Origin: Candidatus Fermentithermobacillaceae bacterium | GTDB lineage: Bacteria > Bacillota > Sulfobacillia > Fermentithermobacillales > Fermentithermobacillaceae | Length of the DNA stretch: 64,000 bases | Assembly: GCA_012842685.1 (NCBI GenBank) | Contig: DUSI01000049.1 | Span: forward strand, 1-64,000 | Reading direction: 5' to 3' | Shown here: in pieces, positions 1 through 64,000 of the stretch | How the letters are laid out: every line of letters starts with the position of its first letter | Position numbering within the stretch: the first letter of the stretch is position 1 | Made by a program: the position numbers and the translations under genes | Notes under the pieces: model-generated | The model's input: the letters and a program-made list of their open reading frames with translations, nothing else | Told to the model about the DNA's origin: nothing | Databases searched by the model: none

Positions 1-176
1 AGCACGTCCTTAAACGTCTCAAGTGGGAAGCTCATGAGCGTGGAGAAAATGGTGCCTCCCACGGTAATGAAGACCGAAGGCGGATCCCAGAATGGCTTGA
101 GCGAGCCGCCCATCGCCATACCGATGAGGACGACCGCAAACACCGCGATCGTGCCTATGAGCGTCGCCAGATCCAT
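1..176 (-). CDS. motA: Flagellar motor stator protein MotA (N-terminal part; runs off the window)
   Basis: The minus strand encodes about 58 residues starting MDLATLIGTIAVFAVVLIG and continuing through a GGSLKPFWDPPSVFITVGGT segment. This is the typical MotA start: a first membrane helix followed by the conserved P-S-x-x-I-x-x-G-G-T motif. MotA forms the proton-conducting stator with MotB and drives flagellar rotation at the cytoplasmic membrane. The gene is the last one visible of the flagellar operon, 68 bp downstream of flgE. The ATG at 174-176 follows a GGGGTG ribosome-binding site. The rest of the gene lies beyond the window, so completeness cannot be judged. Confidence 0.85.
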   Translation of the reverse strand, partial: MDLATLIGTIAVFAVVLIGMAMGGSLKPFWDPPSVFITVGGTIFSTLMSFPLETFKDV

Positions 177-200
177 ATCAACACCCCGTTTCTTTCTGAG

Positions 201-235
201 CTCCGGCGGGAGGAGACCTATCTCTCCCGCCGGAG
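201..235 (-). other. Perfect 12-bp hairpin between flgE and motA
   Basis: The arms CTCCGGCGGGAG (201-212) and CTCCCGCCGGAG (224-235) are exact inverted repeats around an 11-base loop. They lie just downstream of the flgE stop and upstream of motA. On the minus strand the hairpin is followed by CTCAGAAAG, not a U-run, so it is not a canonical intrinsic terminator. It may protect the 3' end of the upstream message, partly terminate, or reduce readthrough into the stator genes. It stands where flbD sits in related operons. Confidence 0.6.
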
Positions 236-244
236 GTTAACCGC

Positions 245-1504
245 TTAACGCTTCAGGTTCACAAGCTCGTGAAGGAGCTCGTCCGAAACTGTGATAATCC
301 TCGAGTTCGCCTGGAAGCCTCTCTGGGTGATGATCATCTGGGTGAACTCCTCAGAGAGGTCCACGTTGGACATTTCCAGAGAGCTGGGAGCGATCGTCCC
401 ACGCCCAGCCGTACCCGCTTCGCCGATGTCGGCCCTTCCGGAGTTATTGGATTCCACGTACAGGTTCTTCCCGAGGGCCTGGAGACCGGCCGGGTTCGGG
501 AAGTTGGCGAGGGCGATCTGGCCGAGGATCCTCGTCTGACCGTTGGAGTAGAACCCGGTGATGATACCCCTCGAATCGAAGGTGAAGGACTCGAGGGTAC
601 CGGTCGGATGACCGTCAATCAAGTCGGTATCGACAGTCGTTGGACCGGCAACCTGAGTCACCTTGCTGAAGTCCAGAGTGATCGTCATCGACGCTACCGA
701 GTCGCTCGGGTTGTAGGTAAACGAGTTGCCGGTCACACCCGAGTACTTGCCCTCGAGGTCAAACGTAATGCGGCCATCTCCGAGCCTCGTCGAAGGATCA
801 TTGGGATCCAGATACACGGCCCAGTCCCAAGCGTTTGTTTCATCAGCGGGATCTACCTTCGTCAGCCTCATGACCAGGGTGTGTGTGCCTCCCTGGGAGT
901 CGTATACCGTGAACGGCACGTCCTGATAGAAGCCTGCGTCGGCCTGCGCATTCAGGTTCCTGTACCAGCTCACGTTTTCCGTCGCCTTGGCCTCCATGTT
1001 GGAGCCGAGGGCGATCCTTATTGGCTGGAGCAGGTTTTCTGGGCGCTGGACAGGGAGCTGTCCGGTCGCCGGATCGACCAACCAACCCAGGACTTTCCTA
1101 CCCTCAGGGTCTACCAGCACACCGTCTCCGTCGATGTTGAAGGCTCCGACCCTGGTGTAGGCCCGCTGTCCGCCTTCCATGACGATGAAGAAACCTTTGC
1201 CTTCGATGGCCACGTCCGTCATCCTCGACGTGGGCTGAAGGTTACCGGAGGTATGGTTTATATCGATGCTTCCAACGGTAACGCCCAAGCCGACCTGCAT
1301 GGGGTTGGTGCCGCCCCTGGCGGACAGGTCGGTCCCCGAGGGCGAGCCGGCGCCACGCAAAGTCTGGCTGAAGACCTCCTGGAACGTCACCCGGGAAGAC
1401 TTGAAACCAGGCGTGTTCACGTTGGCCACGTTATTGCCTATTACGTCCATCCTCGTCTGGTGGGTCCTGAGACCCGACACAGCGCTGAAAAGCGAACGCA
1501 TCAT
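245..1504 (-). CDS. flgE: Flagellar hook protein FlgE
   Basis: This 419-residue protein has the rod/hook family N-terminus (SLFSAVSGLRTHQTRMDVIG, then NNVANVNTPGFKSS) and the matching C-terminal motif (EEFTQMIITQRGFQANSRII). These paired terminal helices pack in the hook core. The middle part has the FlgE signatures EGKGFFIV and a central hook domain. It is the main subunit of the extracellular hook and is exported by the flagellar type III system. It follows the TIGR02530-like gene, with flgD and fliK further upstream; those two encode the hook cap and the length ruler. Length is ordinary for a short Clostridia-type FlgE. Confidence 0.95.
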   Translation of the reverse strand: MMRSLFSAVSGLRTHQTRMDVIGNNVANVNTPGFKSSRVTFQEVFSQTLRGAGSPSGTDLSARGGTNPMQVGLGVTVGSIDINHTSGNLQPTSRMTDVAIEGKGFFIVMEGGQRAYTRVGAFNIDGDGVLVDPEGRKVLGWLVDPATGQLPVQRPENLLQPIRIALGSNMEAKATENVSWYRNLNAQADAGFYQDVPFTVYDSQGGTHTLVMRLTKVDPADETNAWDWAVYLDPNDPSTRLGDGRITFDLEGKYSGVTGNSFTYNPSDSVASMTITLDFSKVTQVAGPTTVDTDLIDGHPTGTLESFTFDSRGIITGFYSNGQTRILGQIALANFPNPAGLQALGKNLYVESNNSGRADIGEAGTAGRGTIAPSSLEMSNVDLSEEFTQMIITQRGFQANSRIITVSDELLHELVNLKR

Positions 1505-1613
1505 GGTACTTCACAAACCCCTTTCGTTTTTCGGGTTACCCGGCTCTCCATCCGTCGCTCCGGAGAGCTTGGCCTCCCTGAAAGGGTCCGGCCCGGGTAC
1601 CGCGTGATTTTGC

Positions 1614-2009
1614 TCAGTTCTCAACGAGCACCGCGCTGTCTATGGAGGTGAACACGTTTTCCTTCATCCGCTCTTCGGGGATCACCGTGATAACCGTCCT
1701 CGTCTGCGGAGCGACCACGAAGGCAATCCCTTTCATCAGAACCAGAGTCGACCTTGCGCCCTTTGCCGAAGCCGTCTCTACGGCGTCCTGGAGTTTGGCA
1801 AGCCTTTCGGCGTCGATCGCATCGGCACACATCCTAAGGCGTTCTTCAGCGTGCTTGGAAAAGGTCACTTGCTTTGAACTCTTGGCTTCTTCCAGGACCT
1901 CCGCAAACGTCTTGCCGGAAGGTCTCGCGGACCTCGACTCAGGTCGGCCGGTCCGTACTTGTTCCGGCGGTCTAACGTCGATCCGCGGGTCAATTACCCT
2001 GAGTTGCAT
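1614..2009 (-). CDS. Flagellar operon protein (TIGR02530 type)
   Basis: This 131-residue protein has a divergent N-terminus and a conserved C-terminal half beginning FSKHAEERLRMCADAID. It continues with a segment typical of the small flagellar operon protein that sits between flgD and flgE in Bacillota. Its molecular role is not established; position suggests hook assembly. The start overlaps the end of flgD by 20 nt, which indicates translational coupling. The FSKHA-x-x-R-L motif and the position make the family call good. No signal peptide or membrane segment is visible. Confidence 0.85.
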   Translation of the reverse strand: MQLRVIDPRIDVRPPEQVRTGRPESRSARPSGKTFAEVLEEAKSSKQVTFSKHAEERLRMCADAIDAERLAKLQDAVETASAKGARSTLVLMKGIAFVVAPQTRTVITVIPEERMKENVFTSIDSAVLVEN

Positions 2010-2511
2010 CCACCTCTACCTGCCCTTCTGCGGCTACCTCTTCCAGAGACGCCGTCTCAGCAGGATCCACCGCCGGCGGCTGCGGCTCGGGACCCACGTA
2101 GACCAGGCTGTCTATGGGTATGAGGTAGAGCCCCGACTTCACCATGAGGTTCCCGTTGTGGAAACAGACCGACTCCACCACTCCCTCCATAAACTCGCCG
2201 TCCAGGGCGGCGATGAACGTCTTGCCTATCAGGTTGGCGGCGCTCAGCAGGCTTTGGTTGGCCTGGGCAGCCATCAAGTACCGCAGCGTAGCCTGGACCG
2301 TCTGGTTCAGCTCTCCAATCTGCGTGGCGCTGGAGAACTGGGCCATCTGGGCCAGGAACTCGTGCTCCTTCATGGGCTCCATGGGATCCTGGTACCTCAG
2401 CTGGGTAAGCAAGATCCTCAGGAACTGGTCCTGTAGGTCTTCGACGGTACTCTGCTTGACCGCAAAGGATCCCTGGCTCCCGTACACGCCGCTTACTCCA
2501 TCTATCGCCAA
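1990..2511 (-). CDS. flgD: Flagellar hook assembly (capping) protein FlgD
   Basis: The 173-residue product contains the FlgD_N signature FLRILLTQLRYQDPMEPM followed by FLAQMAQFSSATQIGELN. FlgD caps the growing hook and allows FlgE subunits to polymerise; it is later discarded. A short C-terminal region follows, and the Ig-like and tudor parts of longer FlgD proteins appear reduced, as in many Bacillota. The predicted start is TTG at 2509-2511 behind an AGGAGG site. The last residues are acidic and repetitive. Its place between fliK and the TIGR02530-like gene is the standard one. Confidence 0.92.
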   Translation of the reverse strand: MAIDGVSGVYGSQGSFAVKQSTVEDLQDQFLRILLTQLRYQDPMEPMKEHEFLAQMAQFSSATQIGELNQTVQATLRYLMAAQANQSLLSAANLIGKTFIAALDGEFMEGVVESVCFHNGNLMVKSGLYLIPIDSLVYVGPEPQPPAVDPAETASLEEVAAEGQVEVDATQGN

Positions 2512-2535
2512 TTCACCCGCCTCCTTTCACCCTTG

Positions 2536-3936
2536 CTACACAACGTAGTCCAGTCTCCTTCCCGTCAGGGCCGTCAGATCGGGCGCTCCAGGGACCTGAC
2601 TCGTCACGGTCTCCGCCCTCAGTGACCGGGCCGTGCTCCGCCTTGTCCGAACCATGGCGCCATCTCTGCTCTCCCCGGAAGAAGCCTGCCGGGAATGCCC
2701 TTCGGCAACGGTAAACCCGGCAAGCGTAAGACCGAGCTCGCCGAAGGACCTAGCGAGTTCGTCTGCCGACCTCTCGAGGGCACGGATGGCGTCGTGTGAC
2801 TGGGCGACGAACCTGACTGCGATATCCTGGCCCCTTGCCGTGAGCACGGCAGTCACCTTCCCGAGATCCGGAGGATCCAGCCTGAGCTCCACGCTCCTCG
2901 GGAGTTTTCTCAGGGATTCTTCCCTCAGCCGCTCGGCCAAGGCCCGGACCTCGCCTGTGGCGAGCTGCCCGCTCCCATCGAGCCTTATCTCGCCCTCCGT
3001 ACGGGCGAGGGCGCTGCCGGCCGCGTCTCCGGCGGCCAGAACCTGCCCGGCGAGTTCCGCGTCAACGTTTTCCGTGTGACTCACGGCCTTCGTCTCTTCT
3101 GCGGGTACAGACTGCTCCGGTCCCACTGTGAGCGGGGCTACATCTTGCGAGCCTTCCCCGGAAACGTTGGAGAGAAGACCGCCCGGCGCCAAAGCCTCTG
3201 GACCTGCGTGGCCAGCCGCGACCTGGTCACCGCCTGCGACCGGGGCCTTCCCTGCGACCATCCTCACTGTCCGCCATAAACCCGCCTCGGACCCATAGAG
3301 AAAGTCTTCTCGCGGGACGAGGTGCTCGCCAGTGAGGCGCACGTCCACACTCACATGGCCGCCACCTTCTTCGGGCGCTTCGTCCAGCACCGCCACCGGT
3401 CCCAAGTTTCTGCCCACGCCGACGCCATGCATCGCATCGACGTTACCCTCCGACGCAGCGAACCCGAGGGCGCCTGACGTCATCCCGAAGTTCACCTGAG
3501 CGCCAGAGGTCTCTGCTTCCGCGTGTACACCGGGAGGAAGCTCGTCCTTGGGTACGGCGAGTTCCGGCCGGATCGCAGGCGCGCCAAGCAGCCTGAATGA
3601 GGCGAAAGGCAACGCCTTCTCAAGGAGAGACTCTCCTTCCACTGATCCGGCGGCAGACAAGATGTGCGTCTCTGGCTGCTCGGTCCGCCCAGTGTAGGAC
3701 GGTCCACCCTGAAGGAGGCCGGCTTCCAGAGAGTTCAGACCGTTATCGCCCGCCTCAGAAGCCGGGGCGACCTGGGGGACAAAGCCATGGGCAGTGCCGG
3801 AACTGCCGAGCATGGATGCGATGAGGGACGCGAACAAATCGCTGGTCCTGTCTTTCCCAACCTGCGCTCCCTGGGATGATTGGGTGCCCTCCGCCCGGGA
3901 CAGGATCCCTAGAGCCCCTTCAAGTGCTAGGTACAT
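2536..3936 (-). CDS. fliK: Flagellar hook-length control protein FliK
   Basis: The 466-residue protein has a long, low-complexity, Ala/Gly/Glu-rich N-terminal and central part. A conserved C-terminal Flg_hook domain includes SVELRLDPPDLGKVTAVL and IRALERSADELARSFGELGL. FliK acts as a secreted ruler for hook length and, through its C-terminal domain, switches the export gate from hook to filament substrates. Only the C-terminal domain is conserved in sequence, so the call rests on that domain plus position between fliJ and flgD. No membrane segment is present, as expected for a secreted substrate of the flagellar export apparatus. Confidence 0.9.
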   Translation of the reverse strand: MYLALEGALGILSRAEGTQSSQGAQVGKDRTSDLFASLIASMLGSSGTAHGFVPQVAPASEAGDNGLNSLEAGLLQGGPSYTGRTEQPETHILSAAGSVEGESLLEKALPFASFRLLGAPAIRPELAVPKDELPPGVHAEAETSGAQVNFGMTSGALGFAASEGNVDAMHGVGVGRNLGPVAVLDEAPEEGGGHVSVDVRLTGEHLVPREDFLYGSEAGLWRTVRMVAGKAPVAGGDQVAAGHAGPEALAPGGLLSNVSGEGSQDVAPLTVGPEQSVPAEETKAVSHTENVDAELAGQVLAAGDAAGSALARTEGEIRLDGSGQLATGEVRALAERLREESLRKLPRSVELRLDPPDLGKVTAVLTARGQDIAVRFVAQSHDAIRALERSADELARSFGELGLTLAGFTVAEGHSRQASSGESRDGAMVRTRRSTARSLRAETVTSQVPGAPDLTALTGRRLDYVV

Positions 3937-3948
3937 GATGCTCGTTTC

Positions 3949-4398
3949 TCACCTCTCTTTCGCTCTGAGATATCTTTCTGCTCCGATTTCGTCCAGGATC
4001 TTCGCCTGCTGCCACCAGAAAGCGTCCATATACTCGCGAAGTTTGTTCTCCCGGTGCCTCTCCAGGGCTTTCTCCTCCTGGGTCCTCAGGATGGCTATCT
4101 CCCTCGCCTTCCGGGTTATCTCCCGTTTGGCCCTAAGGTCCACCGTGTGCCTGTAGATCTCGCTGTCGATGGACTCGCCGAACCTCACCATGTGCTTCAA
4201 GGACCGCGAGTCGAGCCTGCCGGAGAGGGCTTCTCTCATCTCCATAACCGCTTCTTCTCTGGCCTTCCGGGCCGCGTCGAGCCTGGACTTAGCGGCATTC
4301 TCGTTCCTCTGGGCCTCTCCGAGCTTCTCTTCCGCAAGCAGCTTCTTGAGCCGCCTTATCTCGAGAACCCGTTCCAGAGGAAACTCAAACTTCTTCAA
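3949..4398 (-). CDS. fliJ: Flagellar export protein FliJ
   Basis: The 149-residue protein is almost wholly charged and helical, with heptad-like Glu/Lys/Arg/Ala runs predicting a long two-helix coiled coil. It begins MKKFEFPLERVLEIRRLKK, the usual FliJ start (F-x-F-x-L-x-x-V-L). FliJ is the central stalk of the flagellar export ATPase, structurally like the F1 gamma subunit, and links FliI to the FlhA export gate. Size and position directly after fliI match the family. The sequence itself is weakly conserved, so context carries part of the weight. Confidence 0.88.
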   Translation of the reverse strand: MKKFEFPLERVLEIRRLKKLLAEEKLGEAQRNENAAKSRLDAARKAREEAVMEMREALSGRLDSRSLKHMVRFGESIDSEIYRHTVDLRAKREITRKAREIAILRTQEEKALERHRENKLREYMDAFWWQQAKILDEIGAERYLRAKER

Positions 4399-4436
4399 AC
4401 CCGTCCCCGTCCTTTATCGACATTGATCCCGATTTG

Positions 4437-5762
4437 CTAAACCGCCTGGGCGCCGGAAAAGAGCCCGGTCAGAAGAGAAACCGTCTCGTCAAAGGAGTAC
4501 TTCTCGTCAACTCCCTGCCTCAGGAACTCATTCACCCTGTCGATGTAGTCGAGGGCATGATCGATCCGCTCGTTTGAGCCCCTCACGTACGCCCCGATGT
4601 TTATGAGGTCTTCTGCCTTCTTGTAGGTCGCGAGGACGGCCCGCAGCTCCTTGGCCGCCTCCCTTTGGGCAGCCCCCGTAACCACGGTCATGAGCCTGGA
4701 CACCGAGGCGAGCACGTCGATGGCCGGGTAGTGACCGAGCTGGGCGAGTTCCCGGGAGAGGACTATGTGTCCGTCGAGAATTCCTCTCGCCGCGTCGGCG
4801 ATGGGCTCATCCATGTCGTCGCCCTCGACGAGTACAGTGTAGATCCCTGTGATGCTGCCCGTGGCGCTCTTACCCGCCCGCTCGAGGAGCTTGGGGAGGT
4901 TTGCGAAAACCGAAGGAGTGTAACCCCGGGTGGTCGGAGGTTCTCCCGTCGCGAGGCCCACTTCCCTGAGGGCCATGCACCACCTGGTGAGCGAGTCCAT
5001 CATCAGTAGGACCGACATCCCCCGGTCTCTGAAGTACTCTGCGATGGCCGTCGCCACCCACGCCGCCTTTATCCTCATGAGGGCCGGCTCGTCCGACGTC
5101 GCCACCACGACCACGGATCTCTTGAGTCCCTCCGGCCCTAAGTCCCGTTCGATGAACTCCTTGACCTCGCGGCCTCTCTCGCCGATCAGCGCGATCACGT
5201 TCATGTCTCCCGACGTGTTCCGCGCTATCATGCCCATGAGGGTCGATTTACCCACGCCGGAGCCGGAGAAAATGCCTATCCTCTGGCCTTCGCCGAGGGT
5301 AAGGAGCCCGTCTATGGCTTTGACTCCGGTGGCGAGGGGGCTTCGAATTCTGTCCCTCTCTAGGGGCGACGGGGGCCGTTCGATGGTCGGGTAGTACTTG
5401 TCCACGGCCCACCAGGGCTTCTTGTCCATAGGAAAGCCCAGGGCGTCCACGACGCGGCCGAGCATGCCCTCTCCTACGGGTACCTTGAGCTGCCTGCCCG
5501 TAGCCTCTACCGGTGTGCCCGGCGCCACGCCATCAAGCTCGCCGTAAGGCATGAGGAGGACGCGCCCATCCTTGAACCCGACCGCTTCGCTCAGGACCGG
5601 GATCCCCGAATCGGGCAGGAGATAGCACATCTCGCCCATCTTGACCTTGGGTCCCGAGGATTCTATGAGGAGACCCACGACGTCCTTGACCACGCCTCCG
5701 TAGGTGAGCGGCTGGACAGATCTCACCGTCTCTTCGTAGACCTGAAAAGACACTTCGTTCAT
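4437..5762 (-). CDS. fliI: Flagellum-specific ATPase FliI
   Basis: This 441-residue protein is an F1-beta-like ATPase. It shows the Walker A loop FSGSGVGKSTLMG near residue 165, the Walker B region VLLMMDSLTRW and the SGR-equivalent arginine region ALREVGLATGEPPTTRGY. FliI powers entry of flagellar substrates into the type III export gate and works with FliH and FliJ, encoded on either side. The ATG overlaps the fliH stop (ATGA), indicating coupled translation. Length and all catalytic motifs are intact. Confidence 0.96.
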   Translation of the reverse strand: MNEVSFQVYEETVRSVQPLTYGGVVKDVVGLLIESSGPKVKMGEMCYLLPDSGIPVLSEAVGFKDGRVLLMPYGELDGVAPGTPVEATGRQLKVPVGEGMLGRVVDALGFPMDKKPWWAVDKYYPTIERPPSPLERDRIRSPLATGVKAIDGLLTLGEGQRIGIFSGSGVGKSTLMGMIARNTSGDMNVIALIGERGREVKEFIERDLGPEGLKRSVVVVATSDEPALMRIKAAWVATAIAEYFRDRGMSVLLMMDSLTRWCMALREVGLATGEPPTTRGYTPSVFANLPKLLERAGKSATGSITGIYTVLVEGDDMDEPIADAARGILDGHIVLSRELAQLGHYPAIDVLASVSRLMTVVTGAAQREAAKELRAVLATYKKAEDLINIGAYVRGSNERIDHALDYIDRVNEFLRQGVDEKYSFDETVSLLTGLFSGAQAV

Positions 5763-6484
5763 GGCGTTTCGACCCCCAGCACTTTCTTGCGGGCTTCCGC
5801 CAGAGCGATCGCTATCGAGCGGATCTGGGACTCAATCGTCACGTCCACATAGCCGTGAGGAGTGGAGACTATGGCTCCCCCCGCGACTTCCGCATCTCCG
5901 ACTACCTCCACAGACTTTGCGCCGAACTCCCTCTTCAGGGTTGGGACCTCTCCTTCTACGAGGGCCACGAGTTCGGGCGGCACCTTGATGAAAAACTCCT
6001 TCTCGTCTTTGAGAGCCCTGAGGCCTTGCCTGATGAGGTCGAGGATGACCTCGGGCTTGGTTTCGAAGGCCTCGCCCAGGACTTTGCGGCTTATCTCTAT
6101 GACCAGAGCCAGGATGCGCGGTTCCGCCTCGGCGAGCATCTTCCCATGGGCTTCCCTTGCCGCCTGGAGGGCCGTCTCGGCATCTCTGATGAGCGCCTCG
6201 GCTTCGGACAGGCCTTTGGAAAACCCCTCAGAATATCCCTGGCTTCTGCCCGACTCCCTGGCTTCTTCGGCTATCTTCGCCGCCTCGTCCCTTGCGCGGA
6301 GAAGCGTGGCCTCGGCTTCTTCCTTGGCCCGTTCAAGGACAGCGTGCGCCTCTCTCTTCGCCTTTTCGAGGATTTCGGCGGGATCCGGAAGGACGGGCTC
6401 GGGCCTGTTCTCGACTTCCAGGACCTTGGGCACCGGGCGCCTAACGGCAGTTGGTTGGGAGCGGAACACCCTAGACAACGACAT
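5759..6484 (-). CDS. fliH: Flagellar assembly protein FliH
   Basis: The protein (about 241 residues) has a central region rich in Ala, Glu and Arg, predicting a long coiled coil. A conserved C-terminal domain contains LVIEISRKVLGEAFE and FIKVPPELVALVEGE and ends in an HGYVDVTIESQI motif shared with the V/F-ATPase E/delta-like stator subunits. FliH regulates and tethers FliI at the export apparatus. I place the start at ATG 6482-6484 because a GGAGGAGG site lies just upstream; a longer reading to 6499 is open. The gene overlaps the end of fliG and the start of fliI. Confidence 0.92.
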   Translation of the reverse strand: MSLSRVFRSQPTAVRRPVPKVLEVENRPEPVLPDPAEILEKAKREAHAVLERAKEEAEATLLRARDEAAKIAEEARESGRSQGYSEGFSKGLSEAEALIRDAETALQAAREAHGKMLAEAEPRILALVIEISRKVLGEAFETKPEVILDLIRQGLRALKDEKEFFIKVPPELVALVEGEVPTLKREFGAKSVEVVGDAEVAGGAIVSTPHGYVDVTIESQIRSIAIALAEARKKVLGVETP

Positions 6485-7487
6485 CGTCGCCTCCTCCACG
6501 CCCTACGACGATCTCGCCCTGGTCTTCTAGACGCCTGATAATCGCCACAATCCGCTGCTGGGCGTCTTCCACATCCCGCATACGGACCGGACCAAGGTAG
6601 TCGATGCTTTCTTTGAGCGTCTCCACCGCCCTGGACGAGAGGTTCTTGAAGATCTTCTCTTTGACTTCGTCCGAAGCAGCCTTGAGAGCGAGCGGGAGAT
6701 CTCTCGACATGTCGACTTCCCTGAGGAAGCGCTGGACTGCGCGGTCGTCGAGGTAGATGATGTCCTCGAACAGGAACATCCGGCGCTTTATCTCTTCGGA
6801 TAGCTCAGGCGCCTCGACATCGAGGGCATTGAGGATGGTTTTCTCGGTCTGCCTGTCTACATTGTTCAGGATCTCAACGACTGCGCCTACGCCGCCTGTG
6901 CGCGTGTAATCCTGGCCCACTACGTTCACAAGTTTGCGTTCAAGGATGCGCTCGATTTCCTTAATAACTTCGGGGCTCGTCCCTTCCATGGAGGCGATCC
7001 GCCTGGTCACCTCGACCTGGAGGTCGGGGGCGAGCGAAGCGAGGATGGCACCCGCCTGATTAGGTGCCAGATAGCTGAGGATGAGCGCTATTGTCTGGGG
7101 AGACTCAGATTCCAGGAAGTTCAGAAGCTGGCCGGGTTCGGCCTTCCTGGCGAAGTCGAAAGGCCTCACCTGGAGGGATGCCGTAAGCCGGCTCAAGACG
7201 TCTACGGCCTTTTCCTTCCCAAGAGCCTTTTCCAGGAGCACCTTGGCATACTCGATGCCGCCCTCGTCTATGTACTGCTGGGCCATGGCCATGTCGGCGA
7301 ATTCCGCGAGGACCTGGTCCCTCACGTCCTGGTCCACCCTCTTGGTGCTGGCGATCTCCAGTGTCAGGACGTCGATGTCTTCTTCTTTCATGTGCTTCAT
7401 AACCTGAGCCGAGAGATCAGGACCCAGGGTGATGAGGAGGATCGCCGCCTTCTCTTTTCCCGATAGGACGCCTCGCCGGGTAGACAT
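6471..7487 (-). CDS. fliG: Flagellar motor switch protein FliG
   Basis: The 338-residue protein carries the three FliG domains. The N-terminal part (GKEKAAILLITLGPDLSAQV) binds FliF. The middle part contains the EHPQ-like ESESPQTIALILSYL. The C-terminal torque domain contains FEDIIYLDDRAVQRFLREV. FliG forms the upper rotor ring and transmits torque from the MotAB stator. Charged residues of the torque helix (DDRAVQRFLREVD) are present. The start overlaps the fliF stop in a TGATG arrangement, indicating coupling. Everything is ordinary for a functional switch protein. Confidence 0.96.
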   Translation of the reverse strand: MSTRRGVLSGKEKAAILLITLGPDLSAQVMKHMKEEDIDVLTLEIASTKRVDQDVRDQVLAEFADMAMAQQYIDEGGIEYAKVLLEKALGKEKAVDVLSRLTASLQVRPFDFARKAEPGQLLNFLESESPQTIALILSYLAPNQAGAILASLAPDLQVEVTRRIASMEGTSPEVIKEIERILERKLVNVVGQDYTRTGGVGAVVEILNNVDRQTEKTILNALDVEAPELSEEIKRRMFLFEDIIYLDDRAVQRFLREVDMSRDLPLALKAASDEVKEKIFKNLSSRAVETLKESIDYLGPVRMRDVEDAQQRIVAIIRRLEDQGEIVVGRGGGDDVVV

Positions 7488-9013
7488 CAGTACTCATCCT
7501 CCAATAGCCATGTCTTTATGAGCGCCGCTACCGCTGCGGGGTTCACCCGAGCCATGCGCTCAATGTCCTCTCTGACCTTCTGCCTGCTCAAGAGGTCAGG
7601 TGACAGACTGGGCGCTTCTTCTGCCACGAGAAGAGGTTCGGGCGCGACTTCCACTGCCTCCGCCCTGCGCCGCCTCATGATAAGGAGGATGATCGTCCCA
7701 ATGATGAGTGCGGCGGCTACGGCAATGGCGTAGATGTATATCCTCGGGAAGGAAGGCTCGGGTGGAGTCATGCCTCCCTGGATGACGTCCGCGAGGCTGG
7801 TGTCAAAGGGCATACCTATTACGCTTATCCTGTCCTCTCTCAGGGGATCGAGCCCCAGCGCGGCGGTAACTGCTTGGGTGATGAGGCTCCTGGAATCGTC
7901 ATCAAGTTCTTTGTTTACCATCACGGCCACTGAAAGGTTCTTTATGGTTCCGGGGGTGACGATGGTCTCGGTGGTCCGGCGGTTAACCTCGTAGTTTGTG
8001 ATGGTCTCCGTGCGCTGGTACTGTGACTGCCCCTGCCCGGCTGTACCGTAGGTGGGAACATCCAGCCCTCCAGCCACTCCGCCCACCGGCGTTCCCGTCC
8101 CCTGGTAAGTCTCGGTCACTTGCTGGGTGCTCCTGAGGACGCCTTGCGGGTCGCTCGTGTACTCATCGTCGACGATCCTTACCTGATCCAAATTCAGGGT
8201 TGCCCTCACCTGGCAGACCACGTTCCCGGGACCGAGGACCGGAGTGAGGGTCGCGAGGAGCCGCGATTCCAGCTCCCGTTCCACCCGCGAGGTCATCTCA
8301 AATGCGGCGGTAGTTGCGCCTCCACCCAAAGCGTCGTTCCTCAGCTCCTGGGACAGGAGCCTCCCTGAGGTATCCATGACGGTGACGTCGTCGGGGGAGA
8401 GTCCCTCAACCGACCTCGCCACCAGGTTCATGATGCCGCGCACCGTATCCCTGCCCAGCTCCTTACCCGGCACGAGGTCCAAGAGGACCGCAGCGGTGGA
8501 AGGGGTCCTGAGCGTCGCGAATACGGTGCTTTCCGGGATGACGATATGGACCCTGGCATCTCTCACGCCAGAGATGGACTTTATGGTCCTGACAAGCTCG
8601 CCCGAAAGGGCGCGGGTGTATTGGACTCTCCGCTCGAAGTCGGTCGCCCAAATGGAGTTACCCTGAATGCTTTCAAATCCTACGATTCCCGATGACGGCA
8701 GGCCTTGAGAAGCCAGCGAAAGCCGCGTCCTATGTACTTCTTGGCTGGGTATCTTGATGGTGCGGCCGCCGTCGGCGAGCTCGTATGGAATGCCTTGCCT
8801 CTCCAGTTCGTCTACGATGGCCCCGGCGTCCTGGAGGTCAAGGTTAGACCAGAGGATCTCGTAACGATTTCCGCGGGACGAAAAGATGAGGGCGAGCACG
8901 CACAAGACGAAGACCGTCGCGACGCTCGCCATGATGATGATCCTCTGCGTCCTCCCGAGCTTTGACCAGGTATCCCGGATGCCCTTTGTCAGTTGAGCGA
9001 CGCTGGTAGCCAT
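7487..9013 (-). CDS. fliF: Flagellar MS-ring protein FliF
   Basis: The 508-residue protein has a first membrane helix near residues 26-45 (IIIMASVATVFVLCVLALIF). Ring-building motifs (SRGNRYEILWSNLDLQDAGA; RVHIVIPES) follow, then a long periplasmic-side domain and a second helix near residue 425-447 (IYIYAIAVAAALIIGTIILL). It ends in a FliG-binding tail (NPAAVAALIKTWLLED). FliF builds the membrane MS ring on which rotor and export gate assemble. The gene overlaps fliG by one base. No irregularity is seen. Confidence 0.96.
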   Translation of the reverse strand: MATSVAQLTKGIRDTWSKLGRTQRIIIMASVATVFVLCVLALIFSSRGNRYEILWSNLDLQDAGAIVDELERQGIPYELADGGRTIKIPSQEVHRTRLSLASQGLPSSGIVGFESIQGNSIWATDFERRVQYTRALSGELVRTIKSISGVRDARVHIVIPESTVFATLRTPSTAAVLLDLVPGKELGRDTVRGIMNLVARSVEGLSPDDVTVMDTSGRLLSQELRNDALGGGATTAAFEMTSRVERELESRLLATLTPVLGPGNVVCQVRATLNLDQVRIVDDEYTSDPQGVLRSTQQVTETYQGTGTPVGGVAGGLDVPTYGTAGQGQSQYQRTETITNYEVNRRTTETIVTPGTIKNLSVAVMVNKELDDDSRSLITQAVTAALGLDPLREDRISVIGMPFDTSLADVIQGGMTPPEPSFPRIYIYAIAVAAALIIGTIILLIMRRRRAEAVEVAPEPLLVAEEAPSLSPDLLSRQKVREDIERMARVNPAAVAALIKTWLLEDEY

Positions 9014-9025
9014 TGCTCTCCCCCG

Positions 9026-9331
9026 CTATATGGGCATTCTCATGATCTCTTGGTAAGCCTCGAGAGCTTTGTTTCGCACGGCTATCACGAGATCCAGGGC
9101 CAGGCTGGCCTTTTCCGCCGAAAGTACGGCGGTGTGCATGTCGCGGGCATTGCCGGTAACGAGGTCTATCTGGGACTCCGCAAGCTCACGGTCGAGCGCG
9201 GCGAGACTCGCGGAAGCCTTTTCAAGCAAGGCGGAAAACTGGCTTTCTTTGGTCGTGGTCTGTGTAGAGCGGGCCGAGGTCCTTTCGACAAGAGGCCCAA
9301 CTCCAGGTACAGAAGCTGCTCTGAAGTACAT
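9026..9331 (-). CDS. fliE: Flagellar hook-basal body complex protein FliE
   Basis: This 101-residue protein ends with the FliE signature ASLALDLVIAVRNKALEAYQ followed by EIMRMPI, and contains DMHTAVLSAEKA. FliE joins the MS ring to the proximal rod. It is encoded between flgC and fliF, the standard location. The N-terminal 30 residues are variable, as is usual. The gene ends 12 bp before the fliF start. Confidence 0.94.
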   Translation of the reverse strand: MYFRAASVPGVGPLVERTSARSTQTTTKESQFSALLEKASASLAALDRELAESQIDLVTGNARDMHTAVLSAEKASLALDLVIAVRNKALEAYQEIMRMPI

Positions 9332-9390
9332 CGATTTTCCTCCCCCCGAGATACCGGTGCTCTAAGAGCACCTCATTCCTGCGTTTTTCT

Positions 9391-9831
9391 CTATGTCCTG
9401 AGCAGGTCGAGCGCCCGCTGAGCCATTGTCTTGGCGGCCTCTATGGCCGTAACGTTGGCCTCGTATGCTCTTGTAGCCGCCATCATATCGACCATCTCTG
9501 TTACAACGTCCACGTTGGGATAGGTGACATACCCATCCGCGTCGGCCTCAGGATGGCCGGGCTGGTAAACCCTGCGGAAGGGGCTCTGGTCTTCGGCGAT
9601 GCCGTAGACCTTCACGCCACGCGGGAGACTGGAGACCTCCCTGGCGAGGATGTCCCTGAAGGAGTAGCGAGCTCCGTTTGGCGCGAACAGGGCCACTTTT
9701 CGCCGGTAAGGTCCACCATTTTCGGTACGGGTGCTTTCCGCATTGGCCAGGTTTGACGCTATGAGGTCGAGCCTCAGTCTCTCAGCCGTGAGGCCGGACG
9801 CGCTGGCTTCGATCGCGGCGAAAAGCCTCAT
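9391..9831 (-). CDS. flgC: Flagellar proximal rod protein FlgC
   Basis: The 146-residue protein has the rod-family N-terminus (IEASASGLTAERLRLDLIAS followed by NLANAEST) and the FlgC C-terminal motif (NVDVVTEMVDMMAATRAYEA and a terminal AQRALDLLRT). It is a rod subunit between the MS ring and the distal rod. It is encoded 5 bp downstream of flgB and is probably translationally coupled to it. Size is normal for FlgC. Confidence 0.95.
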   Translation of the reverse strand: MRLFAAIEASASGLTAERLRLDLIASNLANAESTRTENGGPYRRKVALFAPNGARYSFRDILAREVSSLPRGVKVYGIAEDQSPFRRVYQPGHPEADADGYVTYPNVDVVTEMVDMMAATRAYEANVTAIEAAKTMAQRALDLLRT

Positions 9832-9836
9832 CTGGT

Positions 9837-10223
9837 CTAGCGCCTCCCTTCAGTGATGGCTTTTCTGAGGAGCGCAAGGTGCGCCTTGAGCTGGCCTGTT
9901 ACGGCCGAATAGTACAGGGCGTTGGCGGCGACTTCTCCCATCTCGCGGTCAATATCCACGCTGTTTCCATCCGGCGTGATTGAAGATAGGTCTTGCGCGA
10001 CACGGCCGATCTCGACCGGCTGCGACGGAACGATGTGGCGGGGTGAAGTCGCGACGAGGGTGGTGCGATTCTTGGCGCTCGCTTCGGCTAGCGCGGACCG
10101 GAAATCCAGTTCGAGCCTCTTATAGCCCGGCGTTTCGGCATTGGCCACGTTGTTGGCCAGTAGCTCGTGCCTTCGCCAGGCGCCGTCCAGCGCCCGCTGC
10201 ATGATGAGCGCTATGTCTTTCAT
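9837..10223 (-). CDS. flgB: Flagellar proximal rod protein FlgB
   Basis: The protein is about 128 residues from the ATG at 10221-10223, which has a GGGGGGAG ribosome-binding site just upstream; a longer reading to 10265 is open but lacks support. It contains the rod motif RHELLANNVANAETPGYKRL and a C-terminal ALYYSAVTGQLKAHLALLR. FlgB is the first rod protein and the first gene of this operon. Its leader carries a cyclic-di-GMP riboswitch, so the entire flagellar operon is probably under second-messenger control. Confidence 0.94.
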   Translation of the reverse strand: MKDIALIMQRALDGAWRRHELLANNVANAETPGYKRLELDFRSALAEASAKNRTTLVATSPRHIVPSQPVEIGRVAQDLSSITPDGNSVDIDREMGEVAANALYYSAVTGQLKAHLALLRKAITEGRR

Positions 10224-10306
10224 ACGATTCTCCCCCCAGAGATGAGACAAGCCTCCCAGCACCAAAGCCGAGAGGCAAGGAAATCCAAAATTATTACCGC
10301 CCTCTT

Positions 10307-10406
10307 CGGTAACCCGGCTATCATGGCGACTCTCTATCTATCGTCGCTTTAGACCCGTGGCTTTGCGTCACTGCCTTTCGGACAGTTTTGCCTTTATCGG
10401 TGCGCG
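10307..10406 (-). promoter_or_regulatory. Cyclic-di-GMP class I (GEMM-I) riboswitch in the flgB leader
   Basis: Read on the minus strand, this stretch carries the conserved GEMM-I elements in order. These are AAAGGCAAAACTGTC (c-di-GMP-binding 5' side), a CGAAAG tetraloop (plus 10375-10380), the core GACGCAAAGCCACGGG (plus 10354-10369) with GTCTAAAG, a variable stem, and TAGCCGGGTTACCG (plus 10307-10320). The aptamer ends about 85 bases before the flgB start. Class I c-di-GMP aptamers are known upstream of flagellar operons in Clostridia, where they turn transcription off. The downstream segment has a possible GCCTC/GAGGC stem but no U-run, so whether control is by termination or by hiding the ribosome-binding site is unclear. 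The rest of 10224-10559 holds only the codY terminator. Confidence 0.88.
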
Positions 10407-10490
10407 GTTTCCGATCCAATATTCGGTTGTGGACGCCTATAATTCTACACGAAATCCCAGATTCCTTCATCCCCTTACGATTTTCGTAGC

Positions 10491-10543
10491 TTTTTTAAAA
10501 ATGTGAAGGCGGGCGGGGCCATTTTAGCACCTCGCCCGCCTTC
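10491..10543 (-). terminator. Intrinsic terminator downstream of codY
   Basis: The arms GAAGGCGGGCG (10505-10515) and CGCCCGCCTTC (10533-10543) form an exact 11-bp stem. On the minus strand it is followed by ACATTTTTAAAAAAG. It lies 16 bp after the codY stop and separates the codY operon from the flagellar leader. Confidence 0.85.
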
Positions 10544-10559
10544 GAGACTACAGCGCGCC

Positions 10560-11336
10560 TTACCGCAATTTCTTGAGCTCTTCCAGGAGCTTGGGATTGA
10601 GCACCCTGATAAAAGTACCTTTCATGCCCAAAGATCTCGACTCTATGACGCCCGCGGACTCGAATTTCCTTAGCGCGTTCACGATCACCGACCTGGTTAT
10701 CCCGACCCTGTCCGCCACCTTGGACGCCACGAGGAACCCTTCCGTCCCGCCCAGCTCTTCGAAAATATGCCTCATCGCATTGAGCTCAGAGAAGGAAAGG
10801 GTACCTAGCGCTACCTGGACCGCGGTGCGCTGGCGCGTTTCTTCCTCAACTTTTTCCTGGTTATAGCGGAGTATTTCCATGGCCGTCACTGTCGCGGCAT
10901 GTTCGGCGAGAATGAGATCTTCATCGCTGAACTCCTTATCCATACGGGCGAGGACCAGGGTGCCGAGGCGTTCTCCTCCGCCCATGACGGGCAATATGGT
11001 CGTTATCTTCTGCGCGTACTCGCACGGCGTTCCCTCTTTGAAGACGCACACACCGCCGTCGCTCCTGAGGTTCACCACGGGCTCCCTGTACATATGGAGC
11101 CTCTCATTGTAGGAGGGCGGAAATCCCTGCGATTCAAGTACGTCTTCCTTCATCACCCTGCAGTCGAAGTCATCCATGAGCGCGTAGCCCAGGACTTTGC
11201 CGGACTTGTCCAGGATGTAAACATTGCATTCGACTACATCCCTTATGACTCTCGCGCTGCCGTGGAAGTCAACCTCGCTTGCCGCCCCGGAGAGCAGCTG
11301 GTTCATACGTCGTGTTTTGTCTAGTAGGGTCTCCAA
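10560..11336 (-). CDS. codY: GTP-sensing global transcriptional repressor CodY
   Basis: From a TTG start at 11334-11336, preceded by GAGGAGGAAAACC, the protein is 258 residues and begins LETLLDKTRRMNQLL, aligning with B. subtilis CodY (259 residues). It has an N-terminal GAF domain (sensing branched-chain amino acids and GTP) and a C-terminal winged helix (VADRVGITRSVIVNALRKFE and ESAGVIESRSLGMKGTFIRV). CodY represses amino-acid metabolism, motility and other genes during good nutrition. It is the last gene of the xerC-hslVU-codY operon and lies next to the flagellar operon, the standard Bacillota order. A longer reading to 11387 would overlap hslU and is less likely. Confidence 0.95.
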   Translation of the reverse strand: METLLDKTRRMNQLLSGAASEVDFHGSARVIRDVVECNVYILDKSGKVLGYALMDDFDCRVMKEDVLESQGFPPSYNERLHMYREPVVNLRSDGGVCVFKEGTPCEYAQKITTILPVMGGGERLGTLVLARMDKEFSDEDLILAEHAATVTAMEILRYNQEKVEEETRQRTAVQVALGTLSFSELNAMRHIFEELGGTEGFLVASKVADRVGITRSVIVNALRKFESAGVIESRSLGMKGTFIRVLNPKLLEELKKLR

Positions 11337-11364
11337 CCGGTTTTCCTCCTCTTCAGTTCTTGCG

Positions 11365-12765
11365 CTACAGGATGTAGCGGGAGACATCCCTATTGGAAAC
11401 TAGGTCTCCCAGCCTCCCTCTCACGTACTCAGCATCCACCTTTACCTTCCGGTCGGCCAAGTCGGGCGCCTCGAAAAGAACATCTTCGAGCAGTTTCTCC
11501 ATGACCGTATGGAGGCGCCTGGCTCCGATGTTCTCGGTCTCCTGGTTCACCCTATAGGCCATCTTGGCTATCTCCGCTATTCCGTCTTCAGTGAATTCTA
11601 CCTCTACATTATCGGTAGCGAGAAGAGCTTTGTACTGTTTTGTTAGGGAATTTTCGGGTTCTTTGAGAATTCTGACGAAATCTGCCTCCGTGAGGGGATC
11701 CAGTTCCACACGTATCGGGAACCTACCCTGGAGCTCGGGTATCAGGTCCGAGGGTTTCGTCACGTGGAAAGCTCCTGCCCCGATGAAGAGTATGTGGTCG
11801 GTCTTCACTGGTCCGTACTTAGTCATGACGGTAGTCCCTTCAACGATGGGCAAGAGGTCTCTCTGGACTCCCTCTCTCGACACGTCGGGTCCGGTGCCTC
11901 GCTCCCGTCCCGCGATCTTGTCCAGCTCGTCGAGGAACACAATGCCCAGGGACTCGGTGCGCCTTATCGCCTCTGCCGTGATGGAATCGGAGTCCACCAG
12001 CTTCGCAGCTTCCTCTTGGGCCAGCACTTTTCTGGCCTCCTTAATCTTGAGTCTCCTGACCTTCTTGCGTTTGGGGAGAATCCCGCCCAAGAGGTCTTGC
12101 ATGTTGAGACCCAGCTCCTGCATGCCGGTGCCGTCGAAGAAGTTGAGGGTGGGCACGGAGGTATCCTCTACCTCGATCTCCACCTCCATATCCTCGCACT
12201 CGCCCGTCGACAGCCGCTCCCTCCACCGCCGCCTCTCGGCCCGCGCCTCTCTGAGCCTTTCCTCGAAGTCGTCGTCGGAAGACGCATCCTCCCGGACGCC
12301 CGGGCTGAACAGGTATTCGAAAGGATTGCGGACAGGCTCTCTCCTCTTAGGCAGTGGGCAGAGGACGTCGACCAGGCGGTCTTCCGCCAGGGCGCTCGCC
12401 TTGTCCTTGACCATTTCGAACTGTTCGTTTCGCACCATCCTGACCGCGGCCTCGACCAGGTCTCTGACGATGGAGTCAACGTCGCGGCCTACGTAGCCGA
12501 CTTCTGTGAATTTGGAGGCCTCCACCTTGACGAATGGCGCGTTCACAAGTTTGGCAAGGCGCCTGCAAATCTCCGTCTTGCCTACGCCCGTGGGACCTAT
12601 CATAAGGATGTTCTTGGGGATTATGTCGTCCTGGAGATCCCCCTGCACCATCTGCCTCCTCAGCCGGTTCCTGACCGCGATCGCAACTGCCCTCTTGGCC
12701 TTCTCCTGGCCAACGATGTACTTGTCGAGTTCAGAAACTATCTCGCGCGGCGTAAGGTCTGCCAT
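11365..12765 (-). CDS. hslU: ATP-dependent protease ATPase subunit HslU (ClpY)
   Basis: The 466-residue AAA+ protein opens with [20 protein letters not shown], has Walker [10 protein letters not shown] near residue 54 and the substrate-pore region [16 protein letters not shown] variable I-domain spans about residues 110-235, followed by Walker [13 protein letters not shown]. HslU unfolds substrates and feeds them to the HslV peptidase, whose gene lies directly upstream. The C-terminal YIL needed to activate HslV is present. Length matches typical HslU. Confidence 0.96.
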
Positions 12766-12790
12766 CTAAGGGCCTCCCTGTCTCAGCGAC

Positions 12791-13348
12791 CTAGTCAAGC
12801 TCTTCCACCACGATATTCTCATTGGTGTATATGCAGATCGATGCAGCTATTTTCAGAGATTCCCTGGCTATTTCGGGCGCAGTCAGGGTGCTGTGCTTGA
12901 TGAGCGCTTTGGCGGCGGCGGTGGCGTATGGGGCCCCCGACCCTATGGCCAGGACGTCGTCATCGGGTTCTATAACTTCGCCGGTCCCGCTGATAAGCAA
13001 GATGTGATCCTTATCCATGCACAGGAGCATGGCTTTGAGCTGCCTGAGGATCCGGTCGGTACGCCACTCTTTCGCGAGTTCCACGGCTGCCCTCTGGAGG
13101 CTGCCCCTGGTCTCCTCCAGGTGTCCTTCCAGCTTGTCGAAAAGGGCAAGCGCGTCTCCCACAGAACCCGCAAAACCGGCAAGGATCTTACCCCCATAAA
13201 TCTTCCTTACCTTCCTCGCCCCGCTTTTCAGGATGGTCCGGCTTTCCTCCAGAGTGACCTGTCCGTCACCGGCCATGGCACCCTTCCCACCGGCCCTCAC
13301 GGCGAGGATCGTGGTGCTTCTTATCAAGGACTCGCTCACGGTCATCAC
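12791..13348 (-). CDS. hslV: ATP-dependent protease peptidase subunit HslV (ClpQ)
   Basis: The 185-residue protein matches Hsl[21 protein letters not shown], then [20 protein letters not shown] and [19 protein letters not shown]. The catalytic Thr would be the first of the TTI pair after an 11-residue leader ([11 protein letters not shown]) that must be removed; B. subtilis ClpQ instead uses Ser, so this one looks like a classical Thr peptidase. A GTG start overlaps the xerC stop (GTGA). It forms the proteolytic double ring with HslU, encoded 25 bp downstream. Confidence 0.95.
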
Positions 13349-14379
13349 CTTCTTTCTTCCGTGCTGTTCTTCTCAGATTCTGCTCCATTACCCCTCGAGG
13401 CGCGGGGGTGGAAGCTACGGTATACTTCCCGGAGATGCTCGGGCAGCACGTGGGTGTAGATCTGGGTAGTACGGACGCTGGCGTGTCCGAGCATATCCTG
13501 GACAGACCTTAAGTCTGCCCCACCCTTCAGGAGATGAGTCGCAAAGGAGTGCCTGAGGGTATGTGGTGAGCACCGGGAAGGATCCAGTCCCGCAGCAAGC
13601 AGGTGTTTCTCGAGGGTCCGCCTGATGGACCTCACGGAGAGCCTCTTTCCAAACCTGTTCAAGAAAAGCGGTCTCCTGAGGCTCGTGAGCGCAGTCGCCC
13701 TTCCTTCGACGAACGCGTCCCTGGCAGCCGCGGTCTTGCCGCCCTGCTTTCCCTCGAGATACGGCCTCCCGTTCTCCAGGTAATCGGCCAGGGCGCCCAG
13801 GGCGACAGACCCCACCGGCACGAACCGCTCCTTCCCGCCCTTCCCCAGGACTTGGACAAAGCCCAAGGAATAGTCTATGTCCCCTACGTTGAGGTTCCTC
13901 AGCTCACTTATCCTGAGACCGGACCCGTAGAGGAGTTCCAGCATGGCCCGGTCGCGCTTCCCCAGAGGCGTACTGGTGTCTACCGCCCCAAGCAGCTTTT
14001 CGATTTCCGCCTCCGAGAGGACTTTGGGAAACTCCTGTTTCACCTTTCGCGGCGTAACCGCCCTGGCGCTTTCCGGGGGCAGTACACCGCGTCTCTCCAG
14101 GAATTTGAGAAATCCCCTGACGCAAGAGATCTTCCGGGCTATGGAAGAAGACTTGTAGCCCTTCTTTGAAAGGTCTTGGATAAATGCGCGGACGTCGTCC
14201 AGAGATACCTTGCCGTCCTCGGGAGCAAGATCCGGCCCGTACGTCTCCGCGAGAAAAGACATGAACTGTTCCAGGTCATTGGCATACGCGTTAAGGGTGC
14301 TGGGACTCTGGGACCTGGATACCGCTACTTGGGCCAGGAACTCCTCCAGGCATTGTTCCAAGACTGATCTCAACGCCAC
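13345..14379 (-). CDS. xerC: Tyrosine recombinase XerC-type (CodV)
   Basis: The 344-residue protein has a SAM-like core-binding domain ([19 protein letters not shown]) and a catalytic domain with all six residues. They are Arg in SGLRISEL, Lys in [11 protein letters not shown], His and Arg in [12 protein letters not shown], His in [10 protein letters not shown], and the Tyr nucleophile in IYTHV. It resolves chromosome dimers at dif sites. About 25 residues ([18 protein letters not shown] and flanks) are inserted before the [10 protein letters not shown] strand, making it longer than usual (about 300). Position before hslV is the standard codV place; trmFO, usually between topA and this gene, is absent. 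Confidence 0.93.
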
Positions 14380-14437
14380 ACCTTCTCACAGGTCGCAAAA
14401 TGCCTGAGTGGCAGCCAATTCGCAACTTATCATAACA

Positions 14438-16558
14438 TTAGCGGGAAAGGCGGGCAACTTGTTCGTAATTTTCGATTTTTTGTGTTCGGTAGCCGCAATC
14501 TGGGTTTGAGCAGCGGAATTCTCGTCGCCTTCCCTGAGTTTCCACCAGGAATGCCCCGCAGGCGGGGCACTCGGTCCCAGCCACCGGCCTATCCCAGGTC
14601 GTGTAATCGCACCCGGGGTACTCGGTGCACCCATAGAAGACTCTCCCTTTGCGCGTGCGTCTGGCGACTATCTCGCCCCGGCCGCACCTTGGGCACTTGA
14701 CCCCGGTTTTCTCCACGATGGGCTTCGTGTTCTTGCACTCGGGATAGCCCGAGCAGGCGATAAACTTCCCGTACCGCCCCCGCTTTATGACCATCGGACG
14801 CCCGCATTTCTCGCAAGTCTCTCCCGCCGGTTCATCGGCCAGCTGCACTTTCGAGAGCTGTTCTTCGGCCTGGTCTACCTGTTTCTTGAAGGGCTCCCAG
14901 AACTCTCTCAGTATCTGGACCCAGTCCCCTTCTCCTTCCTCTATGGAGTCCAGTTTCTTCTCCATCTCCGCGGTAAAGGCGAGGTCAACTATGGACGGGA
15001 AGTTCTCCGTGAGGAGCCGGTCGACCGTCTTACCGAGCTCCGTCGAGTAAAGACGCTTCTGGTCCCGGGCGATATATTCCCTTTCAAAGAGCGTAGCTAT
15101 TATGGGAGCGTAGGTCGACGGCCTGCCTATGCCGTTCTCCTCCAGGGCCTTGACGAGGGTCGCTTCGGTGTACCTGGGAGGCGGCTCGGTAAAATGCTGC
15201 AGAGGTTCTGTCCTCACGAGCCTGAGGACTTCTCCTTCGGTGAGAGGGATGATATCCTTTTCCTCTTCGTCGTCGGTGGGGTGGTCTTGCCCCTCTTCGT
15301 AGACCTTGGTGAACCCGGGGAATCTGAGCCTGGAGCCGGTTGCGCGGAAGATGGATGGGCCTGCCGCGATATCCGCCGTCACCGTATCGTACACGGCGGG
15401 TGCCATTTCGCTGGCCACGAATCTTTCCCAGATGAGCTTGTACAGCCTGTACTGGTCGGGCTTAAGGAAGGGCCTGACCTGGGCCGGAGTCCTCAGAACC
15501 GAGGTGGGACGGATGGCTTCGTGGGCCCCCTGCTCCAGCGGCCGGGCTTTGACAACCCTACCGGAACCCACATAGTCATCTCCGAACACCTCTCCGATGT
15601 ACCTCCGCGCCTCGGCCACGGCGCTCTCGGCGACTCTGACCGAGTCGGTCCTCATATAGGTGATCAGGCCTATGTACCCGTCTTTTCCGAGCTCCACGCC
15701 CTCATAGAGCGCTTGGGCCAGGGACATCGTCTTCTGCACGGAGAAGCCCAGCTTCCGCGAGGCCTCTTGCTGGAGGGTGGACGTCGTAAAGGGCGGCGGC
15801 GCCTGCCTCTTCCGCTCTTTGGGTCTCACCGACCTCACGACGAAATCTTTGCCTTGGACGGCGGCCAGCACCGCGTCTACGTCGCTCCGCCTCGCGAGCG
15901 CCTTCTTGCGACCGTTTTCCCCGAAATACCGGGCCTTTACCTCGCCGTGCTCGCCCTCAAGGAAAACGTCCAGCGTCCAGTATTCCTCGGGCTTGAAAGC
16001 CTCTATTTCCTGGTCTCTCTGGACTATTAACCTGAGGGCCGCGGATTGCACCCTGCCTGCCGACAGCCCGGGCCTCACCTTGTGCCATAAGAGCGGGCTC
16101 AGGCTGTAGCCCACCAGTCTGTCCAATACGCGCCTCGTCTGCTGGGCATTCACGAGCCTGAGGTTTATCGGCCTTGGTTTCGCGAAGGCCTGCTTCACGG
16201 CTTTTTCGGTGATCTCGTGGAAGACCACGCGCTTTGCCTCTTCCGGTCGTATCCCCAGGATGGAGCACAGGTGCCACGAAATAGCCTCTCCCTCGCGGTC
16301 CGGGTCGGTGGCAAGGTAGACGTTAGACGCCTTCTTGGAGGCTTCCTTGAGCTCCTTTATGAGGGAACCTTTACCCCTTATGTTGATGTACTTCGGGGTG
16401 AAGTCGTTTTCGATGTCCACCCCAAGGGTGCTCTTGGGGAGGTCCCTTATGTGGCCCATAGAAGCCATGACCCGGTACTTCGATTTCATGAACCGGGATA
16501 TGGTCTTGGCCTTTGTCGGAGATTCGACGATGATAAGTGGTGTTGTCTCGGCAGTCAT
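14438..16558 (-). CDS. topA: DNA topoisomerase I
   Basis: The 706-residue type IA topoisomerase begins with a TOPRIM domain (PLIIVESPTKAKTISRFM; acidic DPDREGEAISWHL) and carries the active-site Tyr in YIGLITYMRTDSVRV. The tail has three Cys4 zinc-finger-like modules: CEKCGRP with C-x7-C, CPRCGRGE with CTEYPGC, and CPACGAF with CSNPDC. It relaxes negatively supercoiled DNA. It sits 4 bp after dprA, the typical dprA-topA pair. All catalytic parts are intact. Confidence 0.96.
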   Translation of the reverse strand: MTAETTPLIIVESPTKAKTISRFMKSKYRVMASMGHIRDLPKSTLGVDIENDFTPKYINIRGKGSLIKELKEASKKASNVYLATDPDREGEAISWHLCSILGIRPEEAKRVVFHEITEKAVKQAFAKPRPINLRLVNAQQTRRVLDRLVGYSLSPLLWHKVRPGLSAGRVQSAALRLIVQRDQEIEAFKPEEYWTLDVFLEGEHGEVKARYFGENGRKKALARRSDVDAVLAAVQGKDFVVRSVRPKERKRQAPPPFTTSTLQQEASRKLGFSVQKTMSLAQALYEGVELGKDGYIGLITYMRTDSVRVAESAVAEARRYIGEVFGDDYVGSGRVVKARPLEQGAHEAIRPTSVLRTPAQVRPFLKPDQYRLYKLIWERFVASEMAPAVYDTVTADIAAGPSIFRATGSRLRFPGFTKVYEEGQDHPTDDEEEKDIIPLTEGEVLRLVRTEPLQHFTEPPPRYTEATLVKALEENGIGRPSTYAPIIATLFEREYIARDQKRLYSTELGKTVDRLLTENFPSIVDLAFTAEMEKKLDSIEEGEGDWVQILREFWEPFKKQVDQAEEQLSKVQLADEPAGETCEKCGRPMVIKRGRYGKFIACSGYPECKNTKPIVEKTGVKCPRCGRGEIVARRTRKGRVFYGCTEYPGCDYTTWDRPVAGTECPACGAFLVETQGRRREFRCSNPDCGYRTQKIENYEQVARLSR

Positions 16559-16561
16559 CCG

Positions 16562-17473
16562 TCAGCTGCGCTCCTTCCCATTTCTAGCCTGCCCCGCCAG
16601 AGCCAGGAATTTTCCTGCGGGAGTCCTCAACACCGCGCCTTTCATTTCCAGGCGCGCGAGCAGAGCCGCGACCCTTCCTGCGCTTATCCCGGCTAGACGC
16701 TCGCACAAGTCATCGGCCGAGAGCGGCTCGGCGCGAAGCTCCTGAAGCACGGCGGATTCCTCCAGCGTATGCTCTGAACCATGTCGCTCCGGAGAACCCC
16801 GGGACACCGGTATGCACTCGGATTCTCGTCCGAGAAAGGATAGCACATCTTGTGCCGACGTTACCAGATAAGCACCTTCTTGGATAAGCCTGTTTGTCCC
16901 CGCGCTCTTGGGAGACCGCGCGCTTCCAGGCACGGCCATGACCGGTATACCGTAATGCAAGGCCCACGCGGCGGTATTCAGAGCCCCAGACCTGAGTCCG
17001 GCCTCAACGACCACCACGCCGAGGGATAGTCCGGCTATGATCCGGTTTCGCCGCGGGAAGTGATGTTTCAAAGGCTTGGTACCATCGCCGTATTCGGACA
17101 GAATAGCGCCAGAGACGGGGATATCCCGGAAAAGGTCTTCGTTTTCTCGGGGGTAAACCACATCTATCCCGCATCCGAGGCAGGCTATGGTCCTGCCGCC
17201 GGCGCGTATGGCAGCCCGATGGGCTATCCCGTCTATCCCCCTTGCGAGCCCCGATACGACGGTTACCCCCGCGGAAGCCATGTCCTCGGCCATCTCCTGG
17301 GCCACAAGTTTTCCCACAGGCGTTGGGTACCGCGTGCCCACGATTGCCACGGCTACGCGGTCCTGGGGCACGATGCTCCCTGCGACGTAAAGGCCTTCCG
17401 GCGGGTCGGGAAGGCGCATCAGGTTCTCAGGGTAATCCTCGTGCCCCGGCGAGACGATCCTTCTCTCCACCAA
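16562..17473 (-). CDS. dprA: DNA-processing protein DprA, without N-terminal SAM domain
   Basis: The 303-residue protein has the DprA Rossmann-like fold: AVAIVGTRYPTPVGKLVAQE, SGLARGIDGIAHRAAI, HFPRRNRIIAGLSLGVVVVE and AVPGSARSPKSAGTNRLIQ. It ends in a small winged-helix module (LSADDLCERLAGISAGRVA). DprA binds incoming single-stranded DNA and loads RecA during transformation. The usual N-terminal helical (SAM/HhH) domain is missing: only about nine residues precede HEDYPENL. The GTG start at 17471-17473 has a GAGGTGGG site. An in-frame stop (TGA, about 17546) lies upstream and no ATG is available, so the short form seems real. The gerA operon starts 136 bp away in the other direction. Confidence 0.92.
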   Translation of the reverse strand: MVERRIVSPGHEDYPENLMRLPDPPEGLYVAGSIVPQDRVAVAIVGTRYPTPVGKLVAQEMAEDMASAGVTVVSGLARGIDGIAHRAAIRAGGRTIACLGCGIDVVYPRENEDLFRDIPVSGAILSEYGDGTKPLKHHFPRRNRIIAGLSLGVVVVEAGLRSGALNTAAWALHYGIPVMAVPGSARSPKSAGTNRLIQEGAYLVTSAQDVLSFLGRESECIPVSRGSPERHGSEHTLEESAVLQELRAEPLSADDLCERLAGISAGRVAALLARLEMKGAVLRTPAGKFLALAGQARNGKERS

Positions 17474-17608
17474 CCCACCTCGATTCCATGATTTGACAAT
17501 TCCCGATTGAATGTACCACAGATCCCCGCGAGGCGCACCCTCTTTTCATAACTCCCGTTCGCAGAGGAGATGCTGAAAAGAGATGGTTTTTCGGCCGGGT
17601 GATGGGTC

Positions 17609-19390
17609 TTGCGCGTTCCTAACATCTGGAAGACAGTGAAGAAGGCGCTTTCCCCCGCGAGAGGGACGCCTGAACGCGCGCGTTTTTCCCTTGGACACCG
17701 TCCTATCCCTGGGAAGATGCCCAGCAAGGATAGGAAGGGCGCCGAAGAAGGCGGAAAGAAGCTCAGCCATAGTCTTGACGACAACACGCGGGCTCTAAAG
17801 GAGATATTCCACGTGCCCGAGTCGTCTGATGTAGTGTTCAGAGAGATCGTCATCGCAGAGCCCAAGGTGAGGGCTGTTGTTGCCTACATCGAAGGGCTCA
17901 GCAACTTTGACACGATTTTCAAGTGCGTGCTCCAACCTCTGATGCTCATGAGCCCTTTGAGAAAAGGGAGCCTCCAGAGTCCGGTCGACAGGTTGGAGTC
18001 GGCCCTAATCCCCAATGGACAAGTCGAGCGTACGGAAAGCCTCCACAAGCTCGTCGAGAGCATGCTCATGGGCGACACCGTGGTGCTCGTGGAGAAAAGC
18101 GATGTGGCCCTGGTGGTGGAGACCAAGGGGTGGGAACACAGACCGGTCGGCGAGGCCGTCTCTGAGCGAATTGTAAGAGGTCCGCAGCAAGGCTTCGTCG
18201 AGGTGCTCAGCAGCAATACCGCTCTCCTGAGGTCCATCATACAGACGCCCGATCTGGTCGTAGAGAGCCTCGACATCGGCGTCACGGCTCCCAACAAGTG
18301 CGCCCTCATATACGTAGCCTCCATAGCGAACAAGAAGCTGGTCGACGAAGTGAGGCGGAGGATACTGGGGCTTAATGTCTCGGAGATATTCACTTCGGGA
18401 GAGCTCGAGCAGTACATCGAAGATTCCCACAGCCTACTCCCCACCATACTGAGCACGGAAAGGCCCGACAGGGTCGCCGAGCACCTAATGCAGGGCATGT
18501 GCGCCATCATGGTCGCGGGAGATCCCTTCGCGCTCATAGTACCGGCCAACATCTTCGCGTTCCTGGACAGCGCCGAAGATCGCCTGGTCCGCTGGCCCTA
18601 CGGCAACGTGCTCCGCTTCATACGGTACGTGAGCTTTTTCCTCACGATCTACCTGCCCGGCATCTACGTGGCCGTCGTGAGCTACCACCCTGAGATGATC
18701 CCGCCTGCCCTCATGATGGCCATAGCGGCCGCCAGGGAGCCTATCCCGTTCCCGCTCTATGTTGAAGTGCTCGTGATGTTTTTCGGGTTCGAGCTCATCA
18801 GAGAGGCGGGCATAAGGATACCCTCGCCCATTGGCCCTACCATCGGCATCGTGGGAGCCCTGCTTATCGGCGAGGCGGCCGTAACTGCATCCATCGTGAG
18901 CCCCATACTAGTCATCATAATCGCCGTGACGGCCGTGGCCTCTTTCACCCTGCCCAACCTGGAAATCGGGATGTTCATCCGGGTTGCGACGTTCCTCTTT
19001 ATCGTCGCAGGCGCCGCCCTGGGGTTTCTCGGCATTGCAGCCCTTACCTACATCATGCTGTGCCACGCTTTCTCCTTGAACAGCTTCGGGGTGCCTTTCC
19101 TCACGCCGCTGGCGCCTATGAGGAAGCCTTCCTTCCGGGGCGCTTTTGTCACGGCGCCGTGGAAAATCGAACGCAGGCCGCCCTACCTGCGTCCCAGAAA
19201 CGCCTGGCGCCTCGGCCCCCTCGCCCGCCTTTGGGACGCCGGTCTGACCATAGACGATGCGGGGCCAAGGGGAAAGAGAGGTGACGGAAGTGGAGGGATA
19301 CAAGACGGCAGCCCGGGGAACCAAGATGGCCAAAGGAACCGGATCAAACCGGGGAAGCAAGACGCAGGCGACACGCCGGCCGGGAGATAG
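17609..19390 (+). CDS. Spore germination protein, GerA family (germinant receptor subunit A)
   Basis: The 593-residue protein starts (TTG) with a basic, variable 60-residue stretch. The GerA soluble domain follows (about 60-300; SSDVVFREIVIAEPKVRAVV), then a membrane domain (YVSFFLTIYLPGIYVAVVSY; PIGPTIGIVGALLIGEAAV). It is subunit A of a Ger nutrient receptor in the spore inner membrane. The last about 75 residues are hydrophilic and overlap gerB in another frame by about 100 nt. The exact start is uncertain; an ATG at 17717 would remove the first 36 residues. Together with gerB and gerC downstream it forms a complete receptor operon, probably expressed in the forespore. Confidence 0.93.
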   Translation: MRVPNIWKTVKKALSPARGTPERARFSLGHRPIPGKMPSKDRKGAEEGGKKLSHSLDDNTRALKEIFHVPESSDVVFREIVIAEPKVRAVVAYIEGLSNFDTIFKCVLQPLMLMSPLRKGSLQSPVDRLESALIPNGQVERTESLHKLVESMLMGDTVVLVEKSDVALVVETKGWEHRPVGEAVSERIVRGPQQGFVEVLSSNTALLRSIIQTPDLVVESLDIGVTAPNKCALIYVASIANKKLVDEVRRRILGLNVSEIFTSGELEQYIEDSHSLLPTILSTERPDRVAEHLMQGMCAIMVAGDPFALIVPANIFAFLDSAEDRLVRWPYGNVLRFIRYVSFFLTIYLPGIYVAVVSYHPEMIPPALMMAIAAAREPIPFPLYVEVLVMFFGFELIREAGIRIPSPIGPTIGIVGALLIGEAAVTASIVSPILVIIIAVTAVASFTLPNLEIGMFIRVATFLFIVAGAALGFLGIAALTYIMLCHAFSLNSFGVPFLTPLAPMRKPSFRGAFVTAPWKIERRPPYLRPRNAWRLGPLARLWDAGLTIDDAGPRGKRGDGSGGIQDGSPGNQDGQRNRIKPGKQDAGDTPAGR

Positions 19391-20579
19391 CGGCTCAGGG
19401 CAAGCAAAACGGCAGGCCCCGGAGACAGGTGAAGCGGCCCTGGCGCTCGGTCATATCTCGACGAACCAGGTAGCGGCTCTTCTCGGTTTCCTGTTGGGTG
19501 TTAAGTCTTTCCTCATAACGCCAACGTTCCTCACCATGAGGCTTTCTACGGGTGCCTGGATCTCTGTTATCCTATCCACCGCCGTCGGGGTCTTCGCGGC
19601 GACCGGGTGGCTCAAATGGTCGGAGCTGACCAGCGGCCTTCCTTTTTTCCAGGCACTTCAGGCAACGCTCGGCAGGTTCCTTGGCACGCTGGTTTGCGCT
19701 TTGATCACGATTTCTTTTCTGGTAGCTATATCCTTCAGCATGCGCCTCTTCGCGGGCGGCGCGGTGATCGGACTCCTTCCTGACGTGCCGATCGAGATTC
19801 TCCTCATAGTGCTCATATTCGCCAGCGCCTACTCGGCCTGGACCGGACTCGAGAGCCTGGCCCGGGCGTCTACGTTTTTCTTCGCGCCCACGCTGCTGTC
19901 TTTCATCATAATTGTAGTCACCTCCATGAGGGACCTGGACCTCAGGAACCTCCTCCCCTTCTGGGGACCTGGTCCTGTGGAGGTGGGCCTGGCAGGGTTT
20001 CAGCTCGTGGGGCTCTGGGGGATACTGCCGGCATTCGCAGCCCTGAAGACCTACATCCGCCGCGAAGAAGAGCTGAGAACCGGCGTGCTGACGGGGCTCA
20101 TAGCGGCAGGCACCACCTTAACCGCGAGCGTCATCGCGCTTCTCCTCTTCTTTCCTTACCCGTCGGGCACGCGCCTAAGTCACCCCATGGGGATACTTGC
20201 GAGGTCCATATACCTGGGCAGGTATTTTCAGCGCCTGGAGGCGCTGTTCATCTTTACCTGGTTTTTCCCCTCGGCGATCCAGGCCGGTTTTACTTACTTC
20301 GTAATCCTCGTCTTCCTGGCACAGATGTCCGGGGTCAACACGTACCGGCCTTTCCTGCCGGCCGTTTCCCTGGCTACCTTCGCCATTGCGGCCATGCCCG
20401 TGAGCGTCCACAAAGCGGCAGAGCTTCTCGCGACCTACTTCTTCGACTCGGTAGGCATCGCCATAATCTCCCTCGGCTGGGTGCTGTATGCCGTGGCCCG
20501 ACTGAGAAGGATCAAGCCGCCCGGAGCGGGAGGTGACCAGAGTACCCATGAAGAAGAGCTGGCCTCTACGCCTTCTTAG
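19290..20579 (+). CDS. Spore germination protein, GerB family (germinant receptor subunit B)
   Basis: This is a polytopic amino-acid/polyamine-transporter-like protein with about ten membrane helices. It begins HISTNQVAALLGFLLGVKSF and includes AFAALKTYIRREEELRTGVL and a C-terminal SVGIAIISLGWVLYAVARL. GerB subunits carry the ligand pocket of the receptor. I chose the GTG at 19290 because GAGAGGTGA lies just upstream; an ATG at 19326 and an earlier start at 19257 are alternatives. All give a large overlap with the end of gerA, so translation is likely coupled. The first about 50 residues are hydrophilic. Confidence 0.92.
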   Translation: MEGYKTAARGTKMAKGTGSNRGSKTQATRRPGDSGSGQAKRQAPETGEAALALGHISTNQVAALLGFLLGVKSFLITPTFLTMRLSTGAWISVILSTAVGVFAATGWLKWSELTSGLPFFQALQATLGRFLGTLVCALITISFLVAISFSMRLFAGGAVIGLLPDVPIEILLIVLIFASAYSAWTGLESLARASTFFFAPTLLSFIIIVVTSMRDLDLRNLLPFWGPGPVEVGLAGFQLVGLWGILPAFAALKTYIRREEELRTGVLTGLIAAGTTLTASVIALLLFFPYPSGTRLSHPMGILARSIYLGRYFQRLEALFIFTWFFPSAIQAGFTYFVILVFLAQMSGVNTYRPFLPAVSLATFAIAAMPVSVHKAAELLATYFFDSVGIAIISLGWVLYAVARLRRIKPPGAGGDQSTHEEELASTPS

Positions 20580-21795
20580 AACCTCGGTGGCGCTTCTCGT
20601 TGCCCTTTCTCTCCTCCTTCCCGCCTGCTGGGGGCGGAGGGAAATCGAGGAGAGGTCATTCATCCACGTCTTGGGCATCGACAAAGGAACAACCGGGAGG
20701 GTCCTCGTCACCGTCGCCATCGCGGTGGCGAGGTCGCTGCAGCAAAGCCCCACCGGAGACCACGGCCAAGGGAAGACTTCCGTGATACTCGACGGAGAAG
20801 GTTCCGACATCGTGGATGCTTTGAACAAGCTCGAGGCTATAAGCTCCAGAGAATACACTGGACAGCACATAACCTGCGTGATACTGGGAGAAGAATTCGC
20901 TCAAGACGACATCTCCCCCGTGATCGATGTGTTCCACCGGGGACTCGAGTTCCGCCCGACCACCCTAGTCGTGGTGTGCAAGGGCGAGGCGCGTGAGTTT
21001 ATCCGGGGACTCAGGGCGCCAGAAGAAGTGGACATCGCAGATTACCTCACAAAAGTGATTGACACGGGATACAGCTCCCTGGGTTATTGCCCGGCAGTCA
21101 CCATGCACGACTTCGCCGAGCGCTATCAGACCCTGGAGGCATCTCCCTGGGCGCCACTCCTCGCCCTGGCGTCTCCCACCGGAGGCCAGGCGAAGCCCGG
21201 AGGACCCGAAGAAGAAAAGGCGGGCAACAGCGATCTCATGCCCGCGGCCATAGTCGGTACGGCGCTTTTCGCGCTTGCCGATGGCAAGTACCGGATGGTG
21301 GGATACCTTACCGCCGAAGAAACCAGGGCCGCTCTGGTCCTCTGGGGACGGCCCCGCTCCTGGTTCCTGGACATAGACAGTCCAGGCGACGAAGGGCTTA
21401 TCAGCATCGCCGTCAAGCACGCGTCGGTGCGCACTAAGGTAAATCGCGAGGGCGAGAAGGTCTCAGTGCATTTCATCATCCGCCTGAGCGGCTCCATCGA
21501 GGAGTATGTGGTGGATCCCAACGCTCCTCCCACAACCGACCGGACGCGTGCGGCCATGGCGGAGACGGCTGCCCAGAGGGTTGCACAGCTGTGCCAGACA
21601 TCCTTCGACAAAATGATGAAGCTCGGCTCAGACGCCATAGCCCTCGGGAGGTCCGTCCACGGTACTTTCCGTACCATGCCCGAGTGGGAGGCTTTCAACT
21701 GGCCCTCAAGGCTAAAGGATGTGACCGCCACCTTCGAAGTGAGGTTTGACATTTACTCCACCGGATTCGCCTTTCACCGGCCCCTTCCCAGGTAG
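20548..21795 (+). CDS. Spore germination lipoprotein, GerC family (germinant receptor subunit C)
   Basis: The protein has a lipoprotein signal (basic residues, LLVALSLLLP, lipobox Leu-Pro-Ala-Cys) followed by WGRREIEERSFIHVLGIDKG, the GerC hallmark. Three alpha/beta domains follow; the C-terminal one contains KDVTATFEVRFDIYSTG. GerC is anchored by diacylglycerol to the spore inner membrane and is required for receptor function. The ATG at 20548 follows GGGAGGTGA at a slightly long distance; a GTG at 20533 is possible. The gene overlaps the end of gerB by 32 nt. Confidence 0.93.
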   Translation: MKKSWPLRLLRTSVALLVALSLLLPACWGRREIEERSFIHVLGIDKGTTGRVLVTVAIAVARSLQQSPTGDHGQGKTSVILDGEGSDIVDALNKLEAISSREYTGQHITCVILGEEFAQDDISPVIDVFHRGLEFRPTTLVVVCKGEAREFIRGLRAPEEVDIADYLTKVIDTGYSSLGYCPAVTMHDFAERYQTLEASPWAPLLALASPTGGQAKPGGPEEEKAGNSDLMPAAIVGTALFALADGKYRMVGYLTAEETRAALVLWGRPRSWFLDIDSPGDEGLISIAVKHASVRTKVNREGEKVSVHFIIRLSGSIEEYVVDPNAPPTTDRTRAAMAETAAQRVAQLCQTSFDKMMKLGSDAIALGRSVHGTFRTMPEWEAFNWPSRLKDVTATFEVRFDIYSTGFAFHRPLPR

Positions 21796-21911
21796 CCTTC
21801 GGCACTGCAAAGGACGAGTGAGTGCCCCTCGTTAAGGCGCCAAAGTCGCAGGAATGCGGCGTCCTGCTCCCGAAGAGAGTACGGGAGTTTTCCTCTTTCG
21901 GGGGCTACATA

Positions 21912-22589
21912 ATGGACAAGAGCCAGGCTGCTAGGAAAGAACATGACAGGACCAGGCAGCTTTACGAGTACGACGAAGCAGAACGGCGAGTTCACCGCCT
22001 GATAGCGGGCGTAGACGAGGTAGGGAGAGGACCTATGGCCGGCCCCGTTGTGGCTGCAGCGGTGATCCTCCCCCCACGGCCCCTTATAGACGGGATAGAC
22101 GACAGCAAGAAGCTTACTGCCAAGAAGCGTGAGAAGCTTTTCCAGGCCATACTCGATACTTGCGTGGCCTTTGGGATCGGCATGAGGTCCTCGAGGTTCG
22201 TAGACGATCGAGGCATAGTCGAGGCAACCCATTCGGCCATGAGGATGGCCGTCAAGTCGCTGCTCATGCAGGGCCTCAGGCCTGACTTGGTGCTCGTGGA
22301 CGGGTACGAGATAAAGGGTCTTCCCATTTCCCAGAGAGCCCTCGTGAAAGGAGATTCATTGTCGGCTTCGGTGGCCTGCGCTTCGATCATCGCCAAGGTG
22401 GTGAGAGACCGCGTCATGGACGGATTTGAGTCTCTCTATCCTGGCTACGGTTTTGAGAAGCATAAAGGCTACTGCACTGCTTCCCACAGGGCTCTCGTGA
22501 AGGCCTTGGGACCCTGCCCCATACACCGGAGGTCTTTCGCTCCGGTCTCAGGGGAAGTCGATGACGCCCTTCAAGAGCTCGAACTCTAG
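21912..22589 (+). CDS. rnhB: Ribonuclease HII
   Basis: The protein (about 225 residues from ATG 21912; up to 255 from a GTG at 21822) has the RNase HII signature IAGVDEVGRGPMAGPVVAAA with catalytic Asp-Glu. Further motifs are DDSKKLTAKKREKLF, LVDGYEIKG and SASVACASIIAKVVRDR. It cuts RNA in RNA-DNA hybrids and at misincorporated ribonucleotides. In relatives rnhB runs in the same direction as yraN and comM; here it is on the opposite strand. Its last 42 bases overlap the end of yraN tail to tail. The ATG has a GGGGG site upstream, which decides my start. Confidence 0.94.
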   Translation: MDKSQAARKEHDRTRQLYEYDEAERRVHRLIAGVDEVGRGPMAGPVVAAAVILPPRPLIDGIDDSKKLTAKKREKLFQAILDTCVAFGIGMRSSRFVDDRGIVEATHSAMRMAVKSLLMQGLRPDLVLVDGYEIKGLPISQRALVKGDSLSASVACASIIAKVVRDRVMDGFESLYPGYGFEKHKGYCTASHRALVKALGPCPIHRRSFAPVSGEVDDALQELEL

Positions 22590-22997
22590 GGGGCCTATGT
22601 CCGGCACATCCACCGTCGCTCTTCCTTCCGCGGTGCCGGATCCGCCTTTACCTTTCGCCATCGCCGGACACGCCAGGCAAACATCCAGCCGGACAACAGG
22701 CGTGTCATCGCGGGTCCTTGCCGCCAGGTACTGGTGGACTGCCAGCTTCATGCGGGAGATCTTCTTCCAATCCAGAGACTCGGCGGGCGATTCCACGGCC
22801 GCCTGTCCCCTATACCTCACTTCTACAAAGACGAGGCAAGCTCCATCCAGGGCCACGATGTCTATCTCGCCGAGCCTCGAGGTGTAGTTTCTCTCGAGGA
22901 TGACGTAACCCTCGGATTCCAAGTAGGCGCAGGCCGCGCTTTCAACGAGGCGCCCGAGTTCTCGCGAACTCTTCTTGCCGCTGCGCCTACTCCCCAC
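22548..22997 (-). CDS. YraN family (UPF0102) endonuclease-like protein
   Basis: The 149-residue protein has the UPF0102 core: GRLVESAACAYLESEGYVIL, then RLGEIDIVALDGACLVFVEV and YRGQAAVESPAESLDWKK. This is a restriction-endonuclease-like fold whose Glu/Asp-x-Glu-x-Lys-type residues are present (GEID and VEVRYR). Its function is not established, though it travels with comM and dprA. I place the start at GTG 22995-22997 (GGGGGAAC site), overlapping the comM stop by 11 nt. A longer reading to 23144 would lie inside comM. The C-terminus overlaps rnhB on the other strand. Confidence 0.85.
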   Translation of the reverse strand: MGSRRSGKKSSRELGRLVESAACAYLESEGYVILERNYTSRLGEIDIVALDGACLVFVEVRYRGQAAVESPAESLDWKKISRMKLAVHQYLAARTRDDTPVVRLDVCLACPAMAKGKGGSGTAEGRATVDVPDIGPLEFELLKGVIDFP

Positions 22998-24513
22998 GTT
23001 CCCCCACGACCTGCCTGTAAGAGAGGGCTTCTGCGACGTGTTCTTCCTCAACTCGGGGCGAGCCTTCGAGGTCTGCGACGGACACCGCCACCTTGAGGAC
23101 CCTGTAGTACGCGCGTGTCGAGAGCCCCATCTTTGTGACGGCATCGAAAGCGAGCCTCCTCGCGCTGCCCGAAAAGGTAACCAGGGTGGAAATCTCCCTG
23201 GGACCCATTTCTGCGTTCACGCAGATGTCTGATGACAGGAAGCGCCTTGCCTGCCTTTCGCGGGCCTCTGCCACCAGTCCCCTGAGTCTTTCCGAGTCTT
23301 CGCCTCGAGCGCCGCCCAGCTCCTCAACCGGCACTCGGCCGACTGCTATCGATATATCCATGCGGTCGAGAAAGGGACCGCTCAGTCTCCCGACATAGCT
23401 CCTCCGGGCGTGGGAAGTACATGTACACTCCCTGACACCATCACCGTAATACCCGCACGGGCAGTTGTTCATCGCTCCCACGAGCTGAAAGCGGCATGGG
23501 AACTTGTAGGTACCCCTGGAACGGGTAACGACCGCGTATCCATCTTCGAGGGGCTGCCTGAGGGCGTTCAGCACCGCAGGAGAGAACTCGGGCATTTCGT
23601 CGAGAAACAGGACTCCTCTGTGGGCAAGGCTTACCTCTCCTGGACGGGGATTTGCGCCACCTCCTATGAGGGCGGTGGCCGTCACCGTGTGGTGAGGCGC
23701 GCGGAAAGGCCTCTGCCTCATGAGGCCGGTTCCCGGCGGCAGGACCCCGGCCACGCTGTGTATCCTCATGACTTCAAGGGCTTCTTCCCTGGTAAGGTCG
23801 GGAAGGATGCCCGGAAGGGCGCGGGCCAGCATGCTCTTCCCAACGCCCGGCGGACCTTTGAGCAGCAGGTTATGGCTGCCCGCGGCAGCAACCAGCAAAG
23901 CCCTCTTGGCGACAGCCTGTCCCCTGATCTCGGCCATATCGACGGTTCTTTGGGTATCCGGGGTAGACACGGCCTTTGGAGGGGCGACTGGCTTCAGACA
24001 GTTCTCTCCTCTCAGGAAGCCGGCAGCCTCCCTCAGGGACCTCGCGGCGCGGATCTCGATCCCGTCAAGGAAACACACTTCGCCCGAGTTTTCGTAGGGC
24101 ACCACTGCGCCTTTGAACCCACCCGCGAGGGAAAGCACCATGGGCAGGACCCCTCTCACGGGTCTTATCCCGCCGTCTAGGGCCAGCTCTCCGAGGAACA
24201 GGTATTGATCCCTGTCTCCGCCCACCGGAACCTGACCTGAAGCCGTCAATATCCCCAGGGCAATCGCCAGGTCTATCTGGGATCCATCTTTGTGGAGATC
24301 CGCGGGGGCAAGATTCACTGTTATCCTTCTCGCAGGCATCTCAAACCCCGAATTCTTCACGGCTGACCTCACCCTGTGGCGGGATTCCCGCACGGCGGTA
24401 TCGGCTAGGCCAACGATCTCAAGGCCCGGCAGCCCGCCTGACACGTCAGTCTCTACTCGCACGGGTACCCCATCGATCCCGGCGATGGTGGCGCTCAGGA
24501 GTCGCGAAAACAA
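22987..24513 (-). CDS. comM: YifB/ComM family Mg-chelatase-like AAA ATPase
   Basis: The 508-residue protein has the N-terminal ChlI-like/Lon-C fold (GLPGLEIVGLADTAVRESRH), Walker A LLKGPPGVGKSMLARALPGI and Walker B GVLFLDEMPEFSPAVLNALR. A Cys-rich loop follows (MNNCPCGYYGDGVRECTCT). In naturally competent bacteria ComM is a helicase that promotes branch migration during integration of foreign DNA, which fits its neighbourhood with dprA. In many Bacillota its role is untested. Length and all AAA motifs are complete. Confidence 0.93.
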   Translation of the reverse strand: MFSRLLSATIAGIDGVPVRVETDVSGGLPGLEIVGLADTAVRESRHRVRSAVKNSGFEMPARRITVNLAPADLHKDGSQIDLAIALGILTASGQVPVGGDRDQYLFLGELALDGGIRPVRGVLPMVLSLAGGFKGAVVPYENSGEVCFLDGIEIRAARSLREAAGFLRGENCLKPVAPPKAVSTPDTQRTVDMAEIRGQAVAKRALLVAAAGSHNLLLKGPPGVGKSMLARALPGILPDLTREEALEVMRIHSVAGVLPPGTGLMRQRPFRAPHHTVTATALIGGGANPRPGEVSLAHRGVLFLDEMPEFSPAVLNALRQPLEDGYAVVTRSRGTYKFPCRFQLVGAMNNCPCGYYGDGVRECTCTSHARRSYVGRLSGPFLDRMDISIAVGRVPVEELGGARGEDSERLRGLVAEARERQARRFLSSDICVNAEMGPREISTLVTFSGSARRLAFDAVTKMGLSTRAYYRVLKVAVSVADLEGSPRVEEEHVAEALSYRQVVGERGE

Positions 24514-24637
24514 CCCGTCAGTTCAACCTCCAGGCGATCTCTCTCGACAGTCCATGCCATAGTTTACCACAAACTACCAACTTTTGCCATACTCTTCGTT
24601 CCTCGCTCAACCAGGCTCGAACGGCGCCGTAACCTTG

Positions 24638-24667
24638 TTGCTAGCCCGAGATGTTCAATGCTAGAAT
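24638..24667 (+). promoter_or_regulatory. Candidate sigma-A promoter for the MATE transporter gene
   Basis: TTGCTA (24638-24643) and TAGAAT (24662-24667) are separated by 18 bp, close to the housekeeping consensus. Initiation would give a leader of about 120 bases before the favoured ATG at 24797. It is a sequence match only. Confidence 0.4.
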
Positions 24668-24796
24668 GTTTGGAGTACAGAAATATCACCGGTTCATACG
24701 GGAATGGAGAACGGAGCCGTGGCGTACGAAGCAGACACCCGGGAGAAACCCGATGTTGAGTTATCTCACGATTCCGACGGGGGAGGAGCCTCTGCA

Positions 24797-26185
24797 ATGG
24801 CTCTGTCCGAGCCCAAGCTCGCCCCCGAAGCAGAAACGTGTGAAGCGATTGAATCGCTGAAGGATCTCAGGAAAAGGATCTTCAACTTGGCCCTTCCGGC
24901 CCTTGCCGAGATGACCCTCATGACCCTGGTTTCAATGGTTGACATGATACAGGTCGGGAGGCTCGGTCCCTGGGCCATCACTTCCGTGGGTCTTTCCAAC
25001 CAGCCGATGTTCATCGCGATGTCGGTCTTCATGTCTCTGAACGTCGGCGCGACCGCCGTGGTAGCCCGGTCGATCGGCGCGAAGAAGACCGAAGACGCCT
25101 ACGCCGCCGCAAGGCAGGCTCTCGTAATGGCGACTATACTGGGAGCAATACTGGCGGGGCTGGGAATGGTTTTTGCCCCTTCCCTATTGCGCATGATGGG
25201 TGCCGAGGACGATGTCATGGGTCCCGGCACGACCTACCTCAGGATCGTGGCGGCTGGTCTCGTCTTCCAGGGAGCTGCCGTAAGCCTTACCGCATCCCTC
25301 AGAGGTGCCGGTGACACCAAGACACCCATGTCGGTGAACATGATCGCCAACCTGGTGAACGTGGTGGGCAATTTCGTGCTGATCAACGGTTACCTGGGTT
25401 TCCCGCGGCTCGAGGTGGCGGGCGCGGCCTACGCGACCACCTTTTCACGCCTGGTGGCCCTTGTGCTGATCTTTAGGAAAGTCTTCGGCCACAAAGGCGC
25501 TATCAAGATGTCCCTCCACGACTCCTTCAAACCTGACCCAGAGGTGCTGAAGAGGATTTTCCGCGTCGGCATTCCGGCGGCCATGGAGCAGCTGGTCATG
25601 CGCTCGGGGATGATGACGTTCGCGCGTATAGTCGCAAGCCTCGGGACCGTGACTTACGCCGCGCACCAGGTCGCCCTGAACATAGAAGGTCTCTCCTTCA
25701 CGCCGCCTATGTCCTTCCAAACGGCATCCACCACCCTGTGCGGCCAGAGTCTCGGCGCCAAGAGCCCAGAGGGGGCCATCAGGGCGGCGAGAGAATGTCA
25801 GAAGATGGCGCTCATAGGCGCCAGTCTTGCGGGACTCGTCCTCTTCTTCGGTGGGCGCTACATCGCCTGGGCGTATACCGACGATCCCGTCGTCATCACG
25901 CTCTCTGCCAACGTCCTCAAGATGATAGCCTTCGTCCAGCCCTTCCTGGCCACCAACTTCGTGCTGGCCGGAGCGTTGCGCGGCGCAGGCGACACCAGAT
26001 GGACCATGTACATCACCATGGCCGGAGTATGGGGCGTGCGCGTGTTAACGGCCTACATCCTCGTCATGAGGATGGGACTTGGGCTCTACGGGGCGTGGAT
26101 AGCCATGGGGCTCGACATGATAGCCAGGGCTATCCTAGTAGAACTCCGTTTCAGGGCTGGGCACTGGACCAAACTGAGGGTATAG
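24797..26185 (+). CDS. MATE family efflux transporter
   Basis: The protein (about 462 residues) has twelve predicted membrane helices and the two internally related halves of the MATE fold. Both contain an ASLRGAGDTKTP / AGALRGAGDTRWT motif. It also has SVDMIQVGRLG-like and VGATAVVARSIGAKK segments. MATE pumps expel drugs or cationic compounds using H+ or Na+ gradients; the substrate cannot be read from sequence. I prefer the ATG at 24797 because GGGAGGAG lies 8 bases upstream; an upstream ATG at 24704 would add 31 hydrophilic residues without a ribosome site. It ends 3 bp from the convergent MFS gene. Confidence 0.9.
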   Translation: MALSEPKLAPEAETCEAIESLKDLRKRIFNLALPALAEMTLMTLVSMVDMIQVGRLGPWAITSVGLSNQPMFIAMSVFMSLNVGATAVVARSIGAKKTEDAYAAARQALVMATILGAILAGLGMVFAPSLLRMMGAEDDVMGPGTTYLRIVAAGLVFQGAAVSLTASLRGAGDTKTPMSVNMIANLVNVVGNFVLINGYLGFPRLEVAGAAYATTFSRLVALVLIFRKVFGHKGAIKMSLHDSFKPDPEVLKRIFRVGIPAAMEQLVMRSGMMTFARIVASLGTVTYAAHQVALNIEGLSFTPPMSFQTASTTLCGQSLGAKSPEGAIRAARECQKMALIGASLAGLVLFFGGRYIAWAYTDDPVVITLSANVLKMIAFVQPFLATNFVLAGALRGAGDTRWTMYITMAGVWGVRVLTAYILVMRMGLGLYGAWIAMGLDMIARAILVELRFRAGHWTKLRV

Positions 26186-26188
26186 GGA

Positions 26189-27412
26189 TCAAGCCTCGCG
26201 GACGGTGCCCCTAGCCAAGGCACCCACGGACACGGCGCCCAGTACGGCCGCAAGGACCAGGAGAACCGCCGTGCTCCCCATCGCATCGAGCCCTATCCCC
26301 ACGAGAGGCGTAGAAACGGGCGATAGGAATGTCGATACGGTGAACCTCAGGGCAAACACCCTGCCGCGGATCTCAGGCGGGGTGATCTCCTGGTATAGGG
26401 TGCTGATCGGCACCTGTATGAAGGGCGTGCTCCCGCCGAACAGCGCAAAGGCTGCAAACACCTGCCAGACCTGTCGCGATACGCCTATGCCCACGAACGA
26501 CAGAGCAAGGGCCGCGATACCCAATGCCAGGGTGCTGCCCAAACGCTTCATCCTACCCCGAGCGGCTATGAAGTATGACGTTATCGAGGACGCCACCGCG
26601 GCGACGCTGAACGCAAACCCCAGGACGTCGCTGTCTTTCTTAAGTACGTTCAGCACGTGGTACTGAAACGCCAGTCCCGAGGGCATTGTGCAGAGGTTCA
26701 CCATGACCGTGAGGATGAGTAGATGCATGGCCAGAGGAACGGTTTTGTAGAATCTGAACCCTTCCAGCGCCTCGGAAAGCCCCGGCCGCATGGCGCTGGG
26801 TCCGGCCCTGTCCTCGAAAACGGGCCGGATGAACCACATGCACCCGGCCGCCGCCGAGAACGCCACGGCTCCCACCGCCAGCGTCCAGGTCCCACCGAGT
26901 CTGGAAAGAGCCACGCCTCCCAGGGCAGGGCCCAAGATCATCGCCGTATTCTTCCCCAAGGTATGGACGGCATTTGCAGCCTGTATCGACTCTCTCTCCA
27001 CAACCATCGGGATGACGGCGTTCGTGGCGGCGTCGTAGAAAGCCTTTATGATCCCGTTTAGGGTCATCCACCCGTACACGTGGAAAAGCCCGAAGTGGCC
27101 CGCGTAGAAGGCATATGCCATAGTGAGGCCCGCCAGAGTCCTCGCGAGGTCCGAAAACACAAGCACTCTCTTCCGCTCGACCCTGTCAAGGATCACCCCG
27201 GCCACCGGCCCAAGGACGAGGGCGGGGATCATCTCAAGGAGGAGTCCCACAGAGGCCTTGGTCGCCGACCCGGTCCGCTGGAGCACCAATATGGACAGCA
27301 CCATGCTGGTTATCTTGTCGGTCAAGGCCGAAAGGGTCTGCCCACCCCATAGTTTCGAGTACTCGTGTCCCAGCGTGAATGGTCGTAAGAGCGCGCTCAA
27401 GAGTCTCTTCAT
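26189..27412 (-). CDS. MFS transporter (MFS_3-like exporter)
   Basis: The protein (about 407 residues) has twelve hydrophobic helices. Its motif A equivalent GVILDRVERKRVLVFSDLAR follows helix 2, and an ITPPEIRGRVFALRF segment is typical of enterobactin-exporter-like MFS_3 proteins. It starts near EYSKLWGGQTLSALTDKI, the usual beginning of this subfamily. I place the start at ATG 27410-27412 for family fit, but no good ribosome site is seen there and the frame is open to 27487. It is convergent with the MATE gene. The substrate is unknown. Confidence 0.82.
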   Translation of the reverse strand: MKRLLSALLRPFTLGHEYSKLWGGQTLSALTDKITSMVLSILVLQRTGSATKASVGLLLEMIPALVLGPVAGVILDRVERKRVLVFSDLARTLAGLTMAYAFYAGHFGLFHVYGWMTLNGIIKAFYDAATNAVIPMVVERESIQAANAVHTLGKNTAMILGPALGGVALSRLGGTWTLAVGAVAFSAAAGCMWFIRPVFEDRAGPSAMRPGLSEALEGFRFYKTVPLAMHLLILTVMVNLCTMPSGLAFQYHVLNVLKKDSDVLGFAFSVAAVASSITSYFIAARGRMKRLGSTLALGIAALALSFVGIGVSRQVWQVFAAFALFGGSTPFIQVPISTLYQEITPPEIRGRVFALRFTVSTFLSPVSTPLVGIGLDAMGSTAVLLVLAAVLGAVSVGALARGTVREA

Positions 27413-27571
27413 GCTTGTGGGACGTTGGGACACATACATCACCCCATAAGTCACAAACCGGAGAGGAAGGTGCACAAGGCTTAACATTATTCAACCGATC
27501 CCTTAGAAATCCTCTATTTCGAGCATAAAGCGCGAATTCCCCGTCAAGGGCAAAAAGCGCCAACATAAAAC

Positions 27572-27606
27572 CGCAGCGTGGCCGGGAGACCGCATCCTGG
27601 CCACGC
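27572..27606 (-). terminator. Candidate terminator downstream of trpS
   Basis: GCGTGGCC (27576-27583) and GGCCACGC (27599-27606) form an exact 8-bp stem with a 15-base loop. On the minus strand it is followed by TGCGGTTTTATG. It lies about 55 bp after the trpS stop. Confidence 0.6.
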
Positions 27607-27660
27607 CCCGGTTCAGGCTCAGGCAACGGGCTTTAAGTAGGCTTAAGCTTGCCGCGACCG

Positions 27661-28671
27661 TCAGATCCTGACTCCCGCCGGGTCTACGAAGACTGAGAGG
27701 CCCATCGCCTCTTTTACCCGCTTCAGGACCGCCGACGACACTTCGTGGGCCCGCCTAGCCCCTTCCCTCAGCACGTCAACGTACGACCCGTCCGCCATTA
27801 AAGAGTCGTGCCTGGCTTGTATGGGAGCGAGGGTTTCCACAACAACTTCGGCCAGGTCTTGTTTGAAGTCCGCATACCCCTTCCCTTCGTAGGCCCTGAC
27901 TATCTCTTCTACTGGTTTTCCTGAGCAAAGCGAATAGATGGTGATGAGGTTGGCAAGGGCGGGCTTCTCCTCAGGGTTGTAGGCTACTTCTCGCCCCGAG
28001 TCGGTTACGGCCCGCCTGATCTTCTTCACAATATCGTCCTTTGAGTCGGCCAGCGAGATGTACGCTGCCGGGTTCGGGTCAGACTTGGACATCTTCTTAT
28101 GGGGATCTTGCAGGGACATTATCCTGGCGCCCTTTTCCGGAATGAGCGGTTCAGGCACTTTGAAAACGTCTCCGAACCTTGAGTTGAACCGCTCGGCCAG
28201 GTCCCTGCACAGTTCCACGTGCTGCTTCTGGTCCTCGCCCACAGGCACGACATCAGTGTCGTACAGGAGGATATCGGCGGCCATCAGGGCAGGGTAAGTG
28301 AAAAGCCCGCCGGACACCGACTCTTTTCCCTGGGACTTATCCTTGAACTGCGTCATCCTCGAGAGTTCTCCGAATGTCGCCGTGCACTCCATGATCCATC
28401 CGAGCTGGGTATGGGCGGGGACATCCGACTGCACGAAGAGCGTCATCTTGGCGGGATCAAGCCCGGCTCCGAGCATGAAACAGGCCGCGTGGGCTATCTG
28501 CGACTTCAGGCTCTCCGGAGACTGGGGAACGGTGATGGCGTGATAGTCTACCACGCAGTAGAACGCATCGTAGTCTTCCTGGAGCTCCACAAATCGCTTT
28601 ATCGCCCCGAGATAGTTGCCGAGCGTCAGGATCCCGCTCGGTTGGACGCCGGAAAAGATACGCTTTTTCAC
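27661..28671 (-). CDS. trpS: Tryptophanyl-tRNA synthetase
   Basis: The 336-residue class I synthetase has PSGILTLGNYLGAI (HIGH-like motif), KKMSKSDPNPAAYI (KMSKS loop) and a VGEDQKQHVELCRDLAERFN segment. It charges tRNA-Trp. The GTG start at 28669-28671 follows a GAGGGAGAG site. A T-box leader directly upstream indicates control by uncharged tRNA-Trp. Length is normal. Confidence 0.96.
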   Translation of the reverse strand: MKKRIFSGVQPSGILTLGNYLGAIKRFVELQEDYDAFYCVVDYHAITVPQSPESLKSQIAHAACFMLGAGLDPAKMTLFVQSDVPAHTQLGWIMECTATFGELSRMTQFKDKSQGKESVSGGLFTYPALMAADILLYDTDVVPVGEDQKQHVELCRDLAERFNSRFGDVFKVPEPLIPEKGARIMSLQDPHKKMSKSDPNPAAYISLADSKDDIVKKIRRAVTDSGREVAYNPEEKPALANLITIYSLCSGKPVEEIVRAYEGKGYADFKQDLAEVVVETLAPIQARHDSLMADGSYVDVLREGARRAHEVSSAVLKRVKEAMGLSVFVDPAGVRI

Positions 28672-28689
28672 GTCTCTCCCTCAGGGGCT

Positions 28690-28963
28690 CTTGCCCCTTC
28701 GGGGTCTACACCTCCTTCCAAATTAAGAAACCCGTCCGCTAAGGGACGGATTCTCTCCGCGGTGCCACCCAAATTCGCCTTCCAAGCGCACTCATCTCCC
28801 GGGCGCTATCACACCCTGCGTCCTCGGTAACGGGGACATACCGGCTCTCGCAGGCTCCCGAGCCCATTCGCGCGCCTTCCGGCACCGGGCTTCCACCAAC
28901 CCCGGCTCGCTGGGCCTTCCGTACGCGTTACTCTTCTCGTTCATTGCCTTTCCATATGAGGTT
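28690..28963 (-). promoter_or_regulatory. T-box riboswitch, tryptophan-specific, controlling trpS
   Basis: Read on the minus strand, the leader has a Stem I region with AACGAGAAGAGTAACG and a GGTGGAAG apical element. A TGG triplet in the specifier position (GCGAATGGGCTC; plus 28864-28866) follows. The canonical T-box GGGTGGCACCGCGG lies at plus 28757-28770. A terminator with stem CCGTCC/GGACGG and a GTTTCTT tail lies at plus 28722-28751. The TGG specifier matches the downstream gene, trpS. Uncharged tRNA-Trp should pair with the specifier and the T-box bulge and stabilise the antiterminator. No coding region lies in 28672-29030 apart from this leader and its promoter. Confidence 0.93.
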
Positions 28964-28969
28964 TTGAAG

Positions 28970-28999
28970 ATTATCCCACGGAAACATGGGTTAATGCAA
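28970..28999 (-). promoter_or_regulatory. Sigma-A promoter for trpS
   Basis: On the minus strand TTGCAT (28994-28999) and GATAAT (28970-28975) are separated by 18 bp. Transcription would start near 28963, at the beginning of the T-box leader. Confidence 0.65.
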
Positions 29000-29063
29000 A
29001 CGGATCTCACTGTGACATTCGTACCTGCGAATGACCCGGAGAGATGGGGCGCACCCTAAGGGT

Positions 29064-29237
29064 ATGCACGTCCTCATCGGCATCGTCGCGATTCTCATAG
29101 GGATATACACCCTCGCGTGGGCAGGCGCCCTGGCAAAGAGGAGGATGTGGGCCGGCGTTTTTTGGAGCGTCCTGCTGGCTCTAACCTCTGTGGGGCTTAC
29201 CCTCTATTACCTCATACGCCACGCCTTCTACCCGTAG
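29064..29237 (+). CDS. Small two-helix membrane protein, unknown function
   Basis: This frame encodes about 57 residues with two hydrophobic segments (HVLIGIVAILIGIYTLAWAG and WAGVFWSVLLALTSVGLTLY) joined by a basic AKRRM turn. It has the character of a real small membrane protein. The ATG at 29064 is preceded by CCTAAGGGT; an earlier ATG at 29031 lacks a ribosome site. It is flanked by the trpS leader on one side and the terminator of the LuxR-type gene on the other, so it is monocistronic. I do not recognise the family. Confidence 0.5.
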   Translation: MHVLIGIVAILIGIYTLAWAGALAKRRMWAGVFWSVLLALTSVGLTLYYLIRHAFYP

Positions 29238-29242
29238 CAAAG

Positions 29243-29270
29243 AAAAAGGTCCCGGGCTGCAGGGCCCGGG
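29243..29270 (-). terminator. Intrinsic terminator for the LuxR-type regulator gene
   Basis: CCCGGGC (29251-29257) and GCCCGGG (29264-29270) form an exact 7-bp stem. On the minus strand it is followed by ACCTTTTTCTTTG. It lies about 50 bp past the stop of the regulator gene. Confidence 0.75.
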
Positions 29271-29322
29271 CGCTCTAGCTGCTCTTCTCGCATCTCGGGG
29301 GGGAGATACGCGACAAGAACTT

Positions 29323-30009
29323 TCACTGGTGTTCATCGAGCTCGTAGAACACCTCTACAGGGGCGTAAGGCCCATATTTATGGGACGAAAGACTCTTGAT
29401 CGCGTAGAGCGCCGCCTTGGTCCTGTCTGAGACGCCGATCTTCCGGAAAATGCTGTACAGGTGGTTCTTCACGGTCTTCTCGCTAATATAAAGCGTCTGA
29501 GCGATGGCTTTGTTGGAGAGACCGCGCGCCACGAGGGACAGAACTTCCAGTTCCCGGTCGCTCAGGTCGTCGGAGGGCAATAGCCCTGCCGCGTCGCATC
29601 CCCCGTTGTGGGAAACCGCCCTCCTCAAGACCGGCGCAGCCACGTAGAGATCCCCCCTGGCCGCGGCTTCCAGCGACGCCAGGACCTGATCGGGTCCCGC
29701 GCTTTCGTCAAGTATGGCGCTTATGCCCATGCTGTGCCCTAGGGAGAAGTCACTAATTCCAAGCTTCTCGAGGATGAGCACGATCCTCGCGCTGGGAAAC
29801 CGTTTTCTGATGGATGTGAGCGCGTCGCGGAGGCGTGCCTTGTTCGAACCGCACTGGAGAATGACTACCTCGAACCTATCCCTGGCGAGTCTCCTGTCAT
29901 CGAGCCCGACCTGCATGTACGAGGCACTTACGTATCTCTGGGTCGAAAGGATGTGCTGAATGCTCCGCTGCCACGAAGGCTTCTCATAGGCAACCAAAAT
30001 GTTAAGCAT
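29323..30009 (-). CDS. LuxR/NarL-type regulator with degenerate receiver domain
   Basis: From the ATG at 30007-30009, preceded by GGGAGGCGGGGCT, the protein is 228 residues. The C-terminal part is a clear LuxR helix-turn-helix (LSDRELEVLSLVARGLSNKA; ISEKTVKNHLYSIFRKIGVS). The N-terminal about 120 residues have the layout of a response-regulator receiver. The acidic pair after strand 1 is replaced (VAYEKPSWQ), and the position of the phospho-acceptor Asp reads VVILQCGSN, with no Asp. It is therefore probably not controlled by phosphorylation. No histidine kinase gene is adjacent. The target is unknown. Confidence 0.82.
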   Translation of the reverse strand: MLNILVAYEKPSWQRSIQHILSTQRYVSASYMQVGLDDRRLARDRFEVVILQCGSNKARLRDALTSIRKRFPSARIVLILEKLGISDFSLGHSMGISAILDESAGPDQVLASLEAAARGDLYVAAPVLRRAVSHNGGCDAAGLLPSDDLSDRELEVLSLVARGLSNKAIAQTLYISEKTVKNHLYSIFRKIGVSDRTKAALYAIKSLSSHKYGPYAPVEVFYELDEHQ

Positions 30010-30126
30010 AGCCCCGCCTCCCTGCGAGGATGAATCCACACGGTTATAATCGGAAAAGTAGTGAGGTAGATGAGGGTATGTCCTCCTCGCCGCAATAGCA
30101 GGACGAAAGGCAAGGTGAGGAGAACC

Positions 30127-30681
30127 TTACTCCGGGTCGCCCGGTTTTACCACGAACCTGTCAAGGTTCTTCAGGACGCGTCGTTCAAAGACCCGCATGA
30201 TCCTCGTGCCGATGAATTCCCGGGTTCCTATACGGTCTACCAGGACCGTGTAGCACCCCATGAGGTTTCCTCCCAGAACGTCTGTGAAAACCTGGTCTCC
30301 TATCACACAGGCTTCTGAAGGCGAGGCGCTCACCCGTTCCAGGGCCTGGCGGAAAAAACGCTGGATTGGCTTTCTGGCTCCGACCACCAGTTCCGTCTCG
30401 AGCTCTTGGGACATTTTCTGTATCGTCGGAGAAGGCCTGGCGTTGCTCAGTATGACGGTCCTAAACCCTTCGCTGTGCAGGGTCTTGAACCACGCGGCCA
30501 GTTCCGCGGCCACCCGGTAATCGCGCCAGGGGACAAGGGTGTTGTCTAGGTCGGTGAGGATGGCACGGACGTGTCTCTCCTTGAGCCAGGGTATGGGCAG
30601 ATCGTATATGGACTTAAGGCGCAAATGAGGAGTGAGGAGCCGCATAGGCCCCCTGCTCCTGAACTCCATGTACTCTGCCAA
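30127..30681 (-). CDS. YqeG family HAD-type phosphatase
   Basis: The 184-residue protein has HAD motif I as ILTDLDNTLVPW (first Asp nucleophile), motif II as TVILSNARPS, and motif III/IV as GARKPIQRFF followed by VIGDQVFTDVLGGNLMGCYT. This is the YqeG subfamily of class IIIA HAD phosphatases. Its substrate is uncertain. It lies 57 bp downstream of sigK in the same direction. Length is normal for the family (about 170-180). Confidence 0.88.
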   Translation of the reverse strand: MAEYMEFRSRGPMRLLTPHLRLKSIYDLPIPWLKERHVRAILTDLDNTLVPWRDYRVAAELAAWFKTLHSEGFRTVILSNARPSPTIQKMSQELETELVVGARKPIQRFFRQALERVSASPSEACVIGDQVFTDVLGGNLMGCYTVLVDRIGTREFIGTRIMRVFERRVLKNLDRFVVKPGDPE

Positions 30682-30738
30682 CGAGACACCCCCCCGCCTA
30701 TCTTACCAAATTGGCGGGAAGGCAATCAGCGCCGGACG

Positions 30739-31440
30739 TCACTGTATGAGTACCTGGCACGACTTGGCCAGCTTGGATAGGGCCCTCTTCTCTATGCGGC
30801 TCACGTATGACCTCGATATACCCAAGAGCTTCGCGATTTCTCGCTGGGTCTTATGGGGCTTTCCGGAAAGCCCGTAACGGAGCTCAAGGACTTCCCTTTC
30901 CTTTTCGTCGAGTACCTCCAGTTGCGAGAGGACGCTCTCGGCCTGGACCTTGGCCGTTACCACCTCGGCCACGTCTCCGTCTTCATCTCTGACGAGGTCG
31001 ATGTAAGTAACTTCACCTTCGTCGTCTTCAGACGATAGAGGGTCGAAAAGGTGGAGTTCCGTCTTGTCATTTTTCGTTGCCCTGAGGTACATGAGTATCT
31101 CGTTTTCGATGCACTTCGACGCGTAGGTCGCCAGCCTCGTGCCTTTGTCGGGCCGGTAGGTGTTGATGGCTTTGACGAGTCCTATGCTCCCTATAGAGAT
31201 CATGTCTTCTATGTCTTGCGGGTTGGGATCGAACTTCTTAACGATGTGGGCCACTAATCGTAAGTTGTGTTCCACAAGGGTGTTTCGGCAGTTTATGTCT
31301 CCCTTTCTGACTCCGCGCAAACACCTTTGTTCCTCTTCCTCAGAGAGGGGGTGAGGGAAGTTGTTTCCGCCAATGAAACCGAGAGATACCTCAAAGATCT
31401 TGAGGAGAAGATGGGCAATACCAGTAAGAGCGCTCACCAC
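30739..31440 (-). CDS. sigK: RNA polymerase sporulation sigma factor SigK (uninterrupted)
   Basis: The 233-residue protein opens with a hydrophobic pro-sequence-like stretch (ALTGIAHLLLKIFEVSLGFI) and NNFPHPLSEEEE. Sigma region 2 follows (NTLVEHNLRLVAHIVKKFDP; RLATYASKCIENEILMYLRA), then region 4 (REIAKLLGISRSYVSRIEKR). These match SigK, the late mother-cell sigma factor, more closely than SigE, SigF or SigG. The hydrophobic N-terminus suggests it is made as an inactive pro-protein. In several spore formers sigK is split by the skin element; here it is continuous. The GTG start follows GGAGGGTAG. The upstream neighbour is a class B penicillin-binding protein. Confidence 0.93.
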   Translation of the reverse strand: MVSALTGIAHLLLKIFEVSLGFIGGNNFPHPLSEEEEQRCLRGVRKGDINCRNTLVEHNLRLVAHIVKKFDPNPQDIEDMISIGSIGLVKAINTYRPDKGTRLATYASKCIENEILMYLRATKNDKTELHLFDPLSSEDDEGEVTYIDLVRDEDGDVAEVVTAKVQAESVLSQLEVLDEKEREVLELRYGLSGKPHKTQREIAKLLGISRSYVSRIEKRALSKLAKSCQVLIQ

Positions 31441-31478
31441 GCCGGCTACCCTCCGGATATGGGTTTGGGGACCCTACA

Positions 31479-33101
31479 TCATATTCCGGAGGGCGAGCCG
31501 GGGTGCGTGTCCGGCCTCAAGAGTCTTTCCGCTATGCCGCGAAAAATAGGGGCGGCTACGCCGGGGCCGTCGCCCCCTTCTTCCACAAACACCACTATGA
31601 CGTACTTGGGGGCGATGAGAGGTGCCCAGCCGGCAAACCAGGCGTGTGGTTTGCCTTGGTGCCGGCCCGTCTCCGCAGTACCCGTTTTTCCGGCAGAACC
31701 CAGGCCTTCTATGTAGGCGGCTTGCCCCGTGCCTGCTCGAGTGGCCAGGAGGAGGGCAGACTGAAGCGTTTTCGCCGTCTCTTCGCTGAAGAGCCTCGAC
31801 GAATGTGAAACAGAACCCAGTATGAGTTCGGGGCTTTTCCAAATCCCTCCGTCTACGACTGCCCGGTAGAAGGAGGCGATCTGGATGGGCGTGACAGAGA
31901 GGTAACCCTGGCCGATCGCGAAATTCGCCTTATCGCCGAGGTACATGCCGTAAGGATCCGGCAGCACGCCTGGTGCCTCTTCGGGGAGCTCCAATTCGGT
32001 CTTCCGGCCAAAGCCGGCTTCACGGGCAAAATCCACGAGCTCAGAAGCGGGGATACGCTGGGCGCACTGAATGAGAGCCGAGTTACACGAAAACGCAAGC
32101 GCTTCTTTGAGGGTGACCTCGCCGTGACCCGTCACTCGGGAGCCGCAGGATATGACCCTATCCCCTACCTTGATGCTGCCTTCGCAGAAAAACTTCTCCT
32201 CTTCACTCACGTAGCCCCGGTCGAGAGCCAGCGCGGCCACGACGGTTTTCCACACAGAACCTGGGGGAAATGCCGATATGGCACGGTTTACAAAGGGGGC
32301 GTCCGGGTCCCCCATGTGCCTCTCGGGGTGGTTCTGGTCGTAGTCTGGCCTCGATGCCATCGCCAGCACTTCACCCGTCCTAACGTCCAGGACCACGGCC
32401 GCGCCCTTGGTCACGCCCGTTTCGTCCAGGACATCCTCCACAACCCTCTGGATCGAGATATCCAGGGTAGTCCACAGGTCCGGCGGCCTATCCAGGGGAG
32501 GCACTACCCTGATGCCTGCCCCGGGCATGGCGGCCCCTTCCCCCGTGAGGACCACTCCCGCAGACGCCGGGTACCCGCCTGAAAGGGTCTCCTGAAACCA
32601 CTTCTCCAGGCCTGCCTCTCCCACATTGTCTCTGGGATTCAGGTAGGCATTCGTCCTAACGTAACCGACAACGTGGCGGGCCAAAGAATAAGGGCCGTAA
32701 CGGATTTCCTCCGGGATCACCGCAAGACCATCTTCGTCGCGCCCGAGAAGTGCCTTGCGGATCTCCTCCGCAGAGGCTTCTCTCGCTATCTTTTGGGCAA
32801 CCGCTTCGCCGTGGCCGCCTCCCGGCGAGATGCGGGCCAGAGCGTTCTCCCAGACGGGATAGTGTACGGGGACCCCGTGCCTGTCCAAGATGTTCCCTCT
32901 GGACAGGGCTACCGGGACCCCCAGATATCTCTGGTGGAAAGCGGGTTCCACAAACCTGTCGGACTGTGCGGGACCCAGGACCTGATACCGGATAAGGAGC
33001 CCGAGGAGGCACAGAAACGCCAGGGAGACGGCTCCTCTAACCAGCTCAACCCGTTTCGTGTAGGAAGGTCTCCTGTGGCTAGATTTCCTCAAGGGAGTCA
33101 C
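31479..33101 (-). CDS. Class B penicillin-binding protein (PBP2/SpoVD-like transpeptidase)
   Basis: The 540-residue protein has a basic N-terminus, one membrane anchor (LVRGAVSLAFLCLLGLLIRY) and a dimerisation domain beginning RGNILDRHGVPV. The transpeptidase domain carries the three active-site motifs: SVWK (in FPPGSVWKTVV), SCN, and KTG (in AGKTGTAETG). It cross-links peptidoglycan on the outer side of the membrane. Its position just before sigK and after a Myb-like gene suggests a role in spore cortex or sporulation-specific wall synthesis; that is inference. No PASTA domain is visible. It overlaps the end of the upstream Myb-like gene by 23 nt. Confidence 0.88.
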   Translation of the reverse strand: MTPLRKSSHRRPSYTKRVELVRGAVSLAFLCLLGLLIRYQVLGPAQSDRFVEPAFHQRYLGVPVALSRGNILDRHGVPVHYPVWENALARISPGGGHGEAVAQKIAREASAEEIRKALLGRDEDGLAVIPEEIRYGPYSLARHVVGYVRTNAYLNPRDNVGEAGLEKWFQETLSGGYPASAGVVLTGEGAAMPGAGIRVVPPLDRPPDLWTTLDISIQRVVEDVLDETGVTKGAAVVLDVRTGEVLAMASRPDYDQNHPERHMGDPDAPFVNRAISAFPPGSVWKTVVAALALDRGYVSEEEKFFCEGSIKVGDRVISCGSRVTGHGEVTLKEALAFSCNSALIQCAQRIPASELVDFAREAGFGRKTELELPEEAPGVLPDPYGMYLGDKANFAIGQGYLSVTPIQIASFYRAVVDGGIWKSPELILGSVSHSSRLFSEETAKTLQSALLLATRAGTGQAAYIEGLGSAGKTGTAETGRHQGKPHAWFAGWAPLIAPKYVIVVFVEEGGDGPGVAAPIFRGIAERLLRPDTHPGSPSGI

Positions 33102-33651
33102 GGGCGCTTCTCAGGCTCCTGAGGTCTTCTTCCATGAGCGCAGAGAACTCCTTCAGGGAAGACACCCTGTCTACTTCACTCCTCTGGAGCCACTTTTCGA
33201 TATTGGCGGCATGGCCTTCGACCACCCGGGCGATCTCCCTGAGTTTCCTCTTGAGCGCACCTATCTCTTCCCTCAGCCTGGTGCTTTCTTTGGACAAGAC
33301 CGCCATCCTCGACAAACCCTTAATGAACGGGACTATGTCCTGGCCGGATTCTTCGGTTGAACGGACCAGGTCCTGCAGGTAGTCGAAGAAGCTCTCCTCC
33401 CGGGTTTGAGGCTCCACGGAACGAGGGCTCTCTCCCTCGGCCTTGGAAACATCCTTTTTCGCCCCGCGATTTCTCACCTGGTAATACTTCCATCGCGCCG
33501 TAAGCCACGAAATGCGGTTTTTCTCTGCATATTCTTTGAGCGCCTGGGTGATCGACACACCCTCCAGCACGCGCCCTTCTACGAAATCCCTGAGGTCGGC
33601 CTCTTTACCTTCTTTCCAGCGGTATCTGGTCGATCTGGCAGTTGTTCCCAA
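33079..33651 (-). CDS. Myb-like (RsfA-type) DNA-binding protein with coiled coil
   Basis: From a TTG at 33649-33651 (AAGGAG about 10 bases upstream) the protein is about 190 residues. The first 55 (ARSTRYRWKEGKEADLRDFV ... RISWLTARWKYYQVRNR) have the Trp spacing of the Myb/SANT-like domain seen in RsfA-type prespore regulators. The C-terminal half is a long Glu/Arg/Leu coiled coil. RsfA tunes sigma-F-dependent transcription in Bacillus, but this protein need not share that role. It heads a PBP-sigK unit. A longer reading to 33768 has no ribosome site. The start is uncertain. Confidence 0.6.
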   Translation of the reverse strand: MGTTARSTRYRWKEGKEADLRDFVEGRVLEGVSITQALKEYAEKNRISWLTARWKYYQVRNRGAKKDVSKAEGESPRSVEPQTREESFFDYLQDLVRSTEESGQDIVPFIKGLSRMAVLSKESTRLREEIGALKRKLREIARVVEGHAANIEKWLQRSEVDRVSSLKEFSALMEEDLRSLRSARDSLEEI

Positions 33652-33679
33652 ACATAACCAGCTCCTTTCTCGTTCTGGT

Positions 33680-33710
33680 AGTATATGTTTTCCGTTTTCA
33701 GACCTATTTT
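33680..33710 (-). promoter_or_regulatory. Candidate sporulation (sigma-E/K-type) promoter
   Basis: On the minus strand CATATACT (33680-33687) resembles the -10 element of sigma-E/sigma-K promoters (CATAnnnT), with AATA about 17 bp upstream. It precedes the Myb-like gene. This is a short motif match with no independent support. Confidence 0.35.
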
Positions 33711-33792
33711 TATGCAGCGCGGACGAGGCTCTCGTAGACAAAAGCCGCCCGGCTTCGTATGGAAACAAGGAAGCTCAAGTGGTGCGCCAATG

Positions 33793-33821
33793 TTGCAAGA
33801 AAGGTCTCTGGCGGACATAAT
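33793..33821 (+). promoter_or_regulatory. Candidate sigma-A promoter for the GT4 glycosyltransferase
   Basis: TTGCAA (33793-33798) and CATAAT (33816-33821) are 17 bp apart, about 45 bp before the ATG at 33866. Confidence 0.5.
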
Positions 33822-33865
33822 GAGAACCGCACAGGTGCCAACTAAACACCGGGGTGGCTAGTAAC

Positions 33866-34999
33866 ATGAACATCGCCATGGTCAGCGATAGCTATTACCC
33901 CTACATATCAGGGGTGACGCGTGCGGTATCCACGCTCAAAGAGACACTTACCAAGATGGGCCACAGGGTGTGGCTGTACTGTCCGGCCTACCCGGGGGCG
34001 GAGGACGAAGAAGGGGTAAAGAGGCTCCCTTCCTTGCGGTCTCCTACGAATGCTGCCTATTACGTAGCGATACCGCCTTTCTCGGGGATGAGAAAAGATA
34101 TGGCGAGGATTAGGCCTCAAGTTGTACACATACACTCACCTTTCAACCTGAGCAAGGCGGGCTATAGGGCAGCGAGGCGCCTGAACATACCCGTGGTCAT
34201 GACCTACCACACGATGTACAACCTCTACGCCCACTACGTGCCGCTTGCAGGCGGGCGGGTTTCTCAGACCGTGGAGCGCATGGCGATCGGGATGGCCAAC
34301 TCCGTCCAGGCAGTTGTGACCCCTTCGAGCGTGATCGCCGACTACCTCAGGGAACGAGGGGTCAGGACTCCCATTTTCCCGATCCCCAATGGGATCCCTG
34401 TCGAGGACTTTCAGGGCGGCGACCCCAGTTACGCCAGGCAGCGGTACGGTATACCTTCAGGCATCCCCGTGATAATCTCCTGCGGAAGGCTGGGGATCGA
34501 GAAAAACGTGGAGACGCTCCTCAGAGCATTCGCCCTCGTGCGGGCTAGGACCGACGCCGCGCTCCTTCTGGTCGGAGACGGTCCTTTGCGCGCGGAGCTG
34601 GAGAAGCTGGCCCACTCTCTTGGGATAGCAGACAGGACTTTCTTCGCCGGCGCGGTGCCGCCGGATGTGATGCCCCACATGTACGCTTCGGCGGACATGT
34701 TCATGTTTGCTTCGCTCACAGACACCCAAGGGCTGGTGCTCGTGGAAGCAAAGGCGGCAGGGCTACCGGCAGTGGCGGTGGGAGCCTTGGGCGTTAAAGA
34801 CATGGTCGCCGACGGAGAGGACGGCTACCTCTGCGGGAATGATCCGGAAGAGCTAGCCGAGAAGGCCGTCTATCTCCTGGAGAATCCGTCGGTCCTCTCC
34901 CGAATGCAGGAAACAGCGCGGAGAAACGCCCAGGCTTTCTCCAGGGAAGCGTCGGCGTCAAGGATACTCGCGTGCTACGAGTCGGTTATTTCAGGGTGA
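33866..34999 (+). CDS. Glycosyltransferase family 4 protein
   Basis: The 377-residue protein begins MNIAMVSDSYYPYISGVTRA and has the GT-B fold motifs. These are HSPFNLSKAGYRAARR, NGIPVEDF, ISCGRLGIEKNVETLLRAF, and the E-x7-E region FASLTDTQGLVLVEAKAAGL. It resembles enzymes that add glucose to diacylglycerol (glycolipid synthases), but many GT4 enzymes look alike and the acceptor is unproven. The ATG at 33866 has a GGGGTGG site 8 bases upstream; the frame extends to a GTG at 33854. It converges with glgA, leaving 12 bp between stops. Confidence 0.85.
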   Translation: MNIAMVSDSYYPYISGVTRAVSTLKETLTKMGHRVWLYCPAYPGAEDEEGVKRLPSLRSPTNAAYYVAIPPFSGMRKDMARIRPQVVHIHSPFNLSKAGYRAARRLNIPVVMTYHTMYNLYAHYVPLAGGRVSQTVERMAIGMANSVQAVVTPSSVIADYLRERGVRTPIFPIPNGIPVEDFQGGDPSYARQRYGIPSGIPVIISCGRLGIEKNVETLLRAFALVRARTDAALLLVGDGPLRAELEKLAHSLGIADRTFFAGAVPPDVMPHMYASADMFMFASLTDTQGLVLVEAKAAGLPAVAVGALGVKDMVADGEDGYLCGNDPEELAEKAVYLLENPSVLSRMQETARRNAQAFSREASASRILACYESVISG

Positions 35000-35011
35000 C
35001 TTCCCGCAGGC

Positions 35012-36487
35012 TCAGGCAGGCCGCTCGATGCGCCCTCGCCGCGCCAGGGCCTCCAAGTAAAGCTCGGTGTAAAGCGCCGCCGACTTGTTCCAGGAGAAGT
35101 CGCTCTCCATGGCCTGCCTTACGATCTGCATCCAGGTCTCTCTGTCCGTGTACTTCTCCAGCGCCCTGTCGATCGCCGCGACCAGGTCTCCGGAGCTATA
35201 CCGCTCGAAGAGAAAACCGGTCCCCGTGCCGGTGGAATCATCGAAGTCGCTCACCGTATCCGCAATGCCTCCCGTCTTTCTGGCAACCGGTATGGAACCG
35301 TACCTCATGGCGATAAGCTGGCCAAGCCCACAAGGTTCGAACCTGGACGGCATGAGGAAAATGTCTGAGCCCGCGTAGATCCTCTGGGCCAGGATTCCGT
35401 TGAAGCCGATGGTTACCGACACCTTGCCTGGATGCGATTGGGCGACACGCCTGAATGCCTCTTCGTAACGCTCATCGCCCGTACCCAGGAGGACAAACTG
35501 TAGAGGCCTCGAGAGGATGTCAGGCATGGCCTCAAGCAGTATATCGAGACCCTTTTGGTCGACCAGCCTTGAGACCATCCCCACGAGAGGCTCGTGAGAC
35601 AGGGTGAGCCCCAGTTCTCTCTGAAGGGCGAGCTTGTTTTCAAACTTGCCGCTAAGGTCTTTGCTGTCATACGTCTTGAACACCCTCGGGTCTGAGGCCG
35701 GGTCGTATTCGTGGTAGTTTATCCCGTTTACGATCCCGTACAGGTCGCCGCCTCTCTTCCTTAACACTCCGTCCAGGCCCTCGCCGAATTCGGGAGTCTG
35801 GATCTCCCGGGCGTACGTCTCCGAGACGGTGCTAATCACGTCGGCAAAAAGAAGGCCTGCTTTCATGAAGCTGACGTCGCCGTAAAACTCCACCCCTCCG
35901 GGGGTAAAATACTCGTCTCCGAGTCCGAAGAGCCTCAGGGTATCTTTGGGGAATCGCCCCTGGTACTGGAGGTTGTGGACCGTGAAGACCGACGCCGTTT
36001 CCTTCCAGGAAGCAACGTGCCTTCCCCGGATCCTGAGGAGGAGAGGGATAAACCCCGTCTGCCAGTCGTTAACGTGGACCACGTCCGGTCGGAACCCTAC
36101 GGCCTCGCACAGGGACACGACCGCGAGGTTGAAGAAGGCAAACCTCTCGGCATCGTCCACATATCCGTAGAGGCGCTCACGGTCAAAATAGTGGTAGTTG
36201 TCTACGAAGTAAACAGGCACTTCTCTCGGCCCTTGCGGGGACTTGGCCTCTATACGGGAAGAGCGGACTATGCACGTCTCCTTCCGGTCTCCAACCTGAA
36301 CGGGAAAGTCCGCAACCGTAGAGCACTCCCCCACCGAACGGTACCTCGGCAGGACGACCCTCACATCGTTACCCTGTACTGCGAGGGCTTTTGGGAGGGA
36401 CCCGGCTACATCTGCAAGCCCGCCGGTCTTCGCAAAGGGAGCGACTTCACTGGCGACTATGAGTATTCTAAGGCCGGTATCCAGCAT
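35012..36487 (-). CDS. glgA: Glycogen (starch) synthase, ADP-glucose dependent
   Basis: The 491-residue GT5 protein starts with LRILIVASEVAPFAKTGGLA (KTGGL binds the nucleotide sugar). It carries VHVNDWQTGFIPLLL, FTVHNLQYQGRFP and a C-terminal PSRFEPCGLGQLIAMRYG-type motif (E-P-C-G-L). It extends alpha-1,4-glucan from ADP-glucose. No glgB, glgC or glgP lies nearby. The ATG at 36485-36487 (GGGAGG site) overlaps the galT stop (TGATG), so the two are coupled. In spore formers glycogen is often made before sporulation. Confidence 0.94.
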   Translation of the reverse strand: MLDTGLRILIVASEVAPFAKTGGLADVAGSLPKALAVQGNDVRVVLPRYRSVGECSTVADFPVQVGDRKETCIVRSSRIEAKSPQGPREVPVYFVDNYHYFDRERLYGYVDDAERFAFFNLAVVSLCEAVGFRPDVVHVNDWQTGFIPLLLRIRGRHVASWKETASVFTVHNLQYQGRFPKDTLRLFGLGDEYFTPGGVEFYGDVSFMKAGLLFADVISTVSETYAREIQTPEFGEGLDGVLRKRGGDLYGIVNGINYHEYDPASDPRVFKTYDSKDLSGKFENKLALQRELGLTLSHEPLVGMVSRLVDQKGLDILLEAMPDILSRPLQFVLLGTGDERYEEAFRRVAQSHPGKVSVTIGFNGILAQRIYAGSDIFLMPSRFEPCGLGQLIAMRYGSIPVARKTGGIADTVSDFDDSTGTGTGFLFERYSSGDLVAAIDRALEKYTDRETWMQIVRQAMESDFSWNKSAALYTELYLEALARRGRIERPA

Positions 36488-37554
36488 CACGTTGCCTCCC
36501 AACTCCCCATGCGCTCCTGGAACTCCTTGGTCGCGATCTCAGGCGCAGTGGGGTTTATGTAAGTACCTGCCCCGAGCTCCAGTCCGGCTTCTGTATTGAG
36601 CCGTGGGTACACGTGGATGTGGGCGTGGTAGGGCCAAACCCGCTTCGCCTTCGTGGCGGAAGGCAGGCTGTGAAACACCATATTGTAGGGAAGGGACGGG
36701 AACATGGCCTCATACGCCCCGAAAAGCTCACGGATGATCGCCGCGAGATCTTCCACAGAAGCCTCACTCATCTCGGAGAGCCCGGATACGTGTTCCGTGG
36801 GCACGATCAGCGTTTCGTACGCCCGACGGGAAGCAAAGGGGGCCAGCACGACGAAGCTGTCGTTTGCGGTTATGACGCGGACATCTTTCTCGGCTTCCCG
36901 TTCCAAGAGGTCGCACACGAGGCACCTCCGCGTCTTCACCTCATAGTCCTTGAGCCGTTGCCCTTCGGCGACAACGGTTGGGGGCAAGACGGGAAGCCCG
37001 ATGATCTGGAAATGGGGATGGGTAAGCGAAGCACCGGCTACCTTTCCGCAGTTCTTGAACACCTGGACGTAGGATATGTCCTGGGAATCGTACATAACCA
37101 GGCATCTTTCTCTTATGGCGTTCAGGATCCTCTTGAGCTGACGCGTGGAATAGTAGCCCAGAGACCCGCTGTGGGACGGTGACTCGATCACCACCTCATG
37201 GTAGCCCACCCCAGGCGCCTGCCAGTAAAGCGCCCCTTCCGGCGACTCCGGGAATTGGGGAATCCTCCACGCTTTGTCTTCTTCCGCTCCAATTGGCCTG
37301 GGCTGGAGGGCCGGGAATTTGTTGGGTACCACTCTAACCGTCCAGCCCGGGGTGTCCGGGTCTCCCCCTTCCCTATCCGCCCATACTTCGGGGGGAGTCT
37401 CCCTCTCATTTCCCGGACAAAAGGGGCACGTAGGTTCTCTTTCGCCGAGCTCCTTCACCTCTTCTGGAGACCGAAAATCCGACGGCCTCTTGGAGCGTTC
37501 CTCGGCGATGATCGCAAATCCGCCGCTCAAAACATCAAACCTTATCTCAGGCAA
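36487..37554 (-). CDS. galT: Galactose-1-phosphate uridylyltransferase (GalT-like)
   Basis: The protein starts at a TTG (37552-37554) that reads LPEIRFDVLSGGFAIIAEER, matching the usual GalT beginning; the frame is open to 37617. A zinc-type CPFCPGN pair, an SLTHPHFQIIG active-site motif (His-Pro-His-x-Gln) and a PYHAHIHVYPR region identify the HIT-superfamily uridylyltransferase. The catalytic motif has Phe where classical enzymes have Gly. It transfers UMP between UDP-glucose and galactose-1-phosphate, or may act as an ADP/UDP-sugar phosphorylase, given the coupling to glgA. Confidence 0.87.
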   Translation of the reverse strand: MPEIRFDVLSGGFAIIAEERSKRPSDFRSPEEVKELGEREPTCPFCPGNERETPPEVWADREGGDPDTPGWTVRVVPNKFPALQPRPIGAEEDKAWRIPQFPESPEGALYWQAPGVGYHEVVIESPSHSGSLGYYSTRQLKRILNAIRERCLVMYDSQDISYVQVFKNCGKVAGASLTHPHFQIIGLPVLPPTVVAEGQRLKDYEVKTRRCLVCDLLEREAEKDVRVITANDSFVVLAPFASRRAYETLIVPTEHVSGLSEMSEASVEDLAAIIRELFGAYEAMFPSLPYNMVFHSLPSATKAKRVWPYHAHIHVYPRLNTEAGLELGAGTYINPTAPEIATKEFQERMGSWEAT

Positions 37555-37633
37555 GCCGATCGTCCTTTCCAGCCGCTCCTCCGCTCTCTTGAACCTTACA
37601 CACAGAGAGAGCAGCATACTCTTTAGGGATGAA

Positions 37634-37659
37634 AAGGGGTGGGCAAAAAGCCACCCCTT
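37634..37659 (-). terminator. Candidate terminator after the repeat-bearing coat protein gene
   Basis: AAGGGGTGG (37634-37642) and CCACCCCTT (37651-37659) form an exact 9-bp stem. On the minus strand the stem is followed by TTCATCCC, a weak U-run. It lies 25 bp after the stop. Confidence 0.5.
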
Positions 37660-37683
37660 CTCATCACCGTCTAGTCCCTGAGA

Positions 37684-38760
37684 TTACTGGCTCTGCCAGT
37701 TTCCCTGGCTTCCCTGCTGCCAGTTCCCGCGCTGCTCCCGAAGGCCAGACTGCCAGTTCTGCACCGCGTAGCCCTGCTGGAATCCTTGCGGGATCTGGCC
37801 GGGCATGAACCCAGAACCGCCAACGCCTCCCTGTACGGCGCTCATCCCGCCTCTGGCCCAGCTCGGGAGGTTTATGTTCTGGCCGGAGCCGTACTGGCCT
37901 CCAAACCCGGTGCTCCAGCTCGGCTCTCCACCCCAATGGGCAGTCTGAGCGACGCTGGAAGGCCCGAGTCCGCTCTGGCCTTCTCCGTACTGGGTACCGG
38001 TCCAGGCCTGCCTACCGATTACCCCCTGCTGGGCACCAAACGAGCTCTGGCCGCCGTAGCTCCCCTGGGTCCACTGGGGGAGGTTCTGCGTCTCGAGTGT
38101 CCCGTAGGTTTGACCTCCCGCGCCCGTCCAGCTGGGCTGGCCACCCCAGCGGGCTCCATGGGCGAGGCTCGAAGGACCCATGCCGCTCTGTCCTTCACCG
38201 TACTGGGTTCCTGTCCAGGTCGTCCCCTGCCATCCCGAACCACCCTGGGCTCCGAACCCGCCCCTGGCGTAGCTCGGGGCGTTCCCTTGATATCCGCCCT
38301 GGAACTGACCCGTGGGTCCGGTCATCCAGCTCGGCTCGCCGCCCCACTGGGCTCCCCTGGCCACGCTGGATGGCCCCATACCGCTTTGACCTTCCATAAA
38401 CTGAGTCCCGGTCCAACCTGTCTGTCCTTGCTGCATGCTGTTTCCTCCTGTGCTCAAGCTGGAATTAACGGCTTGCCTGGACTGCAAGACCGCGTTTCGC
38501 AGACTGGCTAGAGTGTCCTGGTCCGCCATCCGGACCTGGTACCATCCTCTGGAGTGCAGGTAATCGAAGATGCTTTTTGCAGCGTTGGCCGCATCGGCGT
38601 GGATCTCCTGGAAGGCCGAGCGAAGCCCTTGGTCGGCCGCTTCCAGGATAGCCGGCGCGTAGTAGTAGTTCAAAAGGTGCTTCTGTGTCGCCAGAAGGTC
38701 TTCGGCTATTTCCCGATCCGTGATCTCCCTCTGGATTGAGGATCCCATGACCTCAGGCAC
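37684..38760 (-). CDS. CotF-like spore coat protein with three long Trp/Gly/Gln-rich repeats
   Basis: The 358-residue protein has two parts. Residues 1-100 are a helical CotF/ferritin-like coat domain (EIAEDLLATQKHLLNYYYAP, then IFDYLHSRGWYQVRMADQD). Residues 116-320 are low-complexity Gly, Gln, Ser, Trp and Tyr. They contain three imperfect repeats starting at Trp116, Trp182 and Trp253, each with WTGTQ-x-x-EGQSG-x-GPSS, then W-GG-x-PSW. The tail (317-358) is Gln/Asn-rich. Such aromatic-rich repeats suggest a cross-linked or self-assembling spore surface layer; that is inference. The GTG start (38758-38760) has GGGAGG upstream; ATG 38748 is an alternative. It follows a 60-residue coat-like protein in the same direction. 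Confidence 0.82.
   Translation of the reverse strand: MPEVMGSSIQREITDREIAEDLLATQKHLLNYYYAPAILEAADQGLRSAFQEIHADAANAAKSIFDYLHSRGWYQVRMADQDTLASLRNAVLQSRQAVNSSLSTGGNSMQQGQTGWTGTQFMEGQSGMGPSSVARGAQWGGEPSWMTGPTGQFQGGYQGNAPSYARGGFGAQGGSGWQGTTWTGTQYGEGQSGMGPSSLAHGARWGGQPSWTGAGGQTYGTLETQNLPQWTQGSYGGQSSFGAQQGVIGRQAWTGTQYGEGQSGLGPSSVAQTAHWGGEPSWSTGFGGQYGSGQNINLPSWARGGMSAVQGGVGGSGFMPGQIPQGFQQGYAVQNWQSGLREQRGNWQQGSQGNWQSQ
37820..38415 (-). repeat. Three tandem imperfect in-frame repeats within the coat protein gene
   Basis: DNA units begin near 38415, 38217 and 38004, so the periods are 198 and 213 bp (66 and 71 codons). The unit starts WTGTQ and includes GPSS and W-GG-PSW motifs. Each unit stays in frame, which points to selection at the protein level. 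Confidence 0.8.
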
Positions 38761-38782
38761 GTTTTCGACTGCCTCCCGTCTT

Positions 38783-38965
38783 TCACTTCACATGGCTCGA
38801 TAAGAGGCTCAAGTGCCTTTCACAAGCTCGCTCCAGGTTCTCGATAAGTGCCCTTAGTTTTGGGTCTTGGGCCATCTCCCTGTACGTCGCAAGTTTCCTG
38901 GACATGAGAGTCTCACCCTTTATCGCCTCGCCAAGGTACCACGCCTCGGTCTGGGTGAGTTGCAA
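38783..38965 (-). CDS. Small helical coat-like protein (CotF family fragment-like)
   Basis: The 60-residue protein is helical throughout (EAWYLGEAIKGETLMSRKLA; LRALIENLERACERHLSLLS) and resembles the short ferritin-like CotF/YhcQ-type proteins found beside coat genes. A TTG start at 38963-38965 has GGGAGG nine bases upstream. It is encoded 22 bp before the large repeat-bearing coat protein, likely in the same operon. The function is not known; a role in spore coat assembly is inferred from context. Confidence 0.65.
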   Translation of the reverse strand: MQLTQTEAWYLGEAIKGETLMSRKLATYREMAQDPKLRALIENLERACERHLSLLSSHVK

Positions 38966-39029
38966 TACATGCCACCTCCCTTCCGTCAGCCTTAGAATGT
39001 CTCCTGGACCGTACGCGTATTCCAGCTGC

Positions 39030-40433
39030 CTACACGGACATAGCCCCCGATTCGTCTTCGATGAGCTGCAGGACGACCTGCTCTTTGCCGGTCATGGCGT
39101 TGATATAGACCAGGTAGGTGTCGTTTCCGTTCTTAACCCTGAATTCCCAAGCCATGACCTCCGTGGTAGGAAGTATAGGTATCACGCACAGCCTGGGCTC
39201 GCTGCTTTCCACCTGCAGGTCAGATTTCAGCGCCCTCCGGGCTTCGTCGGGGGAAACGATGGGCGCCCTCAGTATACGTCCGGGATGGCCGTGGGAAACC
39301 AGGTAGTTCATCTGGTCAAAGGATACGATAGCGCCCGTGTCCAGCGAGACTTCTACCTTCACCGTGTCGGGGTATAGCCTGACTTTGACGTTCCCGTCGG
39401 GGGTGCTGACTTCGGTGTGAGGAACGTAGGCGAAGACCACGCGATTTGCCGCCTCGCCCCGCTTTCTCCACCCGGTCTCCTCTAGGCCAGTAAAGTCTTT
39501 GGATCTCAGGAACTCCATCGCCCTTTCCCGCGCCTCGTCGAGACTGATGGCTGCGGCACCCCTCGGGGTGGAGTCGGTCGCCATCACCACCGCTCCTCCC
39601 TGTTTGGCTACAGTGGTGGCTACTTCGCTTCCATCTGGTCTTCTTGCCGTAACCAGGTACGAAGGGATAGCGCCCTCAATCGTGGCAACCGACACGGACT
39701 GGAAAGTCTCTCCCGGACGCAGGAACCCGAGGGCTATCTCCTTGGCCTGTTCTTCCGAAATGAGGGGACCCGGCCGGGCCAGGGCCCTTGCCTCCAGGTT
39801 CTTCTCGGAGAAAGGTCCGTCGTATACCGGCATGGGGATACTCTGGGTGACCTGATCTATCTCTGAGAAGCCGTAGTTCAGGGAGTCTCTGGCGCCTCGG
39901 GGCGTCCCGGCGAAAGCCTTGGCGATCTCCTGGAAAGCGGCCCTTGCGACCCTCGAAGCGCCGACGCTGGCCTGGGCCGTCCTGGCGAGGATTCCCGTCA
40001 GCTCCTTGACGCCCTCTTCGAGCCTTGCCAGTTCTGCCCACTCATCGGGGGTCACGGTTTCGCCCCTCGCCAGCTTCTGCGAAAGCACGAGGGCAAAATC
40101 CCCCACAGTGGCCACAAAACGTCTGGGTCCGGTCAGATCCACCCCGTCTGTCCCCGCCAGGCTCAGTTCGCTGCGGGCCGCCTGGCAGTTCAGCCAGCTG
40201 GATGTCAGGAAGGTTATTTGCTGTCCGGTCGAAGACGCAGCTCGCGCCTTTGCCAGGCCGGCTTCAAGGTTCTCCAGGTAGCTCACTAGATTGAAGAGGG
40301 CTCGCTGTTCGGCGGCCTGCATCCGGAGCCTGGCCGACCGGGCTTCCTTGTACTGGGCGAGACCGAATGCCAAAGACAGCACGGTCACCACGCCAAGCCC
40401 CCAGAGGAGCCACCTCTCTCTCCTGGTCCTCAT
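39030..40433 (-). CDS. ypeB: Germination protein YpeB
   Basis: The 467-residue protein has an N-terminal membrane helix (RERWLLWGLGVVTVLSLAFG) and a helical domain. PepSY-like domains near the C-terminus follow (SEEQAKEIALGFLRPGE; SLDEARERAMEFLRSKDFTG; DEARRALKSDLQVESSEPRL). YpeB stabilises and localises the SleB cortex lytic enzyme in the spore inner membrane. The sleB gene lies 34 bp upstream in the same direction, the classic sleB-ypeB pair. Length matches known YpeB (about 450). Confidence 0.94.
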   Translation of the reverse strand: MRTRRERWLLWGLGVVTVLSLAFGLAQYKEARSARLRMQAAEQRALFNLVSYLENLEAGLAKARAASSTGQQITFLTSSWLNCQAARSELSLAGTDGVDLTGPRRFVATVGDFALVLSQKLARGETVTPDEWAELARLEEGVKELTGILARTAQASVGASRVARAAFQEIAKAFAGTPRGARDSLNYGFSEIDQVTQSIPMPVYDGPFSEKNLEARALARPGPLISEEQAKEIALGFLRPGETFQSVSVATIEGAIPSYLVTARRPDGSEVATTVAKQGGAVVMATDSTPRGAAAISLDEARERAMEFLRSKDFTGLEETGWRKRGEAANRVVFAYVPHTEVSTPDGNVKVRLYPDTVKVEVSLDTGAIVSFDQMNYLVSHGHPGRILRAPIVSPDEARRALKSDLQVESSEPRLCVIPILPTTEVMAWEFRVKNGNDTYLVYINAMTGKEQVVLQLIEDESGAMSV

Positions 40434-40467
40434 ATTCCGCCTGCACCTCTCTTGGATAAACCGCTTC

Positions 40468-40926
40468 TCAATAAGCGAAAACGTGGTTGCCTATCTGGGT
40501 CACTATGGCTCTCGTCCATATCCACGGACTTACTGGTTTGTAGGGGTTCCAGAAGAAGGTGCATCCGTAGGTGGGGTCATAGCCGCTCAGGGCCAGCTCG
40601 GCGGCACGGTACATCTCATCCGTTGGATTGGCGCTCCATATCAGGCCGTTTGTCACCGATTCGAAAGCATCAGGTTCATAGATGACCCCTGCTATAGTGG
40701 GCGGAAACTCAGGATGTTTGGTCCGGTTTATTATGACCGCGCCCACTGCGACCATGCCAAGGAAGGGCTCGCCGGTCGCTTCGCCCATGATAACCCTGGC
40801 CAGGAGTTCATACTCGTCGAACCAGCTTTGGGGCGCCGCCAAGGCCCTTGGCATATCGGCCGAGAAAGTAGTCGAAAGAACCACCAGCACCGCCGCTCCG
40901 AAGCACAGAAAAGCCTTGATCCTCAA
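40468..40926 (-). CDS. sleB: Spore cortex-lytic enzyme SleB (catalytic domain only)
   Basis: The 152-residue protein has a signal peptide-like start (AFLCFGAAVLVVLSTTFSAD) and then the SleB catalytic domain. That domain has ELLARVIMGEATGEPFLGMV (catalytic Glu in GEA), AVGAVIINRTKHPEFPPT and FWNPYKPVSPW. SleB is a lytic transglycosylase that degrades cortex peptidoglycan in germination. The N-terminal peptidoglycan-binding domain of B. subtilis SleB is missing, making this a short form. TTG at 40924-40926 is the likely start, with AAGGGA upstream. That ribosome site is part of a 13-bp inverted repeat. Confidence 0.92.
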   Translation of the reverse strand: MRIKAFLCFGAAVLVVLSTTFSADMPRALAAPQSWFDEYELLARVIMGEATGEPFLGMVAVGAVIINRTKHPEFPPTIAGVIYEPDAFESVTNGLIWSANPTDEMYRAAELALSGYDPTYGCTFFWNPYKPVSPWIWTRAIVTQIGNHVFAY

Positions 40927-40929
40927 AGA

Positions 40930-41025
40930 GCATCCCTTCCTCTGCTTGTGGCTCCTACTGTGCCCTTCCGCGTGAAAGAGGCACAGGTTAGGTCCGTGCT
41001 CTTAGAATGCGTGAGGAAGGGATGC
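40930..41025 (-). repeat. 13-bp inverted repeat covering the sleB ribosome-binding site
   Basis: GCATCCCTTCCTC (40930-40942) and GAGGAAGGGATGC (41013-41025) are exact complements, 70 bp apart. In the sleB leader RNA the 3' arm contains the AAGGGA ribosome-binding site of sleB. Pairing would hide it. The region between also has a possible GTGCC/GGCAC hairpin. The left partner begins 6 bp past the mltG stop. Whether it regulates translation or acts as a terminator is unknown. Confidence 0.7.
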
Positions 41026-41031
41026 CGTTAT

Positions 41032-42084
41032 TCAGCGCCCCTGGTAGGTTGCGCGGTTTAGGTTGTGCTCCGCCAGAGTGCGGGCGAAGGCGTGGGTTCC
41101 GTCGTTCTTCGCCACAAAATAGAGGTAGTCCACATCTTCCGGGGCGAGCACCGCCTCGAGGCTCGCCTTGCCGAAATTGCAGATAGGCCCCGGTGGGAGA
41201 CCCGGATACTTATACGTGTTGTACGGGGAATCCACTTCGAGGTCTTTCCAGAGGACAAGGGCGTTCGGAGGCTTTCCCAGGGCGTAAAGCACTGTGGGAT
41301 CCGCGTCCAGCTTCATCCCTATCCTCAGACGGTTCAAGTAGACGGCGGCTATGACCGGCCGCTCCCAGGCCACCTGAGCCTCTCGCTCCACGATTGAGGC
41401 CAGAGTCGCCGCCCCGTGAGGAGTGAGGTTCATAGCTCTGGCCTTCTCCCGCATCTCCTCTGTGAAGACCTCGTCCATACGCTTAAGCATCATGAGGACA
41501 ATGTCTCGTTCGGTCATACCGCGGCGGATGTAATATGTGTCGGGGAAAAGATAGCCCTCCAGCGGGTATTTCGCGGTCTCAAGGTATTCCGCCGGGACGT
41601 AGTCGGGCGCCAAAGATCTATCGGAGGCGGCTTCAAGGAATGCCTCTTTGGTCCCGAAGCCCTTTTCTTCGACAAGGGCCGCGATCTGCTCCACGCTCAG
41701 CCCCTCACGTACCGTGAGCGAGTAGTAGATGACGCGGCCCTCAACCAGGCTGTCCAGCACGTCGCGGATATGGATGCCGGGCCCAAAACTGTACTCCCCC
41801 GACTGAATCAGTCCGTCGGCCCGCTTCATCCTGGCGAGGATCCTGAAAAACAGGTCGCTCCGGATTACTCCCTGCTCCTCGAGGAGCTTTGCCACCTCCC
41901 GGGTGGACATCCCCGGCTCGACCATGACACTGACCGGGCCAGCCGTCTCCGGAAGCGGGCAAGAGCTCAGATATGAGAATATCGAGAGGGATGCCAGAAG
42001 CAGGACAATAAGAAGCCCCAGGCAGTAAATCGCGAGGCGACTTCTGCGGCGGGGGCTTTCCACCTGCGCGCCGGGCGCTCTCAA
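41032..42084 (-). CDS. mltG: Endolytic murein transglycosylase MltG
   Basis: The 350-residue protein has one membrane helix near the N-terminus (LAIYCLGLLIVLLLASLSIF), a LysM-like region (VEPGMSTREVAKLLEEQGVI) and the YceG domain (LEGYLFPDTYYIRRGMTERD; ATLASIVEREAQ with the catalytic Glu). It cuts nascent glycan strands and sets their length. The first residue is a TTG that overlaps the DUF1292 stop; a later start is possible. It follows ruvX and DUF1292, the usual Bacillota order. Confidence 0.93.
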   Translation of the reverse strand: MRAPGAQVESPRRRSRLAIYCLGLLIVLLLASLSIFSYLSSCPLPETAGPVSVMVEPGMSTREVAKLLEEQGVIRSDLFFRILARMKRADGLIQSGEYSFGPGIHIRDVLDSLVEGRVIYYSLTVREGLSVEQIAALVEEKGFGTKEAFLEAASDRSLAPDYVPAEYLETAKYPLEGYLFPDTYYIRRGMTERDIVLMMLKRMDEVFTEEMREKARAMNLTPHGAATLASIVEREAQVAWERPVIAAVYLNRLRIGMKLDADPTVLYALGKPPNALVLWKDLEVDSPYNTYKYPGLPPGPICNFGKASLEAVLAPEDVDYLYFVAKNDGTHAFARTLAEHNLNRATYQGR

Positions 42085-42452
42085 TACTCAGGGTCCTCCT
42101 CTTCTTCCTCTTCCTCGTCTTCGTATTCTGAATCGTCCTCGTCTTCGTCCAGGACAAACTCGTAATCTTCATACTCGCCCTCGAGCTCGATCTCCTCGAA
42201 GGCTTTCAAGACTTCTTCCCATTCTTCGTCGCTGTCTATGGTAAGGAGGATGTTCTCGCCGTTTTCGTCCACATCCAGCCTGAGGATCACGATCTCCGGT
42301 TCCATGTCGTCTTCCTCTTGGACGGGCATGAGGACTACGTACTGCCTATCGCCAACAAAGAGCGAGTCGAAAAGGATCCGGAAACTTATCTCTTCTCCAT
42401 TTTCATCCTGCAGCACGATAAGGTCATCATCATGTTTGCTCACTCGTATCAC
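42081..42452 (-). CDS. DUF1292 family protein (YrzB-like)
   Basis: The 123-residue protein has a short beta-rich domain (DENGEEISFRILFDSLFVGD; YVVLMP) followed by a very acidic tail, including a run of Glu and Asp at the end. This is the DUF1292 pattern found beside ruvX and mltG in Bacillota. Function is unknown. The GTG start overlaps the ruvX stop by one base (TAGTG). The acidic tail is longer than usual. Confidence 0.88.
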   Translation of the reverse strand: MIRVSKHDDDLIVLQDENGEEISFRILFDSLFVGDRQYVVLMPVQEEDDMEPEIVILRLDVDENGENILLTIDSDEEWEEVLKAFEEIELEGEYEDYEFVLDEDEDDSEYEDEEEEEEEDPEY

Positions 42453-42895
42453 TACCCTTCTTCGTGTAGCGTCCTTTTCCGCATGGTCCCCAGGAAATTC
42501 TCAAGGATGAGGACTGCCGCGGCGCCGTCTATAGTCTCCTTCCTCCTACGGCGGGACTTCCCTAAGGCTATCATTTCCTTTTCCGCCTGGGAAGTGGTAA
42601 GCCTTTCGTCGCACAGAAAAACCGGCATCCCTGAGAGCCTCTCGAGGAGACCGGCGAAACGCCTCGCGCGCTTCCCCGCCGGTCCCAGCGTGCCGTCCAT
42701 GTTCTTGGGGAGCCCAACCACAAACCCGGAGGCACCGTGTTGCCTGGCCAGGGCTATGATCTCTTGGGCGAGCTTCTCCGGGCCTTCGTAAGGGAGCACC
42801 GCCAAGGGGCTGGCCAGCGTCTTCGTTTCGTCGCTGACGCTCACTCCTACCCTCTTGAGGCCGAGGTCTATACCGATTATCCTGCCCTCTACCAT
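42452..42895 (-). CDS. ruvX: Holliday junction resolvase-like RuvX (YqgF)
   Basis: The 147-residue protein starts RIIGIDLGLKRVGVSVSD and has VVGLPKNMDGTLGPAGKRAR and PVFLCDERLTTSQAEKEM. These are the RNase H-fold motifs of YqgF with the key Asp, Glu and Asp residues. It acts in 16S rRNA 5'-end maturation and/or branched DNA processing. In relatives it follows ireB directly; here three genes are inserted between them. Length is normal. Confidence 0.93.
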   Translation of the reverse strand: MVEGRIIGIDLGLKRVGVSVSDETKTLASPLAVLPYEGPEKLAQEIIALARQHGASGFVVGLPKNMDGTLGPAGKRARRFAGLLERLSGMPVFLCDERLTTSQAEKEMIALGKSRRRRKETIDGAAAVLILENFLGTMRKRTLHEEG

Positions 42896-42902
42896 GCGGC
42901 TT

Positions 42903-43853
42903 TCACATCACTTTCAGGCAGAAATGGGGACAGGCCTTGGCGCAATAGCCGCAGAACACGCACCTCGAGGCGTCGGCTACTGGACGCCCGTCGGGTCCCA
43001 CAGAGAGGGCCCCGAAGTCACAAGTCTCGATACAGCGCCCGCATCTTTCGCACCAGTCCTCTACCACGAGCCGCCTGGGCTCCCTGCCGGCCGGAATCTC
43101 CTCTTCAGGGGGCTCCTCCCCCGAGAAGATCCTCGCGGCGAATTCTACCTCGTAGATATCGCGCATACCAACAGAAACACTGTGCTTGTAGGGGAAATCC
43201 CGCGCATATTCAAGAGCCCGGCGGGCATGGGCATACAGGTGACCGCCTCCCAGGGCCTTCATGATATAGATGCCCTTTCCGCACTCCCACGCAAACCTAA
43301 GGGCCTCCTCCATGTCGCCCCTTGACCCGCCCCTTATGCCAAGCCCCTCTACGTTCAAAATGGCGAAGATCACGTCTACCTCGGGAAGAAGGGCCGCCGC
43401 TCTGACGCAGTCAACCGTGTGGGTTGAAACGCATACCGCCCTTATGATGCCGCGCTCTTTCTCACGGACGAGGTATTCCAGCGCCTCTCTGTGGCCCTTG
43501 AGGGTGAGGGCCGACTCCTGCTCGTGAAGCCCGAAAATGTCTATGGTGTCGCGGTTTAGTTCAAGTCTCGCCCGTTCGAGAGATCTCTTCATCCCCTCCC
43601 GGTCGAAGGCAAAGGAGCGCGAAGCTATCACCGAGTCTTCATTCTGGGCCACCTGCTTGAGGTGCGCGTAAGTATCGTAGAAATCGGCGGTATCGAAGAA
43701 GTTCACGCCCATATCCCACGCAAAACCGATCACTTTGGCCGATTGTTCGGGGGAAATGTCATAGTGGGCGCGGCTAAACGGGAGCGAACCAAAGCACAGT
43801 TCAGACACTCTGAGGCCAGTGTTACCCAAGTACCTGTAGCGCAACAAGGTCAC
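42903..43853 (-). CDS. Aldo/keto reductase with C-terminal 2[4Fe-4S] ferredoxin domain (copy A)
   Basis: The 316-residue protein has an N-terminal aldo/keto reductase barrel (LGNTGLRVSELCFGSLPFSR; MGVNFFDTADFYDTY; FGLHEQE). The C-terminal ferredoxin domain has two Cys clusters, CERCGRCIETC and CVFCGYCAKACP. The catalytic Tyr equivalent lies in DFYDTY. Such proteins are common in anaerobes; substrate and electron partner are unknown. It ends 7 bp before ruvX. A related copy lies at 52326-53282, about 8.5 kb away. Confidence 0.88.
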   Translation of the reverse strand: MTLLRYRYLGNTGLRVSELCFGSLPFSRAHYDISPEQSAKVIGFAWDMGVNFFDTADFYDTYAHLKQVAQNEDSVIASRSFAFDREGMKRSLERARLELNRDTIDIFGLHEQESALTLKGHREALEYLVREKERGIIRAVCVSTHTVDCVRAAALLPEVDVIFAILNVEGLGIRGGSRGDMEEALRFAWECGKGIYIMKALGGGHLYAHARRALEYARDFPYKHSVSVGMRDIYEVEFAARIFSGEEPPEEEIPAGREPRRLVVEDWCERCGRCIETCDFGALSVGPDGRPVADASRCVFCGYCAKACPHFCLKVM

Positions 43854-43862
43854 CGTCTTACG

Positions 43863-43898
43863 GGGTCCCTCCGCGCCAGCCCAGACGCGAAGGGACCC
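43863..43898 (-). other. Hairpin between FBP aldolase/phosphatase and aldo/keto reductase genes
   Basis: GGGTCCCT (43863-43870) and AGGGACCC (43891-43898) are exact inverted repeats, with CGCG/CGCG inside. No U-run follows on the minus strand. It may limit readthrough or stabilise the upstream message. Confidence 0.45.
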
Positions 43899-43910
43899 AC
43901 CTGGATAGTC

Positions 43911-45008
43911 TTACTTTATCGGTTCCATCCTTCCGGCGAGCCTGCTCATGACTTCCGGCATGGTTGTGTACTCAAGTTCTTCCAGCCCAAGGCGGTGAGG
44001 TTCAAAGGGACCCATGGAACGGAAGTAGTCGGCGATCTCATTGGCGACCTGCCTCGCCCGGTCAAAGGCTGGATCAGCGAAGAAGTCCTGCGGGCCGATA
44101 AGCTTCCCATCGGCAATCTGGAAGCCAAGCGCCACTACCCTCGGAGGCCCGTCAAATCTGGTCGGAGTAGCCTGGTTCATGCCACACGGCATGAGGGGAC
44201 CATGGTGGGATCCTCTCATCCAGCCCGCGACGATGTGCGGTCTGGCGAAAGGCTCGAGCGCCTCTCCGACCGCAGGCATGCCGCTCTGGCAACGGACGAT
44301 CAGCACGGGGTCGTCCTTCCCGACGTATCTGCCGGCCATGAGGTTGAGCCTCTGGGTGGACGAGGTGGCGGCAATCTCGCCGAGGGTCCTGGAGTAGACC
44401 GACTTAACGCAGTAACGTGCGGGAGCCCCGATAAACACTAGGAGGTCGTAGATCTCTTCGGGACAGTGGAACACGACTTTTTTATGTTCAATGAGGTCGT
44501 GCACCTCGAAGTCAAACCCCTTGTGCATCTTGGGGTCGATGACAAGCCCCGCGGTGTTGAACGGGTCGGCGAACATCTTGTAGAGGGGGTAGTTCCACGC
44601 CCCGGGCTCAGTCTTGTCGGCCATGAAGACTATGACCGGCTCCGAAGCCCTCTCCTCGAACTCCATCTCCGCGACGCCCGGGCCCATCCCCTTGATGTTT
44701 CCCGAGAAGGAATCTGCCAAGAGGTCTTGGCCTGCTCCATACAGCTTGAGTTTCTTGGCCTCCTCAGTAGCTGCCAGGAAGGCGTCCCAGGCCAGTTTGT
44801 GAATGTCTTCGCTGTCCACGCCCAGGCGGTGAGTCATTATGAGCTCGATGTCGTCTCCCACATGCCCAACGTGGAAGTCTATGAGGAGCCCTTTGCCACG
44901 CTTCTCGAGGTGGTCCTTCGCGGCCTGAAGCAGGTTCTCGTGTACCGACGAATGCCCAACAAAACCGCCTACGTCGGCCTTGATAACCGACAGCGTTACT
45001 TTAGACAA
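43911..45008 (-). CDS. Fructose-1,6-bisphosphate aldolase/phosphatase (archaeal-type)
   Basis: The 365-residue protein matches the bifunctional FBP aldolase/phosphatase: VTLSVIKADVGGFVGHSSVH, DDIELIMTHRLGVDSEDIHK, ADKTEPGAWNYPLYKMFADP and MRGSHHGPLMPCGMNQATPT. One enzyme turns triose phosphates into fructose-6-phosphate, giving one-way gluconeogenesis. It is known from archaea and deep-branching, mostly thermophilic bacteria. The metal-binding Asp residues and the Tyr and Lys used in catalysis lie in conserved segments. A TTG start at 45006-45008 has GGAGGGATAG upstream. It supports a thermophilic or autotrophic ancestry. Confidence 0.94.
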   Translation of the reverse strand: MSKVTLSVIKADVGGFVGHSSVHENLLQAAKDHLEKRGKGLLIDFHVGHVGDDIELIMTHRLGVDSEDIHKLAWDAFLAATEEAKKLKLYGAGQDLLADSFSGNIKGMGPGVAEMEFEERASEPVIVFMADKTEPGAWNYPLYKMFADPFNTAGLVIDPKMHKGFDFEVHDLIEHKKVVFHCPEEIYDLLVFIGAPARYCVKSVYSRTLGEIAATSSTQRLNLMAGRYVGKDDPVLIVRCQSGMPAVGEALEPFARPHIVAGWMRGSHHGPLMPCGMNQATPTRFDGPPRVVALGFQIADGKLIGPQDFFADPAFDRARQVANEIADYFRSMGPFEPHRLGLEELEYTTMPEVMSRLAGRMEPIK

Positions 45009-45053
45009 TTACTATCCCTCCGGTGTTTGATAGAGACATCTGAGAGTTCTCGT

Positions 45054-45743
45054 TCATCGAGACCTAATCCTGCCCCGCCCCATAACGATAGCAAGAAGCA
45101 TCCCGGCGATAAACCCCCCAACGTGTGACCACCAGGCTACGCCGCCCTGGGCAGCTACGCCCAGAGACGCGACGCCGGACAGGAGGTTTGTCACGAACCA
45201 CAGGAACAGGAAAACGATGGACGGTACTTCAACTATTGGCAGGAAGATGCCTACCGGTATGAGCGCTAGTACCCTCGCTCGGGGAAACATGATGAAATAT
45301 GACCCTAGGACTCCCGCTATGGCACCGCTGGCTCCCACCACGGGCACCGTGGATGTCGGAGACGAAAACACGTGAGCCAAGGAAGCTATTATGCCCGAGC
45401 AGAGGTAAAACACGGCGTAGCGCCCGTGTCCCAGCTTATCCTCGACGTTGTCTCCGAAAATGAAGAGGTACATAAGGTTTCCAAACAAGTGGACCCAACC
45501 GACATGGATGAAGAGGGACGTCACGAGGGAAAGCCATCCGGAGGTCATGTCCAAGAGGGGACGCGGGAACGAGCCGGGGTTCACGAGGACGGCAGGAATA
45601 ACCCCGTACTTCACGGTGAACGCATTGAGGCCCCTCTGGGTAAGCGAAAGCTCGTATGCGAAAACCCCGAGGTTTATCGCGATGATAAGCCAATTTACGA
45701 ACGGTTTCCGCCGCGACCTCTGAGTGTCTCTTAAGGGGATCAA
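45054..45743 (-). CDS. Rhomboid family intramembrane serine protease
   Basis: The 229-residue protein has six or seven membrane helices. Its catalytic Ser lies in VGASGAIAGVLGSYFI, its His in WWSHVGGFIAGM, and the HLFGNLMYLFIFG region is conserved. It cuts substrates inside the membrane; the substrate is unknown. The predicted start is TTG at 45741-45743 behind AAGGAAGGGA. It heads the inserted block with FBP aldolase/phosphatase and the ferredoxin-type reductase. Nothing is missing in the active site. Confidence 0.9.
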   Translation of the reverse strand: MIPLRDTQRSRRKPFVNWLIIAINLGVFAYELSLTQRGLNAFTVKYGVIPAVLVNPGSFPRPLLDMTSGWLSLVTSLFIHVGWVHLFGNLMYLFIFGDNVEDKLGHGRYAVFYLCSGIIASLAHVFSSPTSTVPVVGASGAIAGVLGSYFIMFPRARVLALIPVGIFLPIVEVPSIVFLFLWFVTNLLSGVASLGVAAQGGVAWWSHVGGFIAGMLLAIVMGRGRIRSR

Positions 45744-45917
45744 AGCCCATCCCTTCCTTCCGGAACGCTACTCCTAAGAGCATGCCCTGATACACGTACA
45801 ATCTTATTGCGGTCACCCTGTCTGGCTCTCCATGTCAATGAGGAGCGCGCCCGAAAGAAGACCATGACACACACGAAAAAGCCCACGGCTTACCTCCCAA
45901 GACAAGCAATAACAGAC

Positions 45918-45937
45918 AGAGGGCCGCCCGGCCCTCT
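45918..45937 (-). terminator. Terminator-like hairpin downstream of ireB
   Basis: AGAGGGCC (45918-45925) and GGCCCTCT (45930-45937) form an exact 8-bp stem with a four-base loop. On the minus strand it is followed by GTCTGTTATTGCTTGTC, moderately U-rich. It lies 23 bp past the ireB stop and separates it from the inserted block. Confidence 0.6.
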
Positions 45938-45960
45938 CATCATCACCCTCTTAAGCCGGC

Positions 45961-46224
45961 TTACATGGCCTTTGCCTCTCGTACGTAGGCCCTTATGAGT
46001 TCTTCCAGGATCTCGTCACGTTCTACTTTCCTAACGAGGCTCCTCGCGTTGTTGTGGCTGGTGATATACGTGGGATCCCCTGACAAGAGGTAGCCGGCGA
46101 TCTGGCTCACCGGATTGTGGCCTTTTTCTTTCAGGGCCATATAAACCTTAAGTATGATCTCTCTAGTCTCTTCTTCTCTATCGGGCTTTACCTTGAAAAA
46201 GCGCGTTTCTTCGAACTCAGCCAT
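45961..46224 (-). CDS. IreB family regulatory phosphoprotein (UPF0297)
   Basis: The 87-residue protein contains [20 protein letters not shown] and [20 protein letters not shown], the full IreB/YrzL signature. In Enterococcus IreB is phosphorylated by the Ser/Thr kinase IreK and affects cephalosporin resistance. The ATG at 46222-46224 follows GGAGGGG; a GTG/ATG further out (46248) is less likely. It follows alaS by 63 bp, the standard place. Confidence 0.93.
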
Positions 46225-46287
46225 GCCCAGGACCCCTCCTAGGATCACTCTTCGCCAGATGAGCCAAAACTCCTACATCTCGGACTC

Positions 46288-48969
46288 TTAACTGCCCGCG
46301 ACCCCGAGAAGCCTCTCCGCCTCTTTCCTGGCCTCTTGCAGCGCACGGTCCAGGGCTTCCGGCGACTTGCCACCGGCCTGGGCGAATTCCGCCTTCCCAC
46401 CGCCGGAGCCGCCCATCGCCTGAGCACCCTTCTGCACTATGGCTGCAGCATTTGCGCCGCTTCTTACCGCCTCGGGAGTCGCCATGACGATCAAAGTAGC
46501 CCGGTCTTCCTTGGCAGAACCCAAGATCACAACCTGGGCACCGCCGTCTTTGAGCTTGTCGCCAAGACTCCGCAGATCTTTGATCTCCAGATCATCTTGA
46601 CGGGAAACAACCACTCCCAGGTTCCTACCGCCGGCCCGCTCAAGCTCCCTAAGAAGCGACCTGGCGATCCCTTCGAGCGTCCCAGACTGGGCTTTTTGAA
46701 GTTCCCGGGAGTACTTGCTTACCGTGTCCATGAGGGACTTAACCTTGTCTTCCAGTTTGTCTACGCTGGTATCTAGGAGAGATGCCAGTCTCTGCAGCAG
46801 AGCCGTCGCCTCTCGCGCCCTGTTCAAGGCAGCCTCTCCCGCGACTGCCTCAAGCCTGCGTACACCCGCCGCGATCGCGCTTTCGGACACGATCTGGATC
46901 TGCCCTATCTCACCTGTGCGCCTTACGTGGGTTCCCCCGCAAAGCTCCTTGGACTCGCATCCGACTTCAACCACCCGTACGCTCTCCCCGTACTTCTCCC
47001 CGAACAAGGCTATCGCGCCTTCTTCCCTGGCTCCTTCAAGGGACGTCTCATGCCATGAGACCGGAAGATCCCTCATGACCATGTCGTTCACCATATCTTC
47101 CAGTCTGGCGATCTCCTCTTTCGTGAGGGGAGCGAAGTGGCTGAAGTCGAAGCGCAGCCTGTCTTCTTGGACAAGCGACCCGGCCTGCTGCGCATGCTCA
47201 CCCAAGAGGGTCCTCAGAGCGCTGTGGATGAGGTGCGTCGCCGTGTGGTGCCTTTCAAGACCCCGCCTGCGCCGTACGTCGATGGCGCAGACCACTTCCT
47301 GTCCGGCCATGATCCCTGGCCTTTCCGCGTGTACCCTGTGCAGATAGATCCCCGACGGCGCCTTCGTGACGGCGGAGACGGTGGCGAGGCGTTCCCCTTG
47401 CCTGCTCAGGATCGTCCCGGTATCGGACTCCTGCCCGCCTCCCGCTGCGTAGAAAGGTGTCCTGTCCAGTACCAAGATCGCATCTTCGCCGGCTTCCAGC
47501 TCGGTAGTCCTGGAGTCGCCTTTCACCAGAGCCAAGACCCTCGCCTCGCAGGAGTCTTCCCGGTAACCGACGAACTCGGTGGCCGTTACCTCGGGAATGA
47601 GCTCCAGGACCTTATCGATCTCATCGTGGATGTTCTGCCTGGCTCCGCGGCTCCTTTCCCGCTGCTTCGCCATCTCTTCTTCGAAGTACTTCTCGTCTAC
47701 GGCGAGCCCGTGTTCCCTTGCCATGTCCTTGGTGAGGTCGATGGGGAATCCAAAGGTATCGTAAAGGAGGAAAGCATCCTTGCCCGGGAGCACTGAGAGG
47801 CCCTTCTCTTTGGCGGCGGCAAGGAGAAGGATCGCCCTCTTCTGGCCCTCTTCGAGGGTGCTCAGGAACCTCTCCTCATCGAGCGTGAGCACTCTCTGGA
47901 CATACTCGGTCTTGGGTTCAAGTTCAGGGTAAGCGTCCTTCATAACCTGGGCTACGACGGGGACGAGCCCAGCGAGGAAAGGCTCCCTGAGGCCCAGCTC
48001 CTGGCCGAACCTCACCGCCCGGCGTAGAATGCGGCGCATCACGTACCCCCGGCCTTCGTTGGACGGGTGGACACCGTCGGCGGCCAGAAAAACGCAGCTT
48101 CTGATGTGATCCGCGATGACCCTGAAAGGAAACACCGGCGCGTCTTCTCCGGCCTTCCGCCCGGTCATCTCTTCTATCTTCGCGATAATCGGGACGAAGA
48201 GGTCCGTCTCGTAGTTGGTGTCGACGCCCTGAAGCACTGAAGCGATGCGCTCCAGCCCCATACCCGTGTCTATGCTTGGCCGGGGGAGCGGGCTCAGGTT
48301 TCCGCTTTCATCCCGCATAAACTGCATGAAAACCAGGTTCCAGATCTCCAGCCACCTGTCGCAATTGCACTTGCCTATCCCGCAGTTCGGTCCGCAGGCG
48401 TACTGCTCTCCTCTGTCGACGACTATCTCCGAATCTGGACCACAAGGCCCGGTGTCTCCCATGGCCCAAAAATTGTCTTCCTCACCGAGCCTCACAATGC
48501 GGTCTTTGGGCATTCCTGCGATTCCCCGCCACAGGGCCTCTGCCTCGTCGTCGTCTTCGTAAATCGTGATCCAGAGCCTCTCTTTGGGGAGAAGGAGGAC
48601 CTTTGTGAGGAACTCCCAGGCGTACGAGATGGCCTCTTCTTTGAAGTAATCTCCGAACGAGAAGTTCCCCAGCATCTCAAAGAAGGTATGGTGACGGGCG
48701 GTAAAGCCGACGTTATCCAGGTCGTTATGCTTGCCGCCGGCCCTCACGCACTTTTGAGCCGTAACCGCCCGGGTATAGGACCTCTTCTCTTTGCCCAGGA
48801 ACACGTCCTTGAACTGCACCATGCCCGCATTGGTGAAGAGGAGAGTCGGGTCACCGTGGGGGACCGTCGAAGAACTGGGCACGACTGTATGGCCTCTATC
48901 CTCGAAAAACTTAAGGAAAGAGGAACGGATCTCGGAGCCCATCATGTACTTGCCTATAGGCTCAGCCAT
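46288..48969 (-). CDS. alaS: Alanyl-tRNA synthetase
   Basis: The 893-residue protein has the class II core (LFTNAGMVQFKDVFLGKEKR; KHNDLDNVGFTARHHTFFEM), the editing domain with HHTATHLIHSAL and CGGTHV zinc-binding residues, and a C-Ala domain ending near GGSGGGKAEFAQAGG. It charges tRNA-Ala and clears Ser/Gly-tRNA-Ala. Its start overlaps the proS stop. Length is usual (about 870-890). No T-box is seen directly before it, since proS is immediately upstream. Confidence 0.96.
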   Translation of the reverse strand: MAEPIGKYMMGSEIRSSFLKFFEDRGHTVVPSSSTVPHGDPTLLFTNAGMVQFKDVFLGKEKRSYTRAVTAQKCVRAGGKHNDLDNVGFTARHHTFFEMLGNFSFGDYFKEEAISYAWEFLTKVLLLPKERLWITIYEDDDEAEALWRGIAGMPKDRIVRLGEEDNFWAMGDTGPCGPDSEIVVDRGEQYACGPNCGIGKCNCDRWLEIWNLVFMQFMRDESGNLSPLPRPSIDTGMGLERIASVLQGVDTNYETDLFVPIIAKIEEMTGRKAGEDAPVFPFRVIADHIRSCVFLAADGVHPSNEGRGYVMRRILRRAVRFGQELGLREPFLAGLVPVVAQVMKDAYPELEPKTEYVQRVLTLDEERFLSTLEEGQKRAILLLAAAKEKGLSVLPGKDAFLLYDTFGFPIDLTKDMAREHGLAVDEKYFEEEMAKQRERSRGARQNIHDEIDKVLELIPEVTATEFVGYREDSCEARVLALVKGDSRTTELEAGEDAILVLDRTPFYAAGGGQESDTGTILSRQGERLATVSAVTKAPSGIYLHRVHAERPGIMAGQEVVCAIDVRRRRGLERHHTATHLIHSALRTLLGEHAQQAGSLVQEDRLRFDFSHFAPLTKEEIARLEDMVNDMVMRDLPVSWHETSLEGAREEGAIALFGEKYGESVRVVEVGCESKELCGGTHVRRTGEIGQIQIVSESAIAAGVRRLEAVAGEAALNRAREATALLQRLASLLDTSVDKLEDKVKSLMDTVSKYSRELQKAQSGTLEGIARSLLRELERAGGRNLGVVVSRQDDLEIKDLRSLGDKLKDGGAQVVILGSAKEDRATLIVMATPEAVRSGANAAAIVQKGAQAMGGSGGGKAEFAQAGGKSPEALDRALQEARKEAERLLGVAGS

Positions 48970-50711
48970 CAGGATTCCTCCCCGGGCAGAATGCGTTCTA
49001 TCTCACTGCGGATAATGGACTTGAGTCTTTCAGGCAGCTCATCCAGGGCGACTATCTCACCGTCGGGAAGCCTTCGCAGTTTGACCTCCGCTCCGCCTCT
49101 CTTGAGGCTTCTTTCGGACACGGTTACCCGGATGGGCATCCCCAGAAGGTCGGCGTCGTTGAACTTGACGCCGGCCGACTCGTCACGGTCGTCGTAGAGC
49201 ACTTCGATGCCTTCTGCCAGCAGGCGCTCATACACGCTCTCCGCCGCGTTCCTGGCTTCTTCCGAAGTACCCAAAGCCACCAGGTGCACATGGTAAGGCG
49301 CCACCGTCATCGGCCATATGATCCCCTTCTCGTCGTGGTTGGCTTCCACGACGCACGCCAGGAGTCTACCTACACCCATCCCGTAGCATCCCATGACCAG
49401 GGGCTTCATCTCTCCCTTTTCGTCCTGGTACATGGCTTTCATGGGGACTGAATACCTCGTGCCGAGTTTGAAAGTGTTGCCTACCTCGATCCCTCTCTTC
49501 ACCGTCAGGCCGTCGCCGCAGACCGGACATGGATCTCCTTCCCTCGCCGCAGCGATATCGGCCATTACGTCATACCTGAAATCCCTGCCCGGCACAACGC
49601 CGACGAGGTGGTAGCCGTGTTCGTTGGCTCCGGCTACATAGGCCCGTTCGGTCGAGAGGCTGTCGTCTGCCACGACGAATATGCCTTGCACCCCTACAGG
49701 CGACATATACCCCTGTTCGAGCCCAAGGCTCTTCAGCTCCTCAGGCTCCGCGAGCCGGACCTTCTCTACCTTGCGCAGGTTGGCAAGCTTTTTCTCGTTG
49801 ACGTCGAGATCGCCCCTGAGGACTACCATGACGGGCTCTTCCCCGGCAAAATATACCATCGTCTTTATGCTGGTCTTGGGGTCTTTCCCCAGGAACTCAC
49901 AGACCGAAGCTATCGTGTCCCTGCCCGGAGTCGCGACCTTCGTGGGCTGCGACGGGATCTCTTCTTCGGCCGGCTCGGGTACTCCCAGGTTCTTGTCGAG
50001 GCACGCCGCCTCCCTGTTCGCTGCGTAGCCGCACTTCGGGCAAAGGAGGACCGTATCCTCGCCCACGTCGGTTATGTACGTGAACTCGTGGGCGCCGGTA
50101 CCTCCCATCATGCCGACGTCGCCCTGGACCTGGACCACGGGCACGCCGCACGACTGGCATATCCGCCTGTAAGCCCGGCACTGGACGGGATAGTACTCGT
50201 CCAGGCTCTTCTCGTCGGCGTGGAAACTGTACGCGTCCTTCATAACAAACTCGCGGACCCGCACCAGGCCGCCCCTGGACCTGGGTTCGTCTCTAAACTT
50301 GGTCTGGATATGGTACACGACCACGGGAAGCTGCTTGTGGGAGTCGATAAACCGCCGGGCAAGGTCGGTGACCGGCTCTTCGTGGGTCATCGCCAGGACC
50401 ATGTCTCTCCCAGACCGGTCCTTGAACCTGACCATCTCCGGTCCTACCTGGTAGAAACGGCCCGACTCCTCCCATATGTCAGAAGGATGCACGACCGGCA
50501 TGTTCATTTCCTGGGCGCCGGCGGCGTCCATCTCTTTCCTCATGATGTCTTCGATCTTCTTGATGGCGCGCCAAGCGAGAGGCAAGTAGCTGTATATGCC
50601 TGCCGCCAGCTTGGAGATCATGCCGGCCCTGAGAAGGAGCTCGTGCGAAGGCATTTCGGCTTCGGCCGGCTTTTCTCTTAGGGTCCTACCGAACCTCTGA
50701 CTCATCCGCAT
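48969..50711 (-). CDS. proS: Prolyl-tRNA synthetase (bacterial type with editing insertion)
   Basis: The 580-residue protein has class II motifs (MVRFKDRSGRDMVLAMTHEE; FRDEPRSRGGLVRVREFVMK). A YbaK/INS editing domain lies between motifs 2 and 3 (about residues 230-390, including VMVVLRGDLDVNEKKLANLR), and a C-terminal anticodon domain follows. It charges tRNA-Pro and removes Ala-tRNA-Pro. Its ATG at 50709-50711 follows GGGAGG, and a strong promoter lies 40 bp upstream. proS-alaS appears to be one transcript running on to ireB. Confidence 0.96.
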   Translation of the reverse strand: MRMSQRFGRTLREKPAEAEMPSHELLLRAGMISKLAAGIYSYLPLAWRAIKKIEDIMRKEMDAAGAQEMNMPVVHPSDIWEESGRFYQVGPEMVRFKDRSGRDMVLAMTHEEPVTDLARRFIDSHKQLPVVVYHIQTKFRDEPRSRGGLVRVREFVMKDAYSFHADEKSLDEYYPVQCRAYRRICQSCGVPVVQVQGDVGMMGGTGAHEFTYITDVGEDTVLLCPKCGYAANREAACLDKNLGVPEPAEEEIPSQPTKVATPGRDTIASVCEFLGKDPKTSIKTMVYFAGEEPVMVVLRGDLDVNEKKLANLRKVEKVRLAEPEELKSLGLEQGYMSPVGVQGIFVVADDSLSTERAYVAGANEHGYHLVGVVPGRDFRYDVMADIAAAREGDPCPVCGDGLTVKRGIEVGNTFKLGTRYSVPMKAMYQDEKGEMKPLVMGCYGMGVGRLLACVVEANHDEKGIIWPMTVAPYHVHLVALGTSEEARNAAESVYERLLAEGIEVLYDDRDESAGVKFNDADLLGMPIRVTVSERSLKRGGAEVKLRRLPDGEIVALDELPERLKSIIRSEIERILPGEES

Positions 50712-50749
50712 AGCAAAGGCCTCCCAGTTTGTGGGCGAAGATTAGAACG

Positions 50750-50779
50750 ATTATACCGACCCACGAATATGAGGGTCAA
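50750..50779 (-). promoter_or_regulatory. Strong sigma-A promoter for proS-alaS
   Basis: On the minus strand TTGACC (50774-50779) and TATAAT (50750-50755) are separated by 18 bp, almost consensus. Transcription would begin near 50743, giving a short leader before proS. Confidence 0.8.
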
Positions 50780-50852
50780 CGAAGGAAAGGGCGCCTCACG
50801 CGCTACCTTCCGGCCCAACCACGTGCTACGACAACAGTTTACGACAGCGCGG

Positions 50853-52202
50853 CTACATCGCAAACTCTCGGGCACCTGACAGGGACTTCTCTTCCAGGTA
50901 CCGCGTGAGCCTGAAGAACCCGGCGGCCGAAAGTCGCATGGCGGCGCAAATGAGGAAAGCCGTGCGGTAGCCGTAGAGGTTCAGGAGCCCGACGCCAACC
51001 ATGGGCGCGAAGATGGCCGAAACGTTGACGGCAGTTGTGTAATAGGCGATGTAACTGGCCTTGGACTCTTCGGGAGTCACTTCCAGGAGGCAGTTGAAGA
51101 GAGCGAGGTTCACCCCCGAGAAGATGGCCCCGGTGAACAAGTTGAAGCACACTATGGTCAGAAGGCTCTTGGAGAACGCGTAGACCAGAGGGATGGCGAA
51201 AATGCCCGCGCTGGCTATCGCAAGAGTGCTGAGATTCCCTCTCTTCCTGCACTGTCTGGCCCAGAAGCCGTAGCCGAGGAGCGAACCACTCGTGTTGGTC
51301 AGGCTGAGGAGGCTCACCCAAGTGTTGTTGGCTCCAAGAACGTTTACTTGGTACAGCGTAAAAAGGGGCCACGGCGCCTGCAGGGCCAGGTAATAGAAGA
51401 TCGAGGCCAGAGTATACCTCAGAAATGGCGCAGGCATCTTGAGTTTCCCCGCGCCCTTCGCCGGGCCTCCGTCCCGGCGCGCCTTGTCTTCCTGACCGCT
51501 CTTGCCGGATACGGCGCCTCGCGCGGGAAACCCGGTTTCAGCCGCGGGCGCCTCTTCATCAACCTTTCCAAGGACCCATATCTCCACGAGGGACAACAGG
51601 AAGGCCAGGGCGAAGAATACCTGGTAGCCGATGGGGAAACCCGCGAGGTCGATGAGGCGTCCCGCGATCAGGACCACCAGCGTTCCCGCGAGGTTCATGA
51701 GGCGATTTCGAGCCGCGAAGGCATCCGCCCGCCTGTCCGCGGGTATCACCTTAGAGATGAACGCCTGCCATCCGATGTTGGCTATGGAAGCCGGGGCGTT
51801 CATCAGCGTTACCCCCAACACGAGAAGGAGCGCCCTCTTGTGCCCGGTGAAGAAGGGAATCATAGCCAAGAACAGATAAAATACCCGGTGAAGCAGTATG
51901 AAAAGACGTATGGCCCGCTTCTTGCGGGCCTGCTTGTCCATGAGCTTCCCGCCCGGGATCATGGATAAGAGGCTGACTAAGGCCGGTCCTGAGGAGAGGA
52001 GCCCCACCTCGTAATCGGAAGCTCCCAGCTTGACGGCGAAAATCCCCTGGAATGTCGAGACCAGATTCGTCGCCAAGATTGAGCAGATGCCGTGATATAT
52101 GTTTACACGGATGTTTCTCTCGACCCGGTCTACAGGATGCTCGGGAAGAGGCATGCTGAGGTCAGACTTCAGGCGCATAAGAGCGCCTTTGAGGCGCCAC
52201 AT
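50853..52202 (-). CDS. MFS transporter
   Basis: The 449-residue protein has about twelve membrane helices with a hydrophilic central loop (about 230-270) rich in Gly, Ala, Lys and Arg. PGGKLMDKQARKKRAIRLFI is the loop after helix 2 and SKVIPADRRADAFAARNRLM is typical of an uncharacterised MFS group in Clostridia. The substrate cannot be told. The ATG at 52202 has GGGGGATCGAGAG upstream. It lies alone between the proS promoter and a ferredoxin-type reductase, in the same direction. Confidence 0.85.
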   Translation of the reverse strand: MWRLKGALMRLKSDLSMPLPEHPVDRVERNIRVNIYHGICSILATNLVSTFQGIFAVKLGASDYEVGLLSSGPALVSLLSMIPGGKLMDKQARKKRAIRLFILLHRVFYLFLAMIPFFTGHKRALLLVLGVTLMNAPASIANIGWQAFISKVIPADRRADAFAARNRLMNLAGTLVVLIAGRLIDLAGFPIGYQVFFALAFLLSLVEIWVLGKVDEEAPAAETGFPARGAVSGKSGQEDKARRDGGPAKGAGKLKMPAPFLRYTLASIFYYLALQAPWPLFTLYQVNVLGANNTWVSLLSLTNTSGSLLGYGFWARQCRKRGNLSTLAIASAGIFAIPLVYAFSKSLLTIVCFNLFTGAIFSGVNLALFNCLLEVTPEESKASYIAYYTTAVNVSAIFAPMVGVGLLNLYGYRTAFLICAAMRLSAAGFFRLTRYLEEKSLSGAREFAM

Positions 52203-52325
52203 CTCTCGATCCCCCGGTGCTAGTGACCGTCTCCTAAACAGGTCCTTTAGCAGAATGATTAATAATGAATTCTACCATATCGGGGTACCTAAGTGGCACT
52301 TCACCTCAGCATCCCTCTCCTCCAA

Positions 52326-53282
52326 TCAGACAAGCCTGATCGCGAACTGCGGGCATACCGGAGCGCAGTACCCACACAGGATGCACTTGGACTTGTCGTT
52401 TCTTGCCTTCCCGTCCACCACTTCCATGGCCATGTTCGGGCAGGTCTCGACGCACTTTCCGCAGCCAACGCAAAACGCCTGGATGATGAGTTTCTTCGTG
52501 TTGACGGCACGGCTCTTCAAAGACTCCGGCACGGGCTCGCCGTTAAAGATAGCGAGGTTTACCTCCAGCTCCTCCTCGTTCACCATCCCGACTGCCACAG
52601 ACGAGATGCCCTCTATGCCCCGCACATAGGCAAAGGCGCCTTCTATATCCGTAAGTAGGTTGCCGCCTGCCAACGCCTTCATGGCAAAAAGACCTTTCCC
52701 GGCGGCTGCGGCTTTCTTGATGGCCACCACCATATCGTCACGGGTGCCGTGCAAGATGCCCATCCCCACGCGGTTTATCAAGGGGAACACGATGTCGATC
52801 CCTTCTACCTCCGCGGCCTTCCTCACGACGTCCACCGAGTGAGTCGAGATGCCGACCGCCCTGACGATCCCCTTGGATTTCATGTCGAGCAGGCACTCGT
52901 AGGCGCCCTTCCGCTCTTCAAACACAGAGCTGTCCACTCTCGCCGCATGGAGAAGGAATATATCGATCACGTCCCTATCCAGCGCCAACCTCGCTTCTTC
53001 CACCGCCTCGGACATCTCTTCGTAGGTCTTGGCGGCCGATTTGGTCGAGATGACTATGTCTTTCCGCTTATCGGGAAGCGCATCCAGGGCTGCCCTGATG
53101 TGGGGATAGGTCCTGTAGGACTGGGCCGTGTCGAGGAAATTGACTCCCCTCTCGATCGCCTTCTTGATGAGGCGACCGCCCTCTTCGGGTGCTAACCCCA
53201 TCTGGTTGGGCCCCATGGGGAGCACCCCGAAACACAGCTCAGTCACTTCAATGCCGGTCCTGCCAAGCGTCCTCTTCTGCAT
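52326..53282 (-). CDS. Aldo/keto reductase with C-terminal 2[4Fe-4S] ferredoxin domain (copy B)
   Basis: From the ATG at 53280-53282 (GGAGGCGGTAGC upstream) the protein is 318 residues. It has a reductase barrel (LGRTGIEVTELCFGVLPMGP; GVNFLDTAQSYRTYPHIRAA; IDIFLLHAARVD) and two ferredoxin clusters, CVGCGKCVETCP and CILCGYCAPVCP. It is clearly a paralogue of copy A at 42903-43853, with the same domain order and similar length. Substrate unknown. The frame is open to 53336, but the internal ATG has the ribosome site. Confidence 0.9.
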   Translation of the reverse strand: MQKRTLGRTGIEVTELCFGVLPMGPNQMGLAPEEGGRLIKKAIERGVNFLDTAQSYRTYPHIRAALDALPDKRKDIVISTKSAAKTYEEMSEAVEEARLALDRDVIDIFLLHAARVDSSVFEERKGAYECLLDMKSKGIVRAVGISTHSVDVVRKAAEVEGIDIVFPLINRVGMGILHGTRDDMVVAIKKAAAAGKGLFAMKALAGGNLLTDIEGAFAYVRGIEGISSVAVGMVNEEELEVNLAIFNGEPVPESLKSRAVNTKKLIIQAFCVGCGKCVETCPNMAMEVVDGKARNDKSKCILCGYCAPVCPQFAIRLV

Positions 53283-53505
53283 GCTACCGCCTCCGGTGTG
53301 TCTCAGGGTATCTTGATCAGGCGCAATATCGCCCACTCGTCCAGATTCTCTCTACCTGCCATAATGGACTTTGGCGCTCTTCTCCGCAAGTGCTTTCAGA
53401 AGCAGAAGCCCCCGGTCCCGGCGCATGGGGGAACCGGGGCGTCACGAGTTCACGGCGGGAAACGGGGCTTCCCATCTGCCGGCTCCGCCCATTGAGTGGA
53501 ACGGG

Positions 53506-54783
53506 TCAGCGTATCAGGTGGAAGGCCTTCTGCCTCCCGTCCAGGAAACGCACTTTGCCGTCTTTGAACACAATGTCCTCTTCCAAGGCAGCTGTCACTA
53601 CCTGGTCGTCCCACTCGGGTACGGGGGCCTTCACGTTGAGCTCCATGGCGTAGCAGGTGTTTTCCCTGAGTTCATAGTCCCCTCTTCCCGGGACTCCCTG
53701 CTGCTGGTCATACAGGCCTATAGTAGGTCCTGCCCCGTGCCCGTGGAAACCCAGGGGATGCGAGTACACGCAAGGCACGAGCCCCTCGGCCACTGCTTTC
53801 TCTAGGGTCGCGGCAAGGATCTCGTTGCCGGTCCTTCCTTCTACAAATTCACCTGCGTGGATGTCCTGAAGCCTGTTTCCGGCCGCCAGTAGGGCCCTAA
53901 GTCCGAAGGGCGCATCCCTTTCACCCGGCCTGAGCACGTAGGCAAGCTGCTGCACGTCCGTCGCAAGCCCGAGGTAGATGAAACCCATATCACAGTGGAG
54001 GACGTCGCCCGGGAGGATCGGGTCGTCCGGATCGACTTGCGTCGCGCCTCGCCTTTGCACGGATACATTTGAGTGGAACCAGGCCCTCAGGCCCAGGTCC
54101 GACATCCGCTGGCGCATCCACCATCCGATGTCGTTTGCGGTCGCGATGCCGGGATGGACTACCCGGCTGGAGAAGGCTTCTTTCACTATTCCGTGGGCTA
54201 TCTGAACAATGCCGGGGTACGCCGCAATCTCCTGTTCGGTACGTTCCTCGAGCCACCCTACTGCGAGCCTCTCCGCGCCCCTTGCCCGAGCCATGTACTT
54301 CTCGCCCAGCGCCTCGGAGAGGAGCCGGTGTTCGGTGCAGCTGAGGCCGTCGCCAAAGGCAAACGTCTCCGATATATTGATGCCTATGGATTTCGGGTCC
54401 CGTTCCCGGACGACCTTCGCGAGAGCTTCCCACTGGTCTTCGGTATCGGGATTCCATGCGCTACTGTACAGGCCGTCACGTCCTCCGCCAGTGCGGGAGA
54501 GTATGAGGCGCTCGACCGTGCCGTCGGGGCGCCGGTAGAAGACCAGCATGGTCCGTCGCCTTGCGGCCATCACCGTCGCGGGCATTAGGGTAAGGAACAC
54601 TGGATCCTCGTTGTACTCCCTGCAGACAACGATCCACATGTCGAATCCTTCCCTGGCCATAGCCTTGGGCAGCACCGTCTCCAGCCTGTGGCGCAGCCAC
54701 GAATCCCTCACCCTTGCCTGCTCTCTCAGGGGCAGGATCTTCCGTTCGTAGTCAGAAGAACGGGGTATGTCTCTGTAGTCCAC
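53506..54783 (-). CDS. M24 family metallopeptidase (Xaa-Pro peptidase-like)
   Basis: The 425-residue protein has a creatinase-like N-terminal domain and a pita-bread catalytic domain. The metal ligands can be read as Asp in LHCDMGFIY, Asp in ATDVQQLAYV, His in PLGFHGHGAGPTIG, Glu in YAMELNV and Glu in ALEEDIVF, so the site looks complete. It may cut Xaa-Pro bonds or process another small peptide or amide. It sits between a transglutaminase-like gene and a ferredoxin-type reductase, all in one direction. Confidence 0.88.
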   Translation of the reverse strand: MDYRDIPRSSDYERKILPLREQARVRDSWLRHRLETVLPKAMAREGFDMWIVVCREYNEDPVFLTLMPATVMAARRRTMLVFYRRPDGTVERLILSRTGGGRDGLYSSAWNPDTEDQWEALAKVVRERDPKSIGINISETFAFGDGLSCTEHRLLSEALGEKYMARARGAERLAVGWLEERTEQEIAAYPGIVQIAHGIVKEAFSSRVVHPGIATANDIGWWMRQRMSDLGLRAWFHSNVSVQRRGATQVDPDDPILPGDVLHCDMGFIYLGLATDVQQLAYVLRPGERDAPFGLRALLAAGNRLQDIHAGEFVEGRTGNEILAATLEKAVAEGLVPCVYSHPLGFHGHGAGPTIGLYDQQQGVPGRGDYELRENTCYAMELNVKAPVPEWDDQVVTAALEEDIVFKDGKVRFLDGRQKAFHLIR

Positions 54784-54867
54784 AGCACCTTCACCCTTCC
54801 GGTCAAGATGTCGAGAAACACAGTCTCATAGGCACGCTGGGATGCGCTCCCCCTCGCCGCCGGGAGG

Positions 54868-55749
54868 TCACCGCCCGGCAACGAGCAGTTCTTCAGGTAC
54901 CGCAAGTCCCGGTTCGCACCGGTAGAGACTGAGGATCGCGTCATCGTCATCCTCCACCAGGGCGCGGGAAACCTTGTCGAGGAGCGTATGCCTTTCGGCG
55001 CGGACCAGTTCGCCGTAATCACCTTGTGCGGCGTCCTCCGAGAGGTCTTCGGACATGAGCCCCCACACATCCCACGGGAGCATCTCCGCACCGTTTAGGG
55101 CCGCGAGTTCTCTCAAGACGTTCCCCCTCACAAACCACATGCCGCGCATGTCAAATATCCCGAACTTCTCGGGGTCTTCCCGGCCTTCCCGGCACATGAG
55201 CCACGCTTCCGAAGCCTTCACAAACCGCCCTTCCGGCATGTCCAGGGTGTCGAAATCTATGCCCAAGCGGCTCCGCTGGAAGTCGTCGATCTGCGCGTCC
55301 AACATGACCCACCGCTCGCCGTTCCAGTACTCGCACACCCAGTGGTCCTCGTAGGTTCCCGGCAGGAAGTAGGTTCCAAAGCCGCACCTGGCCCTCGCGG
55401 GGACGCCTTGCGACCGAAGGACAGAACACAGAAACACAGAGTAGTCGCGGCAATTTCCGAAAAACCGCCTTTCAAGGGGCCGGGACCGCGTAAGCGGTGC
55501 GGGGTCTTGGCTCACCAAGACTTCGAGGATGCGAGATACCAACCTCGATTGGACGTGGCCTTTCTGCTCCTCGGTGGGAGTCACCCCGTAGCGTCCTGCC
55601 CAGTGGATGTGAAGAAAAAAGCCCTGGATGGTTTCCACGAGGGCCGGGATATCCCTGGGAAGCCCTTCAAACGCCCAGGACATGCCCCCCGGATCTGTTA
55701 CCTTCGAATGACGTATGTACCTCTCTACTTCACGCGATCGCCTCTCCAT
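54868..55749 (-). CDS. Transglutaminase-like superfamily protein
   Basis: The 293-residue protein (ATG 55747-55749 behind AAGGGGGC) has a transglutaminase-core layout. Cys lies in GNCRDYSVFLCSVLRSQGVP, His in TYEDHWVCEYWNGERWV and Asp in MLDAQIDDFQ. These form the Cys-His-Asp triad of protease-like members of the superfamily. No signal peptide is visible, so it should be cytoplasmic. Substrate is unknown. The C-terminal about 100 residues are not familiar. It precedes the M24 peptidase by 84 bp. Confidence 0.82.
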   Translation of the reverse strand: MERRSREVERYIRHSKVTDPGGMSWAFEGLPRDIPALVETIQGFFLHIHWAGRYGVTPTEEQKGHVQSRLVSRILEVLVSQDPAPLTRSRPLERRFFGNCRDYSVFLCSVLRSQGVPARARCGFGTYFLPGTYEDHWVCEYWNGERWVMLDAQIDDFQRSRLGIDFDTLDMPEGRFVKASEAWLMCREGREDPEKFGIFDMRGMWFVRGNVLRELAALNGAEMLPWDVWGLMSEDLSEDAAQGDYGELVRAERHTLLDKVSRALVEDDDDAILSLYRCEPGLAVPEELLVAGR

Positions 55750-55980
55750 CGCGGCGCCCCCTTTCGAACCCATGAGACTCTTGCACCTTGAGTACGGGAA
55801 ATCCTCTTTGCCGTGGCATTATCTGAGGTGCGGTCAAATAGCCGCGAATCAGTTCTCGATCGGGAACGTCTGTAAAGCGGTGGGACCACACGAGTAGTCG
55901 CACCACAGCCCCCCAGCAGTAGTAGACGCCACCTCAGTGCCCGCCGACTTTCTCTCTAACTAACGGCGGAGGTGAGTCTC
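55750..55980. other. Intergenic stretch; nothing recognised
   Basis: Together with the small frame that follows it, this separates the transglutaminase-like gene from the end of the unknown 383-residue gene. I see no riboswitch, terminator with a U-run, or RNA gene here. A possible small frame begins at 55981. Confidence 0.5.
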
Positions 55981-56154
55981 GTGTACCGGAAAGGCATAGC
56001 TGTGTGCCTGCTTGTAATCTTTGTTGCGATGGATCACCAGTTTGCCGGTGAGATCCAGAGCCACTTTTTCTCACATGCGGTCTCGCGCCGGTTCTCAGCG
56101 AGGCTCACTGCAAGTCGCCACAAGGGCCTGCCACACCGCGTCCGAGTCGGTTAG
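55981..56154 (+). CDS. Possible small secreted or membrane peptide (57 residues), doubtful
   Basis: GGAGGTGA lies five bases before the GTG at 55981. The product starts with a signal-like or membrane segment (RKGIAVCLLVIFVAMDHQFA). The rest is polar and has no recognisable features. The last 60 bases run antisense to the end of the unknown gene at 56095-57246. The strong ribosome site is the only real support; it might be a remnant of a lost gene. Confidence 0.25.
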   Translation: MYRKGIAVCLLVIFVAMDHQFAGEIQSHFFSHAVSRRFSARLTASRHKGLPHRVRVG

Positions 56155-57246
56155 CATGTAGATACCGTTAAAGCGAGGCTTTTCCCGTCTGATGCTGGCC
56201 AAGATGGATTTCTTGGGGACAAGAGGCTCGCCTACCCGCACGAAAGAGGGAGTCCGCTTGAGCAGACCATCCTCCATCGCCCACAAGAAAAGAAGCCCCA
56301 GGAGCACGGAATAGCTCATCTCCAGATAGTCGCCCGGTCCTTCTAGATAGGAGTACCGTCCAGTCTTCCACAGTTCGACCACTTCACTTAAGCACTTCGA
56401 AGCCCCATCTGCCACTTTCGCAATCGCCGAACGGAGGGCCGGAAGGCAGGAAAGCACAGACGACCCTGGCAGCAGGTCTACGTTGAGGCGCGCCTGGCCG
56501 CGCCTCAGGTGGAGTTTGGACGCGTCTATGAATTCAAGGAGTTCAAGCGACCAGGAAGTGAGTCCCCCCATGAGGACGTTGAGTTCTTCGTCAGACGTCC
56601 TTAGGAGCCAGCCCGAATAGGGGTTTTCCAGTATCGGGAGGATCTTGGAGTACTCTCCATAAGCACCTCCCCATGGGACGCAGAGCCTCATGCCCTTCCC
56701 CGCGACGAGTGCGCTGACCCTGGAAAAAGTCCCGCCAATGTGGACGCCGAGGGCGAAAACGGCTCCAATCTTCTGCTGCGGCGTCCTCATATCCCAGATA
56801 CCTATCTTTTTCTCCCTTTCTCTCATGGAGAGAACAAGAAGCGTCTGAGCCGCAAGGAGCATCCCGTCTGCCCCGCACGCGACTTCGCGGGCTGCTTCTT
56901 TCAGGAACGCCGCGAAATCCGGGTAGATACTCTCCCTGGCAGGCTCGTAGACCCTTAGGATCCTCTCTGCCTCCGCCTCATCGAGGAACGGAAACAGGGG
57001 TCTTGCCGCATCGGTTCCAGCGGCCGCCAGCCCAGGGATGGGGTCCTTCCATTCTCCTTTGTAGAGCGGTTCAAAGTTGCCCTGATCCAGGAGGTTATCC
57101 GGCCACTCCCCAAAACGGTCGAGTATGTCTCTCGCGCTGACGAAGTTCGTGCAAAGCCGCCACGTGGTAAGGGCGTCTTCTCTAATGGGGTGGTCTATCT
57201 CGGGGCGCAGGGCCGAATAGTCTATACCGCTACCGGCTATACCCAT
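56095..57246 (-). CDS. Unrecognised protein, third gene of the GlmL-like operon
   Basis: The 383-residue protein has no motif I know. It has no signal peptide and no clear membrane helix, although LEMSYSVLLGLLFLWAMEDG is hydrophobic. It has blocks that look structured and possibly conserved: KKIGIWDMRTPQQKIGAVFA, LGVHIGGTFSRVSALVAGKG and LCVPWGGAYGEYSKILPILE. The ATG at 57244-57246 overlaps the upstream stop (TGATG), so it is translated together with the two preceding genes. Composition is like that of its neighbours. Its role must relate to the ASKHA ATPase and barrel-sandwich protein of the same operon, but the function is unknown. Confidence 0.8.
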   Translation of the reverse strand: MGIAGSGIDYSALRPEIDHPIREDALTTWRLCTNFVSARDILDRFGEWPDNLLDQGNFEPLYKGEWKDPIPGLAAAGTDAARPLFPFLDEAEAERILRVYEPARESIYPDFAAFLKEAAREVACGADGMLLAAQTLLVLSMREREKKIGIWDMRTPQQKIGAVFALGVHIGGTFSRVSALVAGKGMRLCVPWGGAYGEYSKILPILENPYSGWLLRTSDEELNVLMGGLTSWSLELLEFIDASKLHLRRGQARLNVDLLPGSSVLSCLPALRSAIAKVADGASKCLSEVVELWKTGRYSYLEGPGDYLEMSYSVLLGLLFLWAMEDGLLKRTPSFVRVGEPLVPKKSILASIRREKPRFNGIYMLTDSDAVWQALVATCSEPR

Positions 57247-58346
57247 CAGGAAGCCCCCTCTCCGGGCGTCGAATGGAGGATGACCTCAGGGCGGATTACC
57301 CCGGCCCGAATGTGGGTAACCCCCCGTATAGACACCGTATCTCCCTCGAACTTCGCGAGGGCGGAAAACACTTCTTCTCGGATCGGACACGGGTGAAACC
57401 CTTCCATGACCACTATCGGGAAGGGTACGTCCTCATCTCCGGTGATGCCGAGGTTCGCGTGCTCGCCGACTAGAGAGAGGACGGTCTCGGAGGGCATATA
57501 CCCCATGATGGTACCCGCGACCCCTGCGGCAGCGGCCGCCATGAGCGCCTCGTGAGACGCCGTCCCTCTGACTGCGAGGATCGAGCCTGGCTCCAGGTCC
57601 ATGCCGGGGTGAAGATCGCCGCAGATCACGCGGAGACGTCCGAAAGCCTCCCCGCCGAGCCCCCAGAGGCCCTCCAGCCTTATCCCCCGGCCCTGTACCT
57701 CGACGCCCTTGTCCGGCATGACCGCCGTGACCCTCCCCCTGATATACGCCTTCACGTCAGGCGAGGGAAACGCGGGGACGATGGTTATGGTCCCTCTTTC
57801 CAGGTCGATCTCCTTTACTCTCCCGTAGAGCGGAGACCTCACCGTCTTATGCCTCGGCAGGTTCCTGTCTATCGCAGCGAGAACCTGCCCCTTTGCCACA
57901 AGGGAGCCTTCTCTTATGTCCTCGGCTTTCGCGTACCTGAGTTCCCCCGGCACAACTCCCAGCTGTTTGGCGGCTTCGATGGTCACCGGTCCGGTAAGCT
58001 CACCCAAGTCCACTATCTCGCGGATATACACGTTGCCGAGAGTCCTTGATACGGCCGAAACCACGCCGGAGACTGGACTCCTCACGGCCCGCCGGTCGAA
58101 GAACTCGGCCCTGGCCGCCAGCGTATCCCCGGTCTTGACATGGTCGCCTACCTTCTTGATCAGACGGGTGGGAAGATCCGTCGGGTGGATGCCGAGGGTC
58201 GAGGCGGCGTCAACCTTGCCCATCCTGCCCGGCAGCGCTTCGATCTTGGCGACAACCGTGTCAGGCTCCACGCGCTCCCCAGACCGCACCAGGATGCGGG
58301 CCGCCGCAGGGATCTGGCGGAAATACGTTAGGGACTCCGCTTTCAT
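57246..58346 (-). CDS. Predicted barrel-sandwich-hybrid (lipoyl/RnfC-like) protein, second gene of the GlmL-like operon
   Basis: The 366-residue protein has two or more stretches with the beta pattern of lipoyl/biotinyl or RnfC-like barrel-sandwich folds: VKTGDTLAARAEFFDRRAVR with SPVSGVVSAV, and EGSLVAKGQVLAAIDRNLPR with SPLYGRVKEI. No MKM/Lys lipoylation motif is obvious. The C-terminal half has Gly-rich AVRGTASHEALMAAAAAGVA and a PCPIREEVFSALAKFEGD segment, unlike known families to me. The ATG overlaps the upstream stop (ATGA) and its stop overlaps the next start. Cytoplasmic, by absence of signals. A scaffold or cofactor-handling role is speculation. Confidence 0.7.
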   Translation of the reverse strand: MKAESLTYFRQIPAAARILVRSGERVEPDTVVAKIEALPGRMGKVDAASTLGIHPTDLPTRLIKKVGDHVKTGDTLAARAEFFDRRAVRSPVSGVVSAVSRTLGNVYIREIVDLGELTGPVTIEAAKQLGVVPGELRYAKAEDIREGSLVAKGQVLAAIDRNLPRHKTVRSPLYGRVKEIDLERGTITIVPAFPSPDVKAYIRGRVTAVMPDKGVEVQGRGIRLEGLWGLGGEAFGRLRVICGDLHPGMDLEPGSILAVRGTASHEALMAAAAAGVAGTIMGYMPSETVLSLVGEHANLGITGDEDVPFPIVVMEGFHPCPIREEVFSALAKFEGDTVSIRGVTHIRAGVIRPEVILHSTPGEGAS

Positions 58347-60160
58347 TCCCGGTCACCTCGCTTTCCAGGCGGATTCGCGATATCGTAAGCGCCGATCTGC
58401 GCCGCCCATTTGGCGTTGAGCCGCGCCCGTTCGTCCGGGTCATCGGGCAGGACGATGGGCCGTCCCCTCGCATCCACTATGATTCCAACGGTCCCTCCTG
58501 TGGTCTCGAACTCAAGCCGCCTCGTCCCCCTGAAGGCGGTCTGCCCCAGGGTTTCCACCTCAACCTTGGCCCTCTCTCCCTGGGCCAAGGGGATGACCCT
58601 TATGTCCCCAGAGTGGACCAGCGCCGTAAGCCTATCTCCTCGCAACGTAACGCTCACAGAGACCGCAGGCTCTCCGGCAGGCCCAACAACACCGGGCGCA
58701 ATCACCGGACCCAGAGGCACCAGACAGTCCGTTTCAAGGACGTTCAGGGCGGCTTCAGGGTCAAGGCTTGAGAGCACTCCCAGGTGAGGCATCATGAAGA
58801 CGCTGTCCACGGCTAGGAACGTCCGGCCTTCAGGCTGAAGCGCGTTAAGAAGCATGAAGGCAGCCTGGTTCCGCCTCGGGGCGTGGGAAAGGGCCCCTCC
58901 CGAACCTATAAAGAGTCCTATATTGGAGATATCTATGGCCCCGGTTGGGCGCCTGAAGTTCTCCATCCTGGCTTCGGCGAAAAAGCGCGTGGAAGTGAAA
59001 GAGGACTCACTCGGGAGTAATACCGCCACTTCTTTATGCTGGCCAAACGCGAGCCTTATGGCCTCGGTGGCCAGTGCCTGCTCGATCTGAAGGTCTTCTT
59101 GGGTCTCGGGAAGAGACGTCGGGTGGATGAGTTTTGTGAGGATCCTGTCCGCCACGCGGTAAGGGGACATGTTGAACGGCAGCCACCTGACTATGTCTTG
59201 GAGCCCCGCCTCCACGAGTACGTTGCCCGCAGAGTAGCTCATACCTAGATTAGCGCTCACAGAACGGAAGAACGTGCCATCGATTACCGAAAAAACGTCG
59301 GTGGTCGCGCCGCCTATGTCTATCCCTAAGATGTTCGCACCTCGTCTCTCGGCCACGAGCTCCATGATGCGCCCGACAGCTGCAGGCGTGGGCAGTATGT
59401 CTTCGTCGACCCACGAGCTTAGCACACCGTATCCCGGCGCCTGCTGCATCACGTGGGACATGAAGAGCTCGTGGATGGCTTTCCTCGCGGGCCCGAGGAC
59501 TTCTCTCTCCAGGGTAGGCCGCAAGTTGTCGACGACGGTGAGGTCGTAATGGTCCGATAGGGTATCTCTCACGGTCTCGGCGGCGTCTTTATTCCCCGCG
59601 TATATCACCGGGATGCGAAAATCACTGCCGAAACGAGGGCTGGGTTTGGCGGCGTTGAGGATATCGCATACCTCCAGGACGTAACTCACGTTGCCGCCGT
59701 CTAAGCCTCCGGCTATGAGGACCATGTCGGGCCTGCAGTTTCGCACGGCATCCATCTTGACGAAACCTTGCCTGCCGTCGTCGGTGGCCATCACGTCCAG
59801 GATAATCGCACCGCCTCCGAGGGCCGCCCTGCGGGCGCTATCGGCAGTAACGCTCTTCGTAAGACCGTAGACGAGTATCTGCAGGCCGCCACCCGCGCTG
59901 GACGTCGAGAGGTACCTGTACTGCCTGTGAGTCGCTTCGCCCGCAGGCCTGCATATCTCGGTAACCAGCGAGATGCCGGCCAGCTCTTCCAACTCCCTGA
60001 GAGCGTTGACCACCCCAACCGTAACGTCTTCGAAAGGCTTTTCCACGGTGGTTGGAGCTGCGGCCCTTCCGAGAAGCCGCGCTTCCTTGCCTTCCGGGCC
60101 GATAAGCAGGGCCTTCGTGGTGGTACTTCCGACGTCGGTAATCACGTACCCTCGGAGCAT
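58343..60160 (-). CDS. GlmL/MutL-like ASKHA-fold ATPase, extended form
   Basis: The 605-residue protein carries three ASKHA signatures: phosphate-1 YVITDVGSTTTKALLIG, phosphate-2 ILGIDIGGATTDVFSVI, and adenosine-type FIGSGGALSHAP. The layout matches GlmL/MutL, a family encoded beside B12-dependent glutamate mutase and thought to reactivate it. No mutase subunit lies in this window. The C-terminal about 130 residues (VSVTLRGDRLTALVHSGDIR; TTGGTVGIIVDARGRPIV) are beta-rich and extend beyond the typical family length. ATG 60158-60160 follows GGGAGG. It leads a coupled operon with a barrel-sandwich protein and an unknown. Upstream is the 31-bp repeat array. Confidence 0.85.
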   Translation of the reverse strand: MLRGYVITDVGSTTTKALLIGPEGKEARLLGRAAAPTTVEKPFEDVTVGVVNALRELEELAGISLVTEICRPAGEATHRQYRYLSTSSAGGGLQILVYGLTKSVTADSARRAALGGGAIILDVMATDDGRQGFVKMDAVRNCRPDMVLIAGGLDGGNVSYVLEVCDILNAAKPSPRFGSDFRIPVIYAGNKDAAETVRDTLSDHYDLTVVDNLRPTLEREVLGPARKAIHELFMSHVMQQAPGYGVLSSWVDEDILPTPAAVGRIMELVAERRGANILGIDIGGATTDVFSVIDGTFFRSVSANLGMSYSAGNVLVEAGLQDIVRWLPFNMSPYRVADRILTKLIHPTSLPETQEDLQIEQALATEAIRLAFGQHKEVAVLLPSESSFTSTRFFAEARMENFRRPTGAIDISNIGLFIGSGGALSHAPRRNQAAFMLLNALQPEGRTFLAVDSVFMMPHLGVLSSLDPEAALNVLETDCLVPLGPVIAPGVVGPAGEPAVSVSVTLRGDRLTALVHSGDIRVIPLAQGERAKVEVETLGQTAFRGTRRLEFETTGGTVGIIVDARGRPIVLPDDPDERARLNAKWAAQIGAYDIANPPGKRGDRE

Positions 60161-60519
60161 GGCATCGCCTCCCGCCAGTCATGTTTGGGCGACGGTTCCA
60201 GACAGACTTGGATCCAGTCCCGGCGCGGCGTGGAGGCCGCCAAGCCGGCACGTCCGGAGTACTCAGTCAGATGGTGCGATGCGGACTGCAGCTAATACGC
60301 TTTCATTTTTCGGAGTATTCGTATCGCGGGTTGCTGATTCCTTCCGAAGGCGGATAAGCCGGCGCTTCGCCACCTGCGGTCCGCCATCCAGCTCGGGTCT
60401 ATGTCCGCTATATATCAGAGCTCCTGAGCCCGCTTCGACAATCCCCAGGCATAGGACGATGCGACGCACTGTGTTCCAGTGGCAGATCCCATCCACCGGT
60501 CTTGGAGGATCAGGCGACA
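60161..60519. other. Leader and intergenic region of the GlmL-like operon
   Basis: Open frames here are shadows with no homology or ribosome sites. I see no clear housekeeping promoter or riboswitch. The GlmL-like ribosome site is at 60168-60173. The 31-bp repeats start near the far end. Confidence 0.5.
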
Positions 60520-60880
60520 AGACCGGATGGTCGTTCCCGAAGTGCCGAAATAAGCCGCCGGATGACACCGGACCGTCGGATCAGGTAGTATGGTCCTTCC
60601 ATATAGGCACACCAGACCGAACGATGGTTTCCGATAGGCCGACGAGATCCGCTGGTCGTCTCTTGCGGGCCGGAAAAATCCGACGGTCGTCTTTCACGGG
60701 CCGGAGAAGTCCGATGCTAGTCTCAAATGAACCGATAAGACCGACCGATCAATGGGCACGATCGGAAACGATCGGATGGTCGGCTCTCAAAGGCCGGCCA
60801 GACCGGTCAATCGTAAGGAATAGGCCGCTGAAATCCGATGGTTATTGAAGAACGGCCGGAAAGACCGGATAATCCCGGCG
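60520..60880. repeat. Block 1 of a degenerate 31-bp tandem repeat (about 12 units)
   Basis: A core near GATGGTC recurs at about 60526, 60561, 60589, 60623, 60651, 60682, 60713, 60744, 60775, 60806, 60837 and 60868, i.e. every 31 bases with small slips early on. A typical unit is GGGCCGGAAAAATCCGACGG followed by TCGTCTTTCAC. The approximate consensus is CCGGAAAAACCGGATGGTC plus about 10 variable bases. Thirty-one is not a multiple of three, so the periodicity is not a protein repeat. No unit is identical to another, so the array is old or under weak constraint. Confidence 0.85.
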
Positions 60881-61100
60881 GAATTCAGGCAAGATGGGTG
60901 TTAGCGTTCTCCGAGGGCGTACCGGAGGTTGGAGAACCCAGGCGTAAGCCGGCCCCGACGTAGGTTAACCTTTTCAACACCGGCATCCTTTCTTACGTAC
61001 CAAGTTGCTTGTGAGAACCTGCCTACCTCATTTCACCCTTGCGTCGCTTAGTCCCTCACGGAGCTCTCGGGAGAAGGCGTTCCGGCTACCACACATCGTT
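60881..61100. other. Spacer between the two 31-bp repeat blocks
   Basis: About 220 bp without the 31-base periodicity. It contains a 7-bp inverted repeat GTTCTCC (60906-60912) and GGAGAAC (60931-60937). The blocks on either side are not in phase (240 bp between adjacent cores, not a multiple of 31). I see no gene here. Confidence 0.6.
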
Positions 61101-61490
61101 CAGACCGGTGGGTTGTCCTCGATGTGGCGGTTAGACCCGACGGTTGTCATAGAAGATTCGACCTTGTCGGACAGTCGTAGCGGACACGGCGGTGTGACCG
61201 GATGATCGCTTCGACCATTGCGGAAATATCGGATGATCGTTTCGAACATGGCGGAAATAATCGTATGGTCACACCGGATAAGCCGACAAAACCGAATGGT
61301 TCATCCAAGAACGCGGAGAAAACCGGACAGTCATACCCGACGGGCCGAAAAAACCGGATGGTCATCACTGAAGCACCCACGAAATCCGATGATTGACTGG
61401 TATAAAAGGGTCTAATCGGACGGTTATCCGGAAGAACCCGGGCAAACCCGACGGTCGCTTCTCACCGCACCTGAGAAGTCTGGTCTTATC
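61101..61490. repeat. Block 2 of the degenerate 31-bp tandem repeat (about 12-13 units)
   Basis: Cores related to GATGGTC recur at 61108, 61139, 61170, 61201, 61232, 61263, 61294, 61326, 61357, 61388, 61419 and 61450, with spacing 31 (once 32). The best-kept part is AAAACCGGATGGTC with a GCCGA/GCGGA just before. The orientation and consensus match block 1. A weak further unit may lie near 61480. The last units approach the end of the aminotransferase gene on the other strand. Confidence 0.88.
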
Positions 61491-61542
61491 TTGTCTTGGG
61501 ATCTGCCTGGCTGATGAACACCGCTCCCATGGTGGACAGAGG

Positions 61543-62697
61543 TTAGACTTCCTTGGTGCGCGCGAAACCGCTTGCCGCGGAACCTGCCTCAACCTTGTAG
61601 CCGAGCTCAGCGAGGCTAGCCTCGAGAGTTGAGAGGATACCAAGCAGTTCGGTTTCGAAAATCCACCCCATGTGACCCAGTCTGAATATCTTCCCCTCCA
61701 ACTTCCCCAGACCACCTCCAATCACAACGCCTTTCTCCAAGAGCGCCCTGTTGAGATGCCCCCATTCAATGCTCAATGGGATCCTGACGCCGGTCACGGC
61801 GGGAGATGCCTCTTCTTCGGGCGGAAGGATCTCGAGGCCCATCTCCCTAAAGGCTCCGCGGACGCCTCTCGCGAGCATGGAATGCCTTGCGAAGACGTTC
61901 TCAAGCCCTTCTGCTTCTATCATCGAAAGGGCTTCCCTGAGGCCGAAGAGGAGCGACGTCGGGATGGTATATGGGACCCTGCCCTGCTTCTCCGCGACGG
62001 CCATCCGCCTGAAGTCCCAGAACCACCTCGTCATCTTGGCGCTCACATAGGCCTCCCAGGCCTTTTCGCTCACGCTCAGGATGGCAAGCCCCGGGGGCAG
62101 CATAAGCCCCTTCTGGGATGCCGAGACGGCAATGTCGATGTGCCATGAGTCTGTCTCCAGGTTCGCCAGCGCAAGAGAGCTGACCGCGTCCACCATGAAG
62201 AGGGCCGGGTGACCAAGTTCCGCCATCCCGCGTCCGATGGCTTCGACGTTGTTGATCACACATGTGGATGTCTCGTTATGGGATACAAGCACGGCCTTGA
62301 TGGTATGGCCTCTGTCTTTCTCCAGGCGTTCGAGGACAACGCCGGGATCTACAGCCCTCCCCCACTCCACTTCAATCTTCTCGACGACCGCACCGTGGGC
62401 CGCTGCGATGTCGCCGAAACGCTGGCTGAACACTCCGTGTTGAACGGAGAGCACTTTGTCACCGGGCGAGAGCGTGTTCACAATGGCTGCTTCGAGCCCA
62501 CCGCTCCCCGAACCGGGGAAAATGATGACGTCGTTTTCTGTCTTGTAGATCCTCTTGAGCCCCGAGAGGCACTCCCCCATGAGCACCTCGAACTCCGGCC
62601 CTCGGTGGTTTATGAGCGGCCTGTTCATGGACTGAAGGATCCTTGGCGGTATGTTGGTCGGCCCTGGGATCTGGAGAAACACGTGCCGGTCAGTCAT
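61543..62697 (-). CDS. Class V aminotransferase (alanine-glyoxylate / serine-pyruvate type)
   Basis: The 384-residue PLP enzyme begins FLQIPGPTNIPPRILQSMNR, has the phosphate-binding GSGSGGLEAAIVN and the PLP Lys in VSASQKGLMLPPGLAILSVS, with Asp in MVDAVSSLA. It belongs to the small-molecule aminotransferase group that uses alanine, serine or (S)-ureidoglycine donors with glyoxylate or pyruvate. The precise substrate is uncertain. ATG at 62695-62697 follows GGAGGG. It lies 45 bp downstream of the pseudogene and in line with the membrane protein gene. Confidence 0.92.
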   Translation of the reverse strand: MTDRHVFLQIPGPTNIPPRILQSMNRPLINHRGPEFEVLMGECLSGLKRIYKTENDVIIFPGSGSGGLEAAIVNTLSPGDKVLSVQHGVFSQRFGDIAAAHGAVVEKIEVEWGRAVDPGVVLERLEKDRGHTIKAVLVSHNETSTCVINNVEAIGRGMAELGHPALFMVDAVSSLALANLETDSWHIDIAVSASQKGLMLPPGLAILSVSEKAWEAYVSAKMTRWFWDFRRMAVAEKQGRVPYTIPTSLLFGLREALSMIEAEGLENVFARHSMLARGVRGAFREMGLEILPPEEEASPAVTGVRIPLSIEWGHLNRALLEKGVVIGGGLGKLEGKIFRLGHMGWIFETELLGILSTLEASLAELGYKVEAGSAASGFARTKEV

Positions 62698-62741
62698 CTA
62701 CATCCCTCCGGTGTCTTTCCGCGCAAACGTATTATCTGTTA

Positions 62742-63221
62742 TTAACCGCGCATTCCACCACTCACCTCGAGGTACAAGTCCGACCTAAACTGCCTGGTCT
62801 TTGTGAGTTCCCAGAGGTCCTTGTAGCTTCCCGCGGTAACGCTTACACCTACCAGGATAACCTTGTCGTTTCCGAGCCGCATGACTTCGTGTTCTTGGAT
62901 TACCAACACGAGCCTGGCCTGGCCTGGAGCATCTTCGATTACGATTGCGATCTAGACAGTAGCCGCGCAGCGTCAAGCACTTCTGGGAACCGAGAGGCTC
63001 CGCGCCCGTCTTCACAGCTGGAGCCTTGGTGTTGTGGCAAGCACCGCAGCCGAACACGGAAGCCCTTTCTAGCGCCGGGTCCAAAGTGCTCAGAGCCATC
63101 CAGGATAAGAAGAAAGGGTAAGCTGAAGTAGTGCCTACCACCGGCTCGAGCGCATCCGCCCGACTGTCCGCCATCATCGGGCATCCTTCGCCGCGGCCTG
63201 GGTTTTCCCCAAGAAGGACAT
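62742..63221 (-). pseudogene. Frameshifted gene with CxxCH motif and conserved-looking C-terminus
   Basis: Reading the minus strand in three successive frames gives protein-like pieces. The first is a possible start MSFLGKTQAAAKDAR (ATG 63219-63221) that soon stops. The second is a piece with AYPFFLSWMALSTLDPALER and a FGCGACHNTKAP segment (CxxCH). The third is PEVLDAARLLS, then IAIVIEDAPGQARLVLVIQE, LGNDKVILVGVSVTAGSYKD and a TAA at 62742-62744. Each junction needs a frameshift, so it is probably an inactivated gene or one with sequencing errors. The intact form may be a membrane-associated or heme-binding protein. Its neighbours in line are the membrane protein and the aminotransferase. Confidence 0.6.
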
Positions 63222-63272
63222 CACGAGACTCCCGTAGTCGCGGGCTAAACCACGCTGCTTGAGCTGGCAGAC

Positions 63273-63299
63273 GGGGATGGAAGGCGAGCTTCCATCCCC
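63273..63299. other. Strong 11-bp hairpin after the membrane protein gene
   Basis: GGGGATGGAAG (63273-63283) and CTTCCATCCCC (63289-63299) are exact inverted repeats with a five-base loop. They lie about 40 bp past the membrane protein stop. A TCTTT follows on the plus strand, and only weak U-content follows on the minus strand, so it may end transcription inefficiently. Confidence 0.6.
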
Positions 63300-63339
63300 T
63301 CTTTAGGCCACTCGGTGCGGCAGGTTCCCGACTCGCCAG

Positions 63340-63966
63340 TTATTTGATGAGGTGCAGGGTATCCCTAAAGATGATCGTAAGCTGTCCAATGATTAGCGAC
63401 AGGTACGCCATGGTGATAGAACCGTAGGCGGAACCGAAAGCCACCATCAAGGCGTAACGGCCGAACCTGGAGCCGTAGTACAGAACTCCTTTGTCTTTCT
63501 TGAGAGTAAACGCGAAGTACATAAGCGTTGAGACGACTACCAGGAAGTACAGTATGTTGTTGAAGCTCTTCGCGAAGTCTCCCGCCCTCAGGTTGATGAA
63601 GCTGTCGGTCACCTGTGTGAGAAACACGGGAGGGCTGTAGGCCAGGCTGTATCCCGCTCCGTAACCTATCCAGAAGCCCATGGTGATGCGGGCAATCCAT
63701 TCTTGGCCCTTGACGAAGGAGAAGTATATGAGGAGCCCCAAGATGGCTCCGAATATATACCCCCACTTACCTCTCCCGATTATGTCCTGGACAATGCGCG
63801 GCACGATCTGGTTTTGTATCGTGTAGACTATGCCGTATGCTGTCGCAGACCCCACTAGGAAGTGCTCCACTGCGGTATAGACCGGGTTATCGCCCTTTAC
63901 CAGATAGGACCACGCGGCCAGGATGCTCAAGGTCTTAAAGATGAAGCTCCACTGCTCCACGCTCAC
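63340..63966 (-). CDS. Polytopic membrane protein, unrecognised
   Basis: The 208-residue protein has about six hydrophobic helices, for example VEHFLVGSATAYGIVYTIQN, WGYIFGAILGLLIYFSFVKG, ITMGFWIGYGAGYSLAYSPP and ILYFLVVVSTLMYFAFTLKK. I do not know the family. It has many Gly and Tyr residues in membrane segments, as channel or transporter subunits often have. The GTG at 63964-63966 follows GGAGGGAGGG. A TAG just upstream (63982-63984) may end another gene outside the window. It is in line with the pseudogene and aminotransferase and may belong to the same locus as the GlmL-like operon. Confidence 0.8.
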   Translation of the reverse strand: MSVEQWSFIFKTLSILAAWSYLVKGDNPVYTAVEHFLVGSATAYGIVYTIQNQIVPRIVQDIIGRGKWGYIFGAILGLLIYFSFVKGQEWIARITMGFWIGYGAGYSLAYSPPVFLTQVTDSFINLRAGDFAKSFNNILYFLVVVSTLMYFAFTLKKDKGVLYYGSRFGRYALMVAFGSAYGSITMAYLSLIIGQLTIIFRDTLHLIK

Positions 63967-64000
63967 TTTCGTCCCTCCCTCCTACTGGTTCTTGCCTGCC

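Follow-up and report, generated by a model that had tools for sequence, protein, structure and literature searches.

In the window (the whole stretch of 64,000 nucleotides that was analysed), a gene at 37684..38760 on the minus strand encodes a protein of 358 residues, here referred to as the CotF-repeat protein. The open reading frame of the original prediction, which gave no strand, is exact. The gene has a GTG start, preceded here and in several relatives by a GGAGG-like sequence (read by eye), and 13 further genomes of the order to which the uncultured host, known from a 1.89-Mb draft genome, belongs contain orthologues. The protein scores 59.1 bits with the profile PF07875, above the cut-off of 25.7, which places it in the Coat_F family. 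The Coat_F domain occupies residues 14-76 (38533..38721, minus strand), and helices are predicted at residues 15-40 and 44-70, with a third at 81-102. In an AlphaFold2 model built on a shallow alignment (n=14 sequences), three helices lie within residues 15-102; mean pLDDT is 79-86 over residues 11-70 and 55 by residue 100. From residue 101 on pLDDT is <50, and thus the tail is predicted to be disordered, a feature for which the original prediction had suggested a check.

The tail contains 25.9% Gly, 15.9% Gln, 10.4% Ser and 6.0% Trp, and Lys and Cys are both absent (0 each). It is internally repetitive: its best 30-residue self-match has 24 identities, against a maximum of 15 in 200 shuffles of the tail. 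Thus a CotF helical domain is joined to a conserved Trp-, Gln- and Gly-containing repeat tail, as had been proposed. Solved structures searched by sequence yielded no relative of the protein, and among the publications listed by literature searches there was none on it, nor any on a Gln-rich spore coat protein with Trp and repeats. A mobile or phage origin was considered and rejected: plasmids and phages gave no match by BLAST, the low-complexity filter of which may mask the tail, and the module described below had no match in viral contigs.

A small gene encoding a helical protein of 60 residues, sm60 (38783..38965, minus strand), lies 22 bases upstream of cotF. It is preceded on the same strand by genes for the germination protein YpeB (39030..40433; 234.7 bits, short of 303.55, the NCBIfam equivalog cut-off) and for a SleB-like cortex-lytic enzyme (40468..40926; 164.2 bits, short of the 236.5 required). 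Only the catalytic half of SleB is present in the window; it covers positions 87-200 of the 201-position SleB model, and the N-terminal part is missing. The order mltG-sleB-ypeB-sm60-cotF is conserved in 14/14 genomes that carry the module. Next after cotF come galT and glgA in 13 of them, and the contig of the fourteenth stops inside cotF. A strong hairpin whose stem contains, and is followed by, a short T run (37626..37668, minus strand; -30.6 kcal/mol, z -4.19) is a possible terminator of the unit. A simple promoter and terminator scan, which requires 5 T, gave nothing useful and did not list this hairpin.

The CotF-repeat gene follows the occurrence of sporulation genes. Among the 17 genomes of the order returned by the search, SpoIVA was matched in 14, one of these matches being a fragment below cut-off (22.7 bits), and Coat_F was also matched in 14. 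The same 3/17 genomes, all of one genus, are without the module, SpoIVA and Coat_F. As the three are missing together, the CotF-repeat gene goes with sporulation, although the joint absence may reflect a single loss. The genomes concerned (G005, G008 and G010 of genus g3, from the same family) have no SpoIVA or Coat_F match, suggesting that sporulation was lost there. Sporulation has been predicted for Ca. Fermentithermobacillus carboniphilus Bu02 (PMC10215811). Together with the place of the gene beside sleB-ypeB, the co-occurrence bears out the tie to sporulation that had been proposed.

Trp modules and LPxW motifs of the tail

The tail carries three copies of a 30-residue module, spaced 66 and 71 residues apart, at 38326..38415 (66.5 bits), 38128..38217 (70.9 bits) and 37915..38004 (67.9 bits) on the minus strand. 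The consensus is WTGTQxGEGQSGMGPSS[LV]AxxAxWGG[QE]PSW, and the three repeats with their WTGTQ, GPSS and WGGxPSW motifs are as originally predicted. In the module profile, which was built from 19 distinct copies, 12 of the 30 columns are identical across all copies.

A profile search detected the module in 14/154 genomes of the class, all 14 from the host's order, where they span Fermentithermobacillaceae and a second family. It was absent from 137/137 other class genomes searched and from the 3/17 order genomes mentioned above. When 398 genomes were drawn evenly from the phylum, strong matches were seen in two order members only. Three weak matches outside the order from the same draw (E 0.003-0.008, open frames of 26-54 residues) were taken as chance. 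Among the genomes searched, the 30-residue module was thus confined to the order; a repeat common in known coat proteins would have spoken against the original proposal.

The 14 genomes encode 35 full modules, 1-4 per protein, with spacings of 48 to 89 residues. Within the host genus (4 genomes), pN/pS was 0.115 for the modules, 0.147 for the CotF domain and 0.42 for the linkers, ratios that are rough because pS (0.56-0.69) is near saturation. Judged from these substitution patterns, the module is under purifying selection. Copies inside one protein also differ mostly at synonymous sites (pN/pS 0.146), and therefore most of them look old and kept by selection. An almost identical duplication of ~76 residues takes in the first two modules of one protein (L005, genome G001), a recent change in copy number. 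A fourth, partial module (its first 20-21 residues) is seen near the C-terminus of this protein and of L003. In six others (L007, L008 and L012-L015, from genus g4 and G004), a GTGWQPxYSQ-like stretch stands before most modules and LPxW is absent.

A second, shorter motif, LPxW, occurs in the same tail as LPQW (residues 227-230; 38071..38082, minus strand) and LPSW (residues 298-301; 37858..37869, minus strand). LPxW motifs, with A or T as the usual next residue, are present in the tails of 7/14 order members and absent in the other seven, one of which is cut by a contig end. CotF tails of the class were also inspected beyond the order, at 33 loci (L016-L021, L107-L133) selected among matches in 61 genomes; one duplicate and two loci without a CotF frame leave 30 distinct proteins, for which some absences were read by eye. 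Five of the 30, from five other families, contain [LI]PxW, and by eye each has an sm60-like gene directly upstream of its CotF gene. When the same tails were shuffled, the observed LPxW count was reached in 0/2000 shuffles for the nine tails that carry at least two motifs; for the three single-motif tails it was reached between 2 and 39 times in 2000. In a search of 398 genomes, 318 had a CotF match; LPxW was found in 0/15 long CotF proteins from other classes chosen among the matches listed, one listed protein of similar length having been left out.

The tail had been likened to self-assembling, possibly crosslinkable proteins. Its composition and predicted disorder do suit self-association; assembly itself we infer. 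Crosslinking by the known spore transglutaminase Tgl finds no support, since Tgl was found in 0/17 genomes of the order.

sm60 and a predicted ferritin-like fold

No Pfam match above cut-off was obtained with sm60 alone. When 18 sm60 proteins were combined into a profile, it matched residues 1-58 in 15/15 two-domain (fused) CotF proteins, of which 9 belong to the order and 6 to other parts of the phylum, and sm60 is thus homologous to their N-terminal half. In the fused proteins both halves are carried on one chain, which argues that sm60 and the CotF-repeat protein pair. One fused relative was folded and is predicted to form a four-helix bundle (pTM 0.70). In Foldseek searches with the fused form, bacterioferritin, Dps-like and related proteins scored best and the spore coat protein BH2358, a solved structure, lower, the best E value being 0.0015 and none being <= 0.001. 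The N-terminal half of fused CotF also matches Rubrerythrin (Pfam) in the two proteins scanned, and the CotF helices match the encapsulated ferritin EncB weakly (E 0.13). Thus the Coat_F helices would most likely pair with the sm60 product into a ferritin-like four-helix bundle with a decayed metal site.

The proposed decay concerns residues that would bind metal. A Glu and an ExxH motif are kept in both halves of 15/15 fused CotF proteins. In sm60 the Glu of the first ExxH is Cys in 16/18 and His in 2/18 proteins, and at the second ExxH the CotF-repeat proteins retain neither Glu (0/14) nor His (0/14). The split pair keeps the His of the first ExxH (15/18) and the lone Glu of each half (18/18 and 14/14). 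With three of the four ExxH residues lost, it falls short of the ferritin-like diiron ligand set; some metal binding by the residues kept may be possible. Judged from fold and motif, the fused CotF proteins would bind two metal ions and the split pair would no longer do so. The CotF family may thus descend from diiron proteins, or still consist of them. One of the 15 two-domain proteins with both E/ExxH sets is encoded in the host's own genome (L002, contig C48 near 201 kb).

Candidate promoter signals and the possible site of action

A forespore-type promoter sequence, GAATA-N18-CATTCTA, is located in the gap between ypeB and sm60 (38993..39022, minus strand). The pattern GAATA-N18-[CA]ATnnTA is conserved upstream of sm60 in 14/14 genomes of the order, whereas dinucleotide shuffling gives an expectation of 0.0004 per sequence. 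For the most part the spacer and flanking bases vary, except for two invariant Gs just before the -10 element. The consensus letters for the forespore factors sigma-F and sigma-G are those we take to apply, derived from distant organisms, and they may not be the host's. According to PMC3789822, sigma-F and sigma-G promoters resemble each other and are told apart by a G ahead of the -10 and an A behind it. At the sm60 site the upstream G, the sigma-F mark, is invariant, and the downstream A, the sigma-G mark, is seen in only 5/14 genomes. The conserved site fits either of these factors and suggests a candidate promoter from which the unit of sm60 and CotF-repeat gene would be expressed in the forespore.

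A like sequence, GAATA-N19-CATTCTA, lies upstream of sleB (41003..41033, minus strand), where the pattern was found in 9/14 genomes. This count is low partly because the pattern demands [CA]AT at the -10; of the five misses, four read AACTCTA there and in the fifth the start is misplaced (by eye). No forespore-type site was found directly upstream of cotF (0/14) or galT (0/13). In the host's own genome the narrow pattern occurs at 1 site against 2 in a reversed control, and a wider pattern at 5 sites against 4, two of the five being the sm60 and sleB sites and three lying inside long open frames. As the pattern is not rare within this genome, the case for a promoter rests on cross-genome conservation. 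Outside the order, only 1/8 distinct loci read (L016, L017, L018, L020, L107, L108, L109 and L111) has a forespore-type site upstream of sm60; it is GAATA-N17-CATCCTA at L108, a member of one of the LPxW families. The five two-domain CotF genes of the order that were read have neither a forespore-type nor a CATAnnnT site. GCATG-N17-CATAATA was noticed by eye upstream of an alpha/beta SASP gene, and this observation stands outside the evidence.

The reading that we prefer, and in which belief and doubt are about evenly balanced, is a structural protein made in the forespore, paired with sm60, that networks inside the spore through multivalent Trp stickers. In keeping with it, SleB is described as a forespore product and SleB and YpeB as encoded by a conserved operon (PMC13393411). 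The anatomy of the protein, its conservation and selection, the synteny, the co-occurrence with sporulation genes, the promoter footprint and the homology of sm60 to the fused half are shown by the data, whereas forespore expression, pairing with sm60, self-association and location we infer. The predicted disordered, Gly/Gln-rich tail bears 1-4 near-invariant Trp modules and, in some lineages, LPxW. These elements would act as stickers, binding either to one another or to a shared partner, and would give a network or gel. Its site might be the core, the inner membrane or the vicinity of SleB and YpeB. A more specific form of this reading is held only tentatively: a degenerate split ferritin-like pair would anchor a forespore-made gel or condensate of Trp stickers, in which LPxW recurs across several families of the class, the WTGTQ module having been added in one order, and which would serve as an internal matrix and not as coat.

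The principal alternative is the one proposed originally, a coat protein produced by the mother cell, with a tail that self-assembles to form an outer layer of the spore. The Coat_F family does include true coat proteins (the cotF products of B. subtilis and C. difficile), a tail rich in Gly and Gln is suitable for coat material, and a loose mother-cell-type -10, CATA-N2-3-[TA], is found upstream of sm60 in 4/14 genomes. Against this stand the forespore-type promoter, conserved in every one of the 14 genomes, and the encoding of cotF together with sleB-ypeB. The stricter mother-cell-type -10, CATAnnnT, was seen in 0/14 upstream regions of sm60, a weak negative since only 0.055 per region are expected by chance. 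Because of the promoter footprint the outer coat was dropped as the leading reading, and we now consider it unlikely.

Slightly less probable again is an accessory role for SleB and YpeB, in which the protein would tether or stabilise the cortex-lytic pair at the inner membrane or help to time germination. The invariant sleB-ypeB-sm60-cotF neighbourhood and the like promoter type before sleB (9/14) speak for such a role. A parallel is offered by GerG, a gel-forming spore protein described as required for germination regulators to be incorporated (PMC5241399). According to PMC13393411, SleB and most of YpeB sit outside the inner membrane, yet neither the CotF-repeat protein nor sm60 is strongly hydrophobic anywhere along its chain (19-residue hydropathy at most 0.44 and 0.10, respectively). 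Further, YpeB was not detected (tblastn, E <= 0.01; flanks of up to 1.5 kb) in four class outgroup loci in which sm60 was detected.

The forespore-type promoter and the Gly/Gln-rich tail devoid of Lys and Cys would also fit a storage protein of the core, degraded for amino acids at germination. The likeness of such a tail to gamma-SASP is our assumption. A protein of this kind needs neither a near-invariant module amid drifting linkers nor a conserved helical domain, and we regard a storage role as improbable. Neutral repeat expansion without function, to which the variable copy number and the duplication in G001 might point, is very hard to reconcile with the low pN/pS of the module and with its persistence as 35 full copies in two families, and can be set aside.

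If the preferred reading of a network inside the spore is correct, the tail would provide a defined, testable sequence for solidifying the interior or inner membrane of the dormant spore, as well as a natural sticker module of compact size, its lineage being described as thermophilic. A Coat_F domain alone readily earns a protein the label 'coat'. Here the domain belongs to a conserved unit that lies next to sleB-ypeB and has a forespore-type promoter, and the label may mislead on the site of action.

Comparison with known systems

GerG of C. difficile resembles the CotF-repeat protein in being a lineage-specific spore protein with low-complexity repeats of variable number. It is linked to germination and forms gels in vitro, and the CotF-repeat gene adjoins the germination genes sleB and ypeB. 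The repeats of GerG are rich in Asn and Met (GMPNNMSNNMNSNM) and the protein is under sigma-E control; the likeness was drawn from its description only, in which no Coat_F domain is named and the gel-forming repeats are reported to be dispensable for function (PMC5241399).

The predicted fold of the fused sm60-CotF relative is like that of ferritin-like four-helix proteins (bacterioferritin, Dps, EncB and BH2358). The split sm60/CotF pair differs from these in lacking the second ExxH and the Glu of the first.

A further comparison is with the CotF/Coat_F family itself (B. subtilis cotF, yhcQ, yraD, yraF and yusN; C. difficile CotF), which has the same domain and is likewise linked to sporulation. 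Unlike these members, the CotF-repeat protein has a separate sm60 gene and a C-terminal tail of Trp modules. Its forespore-type promoter also sets it apart from B. subtilis cotF, described as dependent on SpoIIID and likely on sigma-E (PMC517825), and from C. difficile cotF, placed in the sigma-K regulon (PMC3789822). YraF, listed as a member of the cotF family (PMC3533761), is called forespore-specific in PMC7352945, in line with the preferred reading.

Follow-up and report, generated by a model that had tools for sequence, protein, structure and literature searches.

A conserved MutL-BSH gene pair linked to a DUF6754 membrane module, and its clade-specific third gene in a Fermentithermobacillaceae genome

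The gene trio MutL_A-BSH_A-P3 of Candidatus Fermentithermobacillaceae bacterium belongs to a large gene system of bacteria, and in part of archaea, that is apparently undescribed. It is probably a lineage-specific duplicate of a MutL-BSH module that would serve as ATP-driven activator of the co-inherited DUF6754-x208-m283-m208 membrane complex, with P3 as a clade subunit. By the tests available, the trio is not an ordinary repair module for vitamin-B12 enzymes. It was found in the window—the 64,000-nucleotide stretch analyzed here, positions 1 to 64,000 of contig DUSI01000049.1 (assembly GCA_012842685.1). The source genome has a size of 1.89 Mb in 66 contigs.

The gene trio

The trio consists of MutL_A, BSH_A, and P3, whose ORFs were located in the window (Table 1). 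The genes are tightly coupled: MutL_A and BSH_A share a 4-base ATGA overlap (...GAATGAAAG...), BSH_A and P3 a 1-base TGATG overlap (...TCCTGATGGG...). Both the extent of 56095-60160 and the start-stop overlaps given in a preliminary description of this DNA, made from the letters and their open reading frames, are hence confirmed. All three further genomes of the genus (3/3) show the trio with its gene order unchanged, so the arrangement is not due to chance; identity to these trios amounts to 83-84% for MutL, 73-75% for BSH, and 65-67% for P3. Genes for a peptidase M24, a class-V aminotransferase, an amidohydrolase, and MatC neighbor the locus. For an anti-phage defense system there was no sign by PADLOC, whose defense models gave 0 matches among the six proteins tested.

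Table 1. Coordinates of the trio, the nearest membrane module, and the MutL-BSH pairs of the source genome
Feature	Description	Position	Strand	Basis or remark
MutL_A	Long MutL/GlmL-type ASKHA ATPase, 605 aa	58343-60160	-	ORF and Pfam
BSH_A	Barrel-sandwich-hybrid protein (BSH), 366 aa	57246-58346	-	ORF, Pfam, and predicted fold
P3	Orphan protein, 383 aa	56095-57246	-	ORF; confident predicted fold, no family match
m208	Polytopic membrane protein, last module gene	63340-63966	-	Within the window
m283	Module gene	63982-64833 of C48		Beyond m208, reaching past the window
DUF6754	Module head	65476-66297 of C48		Module end, past the window
Pair A	MutL_A-BSH_A	Window		
Pair B	MutL_B-BSH_B	C48:66601-69913		Strand opposite to the neighboring DUF6754 module
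Pair C		C34:50142-53366		
Pair D		C34:42129-45073		
Pair E		C17:55453-58475		

MutL_A matches the Pfam family MutL (PF13941) with E=1.4e-112 over residues 5-479 and carries the intact ASKHA nucleotide motifs DVGSTTTK, DIGGATTD, and GSGG, in agreement with its first reading as a GlmL/MutL-type ASKHA ATPase. The extra C-terminal tail noted in that reading is likewise present: It extends for approximately 125 residues beyond the MutL domain and has no family match. The protein stays under all three curated NCBIfam GlmL-family cut-offs (219 vs 475, 209 vs 600, and 173 vs 204 bits) and is 34% identical to the canonical short copy of the same genome. In a tree of 71 MutL sequences—built by a quick method and with SH-aLRT support only—14 short sequences are split from 57 long ones at 100% support, and a grouping of MutL_A with the canonical short reactivases was not recovered. 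The MutL_A clade has eight members at 98% support and holds all P3-bearing loci placed on the tree (L056, L059, L061, L062, L077, and L079), along with one member in which P3 was not detected (L095).

BSH_A matches RnfC_N (2e-9), biotin_lipoyl (2e-6), and NqrA_N (2e-5) of Pfam. The model (pLDDT 87, pTM 0.65) features a predicted barrel-sandwich/β-barrel region followed by an α/β swivel-like domain at approximately 250-358, and the second protein of the trio had been assigned to the barrel-sandwich type correctly. Matches of the model in the PDB include RraA and PEP-utilizer swivel domains, a weak resemblance that is suggestive only; matches to RNA polymerase β' were put down to shared barrel-sandwich motifs and not to function. 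Against the RnfC/NqrA equivalogs, BSH_A reaches 13-22 bits vs cut-offs of 246-450, with only the N-terminal barrel-sandwich part matching. The biotin-type lysine hairpin (A/M/V/E)MK(M/A/...) is absent in all five BSH paralogues of the genome, as judged by a scan for the biotin-type pattern, outside which lipoyl-type DKA variants fall. A role as biotin carrier was therefore rejected, and for BSH the function of a binding adaptor is more likely than that of a carrier—which backs, from sequence motifs, the adaptor role first suggested for it. The other BSH paralogues carry an extra C-terminal extension with KOW/NusG-like similarity.

P3 has 0 matches in Pfam and NCBIfam. Its model is confident (pLDDT 84, pTM 0.86) and predicts a soluble protein of compact fold; it finds nothing under E=1 in the PDB and no significant match in a viral fold library, and a search among plasmids found nothing. 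The third protein thus stands as first described, unrecognized in Pfam, NCBIfam, and the PDB. The source genome has one copy. P3 is present in all four members of the genus, always third after BSH, and two of the four carry a second, more divergent trio with P3. It is likewise third after BSH in genome G004, which belongs to the same family, and in genome G015, from a different family of the order, and weaker relatives follow BSH in G029, G121, G160, and one Clostridia contig. Most MutL-BSH pairs are without P3. From this distribution together with the 98% MutL_A clade, P3 is a clade-specific third gene.

The MutL-BSH pair

The widely conserved unit is the MutL-BSH pair, not the trio. The source genome has six MutL genes, namely one canonical short gene and five long ones encoding 574-630 aa, each of the long ones with a BSH gene directly after it. 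Of the 44 BSH loci in the Bacillota sample, 41 are directly preceded by a MutL gene of the same orientation; in a named scan, the two adjoin on one strand at 74 of 92 BSH loci. Joint conservation, proposed earlier as a check on the locus, holds for the pair across the sampled phylum and for the trio in the genus and its clade.

The named scan yielded at least 573 BSH loci across many phyla, 80 of which include Cloacimonadota, Fermentibacterota, Armatimonadota, Nitrospira, Poribacteria, Latescibacterota, and Bathyarchaeota. These loci come from metagenome-assembled genomes, so phylum attributions based on a single contig may err; genes of relatives were called from ORFs and profiles. Most of the sampled Armatimonadota contigs carry BSH without MutL alongside. 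Recurrent neighbors of the pairs are TsaB/TsaD/RimI and indolepyruvate oxidoreductase-like, M20 peptidase-like, and D-aminoacylase-like genes. No paper on the MutL/BSH combination was found in the open-access literature.

The DUF6754 membrane module

The membrane module has the recurrent gene order DUF6754-x208-m283-m208. Hydropathy suggests for both DUF6754 and m283 a soluble domain with a single membrane segment on its N-terminal and another on its C-terminal side, and for x208 and m208 a polytopic topology. By the positive-inside rule, the DUF6754 domain would be cytoplasmic and the m283 domain external. Profile comparison gave no similarity of the membrane proteins to P3, BSH, or MutL. Pair and module are often accompanied by two small genes, namely E147 and E215; the E215 product has two membrane segments. 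No paper on DUF6754 (PF20539) was found in the open-access literature.

Seven DUF6754 genes are encoded in the source genome, most of them inside a recognizable module. The module nearest to the trio lies upstream of it; the intervening 3 kb contain a repeat array and a gene for an aminotransferase. On the far side of this module, MutL_B-BSH_B is encoded on the opposite strand. Among the six other DUF6754 places, four have at least three module members, one has m283 and m208 alongside near a contig end, and at one no partner was called—the gene caller can miss module members under long spurious ORFs. In the sister species, the module is absent within the approximately 6-8 kb seen around the trio.

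The genetic link between pair and module is strong. Among 299 Bacillota genomes, 23 have BSH (presence threshold E<1e-20) and 24 have DUF6754; 22 have both, one BSH only, two DUF6754 only, and 274 neither (Fisher p=5e-30, shared ancestry ignored). Among 151 Armatimonadota genomes, the respective numbers are 135 and 129, with both in 127, BSH only in eight, DUF6754 only in two, and neither in 14 (p=2e-12, again ignoring shared ancestry). Copy numbers of BSH and DUF6754 from hand-tallied counts show a modest correlation (Spearman 0.54). The link extends to gene order: A contig of Eisenbacteria (L160) has a single same-strand array E215-E147-MutL-BSH-DUF6754-x208-m283-m208, two Nitrospira loci (L165 and L168) have this array minus E215, and six Bacillota loci (L065, L089, L091, L097, L100, and L103) have DUF6754-x208-m283-m208-MutL-BSH on one strand. 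On a Latescibacterota contig, the order MutL-BSH-DUF6754-x208-m283-m208 is interrupted by a 1.3 kb gap after MutL, and on a Bdellovibrionales contig, pair and module face each other. The source genome itself combines a MutL adjoining BSH with a DUF6754-x208-m283-m208 module.

Proposed function and alternatives

In the favored reading, which we consider probable, the MutL-BSH pair activates the co-inherited membrane complex. Most likely, the BSH adaptor would bind the ATPase via the extra C-terminal tail of MutL and dock it on the client; driven by ATP, the MutL clamp would open and close and thereby activate, energize, or remodel the membrane complex, and P3 may be an added subunit that sets the client specificity of this clade of pairs. 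The physical complex, the direction of action, the role of P3, and the function of the membrane complex are all inferred here. From the neighboring genes, one may guess that the complex transports a substrate of the peptide or amino-acid type. Since the trio is not co-transcribed with the membrane module, its assignment rests on homology and on dependence at the genome level. Counted against the favored reading are the position of the trio outside any DUF6754 operon, the absence of the module around the trio of the sister species, the several membrane modules that stand alone, the Armatimonadota contigs with BSH but no adjoining MutL, the frequency of lysine/ornithine aminomutase genes in BSH-positive Bacillota (see below), and the location of pairs C and D in an FtsX/MacB-like ABC cluster.

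This last observation speaks for another, though unlikely, reading, by which the pairs are generic ASKHA-chaperone modules with differing clients: Pairs B and E would serve the membrane module, pairs C and D an ABC exporter, and in the trio P3 would be the actual client and not a cofactor. The ABC/FtsX genes flanked by pairs C and D, the loss of two ATP-site motifs in the degenerate MutL_D, and the constant position of P3 beside type A in the genus are in line with it; however, this reading alone leaves the genome-level dependence of BSH on DUF6754 unexplained.

Quite improbable is an ATP-dependent metabolic enzyme resembling hydantoinase/oxoprolinase or the acyl-CoA reductase activators, in which MutL_A would phosphorylate or activate a substrate of amino-acid or peptide catabolism, BSH would form a swinging or scaffold domain, and P3 would be catalytic. 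MutL_A is weakly similar to Hydantoinase_A and BcrAD_BadFG, the peptidase, aminotransferase, amidohydrolase, and MatC genes around the locus would suit such a pathway, and so would the soluble, compact fold predicted for P3. Yet no BSH has the biotin/lipoyl lysine by the scan given above, P3 has no recognizable catalytic family and is missing from most pairs, and in multiple phyla the linkage points to membrane genes instead of a single pathway.

B12 enzymes and their reactivases

The preliminary description placed the trio in the frame of B12 reactivation, with an enzyme other than a neighboring mutase as possible client, and proposed a search for B12 genes elsewhere in the genome. GlmE (PF06368) was not found in the source genome by profile search, and six B12-binding genes were, four of which were followed further. 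The genome encodes ornithine 4,5-aminomutase, lysine 5,6-aminomutase, and a B12 protein of 607 aa; a separate protein of 149 aa has a methylmalonyl-CoA mutase C-terminal domain. For every B12 aminomutase-type gene found, a reactivase-like gene of its own lies alongside. The neighbor of OraE is a short GlmL (Or-4), a MutL of 447 aa encoded between the genes for ornithine aminomutase E and for ornithine racemase; with 617 vs 600 bits, it exceeds the Or-4 cut-off. Lysine 5,6-aminomutase has KamC next door, and the 607-aa B12 protein is followed by a KamB-like gene. With these partners in place and GlmE missing, reactivation of an orphan mutase was rejected on the basis of the GlmE, B12-binding, and lysine/ornithine aminomutase families.

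No AdoCbl mutase was recognized beside the five pairs or the examined trio loci of relatives, in keeping with the absence of a mutase partner reported for the window, and a search for cobalamin riboswitches gave none in the window or near the remaining pairs. Proteins with B12 domains that are encoded near BSH on two Armatimonadota contigs (L143 and L163), by appearance a methylmalonyl-CoA-mutase-type domain protein and a corrinoid-type protein, were judged unrelated neighbors. Lysine/ornithine aminomutase (PF09043), counted in BSH-positive genomes only, occurs in 20 of 23 Bacillota genomes, so the distribution of BSH may to some extent reflect an amino-acid-fermenting niche common to these genomes, or a link to B12; the gene is absent from the other three and from 11 of 15 BSH-bearing genomes reached via named loci.

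That the trio reactivates an AdoCbl mutase encoded elsewhere—MutL_A expelling damaged cobalamin with ATP, BSH and P3 acting as adaptors—is thus very unlikely: The MutL family membership with full ASKHA motifs, the four B12 genes, and the frequency of PF09043 in BSH-positive Bacillota favor it, but the reactivase-like partners already present, the separate clade of the long MutLs (100% split, below the GlmL cut-offs), the genomes lacking PF09043, the missing riboswitch, and the strong co-occurrence with DUF6754 instead all oppose it. Of the original proposal, the ATPase type, the missing mutase partner, the tight coupling, the probable adaptor, and the unrecognized third protein are supported; the frame of B12 reactivation is not, and the DUF6754 module has the better claim as client.

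Implications and comparison with known systems

Taken together with its distribution, the system might be a new ATP-driven membrane machine composed of a MutL-type ASKHA ATPase, a barrel-sandwich adaptor, and DUF6754-x208-m283-m208—near-universal in Armatimonadota as judged by BSH, patchy elsewhere including Bathyarchaeota contigs, expanded in the present genome to about seven membrane modules and five ATPase pairs, and here extended by P3, a subunit specific to one paralogue and without a fold match. This wider reading is held tentatively. We know of no ASKHA ATPase that drives a membrane complex of such a kind. The link of DUF6754 to MutL-BSH appears to be undescribed. MutL, BSH, DUF6754, x208, m283, m208, E147, and E215 form a candidate eight-gene system with strong phylogenetic dependence, and, judged by BSH, 135 of the 151 Armatimonadota genomes would have it. 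If true, proteins of the MutL/GlmL Pfam family, perhaps labeled as mutase accessory proteins, would be unrelated to mutases in many phyla.

MutL_A shares the ASKHA family and the DxGSTTT, DxGGATTD, and GSGG-type motifs with GlmL/Or-4 (PF13941, TIGR01319), the accessory or reactivation proteins of glutamate and ornithine mutases. It differs from them by its sub-cut-off scores, the extra tail of approximately 125 residues, the BSH partner, the fully supported separate clade, and the lack of a mutase neighbor. The lysine 5,6-aminomutase reactivase KamB/KamC is a two-component ATPase system serving a B12 enzyme, and both kinds of gene occur in the source genome. However, KamC is MutS-like instead of ASKHA and adjoins its own mutase, and the KamB-like gene adjoins another B12 protein. 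The N-terminal barrel-sandwich domain of RnfC/NqrA (PF13375, PF05896) is matched by BSH_A, with the carrier lysine motif missing; unlike RnfC/NqrA, BSH continues into a swivel-like domain and has no equivalog match above cut-off. DUF6754 (PF20539), known only as a label for a domain of unknown function, heads the module that co-occurs with BSH.

Additional MutL and BSH loci

The degenerate long MutL/GlmL-type ATPase MutL_D has lost the phosphate-2 and adenosine motifs, and its cluster also holds ABC/FtsX genes and a second, intact pair of MutL and its barrel-sandwich-hybrid partner (BSH). MutL_D and an intact MutL possibly form a pseudo-ATPase/ATPase pairing. A putative pairing of this kind occurs in other Fermentithermobacillaceae as well (L107 and L112). 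BSH is present in 135 of 151 Armatimonadota genomes, mostly as a single gene and, on the contigs seen, often lacking a MutL neighbor; it looks like a core gene of this phylum.

Genomic surroundings

The tRNA t6A genes (TsaE/TsaB/RimI/TsaD) lie close to type-E MutL–BSH pairs in several Bacillota genomes. Stand-alone modules of the four-gene DUF6754 membrane set (L189, L192, L194–L198) adjoin genes resembling indolepyruvate oxidoreductase, M20 peptidase, D-aminoacylase, and TldD—by their look, putative peptide/amino-acid catabolism genes. The part of the window that separates the trio from the aminotransferase gene carries a degenerate repeat array with 31-base periodicity and start-to-start spacings of 31, 62, 93, 124/125, and ~280; by appearance, it is not CRISPR-like. 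Repetitive stretches of similar look are found in the vicinity of C34:17.7–19 kb.

Locations of the additional features
Feature	Location	Strand	Model, score
MutL_D, degenerate long MutL	L009:2129-3853 = G000:C34:42129-43853		
607-aa B12 protein gene, then 406-aa KamB-like gene	L233:8806-11903 (G000:C62)		
c-di-GMP-I riboswitch	window 10305-10402	minus	RF01051, 82 bits
Degenerate repeat array	window 60493-61465		
Type-E MutL–BSH loci near t6A genes	L091, L071, L010		

A B12 protein next to a KamB-like gene

The B12 protein of L233 features an N-terminal B12-binding domain and weak similarity to lysine-5,6-aminomutase-beta. It may be a B12 mutase that has not been described, for which the KamB-like gene, named after a component of the two-component lysine 5,6-aminomutase reactivase KamB/KamC, would supply a dedicated reactivase.
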